Part shown: in pieces, positions 1-64,000 of the stretch | How the letters are laid out: the number at the start of each line of letters is the position of its first letter | How positions within the stretch are numbered: position 1 is the stretch's first letter | Translations under genes and position numbers: made by a program | Source: Brevibacterium sp. HMSC07C04 | GTDB lineage: Bacteria > Actinomycetota > Actinomycetes > Actinomycetales > Brevibacteriaceae | Assembly (NCBI RefSeq): GCF_001815905.1 | Contig: NZ_KV823236.1 | Location: forward strand, 8,527 to 72,526 | Length of the DNA: 64,000 nucleotides | Direction of reading: 5' to 3' | The notes under the pieces: model-generated | Told to the model about the DNA's origin: nothing | Seen by the model: the letters and a program-made list of their open reading frames with translations, nothing else | The model's database searches: none

Positions 1-2
1 GG

Positions 3-1421
3 GAGGGTTCGTTCACCCTGGTGTACTACTCCGGGTACACCTACTGGTCGGTGAGTGACCCCAAGCTCGAGGTGAAGAACGGCAAGGGCAAGCTCACCGG
101 CACCTTCTCCGGCTACGGCACCGACATGGAGGACCTATCCAAGTGGGAAAAGCTCAACCCCGTTGAAGGCACCATCGCCGACTTCGAAAACAACACGGTC
201 GAGCTCGATGAAAACGGCTTCACCGTCACCCCGGACTACGAAGGCATCGACAGCGGACAGCCAGACCAGAACAAAGAAAAAGACGGCTGGGGCTCATTCC
301 CCCGCAGCTGGGTGGACTACAACGTACAGACCGGCCAGACCCAGTACTGGTACACCTCCGGCGGAGCTGCGGACCCACGCAAGAAGCCCACTGCTCTCAC
401 CGTGAAGTACACGGCCGAAGAGCCTGAACCGCAAGTCGATGAGGAGACGATTAAGAACACCACTAAGAGCAAGCCCTCTGTTTCTGACAAGGGCCTGACG
501 GTCAATGTGACCGGCGAAGGCTACGGCGTGCTGCCCAAGGCCAGCACTGGCCGGGATGCCGACGGTGTCTACGTCGCAATTGTCGACCGTAAGGTCAAGA
601 ACAGCGAAATCGAACTGTCACGTCCGTCCGCTAGGTCGGCTGCAGCAGAAAAGTCGTCGAAGGAACCGGTTGCCGTTGAGCACATTCCCAGCAGCAACAT
701 CAAGGACGGCAAGCTCGACGCCCAGACGACCGCAGCAGCAGACAAACTGAACAAGGACACCGACTACGACACCGTCGTATGGGTAGCCCACGGCAACCCG
801 AACGACGAAACGGTTCTGCACCGCTCCAACATCAACCTCACCGACGAACAGATGAACACCCTGTTCCCGGCAGAAGAGCCCAAGGAACCGGAAGCCCCCG
901 AACCGCAGGATCCGAAGGAACCGGAAACTCCTGACACCCCGGAAAACGGCGGCGACAAGCCGACCGACCCCAAGGATCCCGAGACTAACGACCCCAAGGA
1001 TCCGGAACCGCAGGACCCGAAGGATCCCGAAGCCAACGAACCCGAAGCACCCGACACCCCGGACGACGGCGGCGACAAGCCCAAGGACCCCGAGGCTAAG
1101 GACCCTGAAGCCAAGGACCCCGAAGGGAACGAACCGGACGCTAAGGACCCCGAAGAGGCTCCTGAAGCAGGCGAAAACGACAAGGGCAAGCCGGAAGCCA
1201 AGGACCCTCAAGACCAGAAGCCCGGTGCGGAAGCTCCTGGAGCTGACAAGCCCGGCACCTCGGGAACTTCAGGTTCTCAGGACAACGGCACGAAGCCCAG
1301 CTCCTCCGCATCCGGCAGCCTGCCGCGCACCGGTGCGACCGGTCTGGCAGTTGGGCTTGCTGGCATCGCACTGCTTGCAGTCGGTGGAGTGGCCGTAATC
1401 ATTTCTGGTCGCCGAATCTAA
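3..1421 (+). CDS. LPXTG-anchored surface protein with HtaA-like domain (5' end outside window)
   Basis: The reading frame is open to the left edge, so the start lies outside the window. The first ~125 visible residues (Y/W-rich strands, LEVKNGKGKL, a SGGAADPRKK turn) look like the end of an HtaA domain, a haem-binding module of actinobacterial surface proteins. A second folded region of about 150 residues follows. Then comes about 150 residues of Pro/Glu/Asp/Lys repeats (DPKDPE, PEAKDPE types), likely a stalk crossing the wall. The C-terminus is a complete sortase signal: LPRTG, a hydrophobic segment and an RR tail. The protein is therefore probably covalently linked to peptidoglycan. A role in haem capture is inferred from the HtaA resemblance only; no haem ligand could be assigned with confidence. 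Confidence 0.75.
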   Translation, partial: EGSFTLVYYSGYTYWSVSDPKLEVKNGKGKLTGTFSGYGTDMEDLSKWEKLNPVEGTIADFENNTVELDENGFTVTPDYEGIDSGQPDQNKEKDGWGSFPRSWVDYNVQTGQTQYWYTSGGAADPRKKPTALTVKYTAEEPEPQVDEETIKNTTKSKPSVSDKGLTVNVTGEGYGVLPKASTGRDADGVYVAIVDRKVKNSEIELSRPSARSAAAEKSSKEPVAVEHIPSSNIKDGKLDAQTTAAADKLNKDTDYDTVVWVAHGNPNDETVLHRSNINLTDEQMNTLFPAEEPKEPEAPEPQDPKEPETPDTPENGGDKPTDPKDPETNDPKDPEPQDPKDPEANEPEAPDTPDDGGDKPKDPEAKDPEAKDPEGNEPDAKDPEEAPEAGENDKGKPEAKDPQDQKPGAEAPGADKPGTSGTSGSQDNGTKPSSSASGSLPRTGATGLAVGLAGIALLAVGGVAVIISGRRI

Positions 1422-1456
1422 GCAAAGCGCAGGAGTTCCTGCACTGACTCTCTCCT

Positions 1457-1484
1457 GGCCGGTCGGGCGAAAGCCCGGCCGGCC
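1457..1484 (+). terminator. Rho-independent-type hairpin after the LPXTG gene
   Basis: A 12-bp GC-rich stem with one G-T wobble closes on a GAAA tetraloop 36 bases after the stop codon. The T-tract behind it is weak (gttcgcttt). Confidence 0.7.
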
Positions 1485-1529
1485 GTTCGCTTTCCACCCT
1501 TTCGGCAGTCCGCGGACCGCCAGCCCTTT

Positions 1530-1559
1530 TGTGCCATCTGTACTAGGGTCTATGGCACA
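1530..1559 (+). promoter_or_regulatory. Inverted repeat, possible operator upstream of the DUF5808 gene
   Basis: TGTGCCAT and its exact reverse complement ATGGCACA are separated by 14 bases that include TGTACTAGGGT. The site lies about 100 bases upstream of the GTG start of the DUF5808 gene. A symmetric regulator site overlapping the promoter is plausible, but no regulator gene lies next to it. Confidence 0.35.
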
Positions 1560-1662
1560 GATTTTCCGCGCAGATGGTAGGCCAAGCTCAGGTCACCCCG
1601 CGTGGTCCGCGGAGAAACGGACGTCCACGGGTCGGATCCCTGAACGTGCCGGAGGAGGATCA

Positions 1663-2682
1663 GTGGATATCTGGATGATGGTCATAATGCTCGCGTGTTT
1701 GGGCTTGACGATGGCGGTTTCAGCGGCAACACCGCAGATGTCACGCCCCACGGTCCCGTTGGGAGTGAGCGTTCCCAGCGATCGTGTCAATGACCCTGCT
1801 GTACGCGGCGCAGTCCGTCGGTACAGACTCTGGGTTGTAGTTGGCGGACTCGTGGCGGCCGCTGGCATGGTCGCAGCCTGGAAACTGCCGGAACTGAGCG
1901 TGCTAATCCTGTTGGGCTATGTCTGCTGGACGATATTTGCGTTCGCCGTGTGCCGAAAACCGATCATGACAGCCAAGGCACAACAGGGGTGGTATGACGA
2001 CGTATCCGTTCAGGCATCCCCGTCAGTCACACCCGGGCAGCCAGCCAAGCCGCTGTGGCCCGTACTCATCTTCGCCGTCGGCATTTCTCTTGCCACGGTC
2101 ATCGTGATGGCGATCAGCGGGGTCAGCGCGCTCTTGCTGCCCTTGATTTCCCTTGGCAGCACCCTCGTGATGGTGATGGTGTGCGTCATTCTGAGTCGAC
2201 GTCAGCAAACCCATTTTCCGGACGGACGCCCCAAGGCTGCCCAGGAGTTACAGCGGGCAAGAGGGAAGACCGTGCAGCGCACGCTGGCAGCGCTCACACT
2301 CGCCTCTGCAATCCTGATGAGCGTCGTGGCTTTCGCACCAGTCATCGAACTCGAACCTTCCAGAATCTCGTGGGCTATCTGGGCGTTGACGGCTGCCAGT
2401 TCGGTTCCGATCATCTGGCTCATAATCGACAGCTTCTGCCACCACCGCGCACTGACAGCAGCACCGAAAGAATCCGGCCCCCAGTCACCCGATGACGACC
2501 ACCTGTGGAGGTGGGGCATATTCTATGAAAACCGCCAAGACCCGCGGGTTTGGGTCGAGAAGCGCAACGGCATCGGGCTCACCGTCAACATCGGCCATCC
2601 CGGAGGCATGGTGTTCATGGGCGTGGTCGCTCTGCTCGTCTTGGCGACAATCGCTCTGGTGATCACCGTCTTAGCACAGTGA
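1663..2682 (+). CDS. DUF5808 domain membrane protein (DUF1648/SdpI-like context)
   Basis: A 339-residue polytopic membrane protein. The GTG start at 1663 was chosen because GGAGGAGG sits 4 bases upstream and a transmembrane segment follows at once (WMMVIMLACLGLTMAV). The frame stays open further upstream, to 1531, without a good ribosome site. At least seven hydrophobic segments are visible. The C-terminal part carries the DUF5808 signature, WRWGIFYENRQDPRVWVEKR followed by GIGLTVNIG and a last membrane helix. DUF5808 proteins are often found with SdpI/DUF1648 modules and YtrA-type GntR regulators; no such regulator is visible here. The function is unknown. The gene lies alone between a terminator and the convergent CPBP gene. 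Confidence 0.75.
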   Translation: MDIWMMVIMLACLGLTMAVSAATPQMSRPTVPLGVSVPSDRVNDPAVRGAVRRYRLWVVVGGLVAAAGMVAAWKLPELSVLILLGYVCWTIFAFAVCRKPIMTAKAQQGWYDDVSVQASPSVTPGQPAKPLWPVLIFAVGISLATVIVMAISGVSALLLPLISLGSTLVMVMVCVILSRRQQTHFPDGRPKAAQELQRARGKTVQRTLAALTLASAILMSVVAFAPVIELEPSRISWAIWALTAASSVPIIWLIIDSFCHHRALTAAPKESGPQSPDDDHLWRWGIFYENRQDPRVWVEKRNGIGLTVNIGHPGGMVFMGVVALLVLATIALVITVLAQ

Positions 2683-2691
2683 GCATCGGGG

Positions 2692-3519
2692 TCAGGGCGT
2701 GCTGTAACCGAGCCGCCCACGCGTGAAGCCCAGGATCACTGCTGCGAGCACCGTCAGAGCAACCGCTGCCGGCCACGTATTCACGATCGGGGAACCAAGC
2801 AGATTCCCCGCCAACAGCAGTCCCCAGTTGAGAGAGTTATGGGCCAGTATTGCCGGGATTGAACTGCCGCCGGAAGTGTTGAACACCCAAGACAGCACGA
2901 TCGAAAGTGCTACGACGAGCAGCAAATAGGCGACGAACTGACCCGCATCGGAACGTGCGGTGTCCCACTCATCGGTGAGGAACAGTGGGGCGTGCCAAAG
3001 GGTGTGGACTGTTCCGAGGCCGACAGCCGCCACGAGCGGATGCATCGACTCCTGCATGCGAGGAAGCGCGAAGCCGCGCCATCCCGGCTCCTCTTGGAGC
3101 GGGCCTCCCGCGAGGTAGACGAGGTACGTAACAAGGGTGGTCACGAGTGTCGAGACCGTCAGTCCTTCGACACCAACTTCGGCTTCCAGAAAGAGGTAGG
3201 GCACTGCGACAGCGAGCGGCACCACAACAAGCGCGACCACATACGGGGTAGGCCGGCCCCGAAACGATAAGGCTCGAGCGAGGAATGCCCGCGTGCTTCC
3301 TGGTCCCTTGAGAACCCGAGTCACAATGAGTGCTGCGGCGAAGGGACCCGCACAAAGGCCAACCTGGTTGACAAGAGCAATAAGCGCAAACGGCATCCTG
3401 AACGGCAGAACCCCAATGCCACTCTCCGAGAGCCACCACGGCGACCATCCCAACCACGATCCGAGGTATGCCAACGCGAAGAAAGCGACAACGGGACGAT
3501 GGCGGACGAGGTCTTTCAT
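2692..3519 (-). CDS. CPBP family intramembrane metalloprotease (CAAX protease-like)
   Basis: A 275-residue membrane protein with the full set of CPBP (Abi) motifs: the EE-x3-R box (E143, E144, R148 in EEPGWRGF), H172-x3-H176 in the second motif, and H227-x3-N231 in the fourth. These are the presumed metal and substrate residues of type II CAAX-prenyl-endopeptidase-like proteases. The catalytic residues are intact. Bacterial members are linked to bacteriocin self-immunity or protein maturation; the substrate here is unknown. Short remnants of close relatives of this gene occur at 8815-8850 (C-terminus) and 15916-15963 (N-terminus), so the gene belongs to a duplicated block. Confidence 0.85.
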   Translation of the reverse strand: MKDLVRHRPVVAFFALAYLGSWLGWSPWWLSESGIGVLPFRMPFALIALVNQVGLCAGPFAAALIVTRVLKGPGSTRAFLARALSFRGRPTPYVVALVVVPLAVAVPYLFLEAEVGVEGLTVSTLVTTLVTYLVYLAGGPLQEEPGWRGFALPRMQESMHPLVAAVGLGTVHTLWHAPLFLTDEWDTARSDAGQFVAYLLLVVALSIVLSWVFNTSGGSSIPAILAHNSLNWGLLLAGNLLGSPIVNTWPAAVALTVLAAVILGFTRGRLGYSTP

Positions 3520-3554
3520 GGCACCTCCCCGAGCGGGGTCAGAAGTCTGCGCTT

Positions 3555-3617
3555 CTTCCCGGCGAATAACAACGACGGGGCCCCAGGATCATCGGCGCAG
3601 CCGAAACCCACAGCGGT
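3555..3617 (-). pseudogene. Short remnant of the small membrane protein gene (relative of 15211-15846)
   Basis: This stretch matches the DNA at 9790-9860 and 15690-15730 around the shared block CCCAGGAT-atcgg. Read on the minus strand it gives LWVSAAPMILGP, against LWVLFVPIILGP in the deleted copy and MWVLAVPIILGV in the full copy. No start or continuous frame remains. It is a scar of a third copy, between the intact CPBP gene and the HEPN-like gene. Confidence 0.6.
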
Positions 3618-3635
3618 GGTGGAATATCTCCGGGT

Positions 3636-4259
3636 TCAAGCGTGAGCTTTAATCAATGCGCACCAGGTAGTGAAATGGTCATCCGTCGCGTCCAGTATCA
3701 CCGCGGGCAACTGGTCCATGAGCTTTGCGACGCTGGCGTTCTTCCCCATGCGTTTGTACCCAATTGTTCCGGGCGTGAAGACTCCATGGAAAGCGAGGTG
3801 ACGAATCCCTGCAGCCAACGGGGTCACATCATCGCCAGAAGCCTCTAGCTCTGTGAGCTTCGCAACCAACTTGTTGCTGTCAAGGTGCTTGTTCATGGCG
3901 TCCCGCAGCCGCTTACTCCCGTCGGCCCTGTAGTAGTTCGCAATCTCCGGCGACTCAACTCGAACTCTCCGTTGAGGGTGGTCTGGTTCGCGTTTGGCTA
4001 TCTTCGTGTATCCATTGATCGCCTTCTCCAGCGATTCGAGCACCGAGTAGGCCATCCCGCAGCGAATAATTGCCACATAACCTGAAGGCGTGTCCTCGGT
4101 GACATAACCATCGAGCTCGATCTTCATACTTCGCGCAGCACGATAGCGTGCCTGGAACCGTGGGAATGCACCTCGAATTTCTTCTTGACGACGATCGTCC
4201 AGCCCCTCCAAAAACTCATTGAATAAGTCCCAAGACTTAGGGATGTTGTCGGCTGGCAT
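3636..4259 (-). CDS. HEPN-like protein of unknown function, candidate defence component
   Basis: A 207-residue soluble, largely helical protein. The ATG at 4259 is preceded by GAGGGAGG at a suitable distance. I do not recognise the family by overall sequence. Near the C-terminus is R153-H-L-A-F-H158, which fits the R-phi-x3-H motif (phi = N, D or H) of HEPN ribonucleases, but this is only a motif match. A stretch rich in basic residues (KREPDHPQRRVRV) lies around residue 90. The gene is transcribed divergently from a HEPN-CBS gene, which is followed by a type IIG-like restriction enzyme. The neighbourhood suggests an RNA-cutting effector or a partner of one. It could also be a non-catalytic abortive-infection-type protein. 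Confidence 0.5.
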   Translation of the reverse strand: MPADNIPKSWDLFNEFLEGLDDRRQEEIRGAFPRFQARYRAARSMKIELDGYVTEDTPSGYVAIIRCGMAYSVLESLEKAINGYTKIAKREPDHPQRRVRVESPEIANYYRADGSKRLRDAMNKHLDSNKLVAKLTELEASGDDVTPLAAGIRHLAFHGVFTPGTIGYKRMGKNASVAKLMDQLPAVILDATDDHFTTWCALIKAHA

Positions 4260-4502
4260 TGGCGGGGCCTCCCTCGAACGCTCATAAGTGTCTGCTTAGA
4301 CGCTATCGACTTACACCCTCCTTTAGAAGAGGGACTACCACGACATCAGGTGTCACATGAACTGCGGCGCTAGAGGGTACGAGATACGGGTTTGGCCAAG
4401 ACCCGAACACTCACTGATCCAGACGGATCCCCACTGGTCGAGCGCTTAGGTGCGTAATTCGGATAATGAGATGACTTAATGTCAATGACGAAAGGTTATG
4501 TT
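4260..4502. promoter_or_regulatory. Divergent promoter region between the two HEPN-like genes
   Basis: This gap must hold the promoters of both divergent genes. Two symmetric elements are visible. One is a hairpin CCCTC/GAGGG at 4316-4333. The other is a near-palindrome at 4387-4405, CGGGT/ACCCG arms around TTGGCCAA. The second could bind a regulator controlling both directions. No -10/-35 pair could be assigned confidently. Confidence 0.35.
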
Positions 4503-5243
4503 GTGACGCCAACCCTCGAACCAACCGAGCTGCTTGATCGATTCCTTTCCGCTGTCGAGGAGATCGTGGAGATCCTCTCGAAAAGATACAACCGCGAGTT
4601 TAAGGGCATCGGTGAAGCAATACGCACTGCCTATGATCAGAAAGATCCGGTTGTCCGGAGGAACTTCAGGATGCTGAAAACGCTGGCAGACCTCCGTAAC
4701 GCGATTCAACACGGTGACCGCAAACAGGGGATGCCTGTTGCGATACCGCGTAAAGACACAGTCGAGTTGATCGAAACCCTAGAGAAACAGATCAGGCAGG
4801 CGCCGCAGGTGAAGGACCACATGATCAAAGACGTTGATGTGCTGTCCTCCATTCATTCATTGGCCGATGCAGCTGCCGAGGTCATCAAATACAACATCTC
4901 CCAGATGCCTGTCTATGACGGTAGGCAGTACATCGGCTTGTTCACCACCAATGCCATGGCGCGCTGGCTCAGTAAACACATCGATATTGACGGAGTGTTG
5001 ATGGCTGAGAAAGTCACCGTTGCAGAGGTCTTGGAGTGTGCTGAGGAGAACGAGAAGGTGAAGTTCTACAAACCCACCACACCAGTCCACGAAGTCTGCA
5101 GTGATTTGGGCTCTGCCGATGGACCTGTTGCCTGCTTGATCACGACCGATGGCAAAAAGACCGGCCAGCTCCAAGGACTGGTCACACGCTTTGACGTGTC
5201 CAGGATTCTCAAGGAGACGTCGATAGAGAATAGACGTCGATGA
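4503..5243 (+). CDS. HEPN-like domain fused to a CBS domain pair
   Basis: A 246-residue protein. The GTG at 4503 was preferred because GAAAGG ends 7 bases upstream; in-frame ATGs at 4479 and 4485 lack a ribosome site but would add only 6-8 residues. The N-terminal ~110 residues are helical and contain R65-N-A-I-Q-H70 (LADLRNAIQHGD), which fits the HEPN R-phi-x3-H motif. From about residue 110 to the end lie two CBS-like repeats (DVLSSIHSLADAAAEVI..MPVYDG..IGLFTT, then a second ending GLVTRFDVSRIL). CBS pairs bind adenosine-containing ligands such as AMP, ATP or S-adenosylmethionine. A nucleotide-gated HEPN RNase is a reasonable inference. The gene sits between a divergent HEPN-like gene and a downstream restriction-modification gene. 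Confidence 0.6.
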   Translation: MTPTLEPTELLDRFLSAVEEIVEILSKRYNREFKGIGEAIRTAYDQKDPVVRRNFRMLKTLADLRNAIQHGDRKQGMPVAIPRKDTVELIETLEKQIRQAPQVKDHMIKDVDVLSSIHSLADAAAEVIKYNISQMPVYDGRQYIGLFTTNAMARWLSKHIDIDGVLMAEKVTVAEVLECAEENEKVKFYKPTTPVHEVCSDLGSADGPVACLITTDGKKTGQLQGLVTRFDVSRILKETSIENRRR

Positions 5244-5535
5244 TTCACAGTGGTCGGCGTGGTTCGGCGGTGTGGTTCGGCGGCTTACGCCTCACGTGAC
5301 CGTAGAGGTCCCCTGACCAGTTCCTTACCCACGAGTTCGTCATCCGGAAAGACTCCACCGTCGAGTAACAAAGGCTTGTGACGAGGGGCAGTGCGTGCTG
5401 ATCCACCGTTTCAATCAGCGAATTGTCAATAATGGGTTGATAAACAAACAACTTGACAGCGGGGTGTTGGTATGGCCGTCGATGGCGAACAGATTCTGAA
5501 ACTAGCTGGAATACTCGACCCAGGTTCAAAGTGCT
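5244..5535 (+). other. Intergenic region upstream of the restriction-modification gene
   Basis: 292 bases without a convincing gene. The 12-mer GTGGTTCGGCGG occurs twice in tandem (5259-5270 and 5272-5283). A TTGACA element lies near 5453 but has no well-spaced -10 partner. The region is more AT-rich around 5420-5460, a possible promoter for the downstream gene. Confidence 0.4.
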
Positions 5536-8500
5536 ATGAGACACAGCATTGCTGCTGATCCAGAGGCTCAACTGACGGTTCCGGTGTCCAACCTGTTCAA
5601 GGCTCTGTCCGAAGTGTTTGGGATCGGTGACATGGGCCTGATCCGTGAAGCACACTTGGACGGCGTTCGACCGGATTTTGCCGTGACTTTGAACGGGAGG
5701 CCATGCGGGTGGGTTGAGTTGAAAGCTCCGGAACACACCCTGGTGGGAGAGAAGTGGCGCGGTCGTGAGAAGGATCAGTGGTCGCTTCTCGCAGAGCTTG
5801 ATGCATTAATCGTGTCGAACGGTGAAGAAGCATACTTTTATCGAACTGGCTCAGTTATCTCGACTGCGACACTTCCGATTGGCAGCCCTGACAAGTGGGA
5901 CCCGAGTGAGCTTCAACGAATGTTGGAGTTGTTCGTGGCGATGAAACCGACCCCGATCAAGAGGGTCAGCCAGCTTGCATCACGCTTGGCTCCTTTGGCC
6001 AAGTTCATGCGCCTCCGCCTTGACGAAGGGTTGGAGAACAAACGTCGAGAGGTGCTTGAAGCAAAAGAGGCGTGGGACCAGACGGTCCACATGACCACCT
6101 CGTCCGAACAGTTCTCCAGCGATGTTGCACAGGTGATCGCCTACTCGATGGCAATTGCCGGACTCACCGGGCAAGCTGACCGAGACCATGACGGGATTGT
6201 GACACTGCTGGAGGCGAAAGACACTCTCAGCATCGGGAACCGCAATGTCTTGGCTGCTGCGCTCGGGCCTGTGCTTGGAATCCCTGAACTCATCGAATAC
6301 ATCAACCCGGAATTGGAAGCGATCGTTCGCCTGATTTCGAGCATGGACACCAAGGCAATCAGGTCAGCCCAGGATTCGCGTGGTGAGGCATGGCTGTGGT
6401 TCTACGAAGACTTCTTGGGGAAGTACGATCCCGAGGCGCGCAAGAGGTCTGGCGTCTACTACACCCCGACAAGTGTGGTGAACTGCCAAGTCAGGATCGT
6501 TGACGACATCCTTCGCCGTAGATTCAGACAGAGACTCGGTTTTGGTTCAAAATCAGTTGTCACTCTCGACCCTGCTGCCGGTAGCGGCACTTACCCCCTG
6601 GCGGTGATCGATCGAGCGTGCGATGTTGCCCATGATGAGCGTGGTAAGGCGGGCGTTGAGCAAGTGGCTCGCAATCTGACGAAGAACCTCCTGGCGTTCG
6701 AAATCCTTCCAGGTCCGTTCGCGGTCGCACATTTGCGTATCGGTGAACGCCTGGTCCACAACGTGAATCAGATCTTCCAAGACAGTGATATCGGCGTCTA
6801 CCTCACTGACACGTTGGAGGATCCACACATGCCCACACGCAGAGGCCTGTTCGGTGACGCGCGAATTCTGGCTGAAGCTGCCGAGAAAGCTCGGAAGATC
6901 AAGGCGGAGCAGAAGATCACTGTGGCGATTGGTAATCCACCCTACGATCGTGGTACTGCCGGTATGGGTGGATGGGTTGAGTCAGGTGACTCCAACAACG
7001 ATCCGCTGTTCGACGATGTGATTAATCCGGCAAAAGAGAATGGCGTTATCTTCTCGGCCCAGGCATCGTTGTACAACCTGTACGTGTACTTCTGGCGATG
7101 GGCTATCTGGAAGGCGTTCCAGCAAGCCCCTGAAGACCAAGCTGTCATCTCGTTCATCACGGCGTCGTCGTGGTTGGATGGACCCGCATTCGTTGGGTTA
7201 CGAAAACTCGCAGTCGACACTGCGAATGACATCTGGGTCATCGATCTCGGCGGCGAGGGACGCGGTGCTCGGAAAGAAGAAAATATCTTCGATATCCAGT
7301 CTCCGGTAGCGATTGTCACACTTGTGAAGTCAGGTAAGGCTAGTAAGACAGCGGACGTCTACTATCGCCGCGTTCATGGAACACGTGAAGAAAAATTCGC
7401 GGAGCTGGACAAAATCGATCGTCTCCACTCGGACGATGAAGGATGGACGCTGGTGTCTGCACCCAACGGCGAAAAACTTGCCCCGGAACCTGCCGTTCAC
7501 GGTTGGTTCAATTACGTTCAGCTACTGGATCTATTTCCTTGGGGTCAACCGGGGATCAAGTACAACCGTCTTTGGCCCGTTGCCCCCTCAAGAAACGTGC
7601 TATCTCGACGTTGGCGAGAACTTCTCGCTGACGAGTCAGCGTCGAAACGCGCCGAGAAGTTTGTCACCTCAAAGACTGGTAGAAACATTTTCACGAAGGT
7701 GTCGTCACTACCAAAGATCGCAGATCTTCCAGTTGATGCTGAATACCAACCGTTAGTTCGTCTTGGCTGGCGATCGTTTGACAGGCAATGGACTTTTGAT
7801 GACCCTCGTTTAGCAAAGACAGACAGCCCGGCTCTATGGCAATCCTTGTCGCCCAAACAGTTGTTCATGGTTTCACCCTGGTCCGCACGAATCAGCGATG
7901 GTCCGGCGGCTACGGTTTCAACCGCAGTCCCCGATTTGCACTGTTACTGCAATCGAGGAGGTAAAGACGTCATCCCTCTCTATCGAGACGCTGAGTGTCT
8001 TCAACCCAATATCGCAAGTGGTCTCCTTGAGCACCTGAAGGACGGGTTGGGTCGAGAGGTCTCACCCGAAGACTTGCTGGCCTACTGTTTCGCTTTGGTC
8101 GCACACGATGGGTACAGCCAGATGTTTCAGGAGCCGCTTGGATCCTCTCCAGTTCGCGTTCCGATGACCAAGAGCCGAGAACTCTTCGACCGTGCTGTGG
8201 TGCTTGGTGAAGAACTGTTGTGGTTACAGACATACGGCGAACGTTTCGTCAGTGACGATCGGCCTGTCGGCGTGGTGCCTAGAATTCCTGGGCTGTCGTG
8301 GGAAGAGTCAGTAACGGCTCTTCCCGAGTCGATGAAGTCGATCAGTTACGACCGCGCATCCCAGGAGCTCCACATCGGAACCGGGCTCATCAAGGGAGTT
8401 CGTCCGGAGGTATGGGACTTCAACGTTTCGGGAATGAACGTTCTGAGCAAGTGGTTGGGTTCCCGCACTAGAAAAGGGATCGGTCGTGCTGCAGGAAAAG

Positions 8501-8745
8501 CTGCAACGCCACTTGACCGAATTCGGCCCACTGAGTGGGAAGACGAGTGGAACGACGAGCTTCTCGATCTGCTTCGTGTCCTCACCAGAACAGTTGAACT
8601 AGGTGAACAACAGATGGAGCTTCTTGAAGCCATCGTTGAGTCAGACCTGTTCACGCCGGACGAGCTACCTAAGCCGACCGACGATCAGAGAAAAGTGCCC
8701 AAGACGATTGAACGAGAGTACGGACAGGGCACATTCAGCTTCTGA
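5536..8745 (+). CDS. Single-chain type IIG-like restriction-modification enzyme (nuclease plus N6-adenine methyltransferase)
   Basis: A 1069-residue protein. The N-terminus carries a PD-(D/E)xK-type site, with D47 in RPDFAV and E61-L-K63 in WVELKAP. A linker with helical repeats and the typical RSGVYYTPTSVV segment (about residues 310-325) leads into the methyltransferase. Its motif I is LDPAAGSGTYPL (about 345-356) and its catalytic motif IV is N467-P-P-Y. The ~500-residue C-terminus probably holds the target-recognition domain. No helicase motifs are visible, so it resembles Eco57I/MmeI-type IIG enzymes, or the methylase half of type ISP enzymes, and not a complete LlaBIII-type enzyme. The start codon has only a weak ribosome site. 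It lies 292 bases downstream of the HEPN-CBS gene on the same strand. Confidence 0.8.
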   Translation: MRHSIAADPEAQLTVPVSNLFKALSEVFGIGDMGLIREAHLDGVRPDFAVTLNGRPCGWVELKAPEHTLVGEKWRGREKDQWSLLAELDALIVSNGEEAYFYRTGSVISTATLPIGSPDKWDPSELQRMLELFVAMKPTPIKRVSQLASRLAPLAKFMRLRLDEGLENKRREVLEAKEAWDQTVHMTTSSEQFSSDVAQVIAYSMAIAGLTGQADRDHDGIVTLLEAKDTLSIGNRNVLAAALGPVLGIPELIEYINPELEAIVRLISSMDTKAIRSAQDSRGEAWLWFYEDFLGKYDPEARKRSGVYYTPTSVVNCQVRIVDDILRRRFRQRLGFGSKSVVTLDPAAGSGTYPLAVIDRACDVAHDERGKAGVEQVARNLTKNLLAFEILPGPFAVAHLRIGERLVHNVNQIFQDSDIGVYLTDTLEDPHMPTRRGLFGDARILAEAAEKARKIKAEQKITVAIGNPPYDRGTAGMGGWVESGDSNNDPLFDDVINPAKENGVIFSAQASLYNLYVYFWRWAIWKAFQQAPEDQAVISFITASSWLDGPAFVGLRKLAVDTANDIWVIDLGGEGRGARKEENIFDIQSPVAIVTLVKSGKASKTADVYYRRVHGTREEKFAELDKIDRLHSDDEGWTLVSAPNGEKLAPEPAVHGWFNYVQLLDLFPWGQPGIKYNRLWPVAPSRNVLSRRWRELLADESASKRAEKFVTSKTGRNIFTKVSSLPKIADLPVDAEYQPLVRLGWRSFDRQWTFDDPRLAKTDSPALWQSLSPKQLFMVSPWSARISDGPAATVSTAVPDLHCYCNRGGKDVIPLYRDAECLQPNIASGLLEHLKDGLGREVSPEDLLAYCFALVAHDGYSQMFQEPLGSSPVRVPMTKSRELFDRAVVLGEELLWLQTYGERFVSDDRPVGVVPRIPGLSWEESVTALPESMKSISYDRASQELHIGTGLIKGVRPEVWDFNVSGMNVLSKWLGSRTRKGIGRAAGKAATPLDRIRPTEWEDEWNDELLDLLRVLTRTVELGEQQMELLEAIVESDLFTPDELPKPTDDQRKVPKTIEREYGQGTFSF

Positions 8746-8749
8746 CACA

Positions 8750-8784
8750 CATCGCCCCGATGGATCGGTTCCACCGGGGCGATG
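8750..8784 (+). terminator. Terminator-like hairpin after the restriction-modification gene
   Basis: A 10-bp perfect stem (CATCGCCCCG with its complement) and a 15-base loop start 5 bases after the TGA at 8745. No long T-tract follows. Confidence 0.6.
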
Positions 8785-8814
8785 CTATCTCTGAAGGTCC
8801 GGTCAGACCGGGGT

Positions 8815-8850
8815 TCAGGACGTGCTGTAACCGAGCCGCCCGCGCGTGAA
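8815..8850 (-). pseudogene. C-terminal remnant of a CPBP protease gene
   Basis: On the minus strand this reads FTRGRLGYSTS and stop, against FTRGRLGYSTP and stop at the end of the intact CPBP gene (2692-2727). About 29 of 30 bases are identical (one A/G change). Only the last 11 codons remain, directly next to the aldo/keto reductase 3' end. It marks one border of the HEPN/restriction insertion. Confidence 0.75.
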
Positions 8851-8864
8851 ACTCGTCACGAACC

Positions 8865-9698
8865 TCACCATTCTTCGTGCTCGCGGCTGTCCCAGGCGCG
8901 TTCTTCCCCGAGATCGAGTGTGGCGAGCAGCGCGCGGTCATTGCCGTCTAGCTCGAAATTGAAGGTGGCATTCGTGGCCTGACGCTGTGGATCTTTCGAT
9001 TTTGGAATCACGACGATGCCTCGATCAACAATCCACTTCAGCACCACCTGGCGGGGGTCGACGCCATGCTTGCCAGCGATCTTGTGAACGACGAGCTGGT
9101 CGAGCAGGCCTTCACGCGTGCCCAGCGGGCCCCACGCCTCGGTGACGATGCCGTGCTCAGCGTGGAAGCGGACAGCCTCAGTGCGGGCCAGCGCGGGGGA
9201 GAGTTGAATTTGGTTCATCGCCGGCCACACCCCGGTGGCATCGTGCAGCTCGGTGAGCTGCTCGGGACGGAAGTTTGACACACCGATGTGGGTGATGACT
9301 CCTTTCTCCTTCAGCTGCACGAGGGTCTCCCACGTCTCGACAGTGAGCCCGCGCGACGGATTCGGCCAGTGAATGAGCACGATATCGATTGTGTCGACGC
9401 CCAGGCGGCGACGGGATTCGTCGACGGCGGTGCGCGTCGCTGCTCGACCGTGACTGCCGCCAGCCACCTTCGTCGTGATGAGCACCTCATCGCGCGCCAC
9501 ACCGCTTCGACGAATGCCCTCGCCGACAGCAGTTTCGTTGTTGTACTGAGCGGCGGTGTCGAGCAGACGGTAGCCCTGCCGGAGGGCGGCAGCAACGGCG
9601 CCGGCTCCAGGGTTGCCCTGCAGACCGTAGGTGCCAAGCCCGACAAGCGGGACGGGGGTGCCGTCGGAAAAGTTGATGGTGGGAATGGTGAGCGTCAC
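8865..9698 (-). CDS. Aldo/keto reductase
   Basis: A 277-residue NADPH-dependent oxidoreductase of normal length. The catalytic tetrad is complete: D47, Y52 (LLDTAAQYNNE), K77 (ITTKV) and H110 (VLIHWP). The cofactor-binding segment IPKSKDPQRQ, with its Ser/Lys/Arg contacts, is present near the C-terminus. The start is a GTG at 9698 with GGAGG a few bases upstream. It is closest to the 2,5-diketo-gluconate reductase group of small (alpha/beta)8-barrel reductases; the substrate cannot be told. A 5' fragment of a very similar gene lies at 14948-15057, so this is the surviving copy of a duplicated pair. Confidence 0.9.
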   Translation of the reverse strand: MTLTIPTINFSDGTPVPLVGLGTYGLQGNPGAGAVAAALRQGYRLLDTAAQYNNETAVGEGIRRSGVARDEVLITTKVAGGSHGRAATRTAVDESRRRLGVDTIDIVLIHWPNPSRGLTVETWETLVQLKEKGVITHIGVSNFRPEQLTELHDATGVWPAMNQIQLSPALARTEAVRFHAEHGIVTEAWGPLGTREGLLDQLVVHKIAGKHGVDPRQVVLKWIVDRGIVVIPKSKDPQRQATNATFNFELDGNDRALLATLDLGEERAWDSREHEEW

Positions 9699-9739
9699 GG
9701 TGCCTCCTGGAAATCGGCATTCAGTTCGAGTCTATGCCG

Positions 9740-9952
9740 TCACCCATGCACGGTCGGTTCTTCCGGTGTCTCACCACGAGCCCGCGTGCGCAGCTCTTCG
9801 AACAACTCGAACAGCGACGGCGGCGGCCCCAGGATGATCGGTACGAATAGCACCCACAGCACCACCGCCATCACGAAAGCCGGCGGCCACACATTCGCGC
9901 GCAACCGCACCCTCAACGGGAACTGCACATCCTTGAGACTTACATACTCCAC
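9740..9952 (-). pseudogene. Internally deleted copy of the small membrane protein at 15211-15846
   Basis: The 70 codons align with both ends of the 211-residue protein at 15211-15846. The N-terminal 40 residues (SLKDVQFPLRVRLRAN.., including the first membrane helix and VPIILG) join directly to the last ~25 residues (LFELFEELRTRARG..). About 140 internal codons, including the soluble domain, are gone. The frame is kept across the junction, so a 70-residue product is possible but would lack the main domain. The GTG-GAG start is conserved between copies. Confidence 0.7.
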
Positions 9953-10037
9953 GTTTTACTCAGCCATCCATCGTCGTTTCAACTGCGAGAACCGTCATCA
10001 ACTGCAGACCTTGTTCCAGAACCACAAGGTACAAAGA

Positions 10038-10061
10038 ATCCCGGAGCCGAAGCTCCGGGAT
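10038..10061 (-). terminator. Hairpin similar to the one next to tRNA-Ala
   Basis: A perfect 10-bp stem ATCCCGGAGC / GCTCCGGGAT with a CGAA loop. An almost identical hairpin (two compensating changes) lies at 16199-16228 beside tRNA-Ala. The pair behaves as part of the duplicated framework. Confidence 0.55.
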
Positions 10062-10149
10062 CTGACTTATGGGCCTAGCGGGAGGTTTGTAGAACCTTGC
10101 CCCACCGGTGATCCAGCTGGTGCGAGTACACCAGTCGATCCGCTCTCGA

Positions 10150-10470
10150 CGGCACGGGCCGCGACGCCGGAGCCTTTTTCAACGAGCGGAAGCTGCCTAC
10201 GCTGCCGGCGGGTCCCTCAAAGTCATGGCCCGCGAGGTCGGCCTTGGACACGAGCGGTTCGCTCGCCTCCTGCTAGAACACAGTGTCATCCTCCACAACC
10301 ACTCACCATGGACCAGCGAGATTCGGCTGATGCTTGCCACGTATGAGCAAGGGGCTTCACTGGACCGCGTAAGCGACAGATTTAGTTACACGGCGGGGAC
10401 AACAGTTGGCACACACCTGATCATCACCGGCGTCGTGATGCGCGATACGCATGGCAGTCGAACAGTAGGC
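10150..10470 (+). pseudogene. Remnant of a helix-turn-helix protein (recombinase/transposase-like)
   Basis: The frame contains two successive HTH-like stretches: AAYAAGGSLKVMAREVGLGHERFARLLLEH and ATYEQGASLDRVSDRFSY.. followed by THLIITGVVMRDTHG. The spacing and the ending resemble DNA-binding tails of serine recombinases or HTH transposase subunits. There is no plausible start codon with a ribosome site, and the frame runs on into unrelated sequence overlapping the ABC gene. I take it as a decayed mobile-element or recombinase fragment. Confidence 0.4.
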
Positions 10471-10606
10471 TGCCTGCGCGGCTCTGGGCTTTGGTTCTGT
10501 CCACTGGTGATGACAATTTCTTCTCTTGGCGTGACACGAGGTTGGGTAGACGGCTTTGGTTGTTGTAGGCCTTCGGACGGAGGGCTGGTGTCGAAAGGAG
10601 TGACGG

Positions 10607-11347
10607 GTGCAGACGAACGATGTTAGCTCGGTGAGCGCTGTTGCTGTGGGACGGCAGACCGCCAGCGGCGACTGGGTCTTGAGGGAGTGTTCGGTGGCGT
10701 TCTCTCCGGGGTCGTTGACGGCGATCGTGGGTGCCAGCGGCGCGGGAAAAACGTCGCTGATGTACTGCTTGAGCGGGTTGGACGCTCCTACCGCGGGTCA
10801 GGTTCTGGTCGAGGGGCGAGACCTCTATGCGATGTCTCGCCAGGCCCGGGCAACGTTTCTGCGGTCTCGGGTCGGGTTTGTGTTCCAGCAGTACAACCTT
10901 GTGAGCTACCTCAGCGTCGAGGAGAACGTTGCCCTACCGCTGTCTCTGGCCGGCAGGCGGGTCGACCGCCGGGTCCTTACTCGGCTGTTGGAACGTTTCG
11001 GCTTGGCGGCGAAGGCAGAATCAGCCGCGGGGGCGCTGTCCGGCGGGGAGCAACAACGAGTGGCGCTGTGCCGTGTACTGCTTCTCCGACCCGCTGTTGT
11101 ATTCGCCGATGAGCCGACGGGCGCGTTGGACAGCGCCAATTCACGCTATGTCCTGGAGGTTCTGCGGGAGCTCGCGGATGAAGGGATTACGGTGGTAATG
11201 GTAACCCATGACGTGGATGCCGCTGTCCGTGCTGATCGGGTGGTGTTCATGCGTGACGGGTCGATCACCGGGGTGGGTTCCGGGTTGGATGCCGGTCAGG
11301 TGCTGGCCGGGATGCGTCAACCGGCGCTTGGGCGGGAGGCGCGGTGA
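10607..11347 (+). CDS. ABC transporter ATP-binding protein (MacB/LolD type)
   Basis: A 246-residue ATPase. The GTG start at 10607 follows AAAGGAG by 6 bases. All ABC motifs are intact: Walker A GASGAGKT (about 42-49), Q-loop VFQQYNLV, signature LSGGEQQR (about 144-151), Walker B VVFADEPTGALD and the H-loop VTHDV. The QQYNL and PTGALD variants are typical of the MacB/LolD/FtsE branch, which pairs with FtsX-type permeases. It overlaps the permease gene by one or a few bases and is followed by a two-component system. Such units often export antimicrobial peptides or sense cell-envelope stress; the substrate is unknown. Confidence 0.9.
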   Translation: MQTNDVSSVSAVAVGRQTASGDWVLRECSVAFSPGSLTAIVGASGAGKTSLMYCLSGLDAPTAGQVLVEGRDLYAMSRQARATFLRSRVGFVFQQYNLVSYLSVEENVALPLSLAGRRVDRRVLTRLLERFGLAAKAESAAGALSGGEQQRVALCRVLLLRPAVVFADEPTGALDSANSRYVLEVLRELADEGITVVMVTHDVDAAVRADRVVFMRDGSITGVGSGLDAGQVLAGMRQPALGREAR

Positions 11348-12765
11348 TGCTGCGTCATGTGGTGCAGATCCTCCGCAGCGACTGGGCCGCCTGGGTGCCT
11401 AGTATGGGCGTGGTCGCCGCGGTGAATGTACTGATCACGGCGTGTACGAATCAGTTCGCGTGGACCACCAGCACTGCGTTCTTGGAGTCTGCCCGGCGAT
11501 CAGGTCTCGACGGCGAAGAGTTCGCGATGGTCTCGATGACGATCTACACGGTGATCGCGTTGCTCGCGGTGTGCTCGCTGACCGTGGTGGGCTCCGCGAC
11601 GGTGGAGCGCACCCGCAGCACGTTCGCCCAGTGGCGGCTGATGGGCGCCTCGCCCCGACAGGTCTGCGCCTGCCTGTGGGCGCTGGTAGGTCTGGCGAGT
11701 GTTCTCGGGGCTGTTCCGGGGGTGGTGCTCGGATCGGTGCTGAGCTCTCTCGTGGTGCCGTGGTTCAATGAGATTGCCGGTGCGAGTTTTCCGGGCGGCA
11801 CCGGTGATTTCGTTCCACCGCCCTTCAGGCCGAGCGCTGTGGCGGGCGGCTCAGCGCTTGTCGTCTCGGTGGTGACTTGTCTGCTGGGGGCTGCCTGGCC
11901 TTCGCATCGTGCGGCGCTGGTGGAGCCCGTTGAAGCGCTGCGTGGGCCCGCGGCTGTTCGGAGCCGGCGTGCGTGGGGGCGATGGCTCGTTGGAGGCCTG
12001 CTGCTGGCCTGTGCTGTAGCGATGGCGGTCGCCACGGCCCGAACGCTGGATCCTGCGCAGGTCGGGCGGTCGACCACGGCAATGGTGAATGCGGCGACGT
12101 GGGTCGGCGGGTTGAGCGCCGCTGCAGTGTACGTGACGGGACCCGCTCTGGTGCATGTCGCGCTCAGCGTCGCGCACCGGGTGCTGCGTCTCTTTCGTGT
12201 CCCCGTGGGACAGGTGGCGGCGCGCTCGGCCCAGACGCAGGCGGCGATGAACGCAAACACGATCGCACCGTTGACGGCAGCGATCGGACTGGGCGGCGTC
12301 ATCTTCACCGCAACCGGCTCCTACCTAGCCGTGATGGCACGAGCGGGATTCCCGCTGGAGAACCCGAACTTGACCGACGTCTCTCTTCTCTTGGGGCTGT
12401 TCTGCGTGATGGCGACTGCGACGAGCGTCGCGGTCATCGCGCTCAGCGGCCGCGACCAGGTGCGCGAGCACACTACGCTGCGCGCGTCGGGGATGAGCCC
12501 CGTACAGGTCTCGCGCTTAGTCGCGTGGCAGTCGTTCTGTCTAGCTCTGTGCGCAGCCGGGATGGGGCTGCTTCCGGTGGCTCTGGTCGCGTGGCTGGTG
12601 GTCACCTGCTCACTGGCGCTGGTGGGATCCGTGGTGCTGAGCGTCCCGTGGCTGGGATTGACCGCGGGCTTCCTGGGGTGCTGGTTCGTGCTGTGGGCCG
12701 TCCAGTTCAGCCAGGCGATGCCGTGGCTGCGCCGGGAGGCAGCGGCGGGTCTGCGTCACGTCTGA
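11347..12765 (+). CDS. FtsX-like ABC transporter permease
   Basis: A 472-residue integral membrane protein with about ten hydrophobic segments in two FtsX-like halves. The second half contains ARSAQTQAAMNANTIAPL before a membrane helix, the usual entry to an FtsX domain. The ATG at 11347 was chosen over GTG 11344 because GGGAGG lies 7 bases upstream; it overlaps the ATPase stop codon (TGATG). It forms the membrane part of the exporter with the preceding ATPase. There is no large extracytoplasmic domain as in BceB, so a simple MacB-like or lantibiotic-type exporter is more likely than a bacitracin-type sensor. Confidence 0.85.
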   Translation: MLRHVVQILRSDWAAWVPSMGVVAAVNVLITACTNQFAWTTSTAFLESARRSGLDGEEFAMVSMTIYTVIALLAVCSLTVVGSATVERTRSTFAQWRLMGASPRQVCACLWALVGLASVLGAVPGVVLGSVLSSLVVPWFNEIAGASFPGGTGDFVPPPFRPSAVAGGSALVVSVVTCLLGAAWPSHRAALVEPVEALRGPAAVRSRRAWGRWLVGGLLLACAVAMAVATARTLDPAQVGRSTTAMVNAATWVGGLSAAAVYVTGPALVHVALSVAHRVLRLFRVPVGQVAARSAQTQAAMNANTIAPLTAAIGLGGVIFTATGSYLAVMARAGFPLENPNLTDVSLLLGLFCVMATATSVAVIALSGRDQVREHTTLRASGMSPVQVSRLVAWQSFCLALCAAGMGLLPVALVAWLVVTCSLALVGSVVLSVPWLGLTAGFLGCWFVLWAVQFSQAMPWLRREAAAGLRHV

Positions 12766-12814
12766 AACACTGGCAAGAGCAAACATCAGCAGTCGAGTTC
12801 TGAGAGGAGCGGCG

Positions 12815-14050
12815 GTGCAGGCTGTTCGGGACTGGTTCGATCAGACCCGTCGCGGGCGTCGGGAAGCCGGCACGGCGTGGTTGGTGATCGTTCTCGCCTG
12901 CGTCGCGTTCCAAGCGCTGATGGTCGCGCGCCTCCTGTTCGCCGGGAGCGCGCGTGATGGCATCGCCTTGGACCTCGTCCAGTCGACGTCGGGAGCCGTG
13001 GGCATCACGATCGCTGTGGTCATCACAGGGATGACCTTGCTGTGGAGCCCCCGTCAGCCAGTGCTGGTACTCGCAGTCATCGGAGCCGCTTACCTGGCGG
13101 CGTCCGCGATCGGCATGCACAACTACGTTACTTTCCCGCTGTTGTTTGCGCTGTTCCGCGTCGTCGCAGATTGCGGACTAGCGGCTGTGGTGGTCTCAGT
13201 CACTTCGACCTGCCTTGGCATGTTTGCCAGTGCATGGCTGACAACCTCGACGACGGTGGCTGACGAGTTCACCGGTCAGCTCAGCGTCGCGGCGCTGAGC
13301 ATCCTGGCCGGGGGCGGAGCCCGCAGCATGCGCGGCTGGCAAGCAGCCACCCAGCAGTCCCACCATGATGCCGAGCGCGCCCGTGCCATCGCCGCCGAAC
13401 GGGATCAGGCCGTGGCGCGCACGCGCGTAGCCGCCGAGCTTCACGACAGCGTCGGGCACAACCTGACCGCCATCATCGCCCTCTCCCAAGGTCTCGCAGG
13501 CACTACAGAGAACCCGGAACTCGACGAATCACTGGAAGACATCGAAACCCGGGCAAGGGAAGGGCTCGACGAGACCAGGCGTGCCGTCTCCCTGCTCGGA
13601 CACCTTGAGAACCCGGCCGCACCTGCTCCAGACCACCACCGCGCCCATAGCTGGGACGACATCCATGCCGTGGCTGACCGCGTCCGCCCCCTCAACGTCC
13701 CGGTGACGGTGACCGAGACCGGACGACGCACCGACGACACCGGCATCGCCGGCCTCGGTTTCAGCATCGTCCGCGAAGCCCTCACCAACGCGGTGCGCCA
13801 CACTGAGCCCCTCAAACGAGTATCCATCTCCATCGACCACCACCTGACCGGAGGCGCGCGGATCACCATTCGCAGCCAGGGACATCCGCGCCACACCCAC
13901 GACCACGGACCGGGCAGTGGGCTGCAGCGCCTGTCCCATCGAGTCACCAGCCAAGGCGGCACATTCGCCGCTGGCCCCGGAGAGCCCGACGAATGGATCG
14001 TCAAAGCCGAACTGCCGATCGCGCCGAACGAGGAAAACCACGATGCCTGA
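12815..14050 (+). CDS. Sensor histidine kinase (HisKA_3 family)
   Basis: A 411-residue kinase. The GTG start at 12815 follows GAGAGGAG by 5 bases. The N-terminal ~165 residues contain about five membrane segments with short loops, so sensing is probably within or near the membrane. The dimerisation/phosphoacceptor region has H210 in AAELHDSVGHNLTAI, typical of NarL-partner kinases. The ATP-binding domain shows the N-box REALTNAVRHTEP and the G-box GPGSGLQRLSHRV. It overlaps the response regulator by 8 bases, so the two are probably translationally coupled. Confidence 0.9.
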   Translation: MQAVRDWFDQTRRGRREAGTAWLVIVLACVAFQALMVARLLFAGSARDGIALDLVQSTSGAVGITIAVVITGMTLLWSPRQPVLVLAVIGAAYLAASAIGMHNYVTFPLLFALFRVVADCGLAAVVVSVTSTCLGMFASAWLTTSTTVADEFTGQLSVAALSILAGGGARSMRGWQAATQQSHHDAERARAIAAERDQAVARTRVAAELHDSVGHNLTAIIALSQGLAGTTENPELDESLEDIETRAREGLDETRRAVSLLGHLENPAAPAPDHHRAHSWDDIHAVADRVRPLNVPVTVTETGRRTDDTGIAGLGFSIVREALTNAVRHTEPLKRVSISIDHHLTGGARITIRSQGHPRHTHDHGPGSGLQRLSHRVTSQGGTFAAGPGEPDEWIVKAELPIAPNEENHDA

Positions 14051-14720
14051 CCAGCTGCGCATCATGCTGGTCGACGACCAGCCCATGGCACGTCGAGGAT
14101 TCGCGCTCATGCTTCGACGAAGCCCGAACCTCACCGTGACCGTTGAAGCCGGCAACGGCCAGGAAGCCATCAATCTGCTGACCGCCAGACGGAGCGAAGC
14201 GGCTCCGCTTCCCGATGTGATCCTGATGGATGTGCGCATGCCGGTGCTCGACGGCATCGAAACCACTCGTGAGATCACCCGCGCATTCCCGTCCGTGAAG
14301 GTTCTCGTGCTGACCACCTACGACGAAGATGACTACGCCTTCGGAGCACTTACCGCCGGCGCCTCTGGGTACCTCCTCAAGGACGTCCGCACACCCGATC
14401 TCATCGCAGCCGTCGAAGCCGTCGCCCGCGGCGACGCAATCCTCACCCCACGCATCACCCGTCAAGTCCTCGACCGCGGCATCCCACGCACACTCCCACA
14501 CCACCAACAGACCGAGATGCGAGCACTGCTCGACCCGCTCACACCCCGCGAACGCGACATCGCTGGCCTCATCGCCGACGGCGAATCCAATGCCGAAATC
14601 TCGGAACGCCTCGCCATCGAACCCGCATCCGTACGCCGCAACGTCAGCCGCATCCTCAGCAAGCTGGACCTCCGCGACCGCGTCCAGATCGCCGTGCTCT
14701 GGCACAAATCAGGGCTATGA
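14043..14720 (+). CDS. LuxR/NarL-family response regulator
   Basis: A 225-residue protein. The ATG at 14043 lies inside the end of the kinase gene (ATGCCTGA overlap). The receiver domain has D11/D12, the phosphoacceptor D63 (LMDVRMPVLDG), and the switch Thr and Lys (LTTYDEDD, GYLLKD). The C-terminal HTH (LTPRERDIAGLIADGESNAEIS and VRRNVSRILSKLDLRDRVQ) is intact. It most likely controls the upstream ABC exporter operon, as is usual for such four-gene units. Confidence 0.92.
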   Translation: MPDQLRIMLVDDQPMARRGFALMLRRSPNLTVTVEAGNGQEAINLLTARRSEAAPLPDVILMDVRMPVLDGIETTREITRAFPSVKVLVLTTYDEDDYAFGALTAGASGYLLKDVRTPDLIAAVEAVARGDAILTPRITRQVLDRGIPRTLPHHQQTEMRALLDPLTPRERDIAGLIADGESNAEISERLAIEPASVRRNVSRILSKLDLRDRVQIAVLWHKSGL

Positions 14721-14956
14721 CACCAGGGGTCTTGCCCGCCCTGACTACGCTCGAACGTCAGGGATGGGACGCGCTGTGCAACCAGACCGGCTCGTCTTTC
14801 TATGCATTCCTGATGACCGAAGCCGTCGTCATGGTCCTCTTGGATGGATTCACGATGGACAGAGACACCGCTGTCACACCCCTCGACCAGGCACCAGCGT
14901 CGGACAGCTACACGATCAGCGACGAGCGGATCGTCCGCGTAGGAGCGGAAGCGACG
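14717..14956 (+). pseudogene. Truncated SnoaL/DUF4440-like gene, cut at a recombination junction
   Basis: The ATG overlaps the response-regulator stop (ATGA), as in an intact operon. The 80 codons resemble the N-terminal two thirds of an NTF2/DUF4440-like protein (LERQGWDAL.., TEAVVMVLLDGFTMDRD, ASDSYTISDERIV). At about 14956 the sequence switches to aldo/keto reductase DNA running in the opposite direction, and the frame soon ends. The gene appears to have been cut by the event that placed the module between duplicated reductase sequences. Confidence 0.6.
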
Positions 14957-15057
14957 GCGTCGGCTCCAGGGTTTCCCTGGAGTCCGTAGGTGCCAAGCCC
15001 GACGAGCGGAACGGGGGTGCCGTCGGCAAAGTTGATGGTGGGAATGGTGAGCGTCAC
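14948..15057 (-). pseudogene. 5' fragment of an aldo/keto reductase gene
   Basis: Read on the minus strand from GTG 15057, this encodes MTLTIPTINFADGTPVPLVG and on to GNPGADAVA, nearly the same as the first 36 residues of the intact reductase (start 9698). The similarity continues upstream of the start for ~40 bases (15058-15100 against 9699-9740). It stops at ~14950, where the truncated DUF4440-like gene begins. Confidence 0.85.
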
Positions 15058-15210
15058 GGTGCGTCCTGGGAATCGGCGTTCAGTTCGAGTCTATGTCGTC
15101 TCACACAAGCCAGCCCGCTAGCACTGGGCAGTTAGGTGGCAGATCAGCGCAACCACCATGGCGCTTCGTCATGCCCTCAACGCACACCGTCGCCCATCAC
15201 AGCTGTGACG

Positions 15211-15846
15211 TCACCAATGCGCGGCAGGGTCGTCAGGTTTTTCGCCGTCTTCCGGGTTGTCGCCGCGAGCCTGCATCCACAACTCCTCGAACAGCTCAAC
15301 CAGCCAATTGATAGGCGGATCCGTAGCGAACTGCGTCCTGATTACATTCCGCCGTGGCAAAAGCCCCCCGGTCCCGAGCGGGTAACCGGAGTCCCACCGA
15401 TTCCCCCGGCGCAACTCATTCGTCCAGGCATGATCCTCAATTTCAAACCAAACCTGACTGTCCTGGTCAGGATTCATGCTGAACGGAATATGCAACCACA
15501 GCGAGCTCACATCCTTCCAGCGGACTCGCCACGAATGAGTCCGAATCTCATCCTCAGTCACTGTCAAATGCCGCGGACGACGCCACGCCATCCACGTGTA
15601 AACCTGGTACAGGCACACTGCCGGAAATGCAAGCACCACGAATACTCGCAGCGTTAGCAGCTTGGTGCCGCCCCATTCGAACAATGCCGAAGGCACCCCC
15701 AGGATGATCGGCACAGCTAACACCCACATCACTACCCCGAACACAAAGGCTCGGGCCCACAGATTCGTACGCACCCGCACCTGTAAAGGGAACTGCACAT
15801 CCTTAAGCCTCACCTGCTCAGCCACCCATCGCCCTTTCAACTCCAC
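15211..15846 (-). CDS. Membrane protein with two N-terminal helices and a possible PH-like domain
   Basis: A 211-residue protein. The GTG-GAG start at 15846 is conserved with the deleted copy at 9952. Two hydrophobic segments lie at about residues 32-52 and 63-82. The soluble part that follows (RHLTVTEDEIRTHSWRVRWKDVSSLWL) has the strand pattern of bacterial PH-like domains found in small actinobacterial membrane proteins. The acidic C-terminus is probably cytoplasmic. I do not recognise a function. It is the only full-length member of a family that also left remnants at 3555-3617 and 9740-9952. Confidence 0.65.
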   Translation of the reverse strand: MELKGRWVAEQVRLKDVQFPLQVRVRTNLWARAFVFGVVMWVLAVPIILGVPSALFEWGGTKLLTLRVFVVLAFPAVCLYQVYTWMAWRRPRHLTVTEDEIRTHSWRVRWKDVSSLWLHIPFSMNPDQDSQVWFEIEDHAWTNELRRGNRWDSGYPLGTGGLLPRRNVIRTQFATDPPINWLVELFEELWMQARGDNPEDGEKPDDPAAHW

Positions 15847-15915
15847 GAAACCTCAATAGCCACAAATCAGCTTCCAGAACCACACGGTTCGACAACCCCA
15901 CCGACACCGACGCCA

Positions 15916-15963
15916 CAACACGACGAAAGCGAAAACAGGACGATGCCGACCGAGGCCTTCCAC
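15916..15963 (-). pseudogene. N-terminal remnant of a CPBP protease gene
   Basis: Minus-strand reading from GTG 15963 gives VEGLGRHRPVFAFVVL, matching MKDLVRHRPVVAFFAL at the start of the intact CPBP protein (3519). Similarity also covers the bases around the start codon. It ends after 16 codons. Confidence 0.7.
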
Positions 15964-16198
15964 ACCACCTCAAAGGCAGGTCCAGAAGATTGCATTCCCT
16001 TCGTGCACCAGGATAGACAGCGGGAGAGGCCCGGGCATAAACCAATTCGAAATCCGAATCTTCAGGACTGAGTTTGAACGCATGTCTTCGGGCCAAGGCG
16101 CACATTCCGGCCCAACCGAGCAGGCACCCCCGCAGCAAGTGCAGAAGCCTCAGCGGGGGAGTGGTAACCCAACGGCAACCACCGAACCCCTAGCACAA

Positions 16199-16228
16199 AA
16201 AAATCCCGAAGCCGAAGCTTCGGGATTT
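16199..16228 (-). terminator. Rho-independent terminator after tRNA-Ala
   Basis: A perfect stem AAATCCCGAAGC / GCTTCGGGATTT with a CGAA loop. On the minus strand it lies just downstream of tRNA-Ala and is followed by T residues. It probably ends the tRNA-Ile/tRNA-Ala transcript. Confidence 0.7.
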
Positions 16229-16234
16229 CATTTG

Positions 16235-16307
16235 TGGAGGTAAGGGGACTCGAACCCCTAACCCTCTGCTTGCAAAGCAGATGCGCTACCAATTGCGCCA
16301 TACCCCC
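16235..16307 (-). tRNA. tRNA-Ala (anticodon TGC)
   Basis: 73 bases that fold as a cloverleaf. The acceptor is GGGGGTA / TACCTCC, the anticodon arm TCTGC-TTTGCAA-GCAGA gives anticodon TGC, and the T arm contains GGTTCGAGTCC. No CCA is encoded. It borders the accessory region on its left. Confidence 0.96.
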
Positions 16308-16319
16308 AAGAGGTGAGTC

Positions 16320-16442
16320 TCATTCTACCTTGTCGGTGTACTGAGACCAAGTGCTGTGACCATCTTGCCTCTTCTTGCGAAGAACCAAGACTGTCAGCAG
16401 TCCGGCTGCGGTTGTTGCCGCGGCACCGTACCATCTCTTCAC
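16320..16442 (-). CDS. DLW-39-like microprotein
   Basis: A 40-residue gene between the two tRNA genes, on their strand. The GTG start at 16442 follows GGAGG with 5 bases spacing. The protein has a basic N-terminus, one short membrane segment (AAATTAAGLLTVLVL), a basic RKKR stop and the C-terminal STWSQYTDKVE. That ending corresponds to the D-L-W-x-E-A-T-D pattern that names the DLW-39 family of actinobacterial one-helix proteins, commonly encoded near gyrA and these tRNAs. The function is unknown. Confidence 0.75.
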   Translation of the reverse strand: MKRWYGAAATTAAGLLTVLVLRKKRQDGHSTWSQYTDKVE

Positions 16443-16468
16443 GAAATCCTCCGATCTGAGTTGGTTCG

Positions 16469-16542
16469 TGGGCCTACGTGGACTTGAACCACGGACCTCT
16501 TCGTTATCAGCGAAGCGCTCTAACCGCCTGAGCTATAGGCCC
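16469..16542 (-). tRNA. tRNA-Ile (anticodon GAT)
   Basis: 74 bases. The acceptor GGGCCTA / TAGGCCC is fully paired, the D arm contains GCTCAGGCGGTTAGAGC, the anticodon loop CTGATAA gives GAT, and the T arm GGTTCAAGTCC is standard. No CCA is encoded. It follows the gyrase/DUF3566 operon terminator on the same strand. Confidence 0.96.
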
Positions 16543-16628
16543 CTTCGGGGTGAACCGAAAAACAACTATAGCCCTAGCTTCGCCACAATGCAAAATCGAT
16601 CCCGATCGCCCCAACCTGGCCACAAAAA

Positions 16629-16658
16629 CGCAGGCCCCGAGCGTACTCGGGGCCTGCG
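16629..16658 (-). terminator. Rho-independent terminator of the gyrase-DUF3566 operon
   Basis: A perfect 13-bp stem with a 4-base loop (CGCAGGCCCCGAG and its complement). On the minus strand it is followed by TTTTTG. It lies 15 bases after the DUF3566 stop. Confidence 0.92.
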
Positions 16659-16672
16659 CTGTGAATAGGAGA

Positions 16673-17677
16673 TCAGTCGTCCGTGAGCGTCAGGTGGAAA
16701 CCGCCCACCAGACTCGAACCGATGTTGTAGATGATCGACGTCAGGGTCGACAGCGCGGTCATGAGAATCACATTGACCACGGCGATGATCACGCCGAAGC
16801 TGAGAATTCTGCCCAACCCGAACACCTCCAGCAGCTGGTCAGCACCTTCATCGCCGGCGAATTCAGAAAGCGCAGACTGCAGATTTCCGAACGTGCCCGT
16901 CACGTGAAGCACCAGCCACAGCACGAACAGCACAACGATTGTGGCGATGCCCAGTGCGAGTGCCAGCATAAAGGTCATCTTCATCACCGACCACGGGTCG
17001 ACTTTCGCCACCGCCAGTCTCACGGTGCGCGGACCCTTGCGCTGTGCACTGCCGGACATCCGCAGGCCCTGCGACGAGGATGCCTGCACGGAGGAGGGCC
17101 CAGACGCGGAGCTGTGCGAAGCTGCACCTGAACCAGACGCCGCTCCGGTTGCATGGGAACCCGGTCCGCCAGATGCACTGACCGACTGGGTCTGCGTGGC
17201 GTTCTGTGAACCCTGCGCCGTGGTCCGCGTGCCGCTGGTCTTCATGACCGCAGTCTGCGAATCCCCCTGCCGAGAACTCCCGGTTCCGCTGGACGAAGGT
17301 GCTGAAGCTGCCGAGGTGCCTGCCCGACCGCTGCTCGTGCTGGCACCGCTGCTGGCACTCTTACTGCCGCTGCCACCACTGCTGCCAGCGCCACGAGATT
17401 CGGCTCCGTCTTTTTTGCCGCCGATCCGCACGCCCTTCGATGTCGAATGCACCGGTCCCGAAGCACCGTGATTTGATGCAGACTGCGGCTTTTCGGCCGA
17501 GCCTTCAGCACTGCCGGCGGACCCTTTGGCAGTCGACGACTCCGAGCTGCTGCGCTGAGATCCTGATTCTGGGGTTTCAGCCGCAGATTTGGCCTCATCG
17601 GCATCGCTGGATGCTGTCAGGCGTGTTGATCCGGACGACGTCCGAATGACCTTGCTTGGCGTTTCGCTGTTGCTCAC
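16673..17677 (-). CDS. DUF3566 domain membrane protein
   Basis: A 334-residue protein. The first ~215 residues are low-complexity and Ser/Gly/Ala-rich, so probably disordered. The C-terminal ~115 residues ([21 protein letters not shown] ... [23 protein letters not shown]) are the DUF3566 domain with two membrane helices. This family is specific to Actinobacteria and is nearly always placed directly after gyrA, as here: its GTG overlaps the gyrA stop by 4 bases (GTGA). The function is unknown. The disordered tail is long for the family. Confidence 0.92.
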
Positions 17678-20313
17678 TGCTCATCACTCCCGTTGGCGGC
17701 GGAGTCCTGCACGTCGCCTTCCACTGCGAGAGCGTCCTCTTCCAAGGTGCCCGAAACAGTTTCGTCGACTGCGTCTTCGTCAAGTTCTTCGTCTTCGTGG
17801 CCGGAACCGCGGGTCACTGCCATAATACGGTCGCGCTTGCCCGGCTTTGCGAAAACAACGCCCATTGTATTGCGTCCGGTCTGCGGAACCTCAGCGACTG
17901 AGGAGCGGACGATCTTGCCGCGCTCCATAATGACGAACACTTCGTCATCATCTTCGACGATGAGACCACCGACCAGCTCCCCGCGCTGATCAGAGAAGCG
18001 GATAGCGCGGATGCCGATTCCGCCTCGTCCCTGGAGGCGGTACTCCTCAACGGGAGTGCGCTTGGCAAAGCCGCCAGAGGTCACAACGAACACATCGGTT
18101 CCCGGGGTGACAACGTCCATGGCGAGCAGGGCATCGTCATCCCGGAACTTCATACCGGTAACACCCGAGGTGGCGCGTCCGGTAGGGCGGATCGTTTCGT
18201 CATCCGCGGAGAAGCGAATGGACATGCCCTTCTTCGATATGAGCAGCAGGTGGTCTTCGCTGTTGACCAGGCGAGCCGAAACGAGTTCGTCCACTCCGCC
18301 GTCCGGGGTTTCGCGCAGGTTAATGGCGATGACACCGCCGGTGCGGTTCGAATCGTATTCGCCCAACCGTGTTTTCTTCACCAAGCCGGACTTGGTGGCG
18401 AGCACCAGGTAGTCCGCCGCATCGTAGTCGGCAATGGACAGAACCTGTGCGATCTCTTCATCCGGCTGCAGCGCCAGGAGGTTCGCAACGTGCTGTCCGC
18501 GCGCATCCCGGTGAGCTTCGGGAAGTTCGTAGGCCTTAGCGCGGTAAACCCTGCCCTTGTTGGTGAAGAACAGCAGCCAGTTGTGGGTCGATGTGACAAA
18601 GAAGTGTTCGACTACGTCCTCACCGCGCAGGCGAGCACCGGCAACGCCCTTGCCGCCCCTGCGCTGTGCACGGTAGAGGTTGGTCTGCGTTCGCTTGGCA
18701 TAGCCTCCGCGGGTGATGGTGACGACCACCTGCTCTTCGGGGATGAGGTCTTCCATCGACATGTCCCCGTCAAAGCCGGCCAGAATCTGGGTGCGACGGT
18801 CATCGCCGTAGCGTTCGACAATCGCATCGAGTTCTTCCGACACGATTTCGCGCTGCCGGGCCGGAGTTTCAAGGATGTGGTTGTATTCCTTGATCAGCTC
18901 TTCGATCTTCTGTGCTTCTTCTTCGATCTTGAGGCGCTCAAGCGCTGCAAGACGGCGAAGCTGCAGGTCAAGAATTGCGTTTGCCTGGATTTCGTCAACG
19001 TCGAGCAGTTCCATCAGTCCGGTGCGTGCTTCGTCAGACGACGGTGAACGGCGAATGAGGGCAATCACTTCGTCCAGTGCTGAAAGCGCCTTGAGGTAGC
19101 CGCGCAGAATGTGTGCGCGCTCCTCGGCCTTGCGCAGGCGGAAGCGGGTGCGGCGAACGATCACGTCGATCTGGTGCTTGACCCACAGGCGCAAGAACGC
19201 GTCAATCGACAGAGTGCGCGGCACATTGTCGACAAGTGCCAGCATGTTCGCCGAGAAGTTCTCCTGCAGCTGCGTGTGCTTGTACAGGTTGTTCAGCACG
19301 ACCTTCGCCACGGCATCGCGCTTGAGCACAATCACCAAACGCTGACCGGTGCGGCCGGACGATTCGTCGCGCATATCGGCAATGCCCGCAACCTTGCCGT
19401 CCTTGACGTAGCTGGCGATCTTCGCTGCAAGCGAGTCCGGGTTGACCTGGTAGGGGAGTTCGGTGACGACCAGGCACGTGCGTCCGTGGACTTCCTCGAC
19501 TTCAACAACCGCGCGCTGCGTAATCGACCCGCGGCCGGTGCGGTAGGCGTCCTCGATGCCCTGGCGGCCCAGAATTGTGGCCCCTCCCGGGAAGTCGGGG
19601 CCCTTGATGATGCCGAGCAGCGCCTCGAGCGCCTCTTCGTTAGAGGCCTCGGGGTGGCTCAGCAGCCACTGCGCACCGGCTGCAACTTCGCGCAGGTTGT
19701 GCGGCGGAATATTGGTGGCCATACCGACGGCAATACCTGCCGAACCGTTGACCAGCAGGTTCGGAAAGCGCGACGGCAGGTAGACCGGCTCCTGATTGCG
19801 GCCGTCGTAGTTGTCCTGGAAGTCGACGGTCTCCTCTTCGATGTCCCGGACCATCTCCAGGGACAGAGGTGCCATCTTGCACTCTGTGTAACGCGGAGCA
19901 GCCGCGCCGTCATCACCGGCCGAACCGAAGTTTCCCTGACCCGAGATCAGCGGATAGCGCATGTTCCACGGTTGGACCAGACGCACGAGCGCGTCGTAGA
20001 TGGCCGAGTCGCCGTGCGGGTGGAAGTGGCCCATGACATCGCCGACCACGCGCGAACACTTGGAGAAGCTGCGATCCGGCCGGTAGCCGCCGTCGTACAT
20101 GGCGTACAGCACACGCCGGTGGACCGGCTTGAGGCCATCGCGGACATCCGGCAGAGCACGGCCCACAATCACCGACATGGCGTAGTCCAGGTAGGACCGC
20201 TGCATTTCGGCATTGAGGTTGACCTGCTCAACACGGGCAGCCACCTGGGTGCCTGCGCCGTCGACCGGGTGCTGTTCTTCAGCGTTTACGTTATTGTTGT
20301 CTTCTTCGGCCAC
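17674..20313 (-). CDS. gyrA: DNA gyrase subunit A
   Basis: An 879-residue GyrA that forms the A2B2 gyrase with the upstream gyrB product and cuts and rejoins DNA to add negative supercoils. The catalytic tyrosine is Y142 (AAPRYTE). The quinolone-resistance region reads [10 protein letters not shown], with S103, A104 and D107 in the positions of E. coli S83, A84 and D87, so it has the susceptible-type residues. The C-terminal beta-pinwheel contains the GyrA box QRRGGKG. A 55-residue acidic tail follows ([13 protein letters not shown]..). The start is a GTG with GGAGGA upstream. Confidence 0.98.
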
Positions 20314-20403
20314 CTGACCGGATCCTCCGTTGATAGAAGCCTAAGCGGATCTGTGTCGAAACTGCGCCGCCCGAGCACTCATGCCCGGGGGCGCATCCCG
20401 GCA

Positions 20404-22437
<2,034 letters not shown>

Positions 22438-22630
22438 CTACAGCGTTCGGGCTTGAAACAGCGGGTGACAGGCACGCAATGGCCGTTTCCGCGCATTTTC
22501 AGATCCGCCGATGAGGGGCGGGCCGTCTGAAGACCTCTCAGAGGCCTGTGCGGGCCGCCACAGATTCACGCAGCTGCGAAGTTCTGTTTTGGCACCACGC
22601 CGCCGCCCGCCGGGCACCTGAAAGCGTGGA

Positions 22631-23137
22631 TCATCCGTAGGTGTCGCGCGGACCGCGGCCGGGCACGGACAACCGGCCCTTCTTCCATGACTTCTGCTTG
22701 GGGCCGATGATCTCGATGTCGTCAATCACCCGCCGCCCCAGCTCCCGCTCCAGACGGTCCAACAGCATGTCGCGCATCAGCCGCAGCTGTGTCGCCCATG
22801 TGGTCGAGGAGGCGCGCACCGTGAGCTTCGGCGGTTCGCACAGTTCGGGAACACAGTGCTGGGCTACGTTCTCACCGACAAGCTCCGGCCACCGTCCCAG
22901 CAGCGATCCGACATCCATCGAGGACGTCCACCCGCGGGCCTTCGTTAATGCCGACAGGTCTGCCGAAAGCTTCTTGGGATCCCTAGGGTCCTCACCTGCC
23001 CCGGAGTACTGCGGTTCGCGGATACCCCGCGGCACTCTGCGCAGGGACCCGCTGTAGCGCGCCTGCACCGAGCCCATGCGCCTGATCCGGTCCAGCGCTT
23101 CGAGAGCGGCGGTTGAGACCGGCAGCTTCTGGTTCAT
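22631..23137 (-). CDS. DciA-like DUF721 protein, probable replicative-helicase loader
   Basis: A 168-residue protein with a DUF721 domain in the middle (GSLLGRWPELVGENVAQHCVPE ... LTVRASSTTWATQLRLMRDMLLDRLERELG). DciA proteins assist loading of DnaB in bacteria that lack DnaC/DnaI; this function is inferred from family. The N-terminal ~70 residues are basic and probably disordered. Its ATG overlaps the recF stop (ATGA), as is typical for actinobacterial recF-dciA pairs. The ~230-base gap to gyrB shows no gene. Confidence 0.88.
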   Translation of the reverse strand: MNQKLPVSTAALEALDRIRRMGSVQARYSGSLRRVPRGIREPQYSGAGEDPRDPKKLSADLSALTKARGWTSSMDVGSLLGRWPELVGENVAQHCVPELCEPPKLTVRASSTTWATQLRLMRDMLLDRLERELGRRVIDDIEIIGPKQKSWKKGRLSVPGRGPRDTYG

Positions 23138-24345
23138 CCGCTCTGTCCTCCCGCCTGATCACCTTCCGAGGTGCCTGCTGTCAGATCGATGATCTCACCT
23201 GCGAGGTTGTTGGGTATATGGCCGGCCACGGCGGTTGTTATGAGGACCTGCTGCGCTTCTTGAATGATGTCGGCGAGTCTGCGAGTGCGGCCTTGGTCAA
23301 GCTCAGAGAACACGTCATCGAGAACGAGGACGGGTGAATCGTCAGGTTCGTCTGGATTGGCCTGCAGCACTCGCCAGCTGGCCAAACGCAAAGCAAGTGC
23401 GAGTGACCAGCTTTCGCCGTGACTGGCATAGCCCTTGGCCGGGGCTGCCCCGATCTGCAGGTCAAGATCATCGCGCTGCGGGCCTACGAGGGTGACACCC
23501 CTTTCGATTTCGACGCGGCGGCGCTTGCCAAGCTCATCGAGGATGAGGTCTTCCATGGCCTGCTGCGCACCCGGCAGAGAACGGTCGATCACCGAATAGT
23601 CAACGCGTGATGCGTACTTCGCCGCCGCTGTGCGCCTTTCCGGGCGAGCATCTTCGGCCAGTCTGGCGAAATCATCGGCCAGCGGCTGCGCCAGGCGGTC
23701 AAGAAGACCCAGCCGACCGGTGACAAGGGCAGCCGCGGCGCGGGCAAAGGCGTGATCCCATATCTCCAGGGTCGCTTCAAGGCCCAGGCTGGGTCGCAGA
23801 GGATCGTCCCCCGCGCCCGAACGCTCTTCGTAGCGGGCCTTGCGCAGAGATTTCAGCAGGGCGTTGCGCTGCTTCAAAGCTCGCTCGAAATCGGCGATGA
23901 CGGCGGAATAGCGGGGAGTGAGTGCCACCAGGAGCTCATCGAGGTAGGCCCGCCGCTCAGCGGGTTCCCCCTTGACCAAACCGAGGTCCTCCGGAGCGAA
24001 CACAACCGCCGGCAGCAGGCCCAGAAGCTCGCGCACCCGCACGGCCTGCTTGTTGATTCGGGCGGTATTGGCGCCCTTGGCCTTGATCGTGACCTCGACC
24101 CTGACCTGCCGTTTGCCGCGATGAGCAAGAGCAGACACAACGGCCCGTTCGCTGCCGGTGCGCACAAGGGGAAAATCGTTTGTCACACGGTGGCTGCGCA
24201 GAGTCGAAACGTAGCCGAGAGCCTCAACCAGGTTCGTCTTGCCCCAACCGTTGGGGGCAAGAAAGACCGTCACACCGGGGGCAAGTTCAAGATTGAGCCG
24301 CGAATAGGAGCGGAACTGGTCCAGAATCAGCCGACTGACCCACAT
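23134..24345 (-). CDS. recF: DNA replication and repair protein RecF
   Basis: A 403-residue SMC-like ATPase that helps load RecA at gapped DNA. Walker A is APNGWGKTN (K36) in place of the commoner GPNGQGKTN. The signature region (SHGESWSLALALRLASW) and Walker B (VLVLDDVFSELDQGR) are intact. The gene starts with ATG 24345, only 10 bases after the dnaN stop, and overlaps dciA by 4 bases. Confidence 0.96.
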   Translation of the reverse strand: MWVSRLILDQFRSYSRLNLELAPGVTVFLAPNGWGKTNLVEALGYVSTLRSHRVTNDFPLVRTGSERAVVSALAHRGKRQVRVEVTIKAKGANTARINKQAVRVRELLGLLPAVVFAPEDLGLVKGEPAERRAYLDELLVALTPRYSAVIADFERALKQRNALLKSLRKARYEERSGAGDDPLRPSLGLEATLEIWDHAFARAAAALVTGRLGLLDRLAQPLADDFARLAEDARPERRTAAAKYASRVDYSVIDRSLPGAQQAMEDLILDELGKRRRVEIERGVTLVGPQRDDLDLQIGAAPAKGYASHGESWSLALALRLASWRVLQANPDEPDDSPVLVLDDVFSELDQGRTRRLADIIQEAQQVLITTAVAGHIPNNLAGEIIDLTAGTSEGDQAGGQSG

Positions 24346-24355
24346 GGGGCCGCCG

Positions 24356-25501
24356 TCAGAATCGCAGAATCGGCATGAGGAGGTAGCGGTACGACGTATC
24401 CTCTTCGCCGTCAGCCTCGGTCATGCCCGAAATGACAACCGGCTTCTTCGGTTCGGTGAGCGCGAATCGCACAAAGGGAGTGTCGATCTGCGCAAGGCCT
24501 TCGGCGATGTAACCGGGGTTGAAGCCGGTCGTGATCTCCCTGCCCTCAATGGTTGCAGGCAGAGCTTCAGTCGCCTGAGCGTCATCACCGGCACCAGCGC
24601 GCAGCACCAGCGAACCGTCGGCAAACTCAAACTTGATGGGGCTGTTGCGCTCGGCAACAAGCGACACGCGGCGCACGGCTTCGCGCAGAGCGCTTGTCTC
24701 CATGACAGCCGAGATTGCGACGTCCTTGGGAAAGAGCGAACGAACCTTCGGGTAGTCACCTTCGACCAGCAGCGACGTGGTGACACGACCCTCGGAAGAG
24801 AACGCCAACATCTCCTTGCCACCGGATTCCGCCAGGGCAATCTCAATGTCACCGCTCATGGCCTTCGCGGCCTCAGCCATCGTCTTGCCGCGGACCAGAG
24901 CAACAGCCTCAACCTGCGGGTTGCGCGGATTCCACGTGAACTCCCGCACCGCCAGGCGGTAGCGGTCAGTTGCCAGCAGGGTGACACGGTCACCTTCGAT
25001 TTCAACTCGCATGGCCGTGAGAATCGGCAGGGTTTCATCCTTCGAGGTCGCAATGTTGACCTGCCCGACAGCACCCTGGAAGTCCGAAGCCGACATGACA
25101 CCGGTGGTTTCGGGAACGGCAGGAAGCGCGGGGTATTCCTCCACCGGCATGGTCATGAGCGCAAAGCGCGAGGACCCGCACGTGACGTTGACCTTTGTCC
25201 CTTCGAGTTCGAACACGACAGGCTGAGGCGGAAGAGCGCGAGCGATGTCAGCAAGAAGGCGACCGGAAACGAGAATGGTTCCCTCCGCCTCGACATCGGC
25301 GCCAATACGGGCGCGAGCCGAGACTTCGTAGTCGAAAACAGCAAGATCAACCGAACCATCGGCGTGAGCTGAGATGAGAAGGCCGGTGAGAACCGGAACC
25401 GCGGGGCGCTGCGGAATCGACTTGGTGGTCCAGGTGACGGCGTCGGCCAGGACGTCGCGGTCCACTTTGAACTTCACGGACTGAGCAGCTTCAGCGTTCA
25501 C
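24356..25501 (-). CDS. dnaN: DNA polymerase III beta subunit (sliding clamp)
   Basis: A 381-residue clamp with three similar domains of about 120-130 residues. The N-terminal MNAEAAQSVKFKVDRDVLADAVTW and the C-terminal YRYLLMPILRF are typical. The GTG start at 25501 is preceded by AGGAGAG. The gene lies in the standard dnaA-dnaN-recF order, separated from dnaA by a 434-base region with DnaA-box-like sites. Confidence 0.97.
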   Translation of the reverse strand: MNAEAAQSVKFKVDRDVLADAVTWTTKSIPQRPAVPVLTGLLISAHADGSVDLAVFDYEVSARARIGADVEAEGTILVSGRLLADIARALPPQPVVFELEGTKVNVTCGSSRFALMTMPVEEYPALPAVPETTGVMSASDFQGAVGQVNIATSKDETLPILTAMRVEIEGDRVTLLATDRYRLAVREFTWNPRNPQVEAVALVRGKTMAEAAKAMSGDIEIALAESGGKEMLAFSSEGRVTTSLLVEGDYPKVRSLFPKDVAISAVMETSALREAVRRVSLVAERNSPIKFEFADGSLVLRAGAGDDAQATEALPATIEGREITTGFNPGYIAEGLAQIDTPFVRFALTEPKKPVVISGMTEADGEEDTSYRYLLMPILRF

Positions 25502-25965
25502 ATCTCTCCTGGTCGGTTCTTCTCAGCAGCGCCGAGGATTCCAGCCTTTTCGCTTGCGCCACTACTCACGGCATAAGCAGAAAGCAACATTACACGCCGA
25601 TCTTACGCCGAATCAACGAGGGCAGGCCGCTGTGACCAGAACTCAGCGAAGTTGATGTGAGCAAGCGTTGCGCAGAGCAATCGGCGGGTTCCCTCTTGAG
25701 TCTTTGAGTAAGTACAGAAGCAGTATTAGGTCCTGTGGATTCTGTGGAATTACATCGATGTCATCGAAAGTCTATGCGACCAAGCGCCACACAGACCCCG
25801 TTGACAACTCTGTTCATGAATCGGTGGGGTTCAGTGGACGCCTGCTGGTTACATCGATGTGATTACACAGCCATCCACCGAGCACCGTTGGTCCCTCCAG
25901 AGGTTCGATAACAGATAACGCACGTTATCCACCAGGTTTTCCACAGGTGTGGAATCTCACCGCCG
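25502..25965. other. dnaA-dnaN intergenic region, candidate part of oriC
   Basis: 464 bases without a gene. It contains near-consensus DnaA boxes: TGTGGATT near 25735, TTATCCACC near 25925 and TTTTCCACA near 25938. The last two sit next to GATAAC/GTTATC repeats (about 25908-25930). The 12-mer TTACATCGATGT, with the palindrome ACATCGATGT, occurs twice (25750-25761 and 25849-25860). This gap is the usual oriC position in several actinobacteria, but no box matches the consensus exactly. Confidence 0.5.
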
Positions 25966-27531
25966 TTACAGCCGGTGCTGCTGTTTGATGCGGTTTGTCA
26001 GCTCTGTGACCTGCGTATACAGCGCTCTGCGCTCGGCCATCTGCGTCTTGATCTTCTTATTTGCGTGCATCACGGTGGTGTGGTCGCGCCCGCCGAAAGC
26101 CTGGCCGATCTTCGGCAGCGACAGATCCGTGAGTTCACGGCACAGGTACATGGCGATCTGGCGCGCGGTCGACAGCGTGCGCGAACGGCTGGTTCCCTTG
26201 AGATCATCGAGGGTCAGGCTGAAGTACTGGGCGGTCTGGCCCATGATGTCCACGGCCGTGATCTCAGGGGTGTCATCCTGCGTGATGAAGTCCTTGAGCA
26301 CGGTTTCTGCCAGATCGACGTCGATGACCTGATCATTGAGGTTTGAAAACGCCGTTACGCGAATGAGCGCGCCTTCGAGTTCGCGAATGTTGGAGGACAC
26401 GCGCGATGCGATGTACTCCAGAACATCGTCGGGAACATCCAGGTTCTCTCCGTGGGCCTTGTTGCGCAGAATCGCAAAGCGGGTTTCGAGATCCGGCGGC
26501 TGCACATCCGTCAGCAGCCCCCATTCGAAGCGCGAACGCAGTCGCTCCTCGAAGCCGCTGAGCAGCTTCGGCGGCTGGTCGGAGGTGATGATGACCTGCT
26601 TCTGTTCGTTGTGCAGAGCATTGAACGTGTGGAAGAACTCTTCGACGGTCGCGTCCTTGCCCTGCAGGAACTGGATGTCGTCGATCATGAGGATGTCGAC
26701 TTCGCGGTAGCGCTTCTGGAACGCCGGGCGCAGCGAATTCGATGTAGTCGACGAGCCGATCGTGTTGATGAAGTCGTTGACGAACTCTTCTGAGCTGACA
26801 TAGCGCACCCGCAGATTGGGAAACAGCTGCATTGAGTAGTGCCCGATGGCGTGTAGCAGGTGCGTTTTGCCCAGACCCGACTCTCCGTAGATGAACAGCG
26901 GGTTGTACGCCTTGGCCGGTGCTTCGGCCACAGCCAGGGCAGCCGCGTGGGCGAACCGGTTCGATGCGCCGATGACAAAGGACTCGAACGTGTACTTGGA
27001 GTTGAGGTCCGCCGCGCCGCTGGCCGCCGCGGTGAAGCCGCTGTCCTCATCGGCCGAGGTGTGGGCAGCGGTGGGTGCCTGTTCTGCCGGTGCCGCGTGG
27101 TGCGGCACGGAAGGCGCGGACGGCGCGGGGGCGGGCGGAGCAGCCGCGGCTGGCGTGGGTGCTGATGCCGGGGGCTGGGACCCGAGCGGCGGCTGCGCTG
27201 GGGGAGTGGGGTGTGGATCGTAGCTGCTGTCGTCTTCGACGATTTCATTGTCGCCGGGCAGCTCGAGGTTTTCGTCCAGCGCAATGGCAAACGTGACCGT
27301 CTTGCCCAGTGCTCGAGAGAACTCCTCCTGCAGACGATCCCGCAGGTCGACTTCGAGGGTTTTGCGAGTCAGATCATTGCGCACAGACAGGACGATGAGC
27401 TCGTCTCCGACAAGTGCCGTGGGAACGGCGAGTGCCAGGAAGCCCTTGTGGCGGGCGTGGATGGCGGTATCGGCCATAAGGGCGGTGAGCACCTCTTGCC
27501 AGATTGTCTGCAGTCGTGTCTTGTCGCTCAT
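25966..27531 (-). CDS. dnaA: Chromosomal replication initiator DnaA
   Basis: A 521-residue initiator. The ATG at 27531 ([11 protein letters not shown]) was chosen; a TTG four codons upstream is less likely. Domain I is at about 1-85, followed by a long Pro/Ala-rich linker (about 100-175). The AAA+ domain has GESGLGKT (216-223) and [12 protein letters not shown]. The C-terminal DNA-binding domain shows [14 protein letters not shown]. It binds the DnaA boxes in the gaps on both sides of the gene and opens oriC. Confidence 0.98.
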
Positions 27532-28004
27532 CGGCCTTCCCAAGGGTTATCCACACATGTGAAAACTGGTTCGAGTCAGTCCCCATAGTTTTCCACAGAA
27601 TGTGGAGCAAATCGATAGCTGAGGCCAAGATATGCACATTGGTGGACAAGTTTGTGGATAACTACACGCGTGTCATTTGTGGACGCGGCCGTGAACATCG
27701 TGTGAACAGGGGAGTGAACTACAGAAATGTAACTTCAAAGTTCTCCACGGGCGGCTGTGTATGCATGCTGTGATCCGCGACAGCATGCGGAACCAGGGAG
27801 CTGGTCCGAGCCGTGGTCGTTTTGACCCAAACCGGAAGAAAAGGCTAAGCTAGAGCGTCCTGTGTTTGTGGGCCCGTTTGAGTTGTGTGAACTTCCCCTT
27901 GGCCTGAAGGCGCAGGAAGCAAGACAGCCCCTGAAGCTTTCTTAAGGAAGATCTGCGCCACATGCCTGATCTTCGGGCACAGACTGACCTAGACGGAGAA
28001 ACAA
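27532..28004. other. dnaA-rpmH intergenic region, likely oriC
   Basis: 473 bases between divergent dnaA and rpmH. It holds two perfect DnaA boxes in opposite orientation, TTATCCACA (27547-27555) and TGTGGATAA (27653-27661). It also has one-mismatch or weaker boxes: TTTTCCACA (27589-27597), GGTGGACAA (about 27641-27649) and TGTGGACG (about 27679). It is locally AT-richer than its surroundings. These are the best boxes in the window, and gene orientation diverges here. The promoter of dnaA must also lie here and would be subject to DnaA autoregulation. Confidence 0.7.
27822..27851 (+). promoter_or_regulatory. Candidate promoter of the rpmH-rnpA transcript
   Basis: TTGACC and TAAGCT are separated by 18 bases, about 150 bases upstream of rpmH. 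The match to a housekeeping sigma promoter is moderate. Confidence 0.4.
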
Positions 28005-28142
28005 GTGAGCAAGCGTACCTTCCAGCCCAATAACCGCAAGCGCGCCAAGACCCACGGCTTCCGTGCTCGCATGCGCACGCGTGCAGGCCGTTCCGTCCTC
28101 GCCGCTCGTCGCCGCAAGGGCCGCTCAAACCTTTCAGCCTGA
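28005..28142 (+). CDS. rpmH: 50S ribosomal protein L34
   Basis: A 45-residue basic protein, [19 protein letters not shown] and so on, with the usual L34 sequence. The GTG start at 28005 follows GGAG by 6 bases. It is immediately followed by rnpA, one base after the stop, in the conserved rpmH-rnpA-yidD-yidC order. Confidence 0.97.
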
Positions 28143-28143
28143 C

Positions 28144-28482
28144 GTGCTTCCGGCACGGAACCGCATCCGGCGCCCCGAAGACTTCAAGCGGATCTTCCGC
28201 TCAGGACGAAAAGCGGGCAGCCAGGCGCTGGTCATCCACGCCGACTTCGATACGGCCCACGCCCCGCGCGTGGGCTTTATCGTCTCCAAAGCTGTAGGCA
28301 ACGCCGTCACCCGCAACCTGGTCAAAAGGCGACTGCGCGCCATCAGCAGCGAACTCATGGGACAGCTGACCGGCGATTACGTCATCCGCGCCCTGCCCAA
28401 AGCCGCGCACTGTGACTATGCACAGCTCAAAGACAGCACCCTGACGGCACTGCAGCGCATCAATGCTGACCAAAGACTCTGA
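28144..28482 (+). CDS. rnpA: Ribonuclease P protein component
   Basis: A 112-residue basic protein. The GTG at 28144 (LPARNRIRRPEDFKRIF) was chosen because it gives the family N-terminus and length; the longer in-frame reading runs through rpmH. The RNR motif (AVTRNLVKRRLR) that binds RNase P RNA is present. It overlaps yidD by 20 bases. Confidence 0.95.
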   Translation: MLPARNRIRRPEDFKRIFRSGRKAGSQALVIHADFDTAHAPRVGFIVSKAVGNAVTRNLVKRRLRAISSELMGQLTGDYVIRALPKAAHCDYAQLKDSTLTALQRINADQRL

Positions 28483-28837
28483 GAACACCCCATCGTCACT
28501 GCCTCCCGTGCCACACGGCGGCAGTCGAGTCCTTCACGGACTCCGTTTGGCACCTCGTATGCCATTCGTATGGTTAATGCGGCTGTACAGACAACTGATC
28601 TCGCCGCTGTACGGCGACAGATGCAAGTACTACCCGTCGTGCTCGAAGTACGCGCTCGACGCCTTTGAAGTCCACGGGGCAATCCGCGGCGCCATCGCCA
28701 CAGCGTGGCGGCTGCTGCGCTGCAACCCCCTTTCACCCGGCGGCCTCGACTATGTGCCCGGGTCGTTCATGGAGAAGCAATCGCGCACCATGAAGGCCCG
28801 CTTCGCGAAGGGTGGCACAATAGACATGGCCGACTGA
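28463..28837 (+). CDS. yidD: Membrane protein insertion efficiency factor YidD
   Basis: A 124-residue protein. The core (LMRLYRQLISPLYGDRCKYYPSCSKYALDAFEVHG...GGLDYVPG) is the standard YidD domain with its conserved cysteines (C-K-Y-Y-P-S-C). An N-terminal extension of about 35 residues precedes it. It is thought to help YidC-mediated insertion at the membrane, and sits between rnpA and yidC as in most bacteria. Confidence 0.94.
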   Translation: MLTKDSENTPSSLPPVPHGGSRVLHGLRLAPRMPFVWLMRLYRQLISPLYGDRCKYYPSCSKYALDAFEVHGAIRGAIATAWRLLRCNPLSPGGLDYVPGSFMEKQSRTMKARFAKGGTIDMAD

Positions 28838-28860
28838 CCGCCTAGGAGAACGAAAACTTC

Positions 28861-29805
28861 ATGGACACAATCCTGAAGCCCATTCAGTGGGTGATCGCGT
28901 GGATCCTCAGTCTGTTCCACGACATCTTCACTGCCATCGGCATGCCCGCTGAAAACGGGTGGACTTGGGCCGTTGCGATCATTGCAATGACAATGCTGAT
29001 CCGCGCGATCCTCATACCGCTGTTCGTCTACCAGATCAAGGCGCAGCGGAAGATGCAGCTGCTCCAGCCGGATATGCAGCGACTGCGCGAAAAGTACAAG
29101 GGCAAGCGCGACCAGTACTCCCGGCAGCAAATGGCCGAAGAACAGCAGGCGCTGTTCAAGAAGCACGGCACAAATCCGCTGGCCTCCTGCCTGCCGATGC
29201 TCGTTCAGATTCCGGTGTTCTTTTCGCTCTTCCGCGTGATCCACAACGTTCCGGAAATCGCAGCCGGAAACATGGGCGCCATCGGCGGCATGACGCAGGA
29301 GCTTGCCAAGCAGATGGACAACGCAACCATCTTCGGCATCTACCTGCGCGATACCTTCATGAGCGACGGCATCGGCGTCAAGGTGCTCACCGCCGTCATG
29401 ATCATCATCATGGCTGCCACGCAGTTCATCACGCAGAAGCAGATGATGTCCAAGAACATGTCTGCGCAGGCCATGGACAACCCGTTCATGCAGCAGCAGA
29501 AGATGCTCCTGTACCTGTTTCCGATCATCTTCGCCGTCGGCGGCATCTACTTCCCGCTTGGTGTGCTCATCTACTGGCTTGCCACCAACACGTGGACGAT
29601 GGTTCAGCAGTTCATCGTCATCCGCAATATGCCCGCCCCCGGTTCCAAGGCCGAGAAGGAAATGCAGGCCCGCTACGCCAAGAAGGGCCGGGAACTGCCC
29701 AAGCACATGCAGCCGAAGGCCGAAGAAGAAGCACCGGCCAAAAAGGGCGGCCAGCGCCAGCAGCCGATCAGCAAGAATCGTCAGAAGAAGAAAAAGAAGA
29801 AGTGA
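28861..29805 (+). CDS. yidC: Membrane protein insertase YidC
   Basis: A 314-residue Oxa1/YidC-type insertase with five membrane segments. The first is close to the N-terminus (ILKPIQWVIAWILSLFHDIF), as in Gram-positive forms without the large periplasmic domain. A conserved Arg in the hydrophilic groove is plausible at IRAILIPL. The C-terminal tail is very basic (KNRQKKKKKK), fitting ribosome contact. An extended cytoplasmic loop (about 60-90) carries many charged residues. Confidence 0.96.
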   Translation: MDTILKPIQWVIAWILSLFHDIFTAIGMPAENGWTWAVAIIAMTMLIRAILIPLFVYQIKAQRKMQLLQPDMQRLREKYKGKRDQYSRQQMAEEQQALFKKHGTNPLASCLPMLVQIPVFFSLFRVIHNVPEIAAGNMGAIGGMTQELAKQMDNATIFGIYLRDTFMSDGIGVKVLTAVMIIIMAATQFITQKQMMSKNMSAQAMDNPFMQQQKMLLYLFPIIFAVGGIYFPLGVLIYWLATNTWTMVQQFIVIRNMPAPGSKAEKEMQARYAKKGRELPKHMQPKAEEEAPAKKGGQRQQPISKNRQKKKKKK

Positions 29806-29811
29806 GTGACG

Positions 29812-30315
29812 ATGACTGACTCGACAGAAGACAAGAAGCCCACCCGCGCCGAACTTCTTGAAGAAGAAGGCGACATCGCCGCGGACTACCTCGAAGAACT
29901 TCTCGACATTGTCGACCTTGACGGTGATATCGACATTGACGTCGTTGAAGGCCGTGCCCAGGTTGCCATTGTTCCACCAGAAGAGGACTCCGAGGTCGAC
30001 ATTCTGGTGGGCCGCGAAGGTGAGGTTCTCAACTCGCTGCAGGAACTGACGCGCCTTGCTGTGCAGACTGCTACCGGCCAGCGCTCGTGGCTCATGCTCG
30101 ACATCGACGGGTTCCGCAGCAGGCGCCGCGACCAGCTGAAGGAACTGGCCAACAAGAAGATCGACCAGGTCAAGGAGACCGGCGAATCCGTTGCGCTCAA
30201 GCCCATGAACTCTTTTGAGCGCAAGGTCATCCACGACCAGGTTTCACGCGCAGGCCTGGTCTCTGAATCTGCAGACGAAGGCCCCAAGCGCCACGTGGTC
30301 ATCAGCCTGCCATGA
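29812..30315 (+). CDS. jag: Jag/KhpB-type RNA-binding protein (KH and R3H domains)
   Basis: A 167-residue protein. The acidic N-terminus is followed by a KH domain (DIDIDVVEGRAQVAIV ... LVGREGEVLNSLQELTRLAV) and an R3H domain (SVALKPMNSFERKVIHDQV). The ATG at 29812 was chosen over GTG 29806. It lies between yidC and rsmG as in most actinobacteria and overlaps rsmG by 4 bases. It binds RNA; family members influence cell elongation and division. Confidence 0.93.
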   Translation: MTDSTEDKKPTRAELLEEEGDIAADYLEELLDIVDLDGDIDIDVVEGRAQVAIVPPEEDSEVDILVGREGEVLNSLQELTRLAVQTATGQRSWLMLDIDGFRSRRRDQLKELANKKIDQVKETGESVALKPMNSFERKVIHDQVSRAGLVSESADEGPKRHVVISLP

Positions 30316-30935
30316 CCGAACCTCGTCCCCAGGCCGCGGCAGAGGTCTTCGGCGATCGTCTTGTGATTGCCGAGGCCTACGCCCAGCACCTTGCCACGAC
30401 AGGTGTTGAATGGGGCCTTATCGGGCCGCGCGAAGTCGACCGGCTGTGGACGCGGCACATTCTCAACTGCGCTGTTGTCAGGGAACTGCTTCGTCCCGGT
30501 GATTCCGTTGGCGACGTCGGGTCCGGGGCAGGCCTGCCCGGGCTTGCCCTGGCTATTGCCTGCCCGGATATTTCCTTCACTCTGATTGAGGCGATGGAAC
30601 GCCGTGTTGACTGGCTCACCATGGTTGTCGAAGACCTCGGGATTGAAAACGTGCGCATTGTGCGCGCTAGGGCCGAAGACCTCGTGGACATCGAAATGTT
30701 CACCGCCGTCACCGCACGTGCGGTCAAGGCGCTGCCGCAGCTGATCGACTGGTGTGCTCCACTGCTGAGCCCGGAGGGCAGACTGCTGGCGATCAAGGGG
30801 GACCGTGCGCAGGAAGAAATCTACAAGTCTAAGAAGGCAGTGAAGGTTCAGCGTTGCCACACCCCGGTTATAAAACATGTGGGCGAAGGAGTCTTGGAAC
30901 AGCCAACGCGCGTAGTAGAAGTCATTCGTCGCTGA
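30312..30935 (+). CDS. rsmG: 16S rRNA (guanine-527-N7) methyltransferase
   Basis: A 207-residue SAM-dependent methyltransferase. The SAM-binding motif is VGDVGSGAGLPGLALAIA, followed by LIEAMERRVDWL. The family region TARAVKALPQLIDWCAPLL is present. The ATG overlaps the jag stop (ATGA). Loss of this gene is known to give low-level streptomycin resistance in other bacteria; the copy here looks intact. Confidence 0.96.
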   Translation: MTEPRPQAAAEVFGDRLVIAEAYAQHLATTGVEWGLIGPREVDRLWTRHILNCAVVRELLRPGDSVGDVGSGAGLPGLALAIACPDISFTLIEAMERRVDWLTMVVEDLGIENVRIVRARAEDLVDIEMFTAVTARAVKALPQLIDWCAPLLSPEGRLLAIKGDRAQEEIYKSKKAVKVQRCHTPVIKHVGEGVLEQPTRVVEVIRR

Positions 30936-30968
30936 CTGTTCGAATAGTGTTCTAATCCTCCGCCGTGA

Positions 30969-30984
30969 TGTTTCACGTGAAACG
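30969..30984. promoter_or_regulatory. parS site 1 (upstream of parA)
   Basis: TGTTTCACGTGAAACG, one base from the 16-bp parS consensus, in the rsmG-parA gap. Confidence 0.93.
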
Positions 30985-31030
30985 CGTAGAATAGGAAGCA
31001 ATCAAAATTAACGGCGCAAATGGAGGGCGA

Positions 31031-31930
31031 ATGGCTATCTTGGATGAGTCGACTCCCTTGGGTGCGGCGATTGCACGTGATAATCAGCGTGCTGCCCGTC
31101 TCTCGAGAGCGACCTTCCCCAAACCGGACTCAACAAGAATCTTCACTGTCGCCAATCAAAAGGGCGGCGTAGGAAAGACAACTACGGCGGTCAACCTGGC
31201 AGCAGCGCTTGCAAAGCATGGTCTCGAAGTGCTCGTCATCGATTCTGACCCCCAGGGCAATGCGAGTACTGCCCTTGACATCGATCACTCAACTGAAGTT
31301 CCAAGCATCTACGACGTCATCATCGACGACATGGACATTGCGGACACCATCGCCTACTGCCCAGAGTTCGAAACCCTTGCAGTGGTCCCGGCAACTATCG
31401 ATCTTGCCGGCGCAGAAATCGAGCTGGTTTCTAGGGTTGCCCGCGAACAGCGCCTATCAGTTGCTCTCGACGCGTATCTGCAGAAAAGGGAAGAAGAGGG
31501 CTCGCGCGTCGACTATGTATTCATCGACTGCCCGCCCAGCTTGGGACTTTTGACCGTCAACGCTTTTGTTGCAGCAAACGAAGTCCTGATCCCCATTCAG
31601 TGCGAGTACTACGCGCTTGAGGGGCTGAGCCAACTGCTCAGCAATATTCAGCTCATTCAAAAGCACCTGAATCCTGCCTTGGAGCTCAGCACGATCTTGC
31701 TGACCATGTACGATTCGCGCACCAACCTGAGCTCCCAAGTTGCGGAAGATGTCCGAGCTCATTTTCCCAAGCAAGTTCTCAACACATCCATACCGCGCTC
31801 TGTACGCATTTCCGAAGCGCCCAGCTTTGCGCAAACCGTTATCGCCTATGAACCTAGCTCGTCCGGCGCGCTTTCCTATCGCGAAGCCGCCCAAGAGATC
31901 GCACAGCGAGGAGTAAAGCACAGTGAGTGA
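31031..31930 (+). CDS. parA: Chromosome-partitioning ATPase ParA (Soj)
   Basis: A 299-residue deviant-Walker ATPase. K44-G-G-V-G-K49-T gives the signature and P-loop lysines, and [11 protein letters not shown] is the Walker B-like region. The start is ATG 31031 with GGAGGGCG upstream. It works with ParB and parS to move the origin region. It overlaps parB by 8 bases. Confidence 0.97.
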
Positions 31931-33101
31931 AGCACCGAAGTCGCGTCGTCGGGGCCTTGGTCGTGGAATTGGAGCGCTCATCCCGGACGTAGTCAGCGAA
32001 GAACGACCTATCGATGTCTTCTTTTCCGGGGATGGAGAAAAGAAGGATAGTGTTTCACGTGAAACAATAGTTGACCCGGCAGCCGGTATGCGGCAATCCC
32101 GGACCAAAGCCAAATCAGCTAAGTCGGCCGCGCCCGCGAAGACCGCCCCAAAGCCTTCTGCTGATTCGGCTAAGAAAACGACACCTGGGTCCAAGAAGGA
32201 TGCAACCAAGGCGAAGTCAGCGAGCACGGCAGCAAACAACAATGTTTCACGTGAAACGCAACAGGATGTTTCACGTGAAACCGACCTCCAAGACGTTCCG
32301 GGCGCCGCGTTCGGCCTGATCCCTGTTGAGCAGATTTCGCCGAACCCACGTCAGCCCCGTGATGTTTTCGACGAAGACGCTCTCGCTGAGCTGGTCACGT
32401 CCATCAAGGAAGTCGGCGTCCTTCAGCCAGTAGTGGTCCGCGTCGTTGACCCGAAGAAGCCTTCCTACCAGCTGATTATGGGGGAGCGCCGATTCCGCGC
32501 TTCTCAAGAAGCCGGATTGAAGGAAATTCCGGCCATTATCCGCGATGTTCGTGATGATGACCTCCTGCGTGATGCTCTTCTCGAAAACCTTCACCGCGTT
32601 GACCTCAACCCACTCGAAGAAGCAGCCGCCTACCAGCAGCTTCTCGAAGACTTCAACTGCACGCAGGAACAGCTTTCAGAGCGCATTGGTCGCTCGCGTC
32701 CGCAGATTTCGAACACACTGCGCTTGTTGAAGTTGCCTGGCCTGGTGCAACGCCGTGTAGCTGCGGGAGTTCTATCTCAGGGCCATGCGCGTGCGCTTCT
32801 TGGTCTCGAGGATGCTGCGCACATGGAGGTACTGGCTCAGCGCATCGTCGCAGAAGGCCTCTCAGTTCGCGCAACAGAAGAGTCGGTCGTGCTCATGAAT
32901 AGGGGAGACGATAAGCCCGTTTCACGTGAAACATCGAAACCCAATCCGGAACTTGAGTCGATTGCACGAACTATTGGCGACAAGCTCGACACAAGGGTCA
33001 AAATTTCAATGGGCCGACGCAAAGGTCGGATCAGTGTAGAGTTCGCTGATGAGAATGACCTTAAGCGAATTATTGAAGCTCTTGGGATGCAGCAGCCCTA
33101 A
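31923..33101 (+). CDS. parB: Chromosome-partitioning protein ParB
   Basis: A 392-residue ParB. The N-terminal ~130 residues are Lys/Ala/Ser-rich and probably flexible. The CTPase/DNA-binding core starts at about residue 135 ([18 protein letters not shown]), with GERRFRAS and [17 protein letters not shown]. The central HTH is in [21 protein letters not shown]. The C-terminal dimer domain is [29 protein letters not shown]. The linker repeats VSRET at four places. Each repeat is the translation of an embedded parS site, so the protein sequence there is set by DNA function. Residue 130-390 lengths are standard. Confidence 0.97.
32051..32066. promoter_or_regulatory. parS site 2 (inside parB)
   Basis: TGTTTCACGTGAAACA, a perfect 16-bp parS palindrome, read as VSRET in parB. 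Confidence 0.96.
32243..32258. promoter_or_regulatory. parS site 3 (inside parB)
   Basis: TGTTTCACGTGAAACG, one mismatch from consensus, read as VSRET in parB. Confidence 0.94.
32267..32282. promoter_or_regulatory. parS site 4 (inside parB)
   Basis: TGTTTCACGTGAAACC, one mismatch, 8 bases after site 3 and in the same reading frame. Confidence 0.94.
32918..32933. promoter_or_regulatory. parS site 5 (inside parB)
   Basis: CGTTTCACGTGAAACA, one mismatch, read as VSRET between the HTH and the dimer domain. Confidence 0.94.
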
Positions 33102-33130
33102 CGTCGCAAGAAGCTAAGCCCCTGTGTGAA

Positions 33131-33162
33131 CTGAGGCCGGCGCCGAAAGGAGCCGGCCTCAG
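33131..33162 (+). terminator. Terminator after parB
   Basis: An 11-bp perfect stem CTGAGGCCGGC / GCCGGCCTCAG, 30 bases after the parB stop, followed by TTGTATTTG. Confidence 0.88.
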
Positions 33163-33555
33163 TTGTATTTGTGTGCAAACGGTCGAGACGGCCTGAGCGC
33201 CCGATTCTTGGTGTCTTTTCGCAGGACACCGTTCAACGCGGCCGTTGAGAACCGGGCTGCGGATGACGATAGACGTAACTGCAGTGCTCCGAAGCGAAAT
33301 CGTTCACTGATCTAACACGTCGGTGTTCTCGCGGCCCGGTTGCGGGCAGCTAACTTTGCGGGTCGATTCGACGGATGAGCACAACCCGCTGCGCTGTGGT
33401 ATTCCGACAAGTGGTTGCGCAGATATGGCTAGCGGGTCTGGACGGGCTTTCCCCCCCATAATGCGTCCCATCCAATCAAGCGCTGCAGCTTTGTGTGAGC
33501 ACCTCGTCGAGAAGATTTGAAAGTAAGATGACCGAGCAGAAACTCAACTTGAATG
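33163..33555. other. Gene-free region between parB and the cwlM-like gene
   Basis: About 390 bases lie between two strong hairpins, with no frame that has a ribosome site and recognisable protein. A short frame at 33323-33520 has no family features. The stretch could carry a small RNA ending at the 33556-33597 hairpin; nothing else is visible. Confidence 0.4.
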
Positions 33556-33597
33556 TAAAATCCCGGGGCATCGAGTGAACGATGTCCCGGGATTTTA
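33556..33597. terminator. Long bidirectional terminator hairpin
   Basis: A stem of about 18 bp, TAAAATCCCGGGGCATCG with a near-perfect complement, and a 6-base loop. It ends in TTTT on both strands. It separates parB from the convergent cwlM-like gene. Confidence 0.88.
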
Positions 33598-33670
33598 CGG
33601 TCCAGGTGGCTGGAGGATAGGCGGGGCAGGAAGTGCCAGGCGCGACGAGACCGAGGCGGAGAACCTGAGT

Positions 33671-34795
33671 TTAAGAGCGAGTAGCCCAGGGGACGTTGCT
33701 GAGGTCAAGCGTGCCGGTGTCATAGTCATTCTGCTCTGTTAGGAACAGCCGCTGAATCGCCGCGACTATTGCTTCGGCGATATCCACTCGCACCGATGCG
33801 TCTTCGAGAAGTGCAATGTCGTGTTGACTGCTGACGTATCCAGCAAGGACGTAGATCTTCGGTGTGTTGAGATTGCGAAGAGATTCCCACGACTTGGGGT
33901 GTGAGCGACAGTTCAGCAGGGGAGTGCGCGAATCGATTTCACGTGAAACCAGGTTCGCGAGTTCCCGGCCTACGGGCGAGAAGATCGAGGGTGTCCTGGT
34001 TGAACCAAAGTAGTAGGTGGCGACCCCGTTCGGCAGCGGAGAAGGGCTGTTGTCTAGTGCGATCGAGATAAGCGCGGAGGACCCAAGCTCGTCGGCAATG
34101 TTGGGGTTGTCGTCCGTGGCATGCACGACTGCGGCCCCAAGTGCAGTGAGGCGACCGTCAACACGGCGGGCAATATCGTCACTGATCCGGCGTTGAAGTT
34201 CTCGCTGCTCAGCAGAGAATTCGGCGGTGGGGAAGTGGTGGGTCGACGCAGCGGACTCCAGCACAATCACCTGTCCAGCCAGGGACGGGCCCAGGGACTT
34301 GACGCGTGCACGTTCAGTAAGGTTATAGATGTTGCCCACGGCATGGTCACGGTGCACATCCATAAGGGCCTTGATGGTCTTCGGTCCGACAATGCCGTCG
34401 GGGTTCAGCCCCAGTTCGCGCTGCGCGCTGCGAACTGCGGTGTCAGTGGACTCCTCAAACCGAAAGCTGATCCAAGAGGTGAGCAGGCCAAGATTGGCAA
34501 GACGCTTCTGAAGCTCAGCCACATCGTCCCCGATCTGGGGTCTGCTTGGATCGTACTTGAGAATTCGATCGCCCAAGCGAAAACGTGCAAGCTCAGTTTC
34601 GTCCAGAGACTCTTTGCCAAGGACACCGTCCACTACGATTCCGCGATCCTGTTGAAACTGCCGAAGACCCGATTCGAACGTGTGATCGAATACGGCGTTG
34701 TCCGGTGCGCCCACAACGTAGCCCAGTCGGCCAAGGTGCCCTTTGGTCACGGCAATGATGGGATCGCTGTCCCCGTGTGAAAAATAGGTGTCCAT
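33671..34795 (-). CDS. CwlM-like protein: two peptidoglycan-binding domains and a degenerate amidase_3 domain
   Basis: A 374-residue protein in the conserved trxB-trxA-cwlM-parB neighbourhood. Two PG_binding_1 repeats are visible: about 10-62 (VTKGHLGRLGYVVG...FQQDRGIVVDGVLG) and about 88-140 (LQKRLANLGLL...RELGLNPDGIVG). The C-terminal half follows the amidase_3 layout, but the zinc motifs are lost: VIVLESAASTHHF stands where DPGHGG is expected, and SIALDNSPSP where S-x-H-x-N is expected. In mycobacteria CwlM acts as a non-enzymatic regulator of peptidoglycan precursor synthesis. By position and the missing ligands this is probably the same kind of protein. It lacks a signal peptide. A parS site lies inside the gene. 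Confidence 0.82.
   Translation of the reverse strand: MDTYFSHGDSDPIIAVTKGHLGRLGYVVGAPDNAVFDHTFESGLRQFQQDRGIVVDGVLGKESLDETELARFRLGDRILKYDPSRPQIGDDVAELQKRLANLGLLTSWISFRFEESTDTAVRSAQRELGLNPDGIVGPKTIKALMDVHRDHAVGNIYNLTERARVKSLGPSLAGQVIVLESAASTHHFPTAEFSAEQRELQRRISDDIARRVDGRLTALGAAVVHATDDNPNIADELGSSALISIALDNSPSPLPNGVATYYFGSTRTPSIFSPVGRELANLVSREIDSRTPLLNCRSHPKSWESLRNLNTPKIYVLAGYVSSQHDIALLEDASVRVDIAEAIVAAIQRLFLTEQNDYDTGTLDLSNVPWATRS
33935..33950. promoter_or_regulatory. parS site 6 (inside the cwlM-like gene)
   Basis: GATTTCACGTGAAACC keeps the 12-base core TTTCACGTGAAA with two or three outer mismatches. It is read as LVSRE on the minus strand. Confidence 0.75.
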
Positions 34796-34814
34796 AGATT
34801 CTTCCGTTAAAATG

Positions 34815-34848
34815 TCAGGCGCCCAATGATTCTACATTGGGCGCCTGA
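34815..34848 (-). terminator. Terminator after trxA
   Basis: A perfect 14-bp stem TCAGGCGCCCAATG with a 6-base loop, followed on the minus strand by CATTTTAA. It separates trxA from the cwlM-like gene. Confidence 0.9.
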
Positions 34849-34868
34849 AGCGGTCTGGGCTGCGAAAA

Positions 34869-35189
34869 TCAGCCGATGAATTCGGCGAGTTCCTCTTCGA
34901 GTGCAGGTTTGGGCCTTGCGCCGACAATCTGTTTGACAACTTCGCCGTTCTTGAAGACATACATAGCCGGAATTCCGGTAATCCCGTACGCGGCTGCCGT
35001 CTTCATATTGTCGTCAGTGTTGAGCTTGACGACCTTGAGTTTTTCAGCATTTTCTTCGCCGATCTGATCGACGATTGGTCCGACCTGCCGGCACGGGCCA
35101 CACCACGGGGCCCAGAAGTCGACAAGGACGGGCTTGTCGTGCTTGAGGACTTCCGCCTCGAAATCGGCGTCGGTGACTTCTTGAGACAT
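34869..35189 (-). CDS. trxA: Thioredoxin
   Basis: A 106-residue thioredoxin with the active site W29-C30-G-P-C33 and the cis-Pro loop GITGIPAMYVF. It is reduced by the product of the gene just upstream; the gap to trxB is 2 bases. It keeps cytoplasmic protein thiols reduced and supplies electrons to ribonucleotide reductase and peroxiredoxins. Confidence 0.97.
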   Translation of the reverse strand: MSQEVTDADFEAEVLKHDKPVLVDFWAPWCGPCRQVGPIVDQIGEENAEKLKVVKLNTDDNMKTAAAYGITGIPAMYVFKNGEVVKQIVGARPKPALEEELAEFIG

Positions 35190-35191
35190 GT

Positions 35192-36130
35192 TTACTCCTT
35201 ATCGGCGCGATCGGCCAGGTACTTTTCAGCATCAAGGGCTGCGGCACAGCCGGAACCGGCTGCCGTAACGGCCTGTCGGTACACAGAGTCTACGACGTCG
35301 CCGGCAGCGAACACACCTTCTACGCTTGTGCGCGAAGACCGGCCGTCAACCTTGATGTAGCCGTTGTCGTGCAGGTCGAGCTGACCCTTGAACAGGTTGG
35401 TGCGCGGGTCGGACCCGATGGCGATGAACAGGCCAGTGACGTCGAGTTCAGATTCTGAGCCGTCTGTGGTGTTGCGGACCGTGACGCCCGTGAGCTTGTC
35501 GTCACCATGGACGGCTGTGACTTCAGCGTCGAGAAGAAACTCGATCTTGGGATCACTCTGAGCCCGTTTGACCATGGTGTGCGATGCGCTGAAACCCTGA
35601 CGGCGGTGGATAAGGGTGACCTTCGAGGCGAAGCGCGACAGGAAGGTGGCTTCTTCCATTGCGGAATCGCCGCCGCCGACCACTGCGATGTGCTGGTCTT
35701 TGAAGAAGAACCCGTCACAGGTGGCACACCAGCTTACGCCTTTGCCGGTGAGAGCCTTCTCGTTGTCCAGACCGAGCTCGCGGTAAGCCGACCCCGTGGC
35801 GAGAATAACGGCTTCGGCAGTGAACTCTTCGCCCATTTCTGTGGTGAGGCTGTGCGCACCGGGGGAGAAGTCAATGGTCTTGACATCGTCGTAGAGGACT
35901 TCGGCACCGAAGCGCTCGGCCTGTTGGCGCATGTTCTCCATCAGGTCAGGCCCCAGGATTCCCTCGGGGAAGCCGGGGAAGTTCTCGACGTCTGTTGTGT
36001 TCATCAGTTCGCCGCCTGCAGTGACAGAACCGGCGATGATGAGCGGTTCGAATCCGGCGCGGGCCGCGTATACGCCGGCGGTGTATCCGGCTGGCCCGGA
36101 GCCGACGATGATGAGCTTCATATTGGTCAC
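35192..36130 (-). CDS. trxB: Thioredoxin reductase (NADPH)
   Basis: A 312-residue flavoenzyme. The FAD site is VGSGPAGYTAGVYAARAG, the redox-active pair is C135-A-T-C138, and the NADPH motif is VVGGGDSAMEEA. The C-terminal FAD motif is GVFAAGDV. The start is GTG 36130 after AAGGAGA. It is coupled with trxA. Confidence 0.97.
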   Translation of the reverse strand: MTNMKLIIVGSGPAGYTAGVYAARAGFEPLIIAGSVTAGGELMNTTDVENFPGFPEGILGPDLMENMRQQAERFGAEVLYDDVKTIDFSPGAHSLTTEMGEEFTAEAVILATGSAYRELGLDNEKALTGKGVSWCATCDGFFFKDQHIAVVGGGDSAMEEATFLSRFASKVTLIHRRQGFSASHTMVKRAQSDPKIEFLLDAEVTAVHGDDKLTGVTVRNTTDGSESELDVTGLFIAIGSDPRTNLFKGQLDLHDNGYIKVDGRSSRTSVEGVFAAGDVVDSVYRQAVTAAGSGCAAALDAEKYLADRADKE

Positions 36131-36244
36131 GGGTGTTCTCCTTGGAAGCGTTGCTCCGGCTGATCCGGCGCCTGTGGTCTTCTCCTGGGTGCAACGGCGG
36201 TGTTCGGACCGTTATTCCGCGGGTGAAACGAGCCCGGTGCCAGG

Positions 36245-38509
36245 TCAGCCCTTGTTGGCGTAGGCGGTGATCTGGCTGATGGCGGCCTTTGAATTGCCTT
36301 CGTAGGTGGGCAGTTCGATGATCCACACGTAGAAGCTGTCGGTCTTGACGGGTTCGTCGAGTTCGACTTCGGTGTTCTTGCCGAATTTGCCCTTGCCGAC
36401 GGTCTTGGCATCTTCGGGGCTGCTGCCGATGCGGATTTCGAAAGCACCGCCCTTGGCCTTGGAATCGAGGATGACCTTGGTCAGTTCCTGTTCGTCCTTC
36501 AGCGTCAGCTGTAGGCCGAGGCCGTCTTTGAGCCCGCCGAACTTCGCGGAGTTGTAGCGGTCGGAAGTCCAGTTGTCCTTTTTCTTCAGGACGTTCTCTG
36601 CCCTGGCGTTGTTCTCCTTGCCGTCACCCTGCGGGTCCAGGGCCTTGGCCTTGGTGATTTCGACCTTGACCGATTCCGGCTTCTTCTCTTCTTCAGCAGG
36701 CGCTGTTGTGTTGGTTTGCGGGGCCGGCTGTGGGGCTGCGGTGTCGGCGTCGCCTCCGTCGCTGCCGGACATGCGGAAAATGCTCACGCTGATAATGATG
36801 ATGCCGATGGCGATGAGAGCCAGGGCTGCGTAGACGACACCGCGCTTCTTCGCAGACTCAGCCTGGCTGCCCTGACTTTTCGCCGTGTTCGAGGTGTTGG
36901 ATGCGCCGCTCTTTCCGGTGGCAGCGCCGCTGGTTGCAGCTGCAAGCGTCTCCGTGCCTTTTGCCGAAGTTCCGACCGATTCGGAAGATCCGGCCGATGT
37001 CGAGGTGCCGCCGACTTCCGCTGTGCGTTTGTCTGCGGTGTGCTGGGCGGGCGCTGCTGACTGTGCGGCCGGCTTTGTCTGGGTTGCAGACGCCTGGCCT
37101 TTGCCGTCGGAAGCCTGTGGTTTCTGGACCGGCTGCTTCGCGGTTTCAGCGTGTTGTTTTGCCTGTGCAGATTCTGCGAGACGGCGGGAGTGTTCCTGCA
37201 GGCGGCGTTCGTGGTCGTATTCGGCGCGCTGGCGGGCGTACTCTTGTTCGCGGGTTTGGAAAACTCCGCCCAAGAACCACGAACCGTCGCCGTCGTCTGC
37301 AAGCGGCTCTTCGGGTTCGTGGATGACCGGCATTGCCTGGGTGCTCGGCTCTGAGTCGTCGCGGTGCACGATCGGCACCGTCAGGTTCGGGTCGTGCGCA
37401 CTGGCGGTGCTTGCCGGGGAGTTCTCGGCCGTCCACTCCGGTTTGCCGGTCAGCTGGTCTGGTGACAGCGGAAAGCGGGTGGCCTTTGCCATTTTCATGC
37501 GGTCGTCGTAAGGAGTGACGCCCACGCCGCTGAGACCGGCGGCGGCTCCGGAAACACCTGGACGAACGAGCCCGATACGAGCCCAGGCGTTGGCCATCTG
37601 CGCATCAGAAGCGCTGGCCTGGGGCTCGACTTCCTCCGGTTCCGGGTGGGCAGGGCCGGCGCTTTCGGCAAAGAGTTCGCTTTCGGTGCGTGAAAGCTGG
37701 GGCAGTTCGGTCAGCAGGGTCGTGTCCCACTTGTCCAGGTAGCGAACGATTTCGCTGGGGGAGCGCGGGCCGGGATCGGTGCCGCCGACAACACCGGAGA
37801 TGAACACTTCGAGTTCGTCTGAAAGTTCGCTTGTAAAAGCCCCGACGGGTGTGATTCGACGGTTTTTGCGTCCGGCCGCGGGCAATCCCGCGCGGTCGTG
37901 GTCGCCAGGCCAGTGGCCGGTGAGAGCAGAGTAGAAGACGTTGATGATGTCCAGCGCGTCGCGGCGGGCTGCCCGGCTGGGTGTGAGCAGGTCGATTTCG
38001 AGGCTTTCGACAGCATCGGCAACTGCTGCATCTATGCCGACACCTCGGACAATCACTTCGCCTTCGGGGGTGACGGCAACCGATTCGGGCCCAAGCATCA
38101 GGTGGTGCAGGCCCCTTTTGTCAGCGTGGGTCAGTGCGGTTGCGACTTCCCCGATCACGGCCCGGGCCTGGTCGACGGACAGAGGACCGTTGGCGAGCAT
38201 CTTCGACAGGGGTGTGCCGCCTGTGCGATCGCATACGATGTACACGAGGTCGTCCTGCATGCCGACGTCTTTGATAGCCGGAATGCGCGGATCAGCCAGC
38301 AGGGCCGCGCGATTGGCGGTGCTGAAGAGCCCGGCCGCAGTGTCTTCGCGGGCGGTGTACACGATGACGGGAGCGTCGAGAACGGCGTCGAGGCCGAGGT
38401 TGACCTGGCCGACTTCTGGATGGTCGGGAAGCCAGGGTCGGAGCACTTCAGATATGACGTAGCGGTCGGCGACGACTGTGCCGCGGTCTGCGCTTGTCAG
38501 CTGTCCCAC
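36245..38509 (-). CDS. MviN-type pseudokinase with transmembrane and extracytoplasmic sugar-binding-like domain
   Basis: A 754-residue protein. The N-terminal ~260 residues are a kinase-like fold, but the catalytic loop reads GLHHLMLGPESV instead of HRDLKP, so it is a pseudokinase. A long Ala/Glu/Gln/Ser-rich linker follows (about 270-570), then one membrane helix (VVYAALALIAIGIIIISVSIF). The last ~150 residues are a beta-rich discoidin-like domain (VKVEITKAKALDPQGDG ... YVWIIELPTYEGNSKAAISQI). In mycobacteria these parts are fused to MurJ (MviN); here they are a separate protein encoded next to murJ. It probably regulates lipid II flipping through phospho-dependent partners. Confidence 0.85.
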   Translation of the reverse strand: MGQLTSADRGTVVADRYVISEVLRPWLPDHPEVGQVNLGLDAVLDAPVIVYTAREDTAAGLFSTANRAALLADPRIPAIKDVGMQDDLVYIVCDRTGGTPLSKMLANGPLSVDQARAVIGEVATALTHADKRGLHHLMLGPESVAVTPEGEVIVRGVGIDAAVADAVESLEIDLLTPSRAARRDALDIINVFYSALTGHWPGDHDRAGLPAAGRKNRRITPVGAFTSELSDELEVFISGVVGGTDPGPRSPSEIVRYLDKWDTTLLTELPQLSRTESELFAESAGPAHPEPEEVEPQASASDAQMANAWARIGLVRPGVSGAAAGLSGVGVTPYDDRMKMAKATRFPLSPDQLTGKPEWTAENSPASTASAHDPNLTVPIVHRDDSEPSTQAMPVIHEPEEPLADDGDGSWFLGGVFQTREQEYARQRAEYDHERRLQEHSRRLAESAQAKQHAETAKQPVQKPQASDGKGQASATQTKPAAQSAAPAQHTADKRTAEVGGTSTSAGSSESVGTSAKGTETLAAATSGAATGKSGASNTSNTAKSQGSQAESAKKRGVVYAALALIAIGIIIISVSIFRMSGSDGGDADTAAPQPAPQTNTTAPAEEEKKPESVKVEITKAKALDPQGDGKENNARAENVLKKKDNWTSDRYNSAKFGGLKDGLGLQLTLKDEQELTKVILDSKAKGGAFEIRIGSSPEDAKTVGKGKFGKNTEVELDEPVKTDSFYVWIIELPTYEGNSKAAISQITAYANKG

Positions 38510-38562
38510 CTCCCGTGTGTGCTATGGCTATCGATTCTAACCGGCATAGCCTGAAAACATGA

Positions 38563-40191
38563 TCAGCGCCCGAGTTTGGCTCGCACCGTTGTTATGAGTG
38601 AGCGCAGCTCTGGAACGCGCAGCGCCCAGCAGATGCCGAAGTAGATGATCAGCATGAGCGTTCCGATGCCGGCGGCTGCGAGGAAGGCGGTCCCACGGCT
38701 TGCCCAGAAATCACCGAGTCTGCTCAGCAGGAAAGAGCCGATGACGCCGGACACCGCTGCTGCGAGGCCGAACTTGATGTGGGCGAACACGATCGTCTTG
38801 CCGCCGAGGTTGCCGATCTTCCTGTGCAACAGGATAAACGACAGCAGCATCGCGATGACGTAGCCGGTGCTCATGGACAGGCCGATGCCGGCGACGATCA
38901 GGTGGCGGGGCAGGATGAGAGCCGACATGATCACCCCGATGGAGGTCAGCACCACCTGGGGCAGATTGATCCAGAACGGGGTTTTGGCGTCTTCGTAGGC
39001 GTAGAAGACTCGTTGGAGCAGATAGTTTGCGCTGAAGGGCACCAGCCCGATGATCATGGCGATGATAACCAGGCTGAGGGCTCGGGCCTGTTCGAAGCCC
39101 GCTCCGCCGACGACCATTGCGGCGGGCCCGGCCAGTGCGATGAAGGCGGCGGTGAAGAACATGTTGACCAGACCTACGAGGTTCACACCGGTGCGGAAGC
39201 TGTCTTTGACAGCGGGGGTGTCGCCGGCGGCGGCGTACTTCGACAGCGGTGTGAAGAGCGCTGTTGCCAGTGATACCGCGACGAGTGAGTGCGGCAGCAT
39301 GAAGATCAGGTAGGAAACGGTGTATGCGGCGTTGGATGCGCTGACTTCGCCGCCCTGAGACGTGCCGAGGGCAGCCGCGCGCGAAATCACGAGGAAGCCC
39401 AGCTGGCCGACGACCAGCGCACCGAAGGTCCAACCGGCGACACGCGCGGCTGTTCCCAGTCCGACACCTCGGAAGTTGAAGCGGGGTGTGTAGCGAAAGC
39501 CCATTCGCCTAAGCGGCCAGATGAGTACCAGGGCCTGCGCGACCACGCCGAGGGTTGCGGATCCGGCCAGTACGACGATCATGGGGCCGGTCCATTCGCC
39601 CACGGGGTGCTGGCCTTCGGAGCCGGGACCGAACATCCAGATGAACACGAGCAGCCCGGCGATGGCCACTACGTTGTTCAGAACCGGCGCCCACATGTAG
39701 GGCCCGAAGGAAGAATTGGCGTTGAGCACCTGGCCGAGCATGGTGTACAGCCCGTAGAAGAACAGCTGGGGCAGACACCAGAAGGCGAAGGCGACGGCAA
39801 GTGAGGTCTGCTCGGGCGACCAGGTTGACGATGAATACAGCCAGATAAGTACGGGCGCCAGGGCTGTGGCGAGGATCGTGAGCCCACCCAGAAGCAGGAT
39901 CGACAGGGTCAGCAGCCTGTCGGTGTAGTCCTTGCCTCCGTCGGGCTGTTCGGCGGCGCGGACGATCTGCGGGACGAGAACGGCGTTGAGCACACCGCCG
40001 GCCAGGAGCATGTACAGGTTGTTGGGGATTTTGTTGGCAACGTCGAAGGCGTCGGCCGCACCGCCGATTGTGACGCCGATGGCCACGGTCAGCAGCATGG
40101 TCTTGGCCAGCCCGAGGACGCGCGAGACGAGCGTCCCGGCTCCCATGATCGCGGAGGATTTGGCGAATGACGCTGCTTTCGATGTGCTCAC
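38563..40191 (-). CDS. murJ: Lipid II flippase MurJ
   Basis: A 542-residue MOP-superfamily protein with about 14 membrane helices and the family N-terminus (AIMGAGTLVSRVLGLAKTMLL, then ADAFDVANKIPNNLYMLLAGGVLNAVLVPQIV). It moves lipid II across the membrane for peptidoglycan synthesis. It is followed at ~50 bases by the pseudokinase gene; the two together equal mycobacterial MviN. Confidence 0.95.
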   Translation of the reverse strand: MSTSKAASFAKSSAIMGAGTLVSRVLGLAKTMLLTVAIGVTIGGAADAFDVANKIPNNLYMLLAGGVLNAVLVPQIVRAAEQPDGGKDYTDRLLTLSILLLGGLTILATALAPVLIWLYSSSTWSPEQTSLAVAFAFWCLPQLFFYGLYTMLGQVLNANSSFGPYMWAPVLNNVVAIAGLLVFIWMFGPGSEGQHPVGEWTGPMIVVLAGSATLGVVAQALVLIWPLRRMGFRYTPRFNFRGVGLGTAARVAGWTFGALVVGQLGFLVISRAAALGTSQGGEVSASNAAYTVSYLIFMLPHSLVAVSLATALFTPLSKYAAAGDTPAVKDSFRTGVNLVGLVNMFFTAAFIALAGPAAMVVGGAGFEQARALSLVIIAMIIGLVPFSANYLLQRVFYAYEDAKTPFWINLPQVVLTSIGVIMSALILPRHLIVAGIGLSMSTGYVIAMLLSFILLHRKIGNLGGKTIVFAHIKFGLAAAVSGVIGSFLLSRLGDFWASRGTAFLAAAGIGTLMLIIYFGICWALRVPELRSLITTVRAKLGR

Positions 40192-40311
40192 AAAACTCCT
40201 CTTCGGCTGTGCGCTGTTGTCAGGCTGTGCGCTTCTGTGTGGTGGGTGGTGTGTCTGCGCTGTTGCTTAAGGGACCGAGGCGCCAGGTGCTGGTGCCACA
40301 AGCACAGCAGA

Positions 40312-42576
40312 CTAGTCGTTTTGGCTTTCTGCTCGTGCCACGGCTGCTTCCAGTTGGCTCTGGGGGAGCTTAGGCCGTCCGCGGCGTACGGAGAAGTACA
40401 GGCCGACGATGAACACGATCGCCAGACCGGACCCGACGATTGCGGTGCCGATGTTCTCCCAGTCGGCGCGGACGCGCACGAACATCTGTTCGTCGGTGGG
40501 GATCACTGTGCCGTCTTCGGCTACCAGGTTGACGCGGCTGGGCACGTCGGCATTGGCGATGCCTTTGACGGGGACGGTGAAGCGAGCGTGTTCGCCGGGT
40601 CCGATTGTCTGTGTGGGGGAGGTTTCGGCCTGCAGCTGTGCCGTTTCGGGGCGCAGGTTGACGGCGAGTTTGGCGGTGCGGGTCGAATTGTTGTGCACCG
40701 TAATCGGGATTGTCGTTGATTCGCCGGTGACCAGAAGGACGGTTGATCCGCGTTCAATGCCAATGCGACCGCCGAAGCCCTCGGCGGCTTGGGATGCGCT
40801 TGCGACGCATTCGCTGAGATGCTTCGGCTGGTTCTTCCAGCCGACAGACGCGCAGGTCAGAAGCATGCGCGAATCGGCTGTGCGGGCTTCGCCCGGATCG
40901 GCGAACAGCGAATCGAAGACGCCGATGTCTTTGTACAGGCCCGGCAGGGGCGCCATCGTAGGGGCCGGCAGGGTTGTCGTCTGAGCTGATTGGAAGGCTT
41001 CGCGGTCGGATTTATCGGTCTTTTCCAATTGGGGCAGGCTGATGGGATCCAGCCAGGGGAGGTCCTGTGGCATGGCGGCTAATTGTGCCCAGTCGGATTC
41101 TGCTGTGCGGCGCGGCAGGCTCATGAGGATGGAGCGCTGATCGAAGGGACGTTCGGCGGTGATTGCGGCGGTCAAAGCAATAACGCGGCTGATGTCTTCA
41201 GCTGACCTGGGCGACTGCGGGCTTGCCGCGGATGCTGCCTGCGTGCTGCTGTTTTTGCTGTCGGCAGGTCCTTCGTCCCCGGAGCTTGTCGGTGCGGTGA
41301 TGCCGAGTGCCTGATTGAGGTGACGGTTGGTCACAAGCACGGGGATATTCGATCCGAGATCATCAATGGTCAGCTGGGCGCGCGCATTCGCCGTGTGAGA
41401 GGCGCTGGTCGGCAGCTGGTCTTCGCTCAGCAGCACGGCATCGTGGCCGGTGGAGTGGAGCGTGTTGAGGGTTTTGCTGTCGGCTCCGGCCGCAGCCGGC
41501 CACGCGTAGCGAAGAATCCGGTTGCTGCCTTCGAGTTCTGGCACCGCTTCTGCTATCTGTCGGGAAGCGGCCTGTGCCAAATCGGCCAGTTTGGCTTCGC
41601 CGACGGCCCGGACGCTGCGCAGGTCTGCATCAGCGTAGGGCAGCGGGATGATGTCGTGTTTGGTCAGCTCTTCGCGGAACTCGCTCCAGAAGGCTTCGAG
41701 TTCTCTGTATTCGCCCGGTGCGGCTTCGCCATTTTCGCTTCCGCCGGTGGCTTCTGTCTGTTCGGAGTTCTGATGGGCTTCAAGGGTGCTGCTGATGCTC
41801 AGCAGCAGGCGGGGGTCGACGGCGATCGCAGCGTCCGGTGCCTTTTTCATCGCGTCAAGAAGGTCGCTGAGCTCCCCTCCGGCGGCGGCTTTTTCAAGCT
41901 CTTGGGGCACGTACTTCCCGTCGAGGCCGAAGCGGGTGATGGTGGCGGGGATGACCACCCCGAGCTGCGTTTGGTCGATTTTCGGTTCTGGGTACCACGT
42001 GGTGTAGGCGGTTGTCGGCTGTTCGAAGGCGCCGGCTTGTGTCGTCACGGCTGCGCGGATGCCGCGCGGGCCCCACGCGGACAGCGGGTCTTTGGCTGAC
42101 AGCCCGAGCTTTGCAGCCGGGATTGTCACGCTGAAGCGGGCCGTGGTGTTGGCTTTGATGGTCTCAGGCAGCGGGCTGGCGGTGATGGGGTCATCGCCCG
42201 CTTCCGGTTTGAAGTCCGGGGCGATGCTCGTCAGCGACCGGTGGGGGTTGGGGCTGCGCGCCCACCCGTTGACGGCTTCGGCGGAATTGAGAATCTGGGA
42301 GGACATGCCCACCTGAAGCGTGGGCTGTTTCAGTTCCTTCTTTCCGCTGCGCACGTGTCCGGTGATGGACAGGGTGCCCTTGTCGTCGAGCCACGGGGTG
42401 ATCGAGGTGATCTCGATGCCGGGCTCTTCCGCACGGTTTGTGCCCTGTTCTTCTGCCGAGGCGGAGGTCTGCTCCTGCGCGGGTTGGGCGTGCGCAGGGG
42501 TCGGCAGGGGAGTGGTTCCCAGCAGGACTGTCAGGGCCGCTGCTGCCGCAGCGGCGATGGGGCGAATGATCTTCAT
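40312..42576 (-). CDS. DUF6049 family secreted/membrane-anchored protein
   Basis: A 754-residue protein with a signal peptide (IIRPIAAAAAAALTVLLG..AHA) and one C-terminal membrane helix (AIVGSGLAIVFIVGLYFSV) before a basic tail. The large extracytoplasmic part has mixed alpha/beta regions and a C-terminal Ig-like strand region. It sits between murJ and the NUDIX gene, the conserved actinobacterial order (as Rv3909 in mycobacteria). The function is unknown; a cell-envelope role is inferred from position. It overlaps the NUDIX gene by 4 bases. Confidence 0.85.
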   Translation of the reverse strand: MKIIRPIAAAAAAALTVLLGTTPLPTPAHAQPAQEQTSASAEEQGTNRAEEPGIEITSITPWLDDKGTLSITGHVRSGKKELKQPTLQVGMSSQILNSAEAVNGWARSPNPHRSLTSIAPDFKPEAGDDPITASPLPETIKANTTARFSVTIPAAKLGLSAKDPLSAWGPRGIRAAVTTQAGAFEQPTTAYTTWYPEPKIDQTQLGVVIPATITRFGLDGKYVPQELEKAAAGGELSDLLDAMKKAPDAAIAVDPRLLLSISSTLEAHQNSEQTEATGGSENGEAAPGEYRELEAFWSEFREELTKHDIIPLPYADADLRSVRAVGEAKLADLAQAASRQIAEAVPELEGSNRILRYAWPAAAGADSKTLNTLHSTGHDAVLLSEDQLPTSASHTANARAQLTIDDLGSNIPVLVTNRHLNQALGITAPTSSGDEGPADSKNSSTQAASAASPQSPRSAEDISRVIALTAAITAERPFDQRSILMSLPRRTAESDWAQLAAMPQDLPWLDPISLPQLEKTDKSDREAFQSAQTTTLPAPTMAPLPGLYKDIGVFDSLFADPGEARTADSRMLLTCASVGWKNQPKHLSECVASASQAAEGFGGRIGIERGSTVLLVTGESTTIPITVHNNSTRTAKLAVNLRPETAQLQAETSPTQTIGPGEHARFTVPVKGIANADVPSRVNLVAEDGTVIPTDEQMFVRVRADWENIGTAIVGSGLAIVFIVGLYFSVRRGRPKLPQSQLEAAVARAESQND

Positions 42577-43058
42577 GAGGGGTATCGAAGGAGTCGGCCG
42601 GCGGCAAGGGCGATGCGGCGTTCGTTGGCGAATGACAGCCGTTCGTTCAGATCAGCGTAGGGAACCCACTCGGCTGCCACCGCCTCGTGATCGGGGTCGT
42701 TTTCGACAGTGAGTTCCCCGCCCACGGCGCGCAGCAGGAAGTGATGCACAACTTTGTGGATGCGGAATCCGGCGGCGGAGAACCAGTAGTCGACACTGCC
42801 CAGGGGTGCGATGACCTTGCCTTCGATGCCGGTTTCCTCAGCAACTTCACGGCGGGCGGCCTGGGCTGCTGTTTCGCCGGCTTCCAGGTGGCCTTTCGGC
42901 AGGCACCACTCGAGCCTGCCGGCCCGGTTGATGCGGGCTATGACGGCGACGTCGCGGCCGCGGGATGAGAAATCGACCACGAGCCCGCCGGCGGAGGTTT
43001 CCTCCACAGCCTGCGAGCGTGCCGGGAAGGGTCCCGGTTTGGGGAGCGGTCGAATCAT
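42573..43058 (-). CDS. NUDIX hydrolase (MutT4-like position)
   Basis: A 161-residue hydrolase. The ATG at 43058 was chosen; longer readings of this frame run antisense through pcnA. The NUDIX box is intact: GHLEAGETAAQAARREVAEETGI. The position, divergent from pcnA and upstream of DUF6049-murJ, is that of MutT4 in mycobacteria. The substrate is unknown; a nucleoside diphosphate derivative is expected. Confidence 0.92.
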   Translation of the reverse strand: MIRPLPKPGPFPARSQAVEETSAGGLVVDFSSRGRDVAVIARINRAGRLEWCLPKGHLEAGETAAQAARREVAEETGIEGKVIAPLGSVDYWFSAAGFRIHKVVHHFLLRAVGGELTVENDPDHEAVAAEWVPYADLNERLSFANERRIALAAGRLLRYPS

Positions 43059-43139
43059 GAGTTCTACCCTACCGTTCAGGTCTCCGCGGGTTCTGTGAGA
43101 GCGCGGGTACCCTTGTACGGGACAAAAAAGGAGGTCTGC

Positions 43140-44657
43140 GTGGACGCAGCGACAGCGCACTTTCGACTGGCTGAGGCACTCGAGAAACTGGACGATGTGC
43201 TCGGTCCTCTGGGCCGGACCTTCGCCGATGCCGGTTTTGAACTGGCTCTTGTGGGCGGTTCTGTGCGCGACGCTCTGCTGGGCCGGGACATGCCGGACCT
43301 CGATTTCACGACTGACGCCAGGCCGGATGACATTGTGCGGCTGATCCGCGACCTGGCGGACACGTGGTGGGATATCGGCAAGAAGTTCGGGACCATCGGG
43401 ATGGTCAAGAAGGGTCGGCAGATTGAGATCACCACCTACCGTGCGGAAGCCTATGATTCCGAGTCCCGCAAGCCGGCAGTGGCGTTCGGAGACAACCTCG
43501 ATGACGATCTTGTGCGCCGCGATTTCACTATCGGGGCGATGGCCGTTCGCCTGCCCGGAGGTGTTTTCGTCGATCCCTTTGGCGGGCTTGACGACCTGAC
43601 CGCCGGGAAGATTCGCACTCCCGGAAAAGCGGAGGACTCCTTCAGCGACGACCCGCTGCGCATGATGCGCGCGGCCCGCTTCACTTCTCAGCTGGACTTC
43701 GAGCTCGCCGATGACGTCCGTGAAGCCATGACCGATATGGCCGGGCGAATGGACATTGTGTCGGCCGAGCGGATCAAAGACGAACTGGTCAAGCTCATCT
43801 GCGGAAAAGCACCGTGGAAGGGCATTGACCTGCTTGTTGTCACGGGCCTTGCAGATGTTTTTCTGCCCGAGGTTGCGCGCCTGCGGGAAGAAAAGGACGA
43901 ACACGGTCGCCACAAGGACGTCTACCGGCATTCGCTGACGGTGCTGCGCCAGGCCGTTGAACTCGAAGAGCGCTACGCCCGCAAGCAGGCCGAAGCAGAT
44001 GCCGCGGCGGCAGAAGACGACGAAGCGGACGAACCGCTGCCGGCCGATTCGCAGCTGCGGATTTCGGTCCCGGACTTCACGGTTCGCTTTGCCGCTCTCA
44101 TGCACGACATCGGCAAACCCGACACCCGCCGCTTTGAACCCAACGGCGCGGTCACCTTCTACCACCACGATGTTGTCGGCGCGAAGCTTGTGCGCAAGAG
44201 GATGCGCGCACTCGCCTTCGACAACGCAACCACCAAGCGGGTGGCCCGCCTGGTGGAGCTGCACCTGCGCTTCTACGGCTACGGCGACGCCGGCTGGACC
44301 GATTCTGCAGTCCGCCGCTACGTCACTGATGCCGGCGACCAGCTGACCCGCCTGCACATTCTCACCCGCAGCGACGTCACCACCCGCAACAGGCGCAAAG
44401 CAGACCGTTTGGCGCGGGCCTACGACGACCTCGAACGGCGTATCGAAAACCTGCAGCGACAGGAAAAACTCGACGCCATCCGGCCTGACCTGGACGGACA
44501 GCAGATCATGCAGATTCTGGGCATCGCACCCGGGCCGGTTGTAGGCCGGGCGTACAAGCACATGTTGGAGCTGCGGATGGAGAACGGGCCAACCGATTTC
44601 GACACGGCCAAGGCTGCTCTGCTGGCCTGGTGGGCAGGACAGCCGGAAGCGGGCTAG
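43140..44657 (+). CDS. CCA tRNA nucleotidyltransferase
   Basis: A 505-residue class II nucleotidyltransferase. GTG 43140 was chosen because AAAGGAGG lies 5 bases upstream. The active site has G39-G40-S-V-R-D and D53-x-D55 (MPDLDFTT), and RRDFTIGAMA is present. The C-terminal HD domain (AALMHDIGKP) is typical of actinobacterial forms. It adds or repairs the CCA end of tRNA, needed here since neither tRNA gene in the window encodes CCA. Confidence 0.95.
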   Translation: MDAATAHFRLAEALEKLDDVLGPLGRTFADAGFELALVGGSVRDALLGRDMPDLDFTTDARPDDIVRLIRDLADTWWDIGKKFGTIGMVKKGRQIEITTYRAEAYDSESRKPAVAFGDNLDDDLVRRDFTIGAMAVRLPGGVFVDPFGGLDDLTAGKIRTPGKAEDSFSDDPLRMMRAARFTSQLDFELADDVREAMTDMAGRMDIVSAERIKDELVKLICGKAPWKGIDLLVVTGLADVFLPEVARLREEKDEHGRHKDVYRHSLTVLRQAVELEERYARKQAEADAAAAEDDEADEPLPADSQLRISVPDFTVRFAALMHDIGKPDTRRFEPNGAVTFYHHDVVGAKLVRKRMRALAFDNATTKRVARLVELHLRFYGYGDAGWTDSAVRRYVTDAGDQLTRLHILTRSDVTTRNRRKADRLARAYDDLERRIENLQRQEKLDAIRPDLDGQQIMQILGIAPGPVVGRAYKHMLELRMENGPTDFDTAKAALLAWWAGQPEAG

Positions 44658-44703
44658 TCTTAGACCTGGCAAAGAGGCCCAGATCACAGAAGGAGAACCC
44701 CAT

Positions 44704-46416
44704 ATGGGCGACGTCACCACCACTTTCCGCGAAGCTCGCGACACGCTTCTGCGGTATCGGACCGACCTCGAAGCAGCCCGCCGGGAATTCACCTGGCCGC
44801 GCTTTGAGGAGTTCAACTTCGCACTGGACTGGTTCGACCAGGTAGCTGACGGCAACGACAATCCCGCGCTGTGGATCGTCGAAGAAGACGGTCAGGAGAA
44901 CATCTACTCCTATGACAAGCTGCGCCGTCGCTCCAACCAGGTGGCCAACTTCCTCCGCGAAGCCGGTGTGAAGCGCGGCGATCACGTCATGGTCATGCTC
45001 AACAACCAGGTTGAGCTGTGGGAGACCATGCTCGCCGGCATCAAACTCGGTGCTGTCCTGATGCCCACCACCGTGCAGCTGGGCCCCATCGATCTGCAGG
45101 ACCGCGCCGACCGCGGCAAAGCGCAGTACGTCGTCGTCGAAGGCCCTTCGGCTTCGAAATTCGACGATGTCGCAGTCGACCTCAAGCGGATCGTCGTCGG
45201 CGGCGAACCCCAGCGCGAACAGGACCTCGCCTACGCAGACTCGACCGGCGCCTCGGAAGACTTCCAGGCTGACGGCGTGACAAAAGCCGACGACCTCCTG
45301 CTGCTGTACTTCACGTCCGGCACCACGTCGAAGGCGAAAATGGTCGCCCACACCCACACCTCGTACCCGGTGGGACACCTGTCGACCATGTACTGGATCG
45401 GCATGGAGCCCGGCGATATTCACCTCAACATCTCCTCACCCGGATGGGCCAAGCACGCGTGGTCGAACCTGTTCACCCCGCTGATCGCAGAATCGTGCAT
45501 CTTCATCTACAACTACGCCCGCTTCGACGCGGCAGCGCTCATGAAGACCATGGAACGGGTCGGTGTCACCAGCTTCTGCGCTCCACCGACCGTGTGGCGC
45601 ATGCTCATCCACGCCGATCTCAGCCTGCTGCCCACCCCGCCGCAGAAGACCATGTCAGCCGGCGAACCGCTGAACCCGGAAGTCATTTCGCGCGTTCGCG
45701 CCGAATGGGGCACCGACATCCGCGACGGCTTCGGCCAGACCGAAACCACGCTCATGGTGGGCAATTCCCCCGGTCAGGAAATGGTCCCCGGATCCATGGG
45801 CCGCCCGCTGCCCGGCTATGACATCGTGCTGCGCGACCCTGCCACCGGCGAACTCGGCGACGAAGGCGAAGTGTGCGCTGTTCTCGACCCGCGCCCGGTC
45901 GGCATCACCCAGGGCTACTGGGGTGACGAAGTCAAAACCGCAGAAGCCTTCTACGACGGCGTATTCCACACCGGGGATGTCGCAGCAAAAGACGAAAACG
46001 GCTACATCACATTCGTGGGTCGAGCCGATGACGTGTTCAAGGCAAGCGACTACCGACTGTCGCCGTTCGAACTCGAATCCGCACTCATCGAACACGAAGC
46101 GGTTGCCGAAGCTGCAGTCGTTCCATCACCGGACCCAGTGCGCCTAGCAGTGCCGAAGGCGTATGTCGTCCTCGCCCCGGGCTGGGAGCCCACTGCGGCC
46201 ACCGCGGAATCGATTCTGAAGTTCTGCCGCGAAACGCTCGCACCCTATAAGCGCATCCGCCGCATTGAGTTCACGGAACTGCCCAAGACCATTTCCGGAA
46301 AAATCCGCCGTGTTGAGCTGCGCACCCGCGAACTCGAACTCCACCCCGAATTCGGCGAAGCCACCGTCACCGCTCAGGAATGGGCAGACACGGACTTTCC
46401 CGGACTCAAAGGCTGA
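44704..46416 (+). CDS. AMP-binding acyl-CoA synthetase (MACS/ACSM-like)
   Basis: A 570-residue adenylate-forming enzyme. The P-loop-like motif is LLYFTSGTTSKAKMV, the second core motif is DGFGQTETT, and the C-terminal catalytic lysine lies in KTISGKIRR. The start is ATG 44704 with AAGGAGA upstream. The overall layout (QLGPIDLQDRADRGKAQYVVVE, MYWIGMEPGDIHLNISSPGWAKHAWS) is closest to medium-chain or aromatic acyl-CoA ligases. It activates a carboxylate to its CoA thioester; the substrate cannot be told. It is probably a single-gene unit. Confidence 0.88.
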   Translation: MGDVTTTFREARDTLLRYRTDLEAARREFTWPRFEEFNFALDWFDQVADGNDNPALWIVEEDGQENIYSYDKLRRRSNQVANFLREAGVKRGDHVMVMLNNQVELWETMLAGIKLGAVLMPTTVQLGPIDLQDRADRGKAQYVVVEGPSASKFDDVAVDLKRIVVGGEPQREQDLAYADSTGASEDFQADGVTKADDLLLLYFTSGTTSKAKMVAHTHTSYPVGHLSTMYWIGMEPGDIHLNISSPGWAKHAWSNLFTPLIAESCIFIYNYARFDAAALMKTMERVGVTSFCAPPTVWRMLIHADLSLLPTPPQKTMSAGEPLNPEVISRVRAEWGTDIRDGFGQTETTLMVGNSPGQEMVPGSMGRPLPGYDIVLRDPATGELGDEGEVCAVLDPRPVGITQGYWGDEVKTAEAFYDGVFHTGDVAAKDENGYITFVGRADDVFKASDYRLSPFELESALIEHEAVAEAAVVPSPDPVRLAVPKAYVVLAPGWEPTAATAESILKFCRETLAPYKRIRRIEFTELPKTISGKIRRVELRTRELELHPEFGEATVTAQEWADTDFPGLKG

Positions 46417-46478
46417 ACCGCCTCTACTGAAGAACCCTGAACCGCCGGGCGTGACAGCGCTCGTGTGATCAGATCAGT

Positions 46479-46513
46479 GCCGACGGCCGGTGCCCTGCGC
46501 ACCGGCCGTCGGC
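46479..46513 (+). terminator. Terminator after the acyl-CoA synthetase gene
   Basis: A perfect 15-bp GC-rich stem GCCGACGGCCGGTGC with a 5-base loop, followed by TTTG. Confidence 0.88.
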
Positions 46514-46687
46514 TTTGCCACTCGGGCAGCACCCGGGTGAGACGCTAGCGGCAGCCGGCGGCGCCTCGTGATTGAGATGCGTCACAGAAGAAGACACGGC
46601 AGAATGAAATTCGGCACATTTTTAGGACGACTCACAGTGAACTGTGGTTGACTGAAATGATTTGATTTGTCGTATTGGGGGAAAACT

Positions 46688-48967
46688 GTGTCCACTGCTC
46701 AGCGAAAGGCAGCGGCAAAGAGTTCCAGTGCCAGCCGCTTCCTCAACTATCCGAGGAGGAACAAACAGGGCTGGACGCGATGGCTGCCGTCCGCTCGCCT
46801 GTGGGGCCTCGGCCTGCTCGGTGCACTCCTGCTGGCAATTGCCGGCTTCACCGTCGGCTACGCGCTCACACCCATCCCAGAGCCGAACGCGCAGGCCGCA
46901 GGTCAGACCTCGTACGTCTACTACAAGGGCGGTGACGATGTCATCGGCACCTTCAAGGACCAAAACCGCAAGATCCTCAAACCCGACGAGATCTCGCCGA
47001 ACATGGCGCACGCTGCCCAGGCCGCCGAAGACAAGAGCTTCTACGAAAACCGCGGCATTTCGATCAAGGGCATCTTCCGCGCCGCGGTCGGCATCGTCAC
47101 CAACGACTACGCCGGCGGTGGTTCGTCAATCACCCAGCAGTACGTCAAGAACTACTACCTGACGAACGAATTCTCCTTAAAGCGCAAGGTCAAGGAGATG
47201 TTCATCGCCATCAAGCTGGACCAGGAACTGTCCAAGGACCAGATTATGGCGAACTACCTCAACACCATCTACCTGGGCCGTCGTGCCTATGGAGTAGAGG
47301 TGGCCTCACAGTCCTACTTCGACAAGGACGCCAAGGACCTCACGGTCGAAGAAGCTGCGGCATTCGCAGCGATGATTCAGACGCCGGGGGCAAAAGACCC
47401 GGCCGAAGATCCCTCGCGCCTGCAGGACCGCTTCGACTACGTGATCGAAAACATGGTCGACCTGGACTACTTGACGCAGGAAGAAGCAGACCAGATGGAA
47501 CTGCCCAAGTTCCACAAACCCAAATCAGACAACGAACGCAAGGGCCAAACCGGCTATCTGATGGATTCGGTGCGCCACGAACTGAAGACCAACGCAGGCC
47601 TCACCGACGAACAGATTGACCGCGGCGGACTGCAGATTCACACCGGTATTGACAAGAAGATGATGAAATCGGCGGTCGAATCCGTGGAAGACCTGCCGAA
47701 ACTCAAATCCGGGATGCACGTAGGGCTGTCCTCCGTGGACCCCAAGACCGGCCAAATCCGTGCAATCTACGGCGGCAAGAACTACTTCAAACGGATGCAC
47801 AACTCATCCACGCAGGACACCGCGCAAGCCGGTTCGACGTTCAAACCGTTCACCCTGGTGGCGGGCCTGGAAAACGGCTTCCGGCTCAATGACTCGTTCA
47901 CCGGTTCGCCGCAGACCTTCCAGCTGCCCGGCGGGGGTACATGGGCGCCGCAGAACTACGGCGGCAAGACCTACGGCCAGGTCACACTGCTGAAGGCAAC
48001 CCAGAACTCGATCAACACCGCCTACGCCCAGCTCAACATCGACGTGGGACCGGAGAAGACCAAGGACGTCGCCGTGCGCGCCGGGCTGCCGGAGGACACG
48101 CAGGGCCTGGACTCCAACGCCTCGAACGTGCTCGGCACCGCCAGCCCCACGACCCTGCAGATGGCCAGCGCATTTGCGACTTTCGCCGCTGAGGGTGTTC
48201 ACCGCACACCGCACTTTGTGGTCAAAACGGTCGACCCCGACGGCGAAACGATCTACGAGGCCGAAAATGAGGGCGAAAAGAAGTTCGACAAGAACGTCAT
48301 GGCCGAAACAACCTACGCGCTGACCCAGGTGGTGCAGGGCGGTTCTGCCAGCTACGCCTCGAACCTGGGTCGTCCCGTTGCAGGCAAGACGGGTACGTCG
48401 AATGATTCGAAGTCGGCCTGGTTCGTCGGCTACACCCCGCAGCTGGCGACAGCCGTGTCGATCTTCCGGTATGACGACAAGGGCGTTCCCATTGACATTG
48501 GGTCCTACGGCGGACGCGGGTCGATTACCGGTGGTTCGTACCCCACGATTGCGTGGACGAAATACATGCAGGGGGCTATGAAGGGCATGGATGTCGAGCA
48601 GTTCCCCGAGCGGGGCGAACTGCCGAATGTCCAAAAGCCGGAGAACAAGAGCGGCGGTTCGCGCGAAGTTCCCCAACAGCCGCGCAATACCGAGCGCCCG
48701 CGGACCGGGCCTCGGGATGAAGGCGGCAGCGAAAAACAGCCGAAGGAAACTAAGGCTCCGGAAATCAACACCCCGGACGAAGAGTCGAGTCCCGAAAAGG
48801 GCCGACAGCTGGAACGCCCAACCGAGCTGCCGGACGAAATCGAAAAGCGGAACCCGCAGGACCCCAAGGAGCGCGAGCAGCCGCAACCGGAGCAGCACAA
48901 GAAGGAGAAGCGCAAGAAGGACGACCCGCCGAAGAACCCCAACCCGGATTCGCAGGGCGGCAACTGA
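46688..48967 (+). CDS. Class A penicillin-binding protein
   Basis: A 759-residue bifunctional enzyme. GTG 46688 was chosen (GGGGG a few bases upstream); TTG 46667 is less likely. One membrane anchor lies at about 38-60. The transglycosylase domain has E114 in AAEDKSFYENRG and GGGSSITQQYVKN. The transpeptidase has S383-T-F-K386, S-I-N in ATQNSINTAY, and K567-T-G-T-S. The C-terminal ~130 residues are a charged, Pro-rich tail, common in PonA-type proteins. It polymerises and cross-links peptidoglycan. Confidence 0.95.
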   Translation: MSTAQRKAAAKSSSASRFLNYPRRNKQGWTRWLPSARLWGLGLLGALLLAIAGFTVGYALTPIPEPNAQAAGQTSYVYYKGGDDVIGTFKDQNRKILKPDEISPNMAHAAQAAEDKSFYENRGISIKGIFRAAVGIVTNDYAGGGSSITQQYVKNYYLTNEFSLKRKVKEMFIAIKLDQELSKDQIMANYLNTIYLGRRAYGVEVASQSYFDKDAKDLTVEEAAAFAAMIQTPGAKDPAEDPSRLQDRFDYVIENMVDLDYLTQEEADQMELPKFHKPKSDNERKGQTGYLMDSVRHELKTNAGLTDEQIDRGGLQIHTGIDKKMMKSAVESVEDLPKLKSGMHVGLSSVDPKTGQIRAIYGGKNYFKRMHNSSTQDTAQAGSTFKPFTLVAGLENGFRLNDSFTGSPQTFQLPGGGTWAPQNYGGKTYGQVTLLKATQNSINTAYAQLNIDVGPEKTKDVAVRAGLPEDTQGLDSNASNVLGTASPTTLQMASAFATFAAEGVHRTPHFVVKTVDPDGETIYEAENEGEKKFDKNVMAETTYALTQVVQGGSASYASNLGRPVAGKTGTSNDSKSAWFVGYTPQLATAVSIFRYDDKGVPIDIGSYGGRGSITGGSYPTIAWTKYMQGAMKGMDVEQFPERGELPNVQKPENKSGGSREVPQQPRNTERPRTGPRDEGGSEKQPKETKAPEINTPDEESSPEKGRQLERPTELPDEIEKRNPQDPKEREQPQPEQHKKEKRKKDDPPKNPNPDSQGGN

Positions 48968-48970
48968 CCC

Positions 48971-50257
48971 GTGCGCTCACCGGCTGATGTCGCAGCGCCC
49001 CTGCTCGGGGGAGGTCGGGGAAAGTTCCTCGGCGCCCCCGGCAGGGCGTATCTGCGCTTTCAGGGTGCAGCGGCGATTGCCCTGCTGGGGTGCGTGGGCC
49101 TGGCCGGCATTCTGCGTCAGGTGCCGTGTATTGCCGCAGGGTGGGGCATGCCGCATGCCTCCTACCGCATGTGTGCGTCGCCTATCGCCAACGGGCTGCT
49201 GGGCACCGGGTGGCCGCAAGCGCCGGGCCGCACTGGCACTGCGCTGACCGGACCTGCTGCCGAGTGGTTCGTATTCGGATTCGGCGCCGCTTTCTCCCCG
49301 ACAGTGAGCATGGCGATTCTGCTGGTTCTCAACTTCGCTGCGCTTCTGCTGGCGGGCATGGCCCTTCTGCAGCTGCTGGGGGACCGGTCGTGGTTTGCCG
49401 TGTTTGCGCTGTCGCCCGTGGTGTTCTTTTCCATTGGGCAGTCGCTTGACCCGGTGGGACTTGCTCTGGCCCTGTGGGCACTCGTGCTGGTTGGGGAAGG
49501 CCGTGTGGCGGATGCCGAGGTGCCCTCTGCGAAGGGGCCGTCTGGCAAGGGGCTCTCTGCGAAAGGGCCGGAGCGCAAGCCGCTGGCGCCTCTGGCGGTG
49601 GTGGCGATCATGTTCGCTCTGGCCGCTGTCATCAGCCCGCTGGCTGTTGTCGTGGTCATCGGATGGTGCATTTCCGCGATGCTGCGCGGCTTCACACAGT
49701 CGGCTCTGACCGTCACGGGACTGTTCATGGTTGCCCTGGGGGCGCTGGTAGTGGTCGACGGCAGGATCATCGGGCGAATCCAGGTGTGGCTGACCGACGG
49801 CATTGACCGCGGCTCGCTCTACTCGCTGGCGGCCTACCGTGTTGAGAGTGCAGTTCTCAACACGTCGGCGCTGATCGTGTTCATTGCGGCGGTGGCGATC
49901 GCGGCTCTTGTGCTCTTCCTGCGTGGAGGCACCCGCGCCGACCCCTTGTCGATAACAGCGATGCTGTTGGCAGCGGCACTGTTGACGGCGCCTCGTGCCG
50001 GTGTGGGGGAGGCCCTGTGGCTGGTGCCGTTTGCAGCGGCAGCCGTGCACAGCCTCGTCCTGCATTTCTTCTGGATGCTGTCCGAGGCCGCGCTGTTCAT
50101 CGCGGTCAACCTGTCAGACGCCGATGCAATCGACCCCGGCAAGGGGCTCGCACCGGGATGGCTGTTTGTATTCACGGCGCTGCGCTGGATGGCAATCGCA
50201 GGCCTGTTGGTGTGGCTGCTTGCCGCAAAGTGGCGCAAAATCAGAGTCAACGACTAA
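48971..50257 (+). CDS. GT87-like polytopic membrane protein
   Basis: A 428-residue protein with about 10 membrane helices, starting 3 bases after the PBP gene. It occupies the place of Rv0051 between ponA and rpsF in mycobacteria, a GT-C/GT87-like family. No clear catalytic Asp motif could be pinned; the first periplasmic loop (IPCIAAGWGMPHASYRMCASP) is where such residues usually lie. A repeat-like stretch of charged residues (SAKGPSGKGLSAKGPERK) is a cytoplasmic loop. A mannosyltransferase role is possible but not shown. Confidence 0.7.
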   Translation: MRSPADVAAPLLGGGRGKFLGAPGRAYLRFQGAAAIALLGCVGLAGILRQVPCIAAGWGMPHASYRMCASPIANGLLGTGWPQAPGRTGTALTGPAAEWFVFGFGAAFSPTVSMAILLVLNFAALLLAGMALLQLLGDRSWFAVFALSPVVFFSIGQSLDPVGLALALWALVLVGEGRVADAEVPSAKGPSGKGLSAKGPERKPLAPLAVVAIMFALAAVISPLAVVVVIGWCISAMLRGFTQSALTVTGLFMVALGALVVVDGRIIGRIQVWLTDGIDRGSLYSLAAYRVESAVLNTSALIVFIAAVAIAALVLFLRGGTRADPLSITAMLLAAALLTAPRAGVGEALWLVPFAAAAVHSLVLHFFWMLSEAALFIAVNLSDADAIDPGKGLAPGWLFVFTALRWMAIAGLLVWLLAAKWRKIRVND

Positions 50258-50375
50258 GATGGAACGGCTTGTGTCATGGGCTCAGTGTAGAACTGGGCTA
50301 TGACGGAAGCACTGCACATACCCTCCTGCCATGGAAAGACCATGGCCGCTTCAGACCAAAGGAGGTGGGTTACAC

Positions 50376-50666
50376 GTGCGTAAGTACGAGCTCATGCTCA
50401 TTCTGGAACCGGAACTCGAAGAGCGTTCCGTGGACTCCACTGTTGAAAACCTGCTCAAGGTCGTTGCCGCTGACGGCGGAACGGTCGACAACGTGGACGT
50501 GTGGGGCCGCCGTCGCTTCGCCTACGAAATCAACAAGAAGACCGAAGGCTACTACGTAGTCGTCGACTTCACCGCGAAGCCGGAAACCTCACACGAACTC
50601 GACCGCCAGCTCGGCCTCAACGAGGCTGTTCTGCGCACCAAGATCCTTCGTCCCGAAGCTCAGTAA
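50376..50666 (+). CDS. rpsF: 30S ribosomal protein S6
   Basis: A 96-residue S6. GTG 50376 was chosen ([15 protein letters not shown]), with AAAGGAGG 10 bases upstream. The core [25 protein letters not shown] is typical. It is the first gene of the rpsF-ssb-rpsR-rplI operon. Confidence 0.96.
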
Positions 50667-50707
50667 TCACTTTCGAACAACAGACAGCGTTCAGCTAAGG
50701 AGTCAGA

Positions 50708-51322
50708 ATGGCCGGAGATCCAGTAATCACACTCGTCGGCAACCTCACCTCGGACCCTGAACTTCGGTTCACGCCCAACGGTGCTGCGGTTGCCAACTTC
50801 ACGGTCGCTTCGACTCCTCGCATGTTCGACCGCAAAGCCGGCGAATTCCGCGACGGTGAAACCCTCTTCATGCGCTGCTCCCTGTGGCGCGATGCCGCTG
50901 AAAACGTAGCTGAATCACTCAGCCGCGGCACCCGCGTGATCGTTCAGGGGCGGCTGAAGTCGCGTTCTTTCGACACGAAGGAAGGCGAGCGTCGCACCGT
51001 TATGGAACTCGACGTCGACGAAATCGGCCCCAGCCTGCGCTTCGCAAAAGCACAGGTGTCCAAGGTCGAACGCTCTGGTGGATTCCAGGGCGGCGGTCAG
51101 CAAGGCGGTTATGGCGGCGGTCAGGGCTATGGCGGCCAGCAGACCGGCGGCGGTTGGGGCCAGCAGGGCGGACAGCCCGGTGGTGGCCAGGGCGGCTACG
51201 GCGGTGGTCAGCAAGGCGGCTTCGGCGGCCAGCAGAATGACCCCTGGGCCGCATCCGATCCCAACCAGAATCAGGGCGGTGGCGGCTGGGGAAGCCCCAC
51301 TGAAAGCGAACCCCCGTTCTGA
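50708..51322 (+). CDS. ssb: Single-stranded DNA-binding protein
   Basis: A 204-residue SSB. The OB fold occupies about 1-115 ([29 protein letters not shown]). A Gly/Gln-rich linker follows (about 120-185), with repeats of [12 protein letters not shown] type. The C-terminal tip is SEPPF, a variant of the acidic DDDIPF tail that recruits partners, less acidic than usual. Confidence 0.96.
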
Positions 51323-51395
51323 TCCGCTGCTTGACTTCTAGCGTTTAGCTTCTGCGCCGTCTGTTTCGACGCATATTTTCAACAGGAGTTTAAAA

Positions 51396-51635
51396 ATGGC
51401 AAAGCCGGAAATCCGGAAGCCGGTGAAAAAGAAGGTTAACCCGCTGGGTGCGGGTGAGACCTCCTACATCGACTACAAAGACACTGCAACTCTGCGTAAG
51501 TTCATCTCCGACCGCGGCAAGATCCGTGCTCGCCGCGTCACGGGTGTGACTGTGCAGGAACAGCGCAAGATCGCCAAGGCTGTTAAGAACGCCCGCGAAA
51601 TGGCGCTGCTGCCCTACACGAGCTCAGCTCGCTGA
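51396..51635 (+). CDS. rpsR: 30S ribosomal protein S18
   Basis: A 79-residue S18 ([28 protein letters not shown]). No CxxC zinc-binding cysteines are present, so it is the cysteine-free form. It starts with ATG 51396 after AGGAG. Confidence 0.96.
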
Positions 51636-51652
51636 TCGGAGGGGTAACGAAA

Positions 51653-52111
51653 ATGGCAAACATCAAACTCATCCTGAATCAGGAAGTTGACCGCCTGGGC
51701 GCTGCTGGTGACGTCGTCACCGTTCGCGCTGGCTACGCTCGCAACCTGCTTCTGCCCCGCGGTTGGGCTCAGCCCTGGACCGCAGGTGCCGAAAAGCAGG
51801 TTGAAGCACTGCGCAAGGCACGTCAGGCTCGTCAGATTGCTGACCGCGAAGAGGCAATCGCCCTTAAGGAAAAGCTTGAGGCGACCACCGCTCGCATCGA
51901 AATGAAGGCCGGCAAGGGCGGCCGTCTGTTCGGTGCCGTCACAACCACCGCAGTTGCTGACGCACTGAAGGAAGCCGTCGGTCACGAATTCGACCGCCGT
52001 CAGATCGCCCTGCCCAAGCACATCAAGGAGGCCGGTTCCTACACCGCGACCGTCCGCGTGCACGACGAAATCACCGCGAACGCCAAGTTCGACGTGATCG
52101 GCAAGGCCTGA
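51653..52111 (+). CDS. rplI: 50S ribosomal protein L9
   Basis: A 152-residue L9. The N-terminal domain (KLILNQEVDRLGAAGDVVTVRAGYARNLLLPRG) and the C-terminal rRNA-binding domain (GGRLFGAVTTTAVADAL) are intact. It is the last gene of the operon, with a terminator about 50 bases downstream. Confidence 0.97.
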   Translation: MANIKLILNQEVDRLGAAGDVVTVRAGYARNLLLPRGWAQPWTAGAEKQVEALRKARQARQIADREEAIALKEKLEATTARIEMKAGKGGRLFGAVTTTAVADALKEAVGHEFDRRQIALPKHIKEAGSYTATVRVHDEITANAKFDVIGKA

Positions 52112-52164
52112 TTTTGGCTTAGACGGGCCGGGGCGCTGAGTTGCAGCCTGCTGGCTTAAAGCAG

Positions 52165-52204
52165 AAGCCGGGATTGACACCGTTGGGTGTTGGTCCCGGC
52201 TTTT
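52165..52204 (+). terminator. Terminator of the rpsF-rplI operon
   Basis: AAGCCGGGA and TCCCGGCTTTT close a long stem with an inner GACACC/GGTGTT pairing and a GTTG loop. Confidence 0.85.
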
Positions 52205-52460
52205 GCGTTGCGCGGGGTTGGTGGGTTGGGTTTGGGCTGGTTGGGTGGCGTTGCTGGGCTGGACTTGCGCTTTAATGCGCTTTTGCGCGTTAAAGCGCTG
52301 CATTAGCGCGTGACTTTGCATTACTGCGTGAGTCTGGCCGTCGGAAGGGCCGCCACCACCGCCCGCAAGCCCGCCAAACGCCCACTACTCGGACACTTGC
52401 GCACACCAAGGCGTGATGTCTGCCACAATGAGCCGGTTAACAGAAAAGGGAAGGGCAACT
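52205..52460. other. Leader region upstream of the MHS transporter: G-rich stretch and palindromic hairpin
   Basis: A canonical G-quadruplex pattern (four GGG runs with loops of 2, 3 and 6 bases) lies at 52223-52245. A 14-bp hairpin, GCGCTTTAATGCGC / GCGCGTTAAAGCGC with a TTTT loop and one mismatch, lies at 52267-52298. It is not followed by a T-tract. No gene is visible. The elements might influence expression of the downstream transporter or extend the rplI termination region. Confidence 0.5.
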
Positions 52461-53756
52461 ATGAGCACTCCGTCTGCAGCGCAGAGCCGAAGGGCCGCAC
52501 TGGGTTCATTCGTCGGCGCGGTTGTCGAATGGTACGACTTTCTGCTGTACGGTTTGGTCGCGGCAACTGTGCTGGGGCAGGTGTTCTTCCCGGAGTCGAG
52601 CCCCATCGCTTCGCGCCTGGCGGCATTCGCGACCCTGGGTGTCGGCTTCCTGTTCAGGCCTTTGGGCGGCATCATCTTCGGCCACTTCGGTGACCGTATT
52701 GGCCGTAAGCGGATGCTCGTGTGGACCATGACCATCATGGGTGTTGCGACTGCTCTCATCGGCCTTCTGCCTACGTATGCGCAGATCGGCTGGGTGGCTC
52801 CGCTGCTGCTGGTGGTTTTGCGCTGCGTGCAGGGCATGGCTGTTGGCGGTGAGTGGGGTGGCGCGGCGATGCTCGCCGTTGAAAACGCTCCGCGGGGTCT
52901 GCGTGCACTGTTTTCATCAGGTGTGCAGATTGGCTATTCGGTGGGTCTGCTCCTGTCGACTGCGGCGGTGTCGATTCTCAACAGCGTCCTGTCTGACGAG
53001 GCGTTCACGGCATGGGGCTGGCGCATTCCGTTCATCTTCAGCGCTCTGCTGGTGGCTTTGGGCCTGTGGGTCCGCGCGGGTGTTGAAGAGTCCCAAGAGT
53101 TCATCCAGGTCGAAAAGCGCCTGCAGCAGGAGGACGAACCTAAGCGTTTGCCGCTGCTGGAGGCGGTGCGCCGCTACCCGGCCCAGCTGGTGCAGATCAT
53201 CGGTCTGCGGTTCATCGAACTGTTCTCGATGTACGTTGTGACAACCTTCGCGCTGGCCTTCGCGGTCGACAACTTGGGCTTTGAGCGCCAGACCATGCTC
53301 AACGTCAATCTGTTCGTTGGCGGTTTGGGCATTCTGACGATCCCGCTGTTTGCCTACCTCGCCGACAGGTTCGGCCGAATGCGCGTGTACCTGTTCGGTG
53401 TGGTTGTCGGTGCAATCTTCGCGTTCCCGTTCTTCTTCGCCCTGGATAAGGGTGCGTTCATCGGCATTGTCATCTGCGCGATCATCCTGGTGAATATCGC
53501 CCACGATGCTGTGGTCGCTGTCCAGCAGCCGCTGTTCGCGTCAATGTTCCCGGCTGAGTTCCGCTACTCCGGTGCTGGCACCGCTTACCAGGTGGCGGCT
53601 GCGATTGCCGGTGGTTTCACGCCGTTTGTTGCCACCTGGTTGGTCGCCCTGGGCAATGGTTCGTGGCTTGGTGTGGCGATCTACCTGTTGGGCGGCTGCC
53701 TCATCTCGGGGCTGTGCGGCATTTGGGTTGCGCGCACGCACCGTGAAGTTGACTGA
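52461..53756 (+). CDS. MHS family MFS transporter (metabolite:H+ symporter)
   Basis: A 431-residue transporter with 12 membrane helices. The ATG at 52461 (STPSAAQSRRAALGSFVGAVVEWYDFLLYG) was chosen, with GGGAAGGG upstream. The loop 2-3 motif GHFGDRIGRKRML and the helix 4-5 region RCVQGMAVGGEWGGAAML are the MHS signatures of the ProP/KgtP/ShiA group. These import organic acids or betaines with protons; the substrate is not predictable. Confidence 0.9.
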   Translation: MSTPSAAQSRRAALGSFVGAVVEWYDFLLYGLVAATVLGQVFFPESSPIASRLAAFATLGVGFLFRPLGGIIFGHFGDRIGRKRMLVWTMTIMGVATALIGLLPTYAQIGWVAPLLLVVLRCVQGMAVGGEWGGAAMLAVENAPRGLRALFSSGVQIGYSVGLLLSTAAVSILNSVLSDEAFTAWGWRIPFIFSALLVALGLWVRAGVEESQEFIQVEKRLQQEDEPKRLPLLEAVRRYPAQLVQIIGLRFIELFSMYVVTTFALAFAVDNLGFERQTMLNVNLFVGGLGILTIPLFAYLADRFGRMRVYLFGVVVGAIFAFPFFFALDKGAFIGIVICAIILVNIAHDAVVAVQQPLFASMFPAEFRYSGAGTAYQVAAAIAGGFTPFVATWLVALGNGSWLGVAIYLLGGCLISGLCGIWVARTHREVD

Positions 53757-53815
53757 GTGGCTGACCGGTGCCGGCCAGATGAATAACGAGGTGCCGCTGC
53801 CCGGTTTCTGAACCT

Positions 53816-53831
53816 CCCCCTCGTGAGGGGG
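53816..53831 (+). terminator. Short hairpin after the MHS transporter gene
   Basis: CCCCCT/AGGGGG with a 4-base loop, about 60 bases after the stop. No T-tract. Confidence 0.45.
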
Positions 53832-53883
53832 CGTAGCCTGGGAGTGACCTGCCGGTGTCGTTGGGAAGTGGAATGCGGCGGAT

Positions 53884-54645
53884 ATGACTGTGACTGCGCC
53901 GATCGTTGTCGCGTTGATCCTGGCTTTGCTTGTTGGGGTGACGATTGGGCTGTTCGGCGGTGGGGGTGGGATTCTCACGCTGCCGATCCTGACCTATGCG
54001 GCGGGTTTCCCAACGGAGCAGGCGATTGCGATGTCGTTGTTCATTGTGGGAACAACGTCGCTGATCAGCGCGGTGCGGCATGCGTTCAGCCATCGGGTGC
54101 AGTGGAAGATCGGGACGGCTTTTGCGCTCGGTTCGATGCTGGGTTCGTTTTTCGGCGGGAAGCTGTCGGGGTACCTGCCGGGGACTGTGCTCATGCTGAT
54201 CTTCGGGACTGTGATGTTCGCTGCTGGTGTCGGCATGATTCGCCGCCGTCGAGGTGACACTGTTGAACGCCGTCCAAAGGTGTGGCTGGTGGTTGTGCTG
54301 GGCACGATGATCGGTGTGATTGCCGGTCTGGTCGGTGCTGGGGGAGGGTTCCTCATTGTGCCAGCGCTCGCCCTGGTGGGCGGTTTGGGTATGAACTTTG
54401 CGGTGGCCACGAGTGTGTACATCATTGCGCTGCAGTCAGCGGCCGGTCTGCTGGGTCATGTGCGGCAGACGGAGATCCCGTGGGTGTTCACGCTGGTGTT
54501 CACGGGACTGTCGATTGTGGGTTCGATGATCGGGGCATCGTTCATCGGCAACGTGCCCGAAAAGAAGCTCAAGAAGGGCTTTGGAGTGTTCGTCCTGGCC
54601 ATGGCGGTGTTCGTGCTGGGCGAGCAGATTCTGTCGGCGGTCTAA
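53884..54645 (+). CDS. TauE/SafE (TSUP) family transporter
   Basis: A 253-residue protein with about 8 membrane helices in two similar halves. Each half has the G-rich family motif (FGGGGGILTLPIL; VGAGGGFLIVPAL). The family exports sulfite, sulfoacetate or related anions. The ribosome site is weak. It is probably a single gene. Confidence 0.9.
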   Translation: MTVTAPIVVALILALLVGVTIGLFGGGGGILTLPILTYAAGFPTEQAIAMSLFIVGTTSLISAVRHAFSHRVQWKIGTAFALGSMLGSFFGGKLSGYLPGTVLMLIFGTVMFAAGVGMIRRRRGDTVERRPKVWLVVVLGTMIGVIAGLVGAGGGFLIVPALALVGGLGMNFAVATSVYIIALQSAAGLLGHVRQTEIPWVFTLVFTGLSIVGSMIGASFIGNVPEKKLKKGFGVFVLAMAVFVLGEQILSAV

Positions 54646-54677
54646 CTTATGTCAGTGCCTGCGGCTACTGTGTGAGC

Positions 54678-55094
54678 ATGAGCACATCAATCCGTGTAGT
54701 CGGGGCAGTCATTCACCGTGAACGCCAAGTCTTGGCGTGTCGGCGGAAACCGGAAAAGTCTGCCGGTGGGCGGTGGGAATTCCCTGGTGGAAAGGTCGAG
54801 CTCGGAGAAGACCCTCGGGTGGCTCTAGCGCGCGAACTCAAGGAAGAGCTCGGATTGACCGATGCGGTAGTCGGCGACCTCGTCACACGCGAAGTGACCC
54901 CTGTCGGCACCAATAACATCGACCTTGCCTGCTACTGGGTGACAACCTCAGCAGATATTTCTTCGAGCACGGACCACGATGCTTTTCAGTGGCTGGCGCC
55001 CGAAGAATTTGCGACTGTCACGTGGGCAAAGCCCGATCTTCCCGCTTTGCGAACAATTGAACAGAACGGGTTCCCGGTGGAAGGCCAGTCATGA
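54678..55094 (+). CDS. NUDIX (MutT-type) nucleoside triphosphate pyrophosphohydrolase
   Basis: A 138-residue protein with a perfect NUDIX box (GGKVELGEDPRVALARELKEELGL). MutT features are RRKPEKSAGGRWEFPGGK and a short C-terminal W-A-P-E-E-F region. It begins at ATG 54678 and overlaps the downstream helicase gene by 4 bases (ATGA), so the two are translationally coupled. Alone it would be read as an 8-oxo-dGTP cleaning enzyme. Its coupling to a PLD-helicase-DUF3427 gene suggests a role with that system. Confidence 0.88.
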   Translation: MSTSIRVVGAVIHRERQVLACRRKPEKSAGGRWEFPGGKVELGEDPRVALARELKEELGLTDAVVGDLVTREVTPVGTNNIDLACYWVTTSADISSSTDHDAFQWLAPEEFATVTWAKPDLPALRTIEQNGFPVEGQS

Positions 55095-58000
55095 ACGTTC
55101 CGGAACTACAGCCAGGCCTGTACGAAAGCCTTGTGACCACGGGGCTTGAGCGTGTTCTGCAAGAACATGAAGACGAGCTTAGAAACGCTGTGCACAATAT
55201 CGATGAAGCTGACCTTCCGCACGTTTTGTCCCGCTATGTTGCGCAGCACGTGGAACAGGAACTAAAGGCACTGAAGACAACGGAGCAGCGTGTTGAGTTC
55301 GTGAACGCCATCCTCGCGAGCATTCGGTCGCTACCACAGGACGGCCAGCTGTCTACGAATCACAAACCTAGGCAGTTGCGAGGTGTGGCCCGGCCTCCTC
55401 ATGCACTACCTAATCCGCCGAGCACGCCTTTGTCGGATGTCGCACTTCTTACCAACGCTAAGGGCGATCCACAGCTTGGGCCCGAAATCAGGCTCGAAAT
55501 GCAGAGTGCAGATCGGGTCGACGTCATCATGTCGTTCATCAAGTGGTCCGGTATCCGTGTTCTTGAAGACCAACTGCTTGATCTGCGGCGTAGAGGAGTG
55601 CCGGTTCGCGTACTCACAACCACCTATATGGGTGCCACCGAAAAGAAGGCGCTCGACTTCCTGGTCAACAAATGTGGGGCCGAAGTCCACATCAGCTACG
55701 ACAACAAGACAACCCGGCTGCATGCCAAGGCATGGGTCTTTCATCGGAAAACTGGTTACGACACCGCGTACATCGGAAGCTCAAACCTGAGCCATGCGGC
55801 AATGGTCGACGGTCTGGAATGGAATGTTCGTGCCTCGCGAGTACAGACACCGGAACTCGTCGAAAAGTTCGAAACGACTTTCGAAAGCTACTGGCAGTCG
55901 CCGATGTTCGAACCATATGGCCCAGAAGCTGACGGTGAGCGGCTCGAAAAGGCGCTCAACGAAAGTTCAACGAACAAAACCCCGGTTTCGTTGTTGGCCA
56001 GTTCGCTCGACGTTCGGCCCTACCCTCACCAGGCCATCATCCTGGATGACCTCCAACACGAACGCCAAGTTCTAGGCATCCACAAGAACCTCGTGGTCGC
56101 TGCAACTGGTACTGGTAAAACCGTGGTTGCAGCACTGGATTACCGCAGACAGTGCGAAGACACCGACGGGCCGCGTCCGCGCTTGCTGTTCATTGCTCAT
56201 AGGCAAGAAATTCTTGAACAATCCCTACGAACGTTCCGCGATGTCCTAGGCGACGGTTCCTTCGGTGAACTTTTCTGCAGCGGGTACCTACCAACCACAT
56301 GGGACCACGTGTTCGCGTCGATTCAGTCGTTCTCAAAAGAAGAACAGCTCTCTCGCTTCGACCCAGGCCATTTTGATGTCATCATCATCGACGAATTCCA
56401 CCACGGGTCGGCAGTTTCGTACAGCAGGCTCATTAGCCACTTCACTGAGTACCGCGAATTTCTAGGCCTCACCGCGACCCCCGAAAGGGCGGACGGGCAA
56501 AACATCGTTGCGCACTATTTCGGCGGCCGCATCGCTAGCGAACTCAGACTGTGGACAGCGCTCGACAACGACCTCCTGGTGCCGTTCCACTACTTCGGAG
56601 TCGCTGATGGTGTCGATGTTTCTCGCGTCCAGTTCACGGCCGGCGGATACAGCGTTGCCGGCCTGAACAAGGTATACACGGGCAATGACGCCCGCGCACG
56701 GAAGATCATTGCGGCAACTAACGACATCGTCTCTGACCCGAGCACCATGAAAGCTTTGGGCTTCTGTGTGTCTGTAGAACATGCCGAGTACATGGCGCGA
56801 GTCTTTAACGAAGCTGGAATCCCATCCGAAGCGGTCACCGGACATACGGATCCGACTATTCGGGCTGAAGCGATCGACAAACTTGCTCATGGCGAACTCA
56901 ATTGCCTCATGGCTGTCGACGTCTTCAACGAAGGCTTCGACCTTCCCGCGATCGACACCATCCTCATGATGCGCCCAACCCAGTCGGCCACCATCTTTAT
57001 TCAGCAGCTGGGCCGCGGACTGCGCCGAACTCAAGGTAAATCTGTCCTCACGGTCCTCGATTTCGTCGGTCATCAGCACAAGGACTTCCGATTCGACATC
57101 AAACTACGTGCTCTCACGGGTCAAGGGCGAAAAAGCCTTCAGCACTCAGCCAAGGAAGGGTTCCCATTCCTGCCGGCGGGATCGCAGATCGTGCTCGACT
57201 CAGTGGTCCGGGAAGAGGTTGTGAACAACCTCAAGAGTCAGTTGGACATGAAGATCGGTGCCTTCCTGGTGGATGTTCACGAACACTCTTCGGAAATCGA
57301 AAGACAGCAAGGTCTGCGGTTGAAGGAGTACCTCGACCGGACGGATCGGGGTCTTTCGACTGTGTATAAAGCCAGCGCCAAACGCACGTACAAAGGTGTT
57401 TCTGGGCCTAACTCATGGAGGCAGTACGAAGCGTGGGCTAACACGCGACGCAGCTTTAACCCCAGTGTTGCCGAACAGCTTCTGCTTGAACGGATGCGCA
57501 GTTTCGTGCACGTTGATGACCCCGATCGGTTCCGCGGCTATCGTCGAATTCTGAACGCAGACGCCGTAACACCCGAGCTTGCGCGGGACCCGCTGGCAAT
57601 CATGCTCTATTACTCGTTCTGGCCAAGCGGGCATTCGGAGGGCATCGAAGTAGGCCTCGAACGACTCCTGCGGGCGGACTATGTGCGTGACGAACTGGAT
57701 CAGATCATTGAGTTCCAAGAGTCCCGTTCGCGGGTAGTGCCACAACCCTTAAGTGGTGGTCTGGAAACTCAACCGGTACGCAGTCACGCAACCTACTCAC
57801 GCGAAGAACTGCTTGCGGGCCTTGGAGTGGGGTCAATAAACAGTGAAAAACCCGGCAGCATTCGTGAAGGCGTCAAATGGGTGCCCGAACTGAAAACCGA
57901 CATCCTTCTGGTGACTTTGAACAAGTCGGCAGCTGACTATTCGCCAAGCACCATGTACCGCGACTACGCATTGACGGAAACGCTCTTCCACTGGGAATCG

Positions 58001-58243
58001 CAAAGCCTGACGCGGGCGGAATCACCTACCGGACAGAGGTACATCAACCACGAACGCGATGGTTCAAACGTCGTGCTGTTTGTGCGTGAATCCAAGGTCG
58101 GTGAGATCGGCACCGAACCGTACACCTGCCTGGGTAATGCGCGGTACGTCAGTCACGAGGGCGAAAAACCCATGCAGATCGTGTGGGAACTTGAACGACC
58201 AATGCCAGCGCGGCTCTATGAGATCGCTAAGGCCGTTCAATAG
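55091..58243 (+). CDS. PLD-nuclease / DEAD-like helicase / DUF3427 protein
   Basis: A 1050-residue multi-domain protein. After a helical N-terminus comes a phospholipase-D-like nuclease domain (about 130-270) with H-A-K-A-W near 210 and IGSSNLS. The SF2 helicase core follows: Walker A AATGTGKT near 337, DEFHHGSA (motif II), LGLTATPERADG (III), and QQLGRGLRRTQGK (VI). The last ~250 residues are the DUF3427 region (RYINHERDGSNVVLFVRESKV ... CLGNARYVSHEGEKPMQIVWEL). This domain order is known from defence-associated proteins and DNA-repair-like systems. The protein probably unwinds and cleaves nucleic acid. Confidence 0.9.
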   Translation: MNVPELQPGLYESLVTTGLERVLQEHEDELRNAVHNIDEADLPHVLSRYVAQHVEQELKALKTTEQRVEFVNAILASIRSLPQDGQLSTNHKPRQLRGVARPPHALPNPPSTPLSDVALLTNAKGDPQLGPEIRLEMQSADRVDVIMSFIKWSGIRVLEDQLLDLRRRGVPVRVLTTTYMGATEKKALDFLVNKCGAEVHISYDNKTTRLHAKAWVFHRKTGYDTAYIGSSNLSHAAMVDGLEWNVRASRVQTPELVEKFETTFESYWQSPMFEPYGPEADGERLEKALNESSTNKTPVSLLASSLDVRPYPHQAIILDDLQHERQVLGIHKNLVVAATGTGKTVVAALDYRRQCEDTDGPRPRLLFIAHRQEILEQSLRTFRDVLGDGSFGELFCSGYLPTTWDHVFASIQSFSKEEQLSRFDPGHFDVIIIDEFHHGSAVSYSRLISHFTEYREFLGLTATPERADGQNIVAHYFGGRIASELRLWTALDNDLLVPFHYFGVADGVDVSRVQFTAGGYSVAGLNKVYTGNDARARKIIAATNDIVSDPSTMKALGFCVSVEHAEYMARVFNEAGIPSEAVTGHTDPTIRAEAIDKLAHGELNCLMAVDVFNEGFDLPAIDTILMMRPTQSATIFIQQLGRGLRRTQGKSVLTVLDFVGHQHKDFRFDIKLRALTGQGRKSLQHSAKEGFPFLPAGSQIVLDSVVREEVVNNLKSQLDMKIGAFLVDVHEHSSEIERQQGLRLKEYLDRTDRGLSTVYKASAKRTYKGVSGPNSWRQYEAWANTRRSFNPSVAEQLLLERMRSFVHVDDPDRFRGYRRILNADAVTPELARDPLAIMLYYSFWPSGHSEGIEVGLERLLRADYVRDELDQIIEFQESRSRVVPQPLSGGLETQPVRSHATYSREELLAGLGVGSINSEKPGSIREGVKWVPELKTDILLVTLNKSAADYSPSTMYRDYALTETLFHWESQSLTRAESPTGQRYINHERDGSNVVLFVRESKVGEIGTEPYTCLGNARYVSHEGEKPMQIVWELERPMPARLYEIAKAVQ

Positions 58244-58350
58244 GCTTTATGGAGGCGGCACTCACCCCCAGTAGATGAGCGGTCCAGCGCTCGCCTGCAT
58301 CTCACCTGCCGTTTCTAATACAGGCGCCAAACAGTGACCACCAGTGCGGG

Positions 58351-59505
58351 TCACTTGGTCAAATGCGCTGCCAATCCGGCCATGACAGCCGTCTGTCGGG
58401 GCAGTCCGCTTACGGTGATGTGCTCGTGCCGGGCGTGCGGCCCGGCACCGATACCGCCAAGGCCGTCGATCACCGGAAGCCCCAAGGCTGCAATGAAATT
58501 GCCATCGCTAGCTCCGCCTACGGGCTTTGTCGAAATCGTGCTGCCCAGCTCATTGCCGATCGCTTCGACGACAGCGACCAGCTCGTTGACCCGCTCACTC
58601 GGGTTCATCGGCGGGCGATTGCGATCAATCTCGGTTGTGACGGTGCAGCGGCTGTCGTATGGCGAAAGATCTTCCAGCTCCGCTACAACACGGTCTTCTT
58701 CATCAGCGTCCTGTATGCGAACGTCAACTTCACACCGTGCTGTACCGGCAACAACATTCCTGCCGGAACCGCCGTTGATGATCCCAACATTGATGGTCGT
58801 TCCCTTTTCCGGGTCCGCAAGGTCCGCAACTCGGCCAACAAGCCGGGCGAGTTCATGGATCGCGCTTGCGCCCTTTTCTGGATCGAGGCCAGCATGCGAT
58901 TCGACTCCCTGAACCGTGATGTCGGCCATCACCGTTCCCTTTCGCTGTACCTTGATATCCCCTCCGGCGCTTGGCTCAGCAATCAAGGTCAGAAGGCTTT
59001 CGGATGCCGCATCTTCAATATGCTGACGGCTGGCAGTAGAGCCGATCTCTTCATCGCCGGTCAGCAGCAGGCGGATTGCAGGATGCGGTATCGCCAATTC
59101 CCGCAGCGCGGTGACCATCCATATGGTCTGCACAATTCCGGCTTTCATATCCAGAACGCCCGGGCCGGTCAGAACGTCGCCCTTACGGGTCAACGGCCAA
59201 TCAGCAAGTGTGCCTTCTGGCCAAACAGTGTCGTAGTGGCAGACTGACAGCAACGTGCCCTCAACGCCGGGCGACCCTTCCCATGTGAGATCAAGGACGT
59301 CACCCCGATCCCCGCCATTGTGGAGCTGGCGTTTGGCTGGCGTGCCAAGGCGCTGCTCGACAAAAGGCTCAAATTCCCGGAGAAATCTGTCCAAAAGTCG
59401 ACGATCGCTGCTCGGTGTTTCGAGACTGACAAGCCGGTCGAGGTCATCGAGGACAGCTTCGATGTTCTTTTCGACAAAATCATGCACTGCACGTACGTGC
59501 GACAT
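58351..59505 (-). CDS. M20 family metallopeptidase (CPG2-like)
   Basis: A 384-residue di-zinc peptidase. ATG 59505 was chosen (AAAGGAG upstream). The metal ligands are visible: H in SVCHYDTVWPEG, D in GVLDMKAG, the EE pair in LTGDEEIGS, E in IAEPS, and a C-terminal H in GPHARHEH. The dimerisation domain sits between. It is 30 bases downstream of an AbgT transporter gene, pointing to cleavage of p-aminobenzoyl-glutamate or a similar N-acyl-glutamate. Carboxypeptidase G2 or ArgE/DapE-type activity are alternatives. Confidence 0.86.
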   Translation of the reverse strand: MSHVRAVHDFVEKNIEAVLDDLDRLVSLETPSSDRRLLDRFLREFEPFVEQRLGTPAKRQLHNGGDRGDVLDLTWEGSPGVEGTLLSVCHYDTVWPEGTLADWPLTRKGDVLTGPGVLDMKAGIVQTIWMVTALRELAIPHPAIRLLLTGDEEIGSTASRQHIEDAASESLLTLIAEPSAGGDIKVQRKGTVMADITVQGVESHAGLDPEKGASAIHELARLVGRVADLADPEKGTTINVGIINGGSGRNVVAGTARCEVDVRIQDADEEDRVVAELEDLSPYDSRCTVTTEIDRNRPPMNPSERVNELVAVVEAIGNELGSTISTKPVGGASDGNFIAALGLPVIDGLGGIGAGPHARHEHITVSGLPRQTAVMAGLAAHLTK

Positions 59506-59535
59506 AGAGCTATCTCCTTTCACAGGCAGCGAAGA

Positions 59536-61083
59536 TCAGCGAACCGGCACACCGGGGCCCAGCGGCAGGCCGAGGGCGTACCAGAGGGCGAAGAAGGCAA
59601 ACCAGCCCACGAGCATCGCCACAGACAGCGGCAAGGTCAGAGAAAGCAGAGTGCCGATCCGGGCGCGCGAATAGTACTGCTGTACATAGCCGAGCGCCAA
59701 GGCGAAGTACGGGCTCATGGGGCTGATGATATTGGTCGGCGAATCGCCGATGCGGAACAGCATCTGAGTGACTTCGGGCGACACGTCCAACAGCATAAAC
59801 ATGGGGACGATAACCGGGGCCATCAGCGCGTACTGCGCGGATCCGCTTGTGATCAGCAGATTCAGCAGCGCCACCAGAAGCACCAGCCCGGCGAACATCA
59901 CCAGGGTCGGCATCTGTGCTTGCTGCAGAAGTTCAGACGCCTTGATCGCAATGATCGGCCCAATATTCGACCACTTGAAATAGGCCACGAACTGCGCGGC
60001 GGCAAAGAACAGAACCATGACGGGGGCCAGGGAAAGAAGGCCCTTGCCCATCATCTCCGGAATGTCCTGCGCTTTGGTGATGGAACGGGTCACAAGACCG
60101 TAGACCACACCAACAACTGCAAACATCAGCGCGATGGGCACGACAATGGCGCTCAGCAGCGGACTGTCGAGAATTCCCTCTTCGCCATGGAAGATGGAAT
60201 TCGGCCACAGGAGGGCGGCAAGGTAGACCGCGAGGAAGACGAAGCCGACGATGAAGGCCAGGATGACTCCGCGCTTCTCAGCCGGGCTAAGACGGAAATC
60301 ATCCGCTGAGGCAGCATCTTCGTGAGGCTCGTCATCGATCATGTCCTTCGTGGTGCGAACCAGCAGCAGCTCAGTGACCAGTGTGACGATCAGAGCAAGG
60401 ACGATCGCAGACGCTATTGAGAAGAAATAGTTGGCAACGGGCGAAACGGTGACGGATTCGTCGATCAGCTGAGCGGCACTGGTGGAAAGCCCAGCCAGAA
60501 TTGCGTCAGTGGCGGTGACAAGCAGCGAAGCGTTGAAGCCGGCACTGCACGACCCGAATGCTACAACCGCACCCAGCACAGGTGAACGTCCCGCTGTCTT
60601 AAAGGTGACGGCGCCAAGCGGAATGAGCACGACGTAGACGGCATCAGAGGCGACCGAACCAGTGACCCCGGCAAGGGCAAGAACGAAAGTCAGCCACTTC
60701 GGCGAGACCCTGGCGACCACGCCGCGGATGGAAGCGGAGATGAGGCCGGACTGTTCGGCGACTGCCACTCCTAGCATCACGATGATAATCAAGCCAAGGG
60801 GAGGGAAGCCGGTGAAGTTCGGCACGGCTTCCGTGATCATCTTGTTGATGCCGTCTGGGCTGAGTAGGTTGACGACGGCGACTTCCTTGTTGTCGGCCGG
60901 CGAAACTGCACTGACTCCCAGCTTCGAAAGAAGGGCGCTCAGCAGAAGGGTGATGACCGCAAGCCCGGCGAAGAGCCAAAAGGGGTGGGGCAGTTTGTTG
61001 CCGGCCCGCTCAATTCCAGTCAATAGGTTGACAAGCCACGTGCCGCGTTGCCTTTCGGTGCCTGTCTGCGTTGATGACGACAT
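59536..61083 (-). CDS. AbgT family transporter (p-aminobenzoyl-glutamate type)
   Basis: A 515-residue protein with about 13 membrane segments and the family features (GIERAGNKLPHPFWLFAGLAV; GSGSAQYALMAPVIVPMFMLL; GDSPTNIISPMSPYFAL). The same strand and the 30-base gap to the M20 gene suggest one operon. AbgT imports the folate breakdown product p-aminobenzoyl-glutamate; some members instead export sulfonamides. Confidence 0.9.
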   Translation of the reverse strand: MSSSTQTGTERQRGTWLVNLLTGIERAGNKLPHPFWLFAGLAVITLLLSALLSKLGVSAVSPADNKEVAVVNLLSPDGINKMITEAVPNFTGFPPLGLIIIVMLGVAVAEQSGLISASIRGVVARVSPKWLTFVLALAGVTGSVASDAVYVVLIPLGAVTFKTAGRSPVLGAVVAFGSCSAGFNASLLVTATDAILAGLSTSAAQLIDESVTVSPVANYFFSIASAIVLALIVTLVTELLLVRTTKDMIDDEPHEDAASADDFRLSPAEKRGVILAFIVGFVFLAVYLAALLWPNSIFHGEEGILDSPLLSAIVVPIALMFAVVGVVYGLVTRSITKAQDIPEMMGKGLLSLAPVMVLFFAAAQFVAYFKWSNIGPIIAIKASELLQQAQMPTLVMFAGLVLLVALLNLLITSGSAQYALMAPVIVPMFMLLDVSPEVTQMLFRIGDSPTNIISPMSPYFALALGYVQQYYSRARIGTLLSLTLPLSVAMLVGWFAFFALWYALGLPLGPGVPVR

Positions 61084-61252
61084 CGTATTCCTTCGCTTTG
61101 GCGGACGGATTGCGGAAAGCCTACCGGAGCCGTCGGCCTGCTGCTAATGAAATGAAATATTCTTTCCGCTCAGTTGAAGCCTCCCTATGCCGCCGTTCAG
61201 ACCACCCAAACCTGAGCGCCAGCGCACTGTCCTTGCTAAAGTTGCGCCCGTA

Positions 61253-61359
61253 CGACAGGGGAGCGCCTCGGATCAGACCTAGAGATCCGAACAAGGGCGC
61301 TGAGAGTGCGATGCCGCAGACCCTCGAACCTGCCCGGTTAGCACCGGCGAAGGAAGTCG
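61253..61359 (+). ncRNA. TPP riboswitch (THI element)
   Basis: The conserved elements appear in order: GGGGAGC near 61259, GCGCTGAGAGTGCG near 61297, GACCCTCGAACCTG near 61320, and a CCGGTTAGCACCGG hairpin followed by GAAGGAAG. CGAC/GTCG closes the P1 stem. It lies 39 bases upstream of the first YkoE-like gene, so thiamin pyrophosphate controls this operon. Confidence 0.93.
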
Positions 61360-61374
61360 AGCACACTCTTGACC

Positions 61375-61393
61375 CCTCCTTGCCTTGAGGAGG
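61375..61393 (+). promoter_or_regulatory. Ribosome-site-sequestering hairpin below the TPP riboswitch
   Basis: CCTCC at 61375-61379 pairs with the GGAGG ribosome site at 61389-61393, just before ATG 61398. Control is therefore likely at translation. No terminator hairpin with a T-tract is seen. Confidence 0.7.
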
Positions 61394-61397
61394 ACTC

Positions 61398-62120
61398 ATG
61401 ACACAGGACAACCGTGTCCAAACCGGACACCAAGCCAACCCACGAAACCACACCAACCCAACCACCGCCTCGTCAGCCCAGCCACAGAACCCGCACTCAC
61501 AGCGCCCGCAGACAAAAAGCGGCCTGCGCTGGCGGACCGTTGACATCATCGTCACTGTCGTCATCGCTGTGGCTGTCGGCGTCGTCTTCTGGGCAGTCGC
61601 CGCCATCTGGGGCGTCTTCGAACTCTGGACCGTCGCATTCCCACCGCTGGTCGGCCTGTTCGGCGGCATCTGGGTGCTTGCAGGGCCACTCGCCGGAATC
61701 ATCGTCCGCAAACCCGGTGCGGCCATCATCGCCGAAACCCTCGCCGCCGCCGTCGAAGCAGTACTTGGGTCCCACTTCGGCGCAACCGCCATCATCTCCG
61801 GGCTCCTGCAGGGCGCCGGCGCTGAAATCGTGTTCCTCGCCTTCTTCTACCGCAAATGGAACCTGCCGGTCATGCTCCTATCCGGCCTCGGCGCAGGTGT
61901 CGCCCTGGTGGTCGGCGAAATCGTCATGTACTACGCCAAATGGGCTATGACATTCAAGGTCGTCTACGCCGTGTGCGGAATCGCATCCAGCATTATCATT
62001 TCCGGATTGGGTGCATGGCTCCTGTGGAAGGCAATCGTGCCCACCGGCGCACTGTCAGCCTTCGCCTCCGGGCGGACGACAACCACACCCCGCCAGCACA
62101 CAACCCCCAACCGCACATGA
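61398..62120 (+). CDS. ECF transporter substrate-binding subunit, YkoE family (first copy)
   Basis: A 240-residue protein. A low-complexity Asn/Thr/Gln-rich N-terminus of about 45 residues precedes five or six membrane helices (from WRTVDIIVTVVIAVAVGVVFW). The family feature RKPGAAIIAETLAAAVEAVLG is present. YkoE is the S component that binds the thiamin precursor hydroxymethylpyrimidine. The TPP riboswitch upstream fits. A second, similar gene follows after 14 bases. Confidence 0.88.
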   Translation: MTQDNRVQTGHQANPRNHTNPTTASSAQPQNPHSQRPQTKSGLRWRTVDIIVTVVIAVAVGVVFWAVAAIWGVFELWTVAFPPLVGLFGGIWVLAGPLAGIIVRKPGAAIIAETLAAAVEAVLGSHFGATAIISGLLQGAGAEIVFLAFFYRKWNLPVMLLSGLGAGVALVVGEIVMYYAKWAMTFKVVYAVCGIASSIIISGLGAWLLWKAIVPTGALSAFASGRTTTTPRQHTTPNRT

Positions 62121-62134
62121 GCTGAAAGACCCCG

Positions 62135-62827
62135 ATGACCCACACCGCACACACCACGCCCACACGCAGCCTCACATGGCGCACCGTTGACATCATCGTC
62201 GCGGCAGTACTCGCCGTCGCGCTCGGTGCTGTGTACTTCGCGTGGACGTCCCTGCGGCCCATCATCGACGTCCCGTTCAACCTCGTGTTCCCACCCACCA
62301 CGGGCCTGGTCGGCGGCCTCTACCTGCTGGCCGGGCCCGTGGGGGCACTCATCATCCGCAAACCCGGCGCCGCAATCGTGTGCGAACTCATCGCTGCAGC
62401 AACCGAAGCCCTCCTGGGTTCGGTCTTCGGTCCGGTCATCCTGTTCACCGGCCTGTGCCAGGGCATCATGACCGAACTCGTCTTCGCCCTGACCCGCTAC
62501 CGCCGCTACACCCTCGGCATTTCCGTACTCGCAGGCCTCGCACCGGCCATTTCGGTGTCCATCACCGACAACATCTTCTGGAACGCCGGCTGGGCCTTCG
62601 AATGGCAGCTGGTCTTCGCCGCATGCGCCCTGGTCTCAGGGCCCGTATTCGCCGGCCTGGGCGGCTGGTTCGTCTACCGCGCCATCCGCCGGACCGGAGT
62701 GCTGACCGGATTCGCATCCGGCACCGATCCGCGCCCGAGGCGCCGCCCACCTCACGCCGCATCCTCAGCTGAAGGTGCGGGTCACCGGGGGAGCCCCTCA
62801 GAAAGCGAAAGTCCCGCAGATAAGTGA
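62135..62827 (+). CDS. ECF transporter substrate-binding subunit, YkoE family (second copy)
   Basis: A 230-residue paralogue of the first copy: LTWRTVDIIVAAVLAVALGAVYF and RKPGAAIVCELIAAATEALLG. The C-terminus is extended by a basic, Ser/Pro-rich tail. It ends four bases into the start of the ATPase gene (GTGA overlap). Two S components in tandem could bind different pyrimidine or thiamin-related ligands, or act together. Confidence 0.88.
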   Translation: MTHTAHTTPTRSLTWRTVDIIVAAVLAVALGAVYFAWTSLRPIIDVPFNLVFPPTTGLVGGLYLLAGPVGALIIRKPGAAIVCELIAAATEALLGSVFGPVILFTGLCQGIMTELVFALTRYRRYTLGISVLAGLAPAISVSITDNIFWNAGWAFEWQLVFAACALVSGPVFAGLGGWFVYRAIRRTGVLTGFASGTDPRPRRRPPHAASSAEGAGHRGSPSESESPADK

Positions 62828-64000
62828 CCACCACCTCGTCATCTCGACCCGCGGCAGTGTCCGCCCGCGGGTTCACCTGGTACCACTCCGGCCGTTCAGA
62901 ACCGGCCGTTTCCGACCTCGACCTGGAAATCCCAGCCGGGCAGAAAGTTCTGCTGGTCGGTGGTTCGGGTGCTGGAAAATCCACGTTCCTCCACGCCGTT
63001 GCCGGTGTGCTGCCCGATGAATCGGGCGAACAGTACGGCGAACTCCTTGTTGACGGCCTCCCACCGGACCCTGCCCGCGGAGTCTCAGGGCTTGTCCTGC
63101 AGGATCCCGATTCGCAGGTGATCCTCGCCGAAGTCGGCGACGATGTGGCCTTCGGCATGGCCAATGTCGGCATTCCCGCAGACAAAATCGCCCGCCGAAT
63201 CCCCGAGGCCCTCGACATTGTGGGCCTCGACGTCCCACTGACCCACCCGACGGCAGCTCTGTCCGGCGGGCAGAAACAGCGCCTGGCCATCGCCGGGGTC
63301 GTCGCCATGCAGCCGGGCCTGCTGGTACTCGACGAACCCACCGCGAACCTCGACCCGGCAGCCGTCGAATCCGTGCGCGACTCCATCATCGCCGCACAAG
63401 AAGCCACGGGTGCGACCATGCTGATCGTCGAACACCGCCTGCCGGTGTGGACCGAACACGTCGACCGGATTGTGGTTCTGGGTCCAGGCGGTGTTCTCGC
63501 CGATGGCAGCCCCAAACACATCCTGGCCGACAGCGCACTGCGCCCCACACTGGAAGCAGCCGGACTGTGGCTGCCCGATGCCGCCCTGCCCATGCCGTAC
63601 GCGCCGAGCATTGGCGAAACACTCATGAGCGCCGACGGCCTTGGTGTTCAGCGCGAAGGCGGCGAACCGGTCGCCGAACTGACCGCCGACATCCACGCCG
63701 GAACAGCGCTCGCCCTGACCGGCCGCAACGGTGCAGGAAAATCAACCACTGCGCTCACGCTTGCCGGTCTGCTCAAACCCGCATACGGCCAGCTTGCCGC
63801 AGCCCAGCAGCTGACCACCCTAGGCGGCACCGTCCGCCCACCCAAACACAGTGACCCTTTCCGGTGGAGCTCGCGCGAACTCGTGCCCCGCATCGGCATG
63901 GTGTTCCAAGAACCCGAACACCAATTCCTGCGGGCCACTGTCCTGGACGAATTGCGCTTCGGCCCACAGCGCGCCGGCTGGGGCCCCCGAGCAGCAGACG
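62824..64000 (+). CDS. ECF transporter ATP-binding protein with two ATPase domains (YkoD-like; 3' end outside window)
   Basis: The frame is open to the right edge. GTG 62824 overlaps the preceding stop. The first ABC domain has Walker A GGSGAGKS (about 46-53), Q-loop LQDPDSQ, signature LSGGQKQR and Walker B LLVLDEPTANLDP. The second starts near residue 275 with Walker A GRNGAGKST (about 300-308). A Q-loop FQEPEHQFL follows. YkoD fuses both ATPases of this ECF system. The T component (YkoC-like) presumably follows beyond 64000. Confidence 0.92.
   Translation, partial: MTTTSSSRPAAVSARGFTWYHSGRSEPAVSDLDLEIPAGQKVLLVGGSGAGKSTFLHAVAGVLPDESGEQYGELLVDGLPPDPARGVSGLVLQDPDSQVILAEVGDDVAFGMANVGIPADKIARRIPEALDIVGLDVPLTHPTAALSGGQKQRLAIAGVVAMQPGLLVLDEPTANLDPAAVESVRDSIIAAQEATGATMLIVEHRLPVWTEHVDRIVVLGPGGVLADGSPKHILADSALRPTLEAAGLWLPDAALPMPYAPSIGETLMSADGLGVQREGGEPVAELTADIHAGTALALTGRNGAGKSTTALTLAGLLKPAYGQLAAAQQLTTLGGTVRPPKHSDPFRWSSRELVPRIGMVFQEPEHQFLRATVLDELRFGPQRAGWGPRAAD

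Follow-up and report, generated by a model that had tools for sequence, protein, structure and literature searches.

The window, a 64,000-nucleotide stretch of DNA, comes from a 2.47 Mb actinobacterial genome near Brevibacterium ravenspurgense. Its forward strand carries a gene for a protein with a predicted HEPN domain followed by a pair of CBS domains (4479..5243, +; hereafter the HEPN-CBS gene), whose downstream neighbour on the same strand encodes a type ISP single-chain restriction-modification enzyme of 1069 aa (5536..8745, +). The HEPN-CBS frame is open for 246 codons from GTG 4503 (4503-5243, +) and extends upstream to ATG 4479, which would yield a product of 254 aa. Because an AAAGG lies seven bases 5' of the GTG and the N-terminal length counted from that codon matches the homologues, either start is possible. 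That the frame is real is shown by a copy in B. ravenspurgense, which is 91% identical and differs by 46 synonymous and 23 nonsynonymous codon changes.

The first-pass annotation had described the downstream neighbour as a methyltransferase. It does use S-adenosylmethionine (SAM), but Pfam and PADLOC identify a whole restriction-modification enzyme, in which an N6 methylase (N6_Mtase, 7.6e-7) and a Type_ISP_C specificity domain (1.1e-70) share a single chain, as is typical of type ISP enzymes; the PADLOC model REase_MTase_IIG matches at 1.2e-255. Its N-terminal nuclease is weakly matched (HSDR_N, 0.0087, below the cut-off). The frame from ATG 5536 falls short of the PADLOC model by about 16 N-terminal residues, and ATG 5472 opens a 28-codon frame (5472-5558) that ends within the first codons of the type ISP gene. 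A frameshift or an alternative start at the 5' end of this gene is possible.

Judged by its sequence, the C-terminal half of the HEPN-CBS protein is unambiguously a CBS pair. Pfam PF00571 matches it in two stretches (1.9e-9; 38.1 bits against a cut-off of 24), bearing out the earlier assignment of a CBS pair, and CBS domains were found by Pfam in all eight homologues scanned. The first CBS motif (residues 111-164; 4809..4970, +) includes SQMPVY, whose tyrosine, Y146, is retained in six of nine homologues. The second (about residues 179-246; 5013..5216, +) includes GLVTRFD, in which the invariant G233 and D239 fit the G-h-h-T-x-x-D ribose-binding signature. This signature of CBS domains holds the ribose of adenosyl ligands, and the invariance of its G and D here is consistent with binding of such a ligand. 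The suggestion that the ligand might be SAM is possible but otherwise unsupported: it is a guess from the SAM-using neighbour and from the nearest PDB CBS match, the MJ0100 CBS pair (3kpb-3kpd), whose E=1e-4 reflects generic CBS similarity.

Directly N-terminal to the CBS pair lies the predicted HEPN domain (residues 15-107; 4521..4799, +), with four helices predicted at residues 15-40, 42-54, 57-78 and 92-107, positions that would suit the four-helix HEPN fold, in a low-confidence model (AlphaFold pLDDT 40 and 45 with single-sequence and two-sequence input, respectively). Anantharaman et al. recognise HEPN RNases by sequence features of two kinds, an Rx4-6H-type motif whose arginine is followed by N, D or H and, in many families, Ex3[KR] (PMC3710099). 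The Brevibacterium protein has both: R73-N-A-I-Q-H78, an R-N-x3-H RNase motif (4695..4712, +), and E31-I-L-S-K35 in helix 1 (4569..4583, +). As R[NDH]x3H arises in 3.6% of shuffled copies of the protein, that motif alone is weak evidence. R73, N74 and H78 are invariant in nine homologues and make up three of the seven non-start invariant columns of the nine-member alignment (post hoc p about 2e-5), and an E/D-x3-K/R precedes the RN by 40-45 residues (about 43) in 9/9, and by about 42 in the Brevibacterium protein.

Profile searches gave sub-threshold HEPN matches. No Pfam HEPN profile reaches its curated cut-off in the Brevibacterium protein (best 13-16 bits against 24.4). The cut-off is set for the library rather than on biochemical grounds, and many divergent HEPN families score below it. 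HEPN_Apea matches at a sub-threshold 0.12 over the full length and 0.021 with the N-terminus alone, and several other members have sub-threshold Pfam matches, three of them to HEPN_RiboL-PSP (best 0.0014) and two to HEPN_Apea (best 0.0047). Compared profile to profile, the family scored weakly against HEPN sets (prob 3.9 and 0.7), in an analysis where two genuine HEPN sets also missed each other, and PADLOC returned weak matches alone, to HEPN-bearing models and PDC-S64. With the CBS match, the invariant motif and these HEPN matches in relatives, the order of domains given in the first-pass annotation, HEPN before CBS, is supported at the level of sequence. The N-terminal profile also matched DNA polymerase kappa (E about 0.02), which we attribute to chance; the catalytic arginine is missing there.

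Intact relatives occur in B. ravenspurgense (91%), on Rhodococcus and Chlorohelix plasmids, in the actinobacterial genomes G383 and G066, in G609, and on two low-GC contigs, L038 (OR846607.1) and L039 (OR849199.1). The nine intact members aligned span 19-91% identity to the Brevibacterium protein, and besides the start only R73, N74, H78, P144, G225, G233 and D239 are invariant across them. Broken copies of the gene are present on pBL90 and two Rhodococcus plasmids. The gene is rare and patchily distributed among actinobacteria: few genomes have it, and it is then carried by plasmids or islands. Of the 55 genomes matched by the profile, most have CBS-only matches (positions from about 85 on) and were excluded as members. 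Viral contigs, scanned with several members and alignments as queries, yielded no relative, and distant blastn searches of E. coli genomes with two homologues gave no match. The records for L038 and L039 name them as phages of Enterococcus and Listeria, but the presence of lspA, rluD and, on L038, fhs and pyr genes makes them look like bacterial chromosome.

The neighbours of the gene vary from locus to locus, with no conserved or obligate partner. Among the loci inspected it stands mostly beside restriction or other defence genes, an association we regard as suggestive. On the Chlorohelix plasmid an Eco57I-type methylase gene precedes it so closely that the stop codon of the one overlaps the start codon of the other. 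In G066 a helicase/DNA methylase/DUF499 cluster ends 48 bp before the gene, and an integrase is encoded nearby. A methylase/restriction pair lies 3 kb from it in Rhodococcus GA1, the pBL90 copy adjoins SIR2 and HerA genes, and a YobI-type ATPase is encoded near the G609 gene. The B. ravenspurgense gene has another left flank than the gene in the window, lying against a truncated aldo/keto reductase gene, and in G383 the setting is a non-defence one, with a nitroreductase alongside.

The architecture had been called unusual. It is rare in frequency, but both the HEPN-CBS fusion and the proposal that CBS ligands regulate its RNA cleavage were published in 2013 (Anantharaman et al.; PMC3710099). 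The Brevibacterium protein shares the domains of the HEPN-CBS and HEPN-CBS-HD fusions described there, in which CBS would sense a nucleotide and HEPN cut RNA; unlike the latter it has no HD domain, and we liken it to alr3009 and gi 118580987 by their description. A functional parallel is offered by DS-11, a single protein with CBS and HEPN domains reported in 2026 with DefensePredictor, which protects E. coli from phage and loses this ability through HEPN mutations or the CBS mutation Y157A (PMC13092281). It is mainly by analogy with these mutants that ligand-gated control of an RNase, as envisaged in the first-pass annotation, becomes plausible here. Like DS-11, which we know by its description, the Brevibacterium protein joins HEPN and CBS in one chain, appears to need no partner gene and is predicted to bind an adenine-type ligand; unlike that E. 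coli system, its gene is actinobacterial and sits beside restriction genes. For such a pairing of an RNase with restriction-modification, PrrC is the precedent (PMC3710099). As with PrrC/PrrI, a gene here for a predicted HEPN RNase adjoins a restriction-modification system and a second-line logic is possible, but PrrC is gated by an ABC-type NTPase, where the Brevibacterium protein has CBS domains, and is paired with a type Ic system.

Given the 2013 fusions (PMC3710099) and DS-11 (PMC13092281), the Brevibacterium protein is probably a further member of a known phage-defence kind. To what was published we add an actinobacterial branch, the pattern of residues conserved in it and the tendency of its genes to lie with restriction genes. 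CBS-gated HEPN nucleases have, to our knowledge, barely been explored, and we know of one validated member. The diverse relatives show which residues never change and place the gene beside swappable restriction enzymes, and ligand identity and a restriction back-up role thereby become directly testable.

We propose, with a probability of roughly 0.6, that the protein is a CBS-gated HEPN RNase that acts as a single-chain phage-defence effector. The HEPN domain, probably dimeric, would be a metal-independent endoribonuclease restrained by the CBS pair, which would bind an adenine nucleotide or a related metabolite through CBS motif 2 (G233, D239). RNA cleavage would then be released, and phage growth halted, when the ligand changes at infection or the neighbouring restriction enzyme is lost, giving a second line of defence after restriction-modification; this back-up role is probable. 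The putative RNase and its gating are suggested by the unambiguous CBS pair and by the conservation of RN-x3-H and Ex3[KR] in 9/9 homologues and of the CBS glycine and aspartate. A part in defence is suggested by the restriction and defence settings, the rarity of the gene, its broken plasmid copies, and the DS-11 and PrrC precedents. Counting against the proposal are the HEPN models below cut-off, the weak profile comparison, the low confidence of the structural models, the varied neighbours and the occasional non-defence setting.

The non-defence settings bear on another reading, in which the protein is a ligand-sensing housekeeping RNase whose HEPN domain trims cellular RNA in response to the level of adenylate or another nucleotide. 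Nucleotide-responsive control of RNA was indeed what Anantharaman et al. proposed for HEPN-CBS proteins (PMC3710099). Both L038 and L039 have lspA and rluD immediately after the homologue, and L038 in addition has fhs ahead of it and pyr genes further on; this is a core chromosomal setting. Enterococcus faecalis EF1724, a 'CBS domain-containing protein', is genus-core and important for fitness, and its gene presumably lies before lspA, like those of the low-GC-contig homologues. The Brevibacterium branch, however, is rare and often broken, and its genes, carried by islands and plasmids, adjoin defence genes; we consider a housekeeping role unlikely for it.

A third reading draws on the DNA between the HEPN-CBS gene and the type ISP gene. 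An 88-bp leader (5391..5478, +), which ends just past ATG 5472 and contains an inverted repeat (TGTCAA/TTGACA), is identical at 87/88 positions in B. ravenspurgense, where the intergenic remainder is about 73% identical (by subtraction). There the gene that the leader enters, past the ATG, is of MmeI type (MmeI_N, 6.3e-13), not type ISP, and its frame breaks after 84 codons. In the two genomes the HEPN-CBS gene, followed by a nearly unchanged leader, precedes different restriction genes on the same strand. This would suit a restriction accessory without RNase effector function that controls the expression or activity of the adjacent enzyme, possibly through the level of SAM, and the SAM-using neighbour and the MJ0100 match could be taken the same way. 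Set against this, strict conservation of the RN-x3-H triad points to catalysis, Pfam found no DNA-binding domain, and the leader, with no other strong match in 297 genomes of the order, is known from only two genomes, both in a single clade, and could be a tract left by recombination. The predicted fold of the leader RNA is unremarkable (z=-0.36), an Rfam search gave no match, and a consensus scan found no promoter-like site. We think an accessory role of this kind quite improbable.

A bolder version of the CBS-gated effector is likewise a long shot. The constant HEPN-CBS gene and its leader would form a portable guard module ahead of interchangeable SAM-dependent restriction enzymes, sensing a metabolite of their reaction (SAM or a derivative) or phage attack, and arresting the infection once restriction has been disabled. 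In lactic acid bacteria, a sister lineage would have been domesticated into a core regulator. Least probable, and in our view very unlikely, is a reading in which the N-terminal helices cap a plain CBS sensor and form no HEPN domain, which would fit the lack of above-cut-off HEPN matches and the low pLDDT but not the invariant triad, the near-constant spacing of the second motif or the independent weak HEPN matches in several members.

Upstream of the HEPN-CBS gene and divergent from it, a gene for a 207-aa protein without a family match (3636..4259, -) contains GIRHLAFHG, an R-H-x3-H pattern. At what seems the corresponding place, the one relative detected (L066:362-937, 29% identity) reads RNIHAH, and from these patterns the protein is possibly a second, unnamed HEPN-like family. 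A separate HEPN_Apea protein is encoded in the same genome outside the window (G000:C51:44627-45016, -; 6.2e-24). At the left end of the window, the frame at 21-1421 encodes, as does L001:3198-6071, a cell-wall anchored protein with long DPKDPE/DPEAKDPE-type repeats. In B. ravenspurgense the repeat-bearing frame is far longer, at 957 aa; part of the difference arises because the window edge cuts the copy at 21-1421.

Follow-up and report, generated by a model that had tools for sequence, protein, structure and literature searches.

In the group II ECF transporters, ThiT, RibU, BioY and other S components compete for a shared EcfAA'T module, and more than one receptor also feeds one translocator in ABC importers of the GlnPQ type, which carry tandem substrate-binding domains. 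How ECF transporters have moved between a pump with one receptor and a shared pump with many is, in our assessment, an open question. In YkoE of Bacillus subtilis (5EDL) the pyrimidine of thiamin is contacted by W49, E77 and Q95 and the thiazole by D131 and Y46 (PMC5037267, in the portion of that paper drawn on here). In the library searched, no paper brings YkoE and Brevibacterium together, and none that speaks of an "ECF transporter" and an "operon" also uses the phrase "two S components"; the YkoE papers were covered in small part, and an earlier notice of tandem YkoE genes is possible.

The locus considered here, from Brevibacterium sp. HMSC07C04, carries two YkoE genes in one operon. It lies at the end of what we call the window, the whole stretch of 64,000 nucleotides that was analyzed (contig C8 of genome G000, positions 8527-72526), which belongs to a 2.47 Mb draft genome of 63 contigs that is rated 99.97% complete. 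One riboswitch, two intact YkoE paralogues (YkoE1 upstream, YkoE2 downstream), one double ATPase and one T component follow one another in a single direction with short or overlapping junctions (Table 1). The YkoE genes are 14 bases apart, the stop of YkoE2 and the start of the double ATPase overlap by four bases, and the likely start of the T component, judged by eye, is a GTG at L004:3804 inside the double ATPase gene; these last two junctions may mean coupled translation of the genes that follow YkoE2. A DUF445 gene comes next after the T component. The tandem array is not an assembly artefact, since the same array is present in the independent assembly of Brevibacterium ravenspurgense CCUG56047 (genome G031, locus L038, on the same contig as L058). 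This is the closest named relative that we saw, its second YkoE being 99% and its first 90% identical to those of the window. Divergent from the riboswitch operon, on the minus strand at 58351-61083, an AbgT-family transporter stands beside an M20 peptidase, a pair that looks like a system for p-aminobenzoyl-glutamate uptake and cleavage.

Table 1. Features of the tandem YkoE operon (window positions, or L004 positions beyond the end of the window).
Feature	Coordinates	Strand	Evidence
TPP riboswitch aptamer (THI element) with inserted arm in the P3 region	61247..61372	+	RF00059, 51.3 bits, E 2.5e-9, model positions 1-105 of 105
Expression platform: anti-Shine-Dalgarno (CCCCTCCTT from 61373) and GAGGAGG (61387-61393)	61373..61393	+	Minimum-energy fold of the window leader
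YkoE1, S component, upstream copy	61398..62120	+	PF09819, 130.8 bits; 5EDL by sequence (E 2.2e-23) and by fold
YkoE2, S component, downstream copy	62135..62827	+	PF09819, 121.3 bits; 5EDL by sequence (E 4.4e-27) and by fold
EcfA-A' double ATPase (YkoD)	62824..64000, continuing past the window to L004:3817	+	PF00005 in two stretches; ORF L004:2351-3817, 488 aa
T component, separate gene past the window end	to L004:4721		PF02361, 80.2 bits, cut-off 25

A preliminary description of this DNA had placed a TPP riboswitch ahead of the tandem genes, and this is borne out by a full-length RF00059 match in which the CUGAGA and ACCCU..GAACCUG cores and the helices of the model are aligned (six pairs are flagged as non-standard), the same cores being present in the leaders of orthologues. 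The aptamer misses the gathering score of 54.3 bits, which is a curated search threshold and not a biological feature, and does not appear in a scan of the whole window at that threshold. The likely reason is the inserted arm in the P3 region, which among 36 aligned Brevibacterium leaders is found in those of the window and B. ravenspurgense and lacking in the other 34; the arm-less leader at L040 scores 63.6 bits. The hairpin that had been proposed between CCTCC and GGAGG also folds in the window leader, where CCTCCTT (61375-61381) pairs with GAGGAGG. The Shine-Dalgarno sequence, four bases ahead of the ATG, is thus masked. CCTCC precedes GGAGG in every one of the 36 leaders, and in 35 minimum-energy folds three or more of the five bases of GGAGG pair with the upstream CCTCC region. 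The hairpin is not universal, as the GGAGG of genome G025 does not pair with that region; counting any partner, at least three of the five bases are paired in all 36 leaders folded. Covariation within the genus is hardly usable because both strands vary little, and the clearest compensatory change seen is in the leaders of family f11, where, by eye, a similar hairpin joins CCTTCC to GGAAGG.

No terminator-like site was detected in 61060-62200 (0 found, against a mean of 0.9 in shuffled sequences), nor was a sigma-70-type promoter by the same scan, and the TAAAGT at 61237-61242 could, by eye, be a -10 element. With a hairpin that masks the Shine-Dalgarno sequence and no terminator-like site in the scanned region, a translational switch is the likely mode, in line with what had been supposed. 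When TPP is bound, the hairpin would hide the Shine-Dalgarno sequence of YkoE1, and when TPP is scarce this sequence would be free and the operon translated. In folds with Shine-Dalgarno pairing forbidden, an AGGGG:CCCCU helix forms in 26 of the 36 leaders and a GAGAG:CUCUU helix in 30, the window's own leader forming neither; as a prediction only, these antisequestor helices would dismantle the aptamer.

Both S components are YkoE proteins by family and by fold. The PF09819 cut-off of 25.2 bits is well exceeded by each, and with AlphaFold models of the two copies (mean pLDDT 90.5 and 88.9) the sole Foldseek match with E at most 0.001 was 5EDL in either case. The YkoE1 model aligns to it with a TM score of 0.87 by target length and 0.72 by query (rmsd 1.7), and the YkoE2 model with 0.85 and 0.73 (rmsd 1.8). 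The possibility that the second copy is the T component or a member of another family is thereby rejected, the T component being a separate downstream gene, and the view that two true paralogues precede one double ATPase gene holds. Conservation of docking helix H1 was also considered as proof of a shared module and proved uninformative: H1 exceeds H5 in similarity by about 0.27 on average in 12 paralogue pairs (our own arithmetic), and 45 non-paralogue pairs follow the same trend with a mean difference of 0.21.

In B. subtilis numbering, the pocket of YkoE1 has W49, E77, Q95, E131 and G46 and that of YkoE2 has Y49, E77, Q95, D131 and G46; apart from W49Y in YkoE2, the pocket changes between copies are conservative (E/D, S/T). 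Of 79 rows compared, 75 have Q at position 95, whereas position 77 holds E in 56 rows, S in 22 and T in one. As E77 is not universal, its retention says less about thiamin binding than that of Q95, and E77 is the least informative of the three pyrimidine contacts. W occupies position 49 in 77 rows, the two with Y being YkoE2 and its orthologue in B. ravenspurgense. Elsewhere in the same genome, a third PF09819 S component (L005:4197-4865, on contig C54) lies beside ABC-type frames; it probably serves another ligand, given that E77 and Q95 are missing and that a search of this locus gave no TPP riboswitch match at the gathering threshold.

Tandem YkoE genes are uncommon, not unique, and recurrent. 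Adjacent same-strand PF09819 pairs occur in five of 57 Brevibacterium genomes (G000, G031, G034, G001, and G023), and 51 of the 56 with a PF09819 match have no such pair, in keeping, within this genus, with the earlier statement that most operons contain one YkoE. In G023 (L039:6184-8562, minus strand) the second YkoE is fused in frame to the double ATPase, giving a protein of 793 aa with PF09819 and two ABC domains; this S-A-A' fusion adjoins a free YkoE. Outside the Brevibacterium family, tandem YkoE genes were found in seven of 51 sampled genomes of family f4, four of genus g32 and three of genus g71, with genome sizes of 0.8 to 1.4 Mb. At all seven f4 loci (L101-L107) a single open frame, 856 to 980 codons long from stop to stop, encodes both the ATPase pair and the T component, which leaves one module in the operon for two S components. 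Five of these loci were run against Rfam, yielding sub-gathering TPP matches at L101 and L107 (45 and 48.4 bits) and none at L102, L104, and L106. Among 45 sampled f18 genomes no pair of strong PF09819 matches was found; one genome of this family has two weak matches on one strand about 1.5 kb apart (L108, G266:C1:1265327-1267197).

The phylogeny of the copies, proposed in the preliminary description, was examined in two trees. In the first, built from 77 domains, one clade (98/87) holds the downstream copies from G000, G031, G034, and G001 and another (98/90) their upstream copies together with one gene of genome G030; the two G023 copies are sisters (99/93). A second tree recovers the downstream clade of these four genomes at 94/91 and gathers the f4 pairs in a clade of their own (100/98), within which the downstream copies are monophyletic and the upstream copies are not. 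At least two duplications therefore took place, and on the best tree three. A single origin of the five Brevibacterium downstream copies was not rejected (AU p 0.116), the best tree needing two; the positions shared by downstream copies may accordingly be inherited rather than convergent, and gene conversion in G023 is possible.

Compared with 37 other rows, the downstream clade of four genomes has four private positions. Three of these (88 I, 91 T, and 131 D) recur in the G023 downstream copy, which is placed elsewhere in the tree, and all five Brevibacterium pairs split alike at 88, 91, and 131. At position 131, D occurs in 5/5 downstream copies and E in 5/5 upstream copies and 31 of 32 non-tandem Brevibacterium rows (G in the other); G037, likewise with E, and two distant rows are outside this count. 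Simulations, which address chance sharing on the best tree only, never produced three shared positions (0/500 under LG+G4 and 0/500 under C20, the maximum being two), suggesting that the sharing of 88, 91, and 131 in two tree branches exceeds chance. Residues 88, 91, and 95 are at helical spacing on H4 and 131 is on H5, and on this basis 88, 91, and 131 are probably pocket positions. The f4 copies differ at position 46 (N upstream, D downstream) and at position 91 (P upstream, S or once G downstream), and in genus g32 also at position 95 (E upstream, Q downstream). A YkoE1 relative with G at 131 was seen in G030 (L047); it has no TPP riboswitch match, and the same genome has a riboswitch-linked YkoE (L046).

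Three TPP riboswitch matches are present in the genome, before a thiM-thiE-thiD-tenA-like cluster, before a thiO-like-thiS-thiG-thiF cluster and before the YkoE operon. The oxidoreductase gene that we take, from its context, to be thiO-like has a Pfam match to DAO. No ThiC match or candidate was found in this nearly complete genome. As thiE, thiD, thiM, and thiSGF are present, the gene content suggests that the organism should produce its own thiazole moiety and couple it to the pyrimidine, and should need to import HMP or thiamin. This corresponds to the ThiC-less pathway variant that Table 1 of PMC6593275, the part of that study relied on here, gives as dependent on B1 or HMP; the table places YkoEDC among the HMP transporters and YkoEDC2 among the B1 transporters. 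Within Brevibacterium, ThiC is present in 17 of 57 genomes and missing from 5/5 tandem and 35/52 other genomes, and ThiC loss as a cause of the duplication is not significant (about 0.16, hypergeometric, by our own arithmetic and with relatedness ignored). ThiG matches are strong in G000, G031, G034, and G023 and not in G001. Two further observations concern other genomes: at G029:C1:464210-465474 a thiC match is in two pieces with an internal stop, as if thiC were being lost in that species, and G046, rated 5% contaminated, has five strong ThiG matches (contigs C13, C33, and C34) that may be repeats or an assembly matter.

Taken together, we think it rather probable that the operon encodes a TPP-repressed group I ECF transporter of the YkoEDC type with a duplicated S-component gene, whose two specialized receptors for thiamin-type pyrimidines would alternate on one module. 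YkoE1 and YkoE2 would be specialized for different pyrimidines of this type, for example thiamin on the one hand and HMP or another pyrimidine breakdown product on the other, and would take turns in docking on the one ECF module, in the manner of S components in group II transporters. The need for such a transporter would stem from the absence of ThiC, with which the pyrimidine half or whole thiamin must be imported. The operon encodes a dedicated ATPase and T component together with its S components, as expected of group I, but has two S genes for one module where group I has a single S component, and we therefore file it as a variant. The preliminary description had left open whether the copies bind different thiamin-related ligands or both occupy one transporter. 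The former is favored by the sequence comparison, as E77 and Q95 are kept, 49 and 131 differ, and 88, 91, and 131 split in five pairs, and the latter stands only in the sense of sharing one ECF module, for which the single ATPase-T frame of f4 speaks.

The strongest competitor, which we regard as unlikely but worth weighing, is redundancy or dosage, with both copies taking the same ligand and two receptors raising the capture rate or widening the affinity range. The presence of E77 and Q95 in both copies and the conservative nature of the E/D and S/T changes are compatible with it; however, identity between the two copies in the window is only 41%, W49 is lacking in just two of the 79 rows (YkoE2 and the B. 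ravenspurgense orthologue), and the same three positions part upstream from downstream copies in two tree branches. We hold it to be improbable that a single complex contains the two S components simultaneously and that they jointly form the functional receptor: the genes are tightly paired, and the G023 fusion would tether one S component to the ATPase and leave the other free, yet PMC5037267, in the portion of that paper drawn on here, describes ECF complexes as having one S component. Degeneration of YkoE2, or its switch to a ligand unrelated to thiamin, is very improbable, since its longer branch (0.81 vs. 0.42) and W49Y are set against an uninterrupted reading frame, 99% identity to its counterpart in B. 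ravenspurgense, the retention of E77, Q95, and D131, and a place behind a TPP riboswitch.

Beyond the operon with two specialized, alternating receptors, we advance more tentatively, and with somewhat less than even confidence, the proposition that dedicated group I transporters repeatedly became small shared-module systems by tandem receptor duplication and change at the same few pocket positions, so that two receptors for different thiamin-type ligands compete for one pump behind one riboswitch. Three points are new here: tandem YkoE genes recur, upstream and downstream copies diverge at identical positions in two branches, and the f4 operon has only one module to share. An operon with paralogous receptors and a single module allows a clean test of how receptors come to share a pump, with two related sequences, few pocket differences, and a single pump. 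The YkoE pair could also reveal the residues that separate thiamin from HMP; genome-based predictions of vitamin needs, we infer, make this separation without known specificity residues.

Compared with known systems, the operon is most readily set beside YkoEDC of B. subtilis, with which it shares THI-box control, a PF09819 S component, a double ATPase, a separate T component, and the E77 and Q95 contacts, as far as these are set out in the part of PMC5037267 used here. It differs in having two YkoE paralogues where B. subtilis has one, and in its pockets, with D131 replaced by E in YkoE1, Tyr46 by Gly in both copies and W49 by Y in YkoE2 relative to 5EDL. The proposed action, several S components competing for one ECF module, would resemble that of the group II transporters, whereas the Brevibacterium S components are paralogous and have their own module in the same operon, which by gene order makes this a group I system. 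With the GlnPQ-type importers it has in common more than one receptor per translocator, although the Brevibacterium receptors are membrane-embedded S components of another fold, encoded by separate genes.
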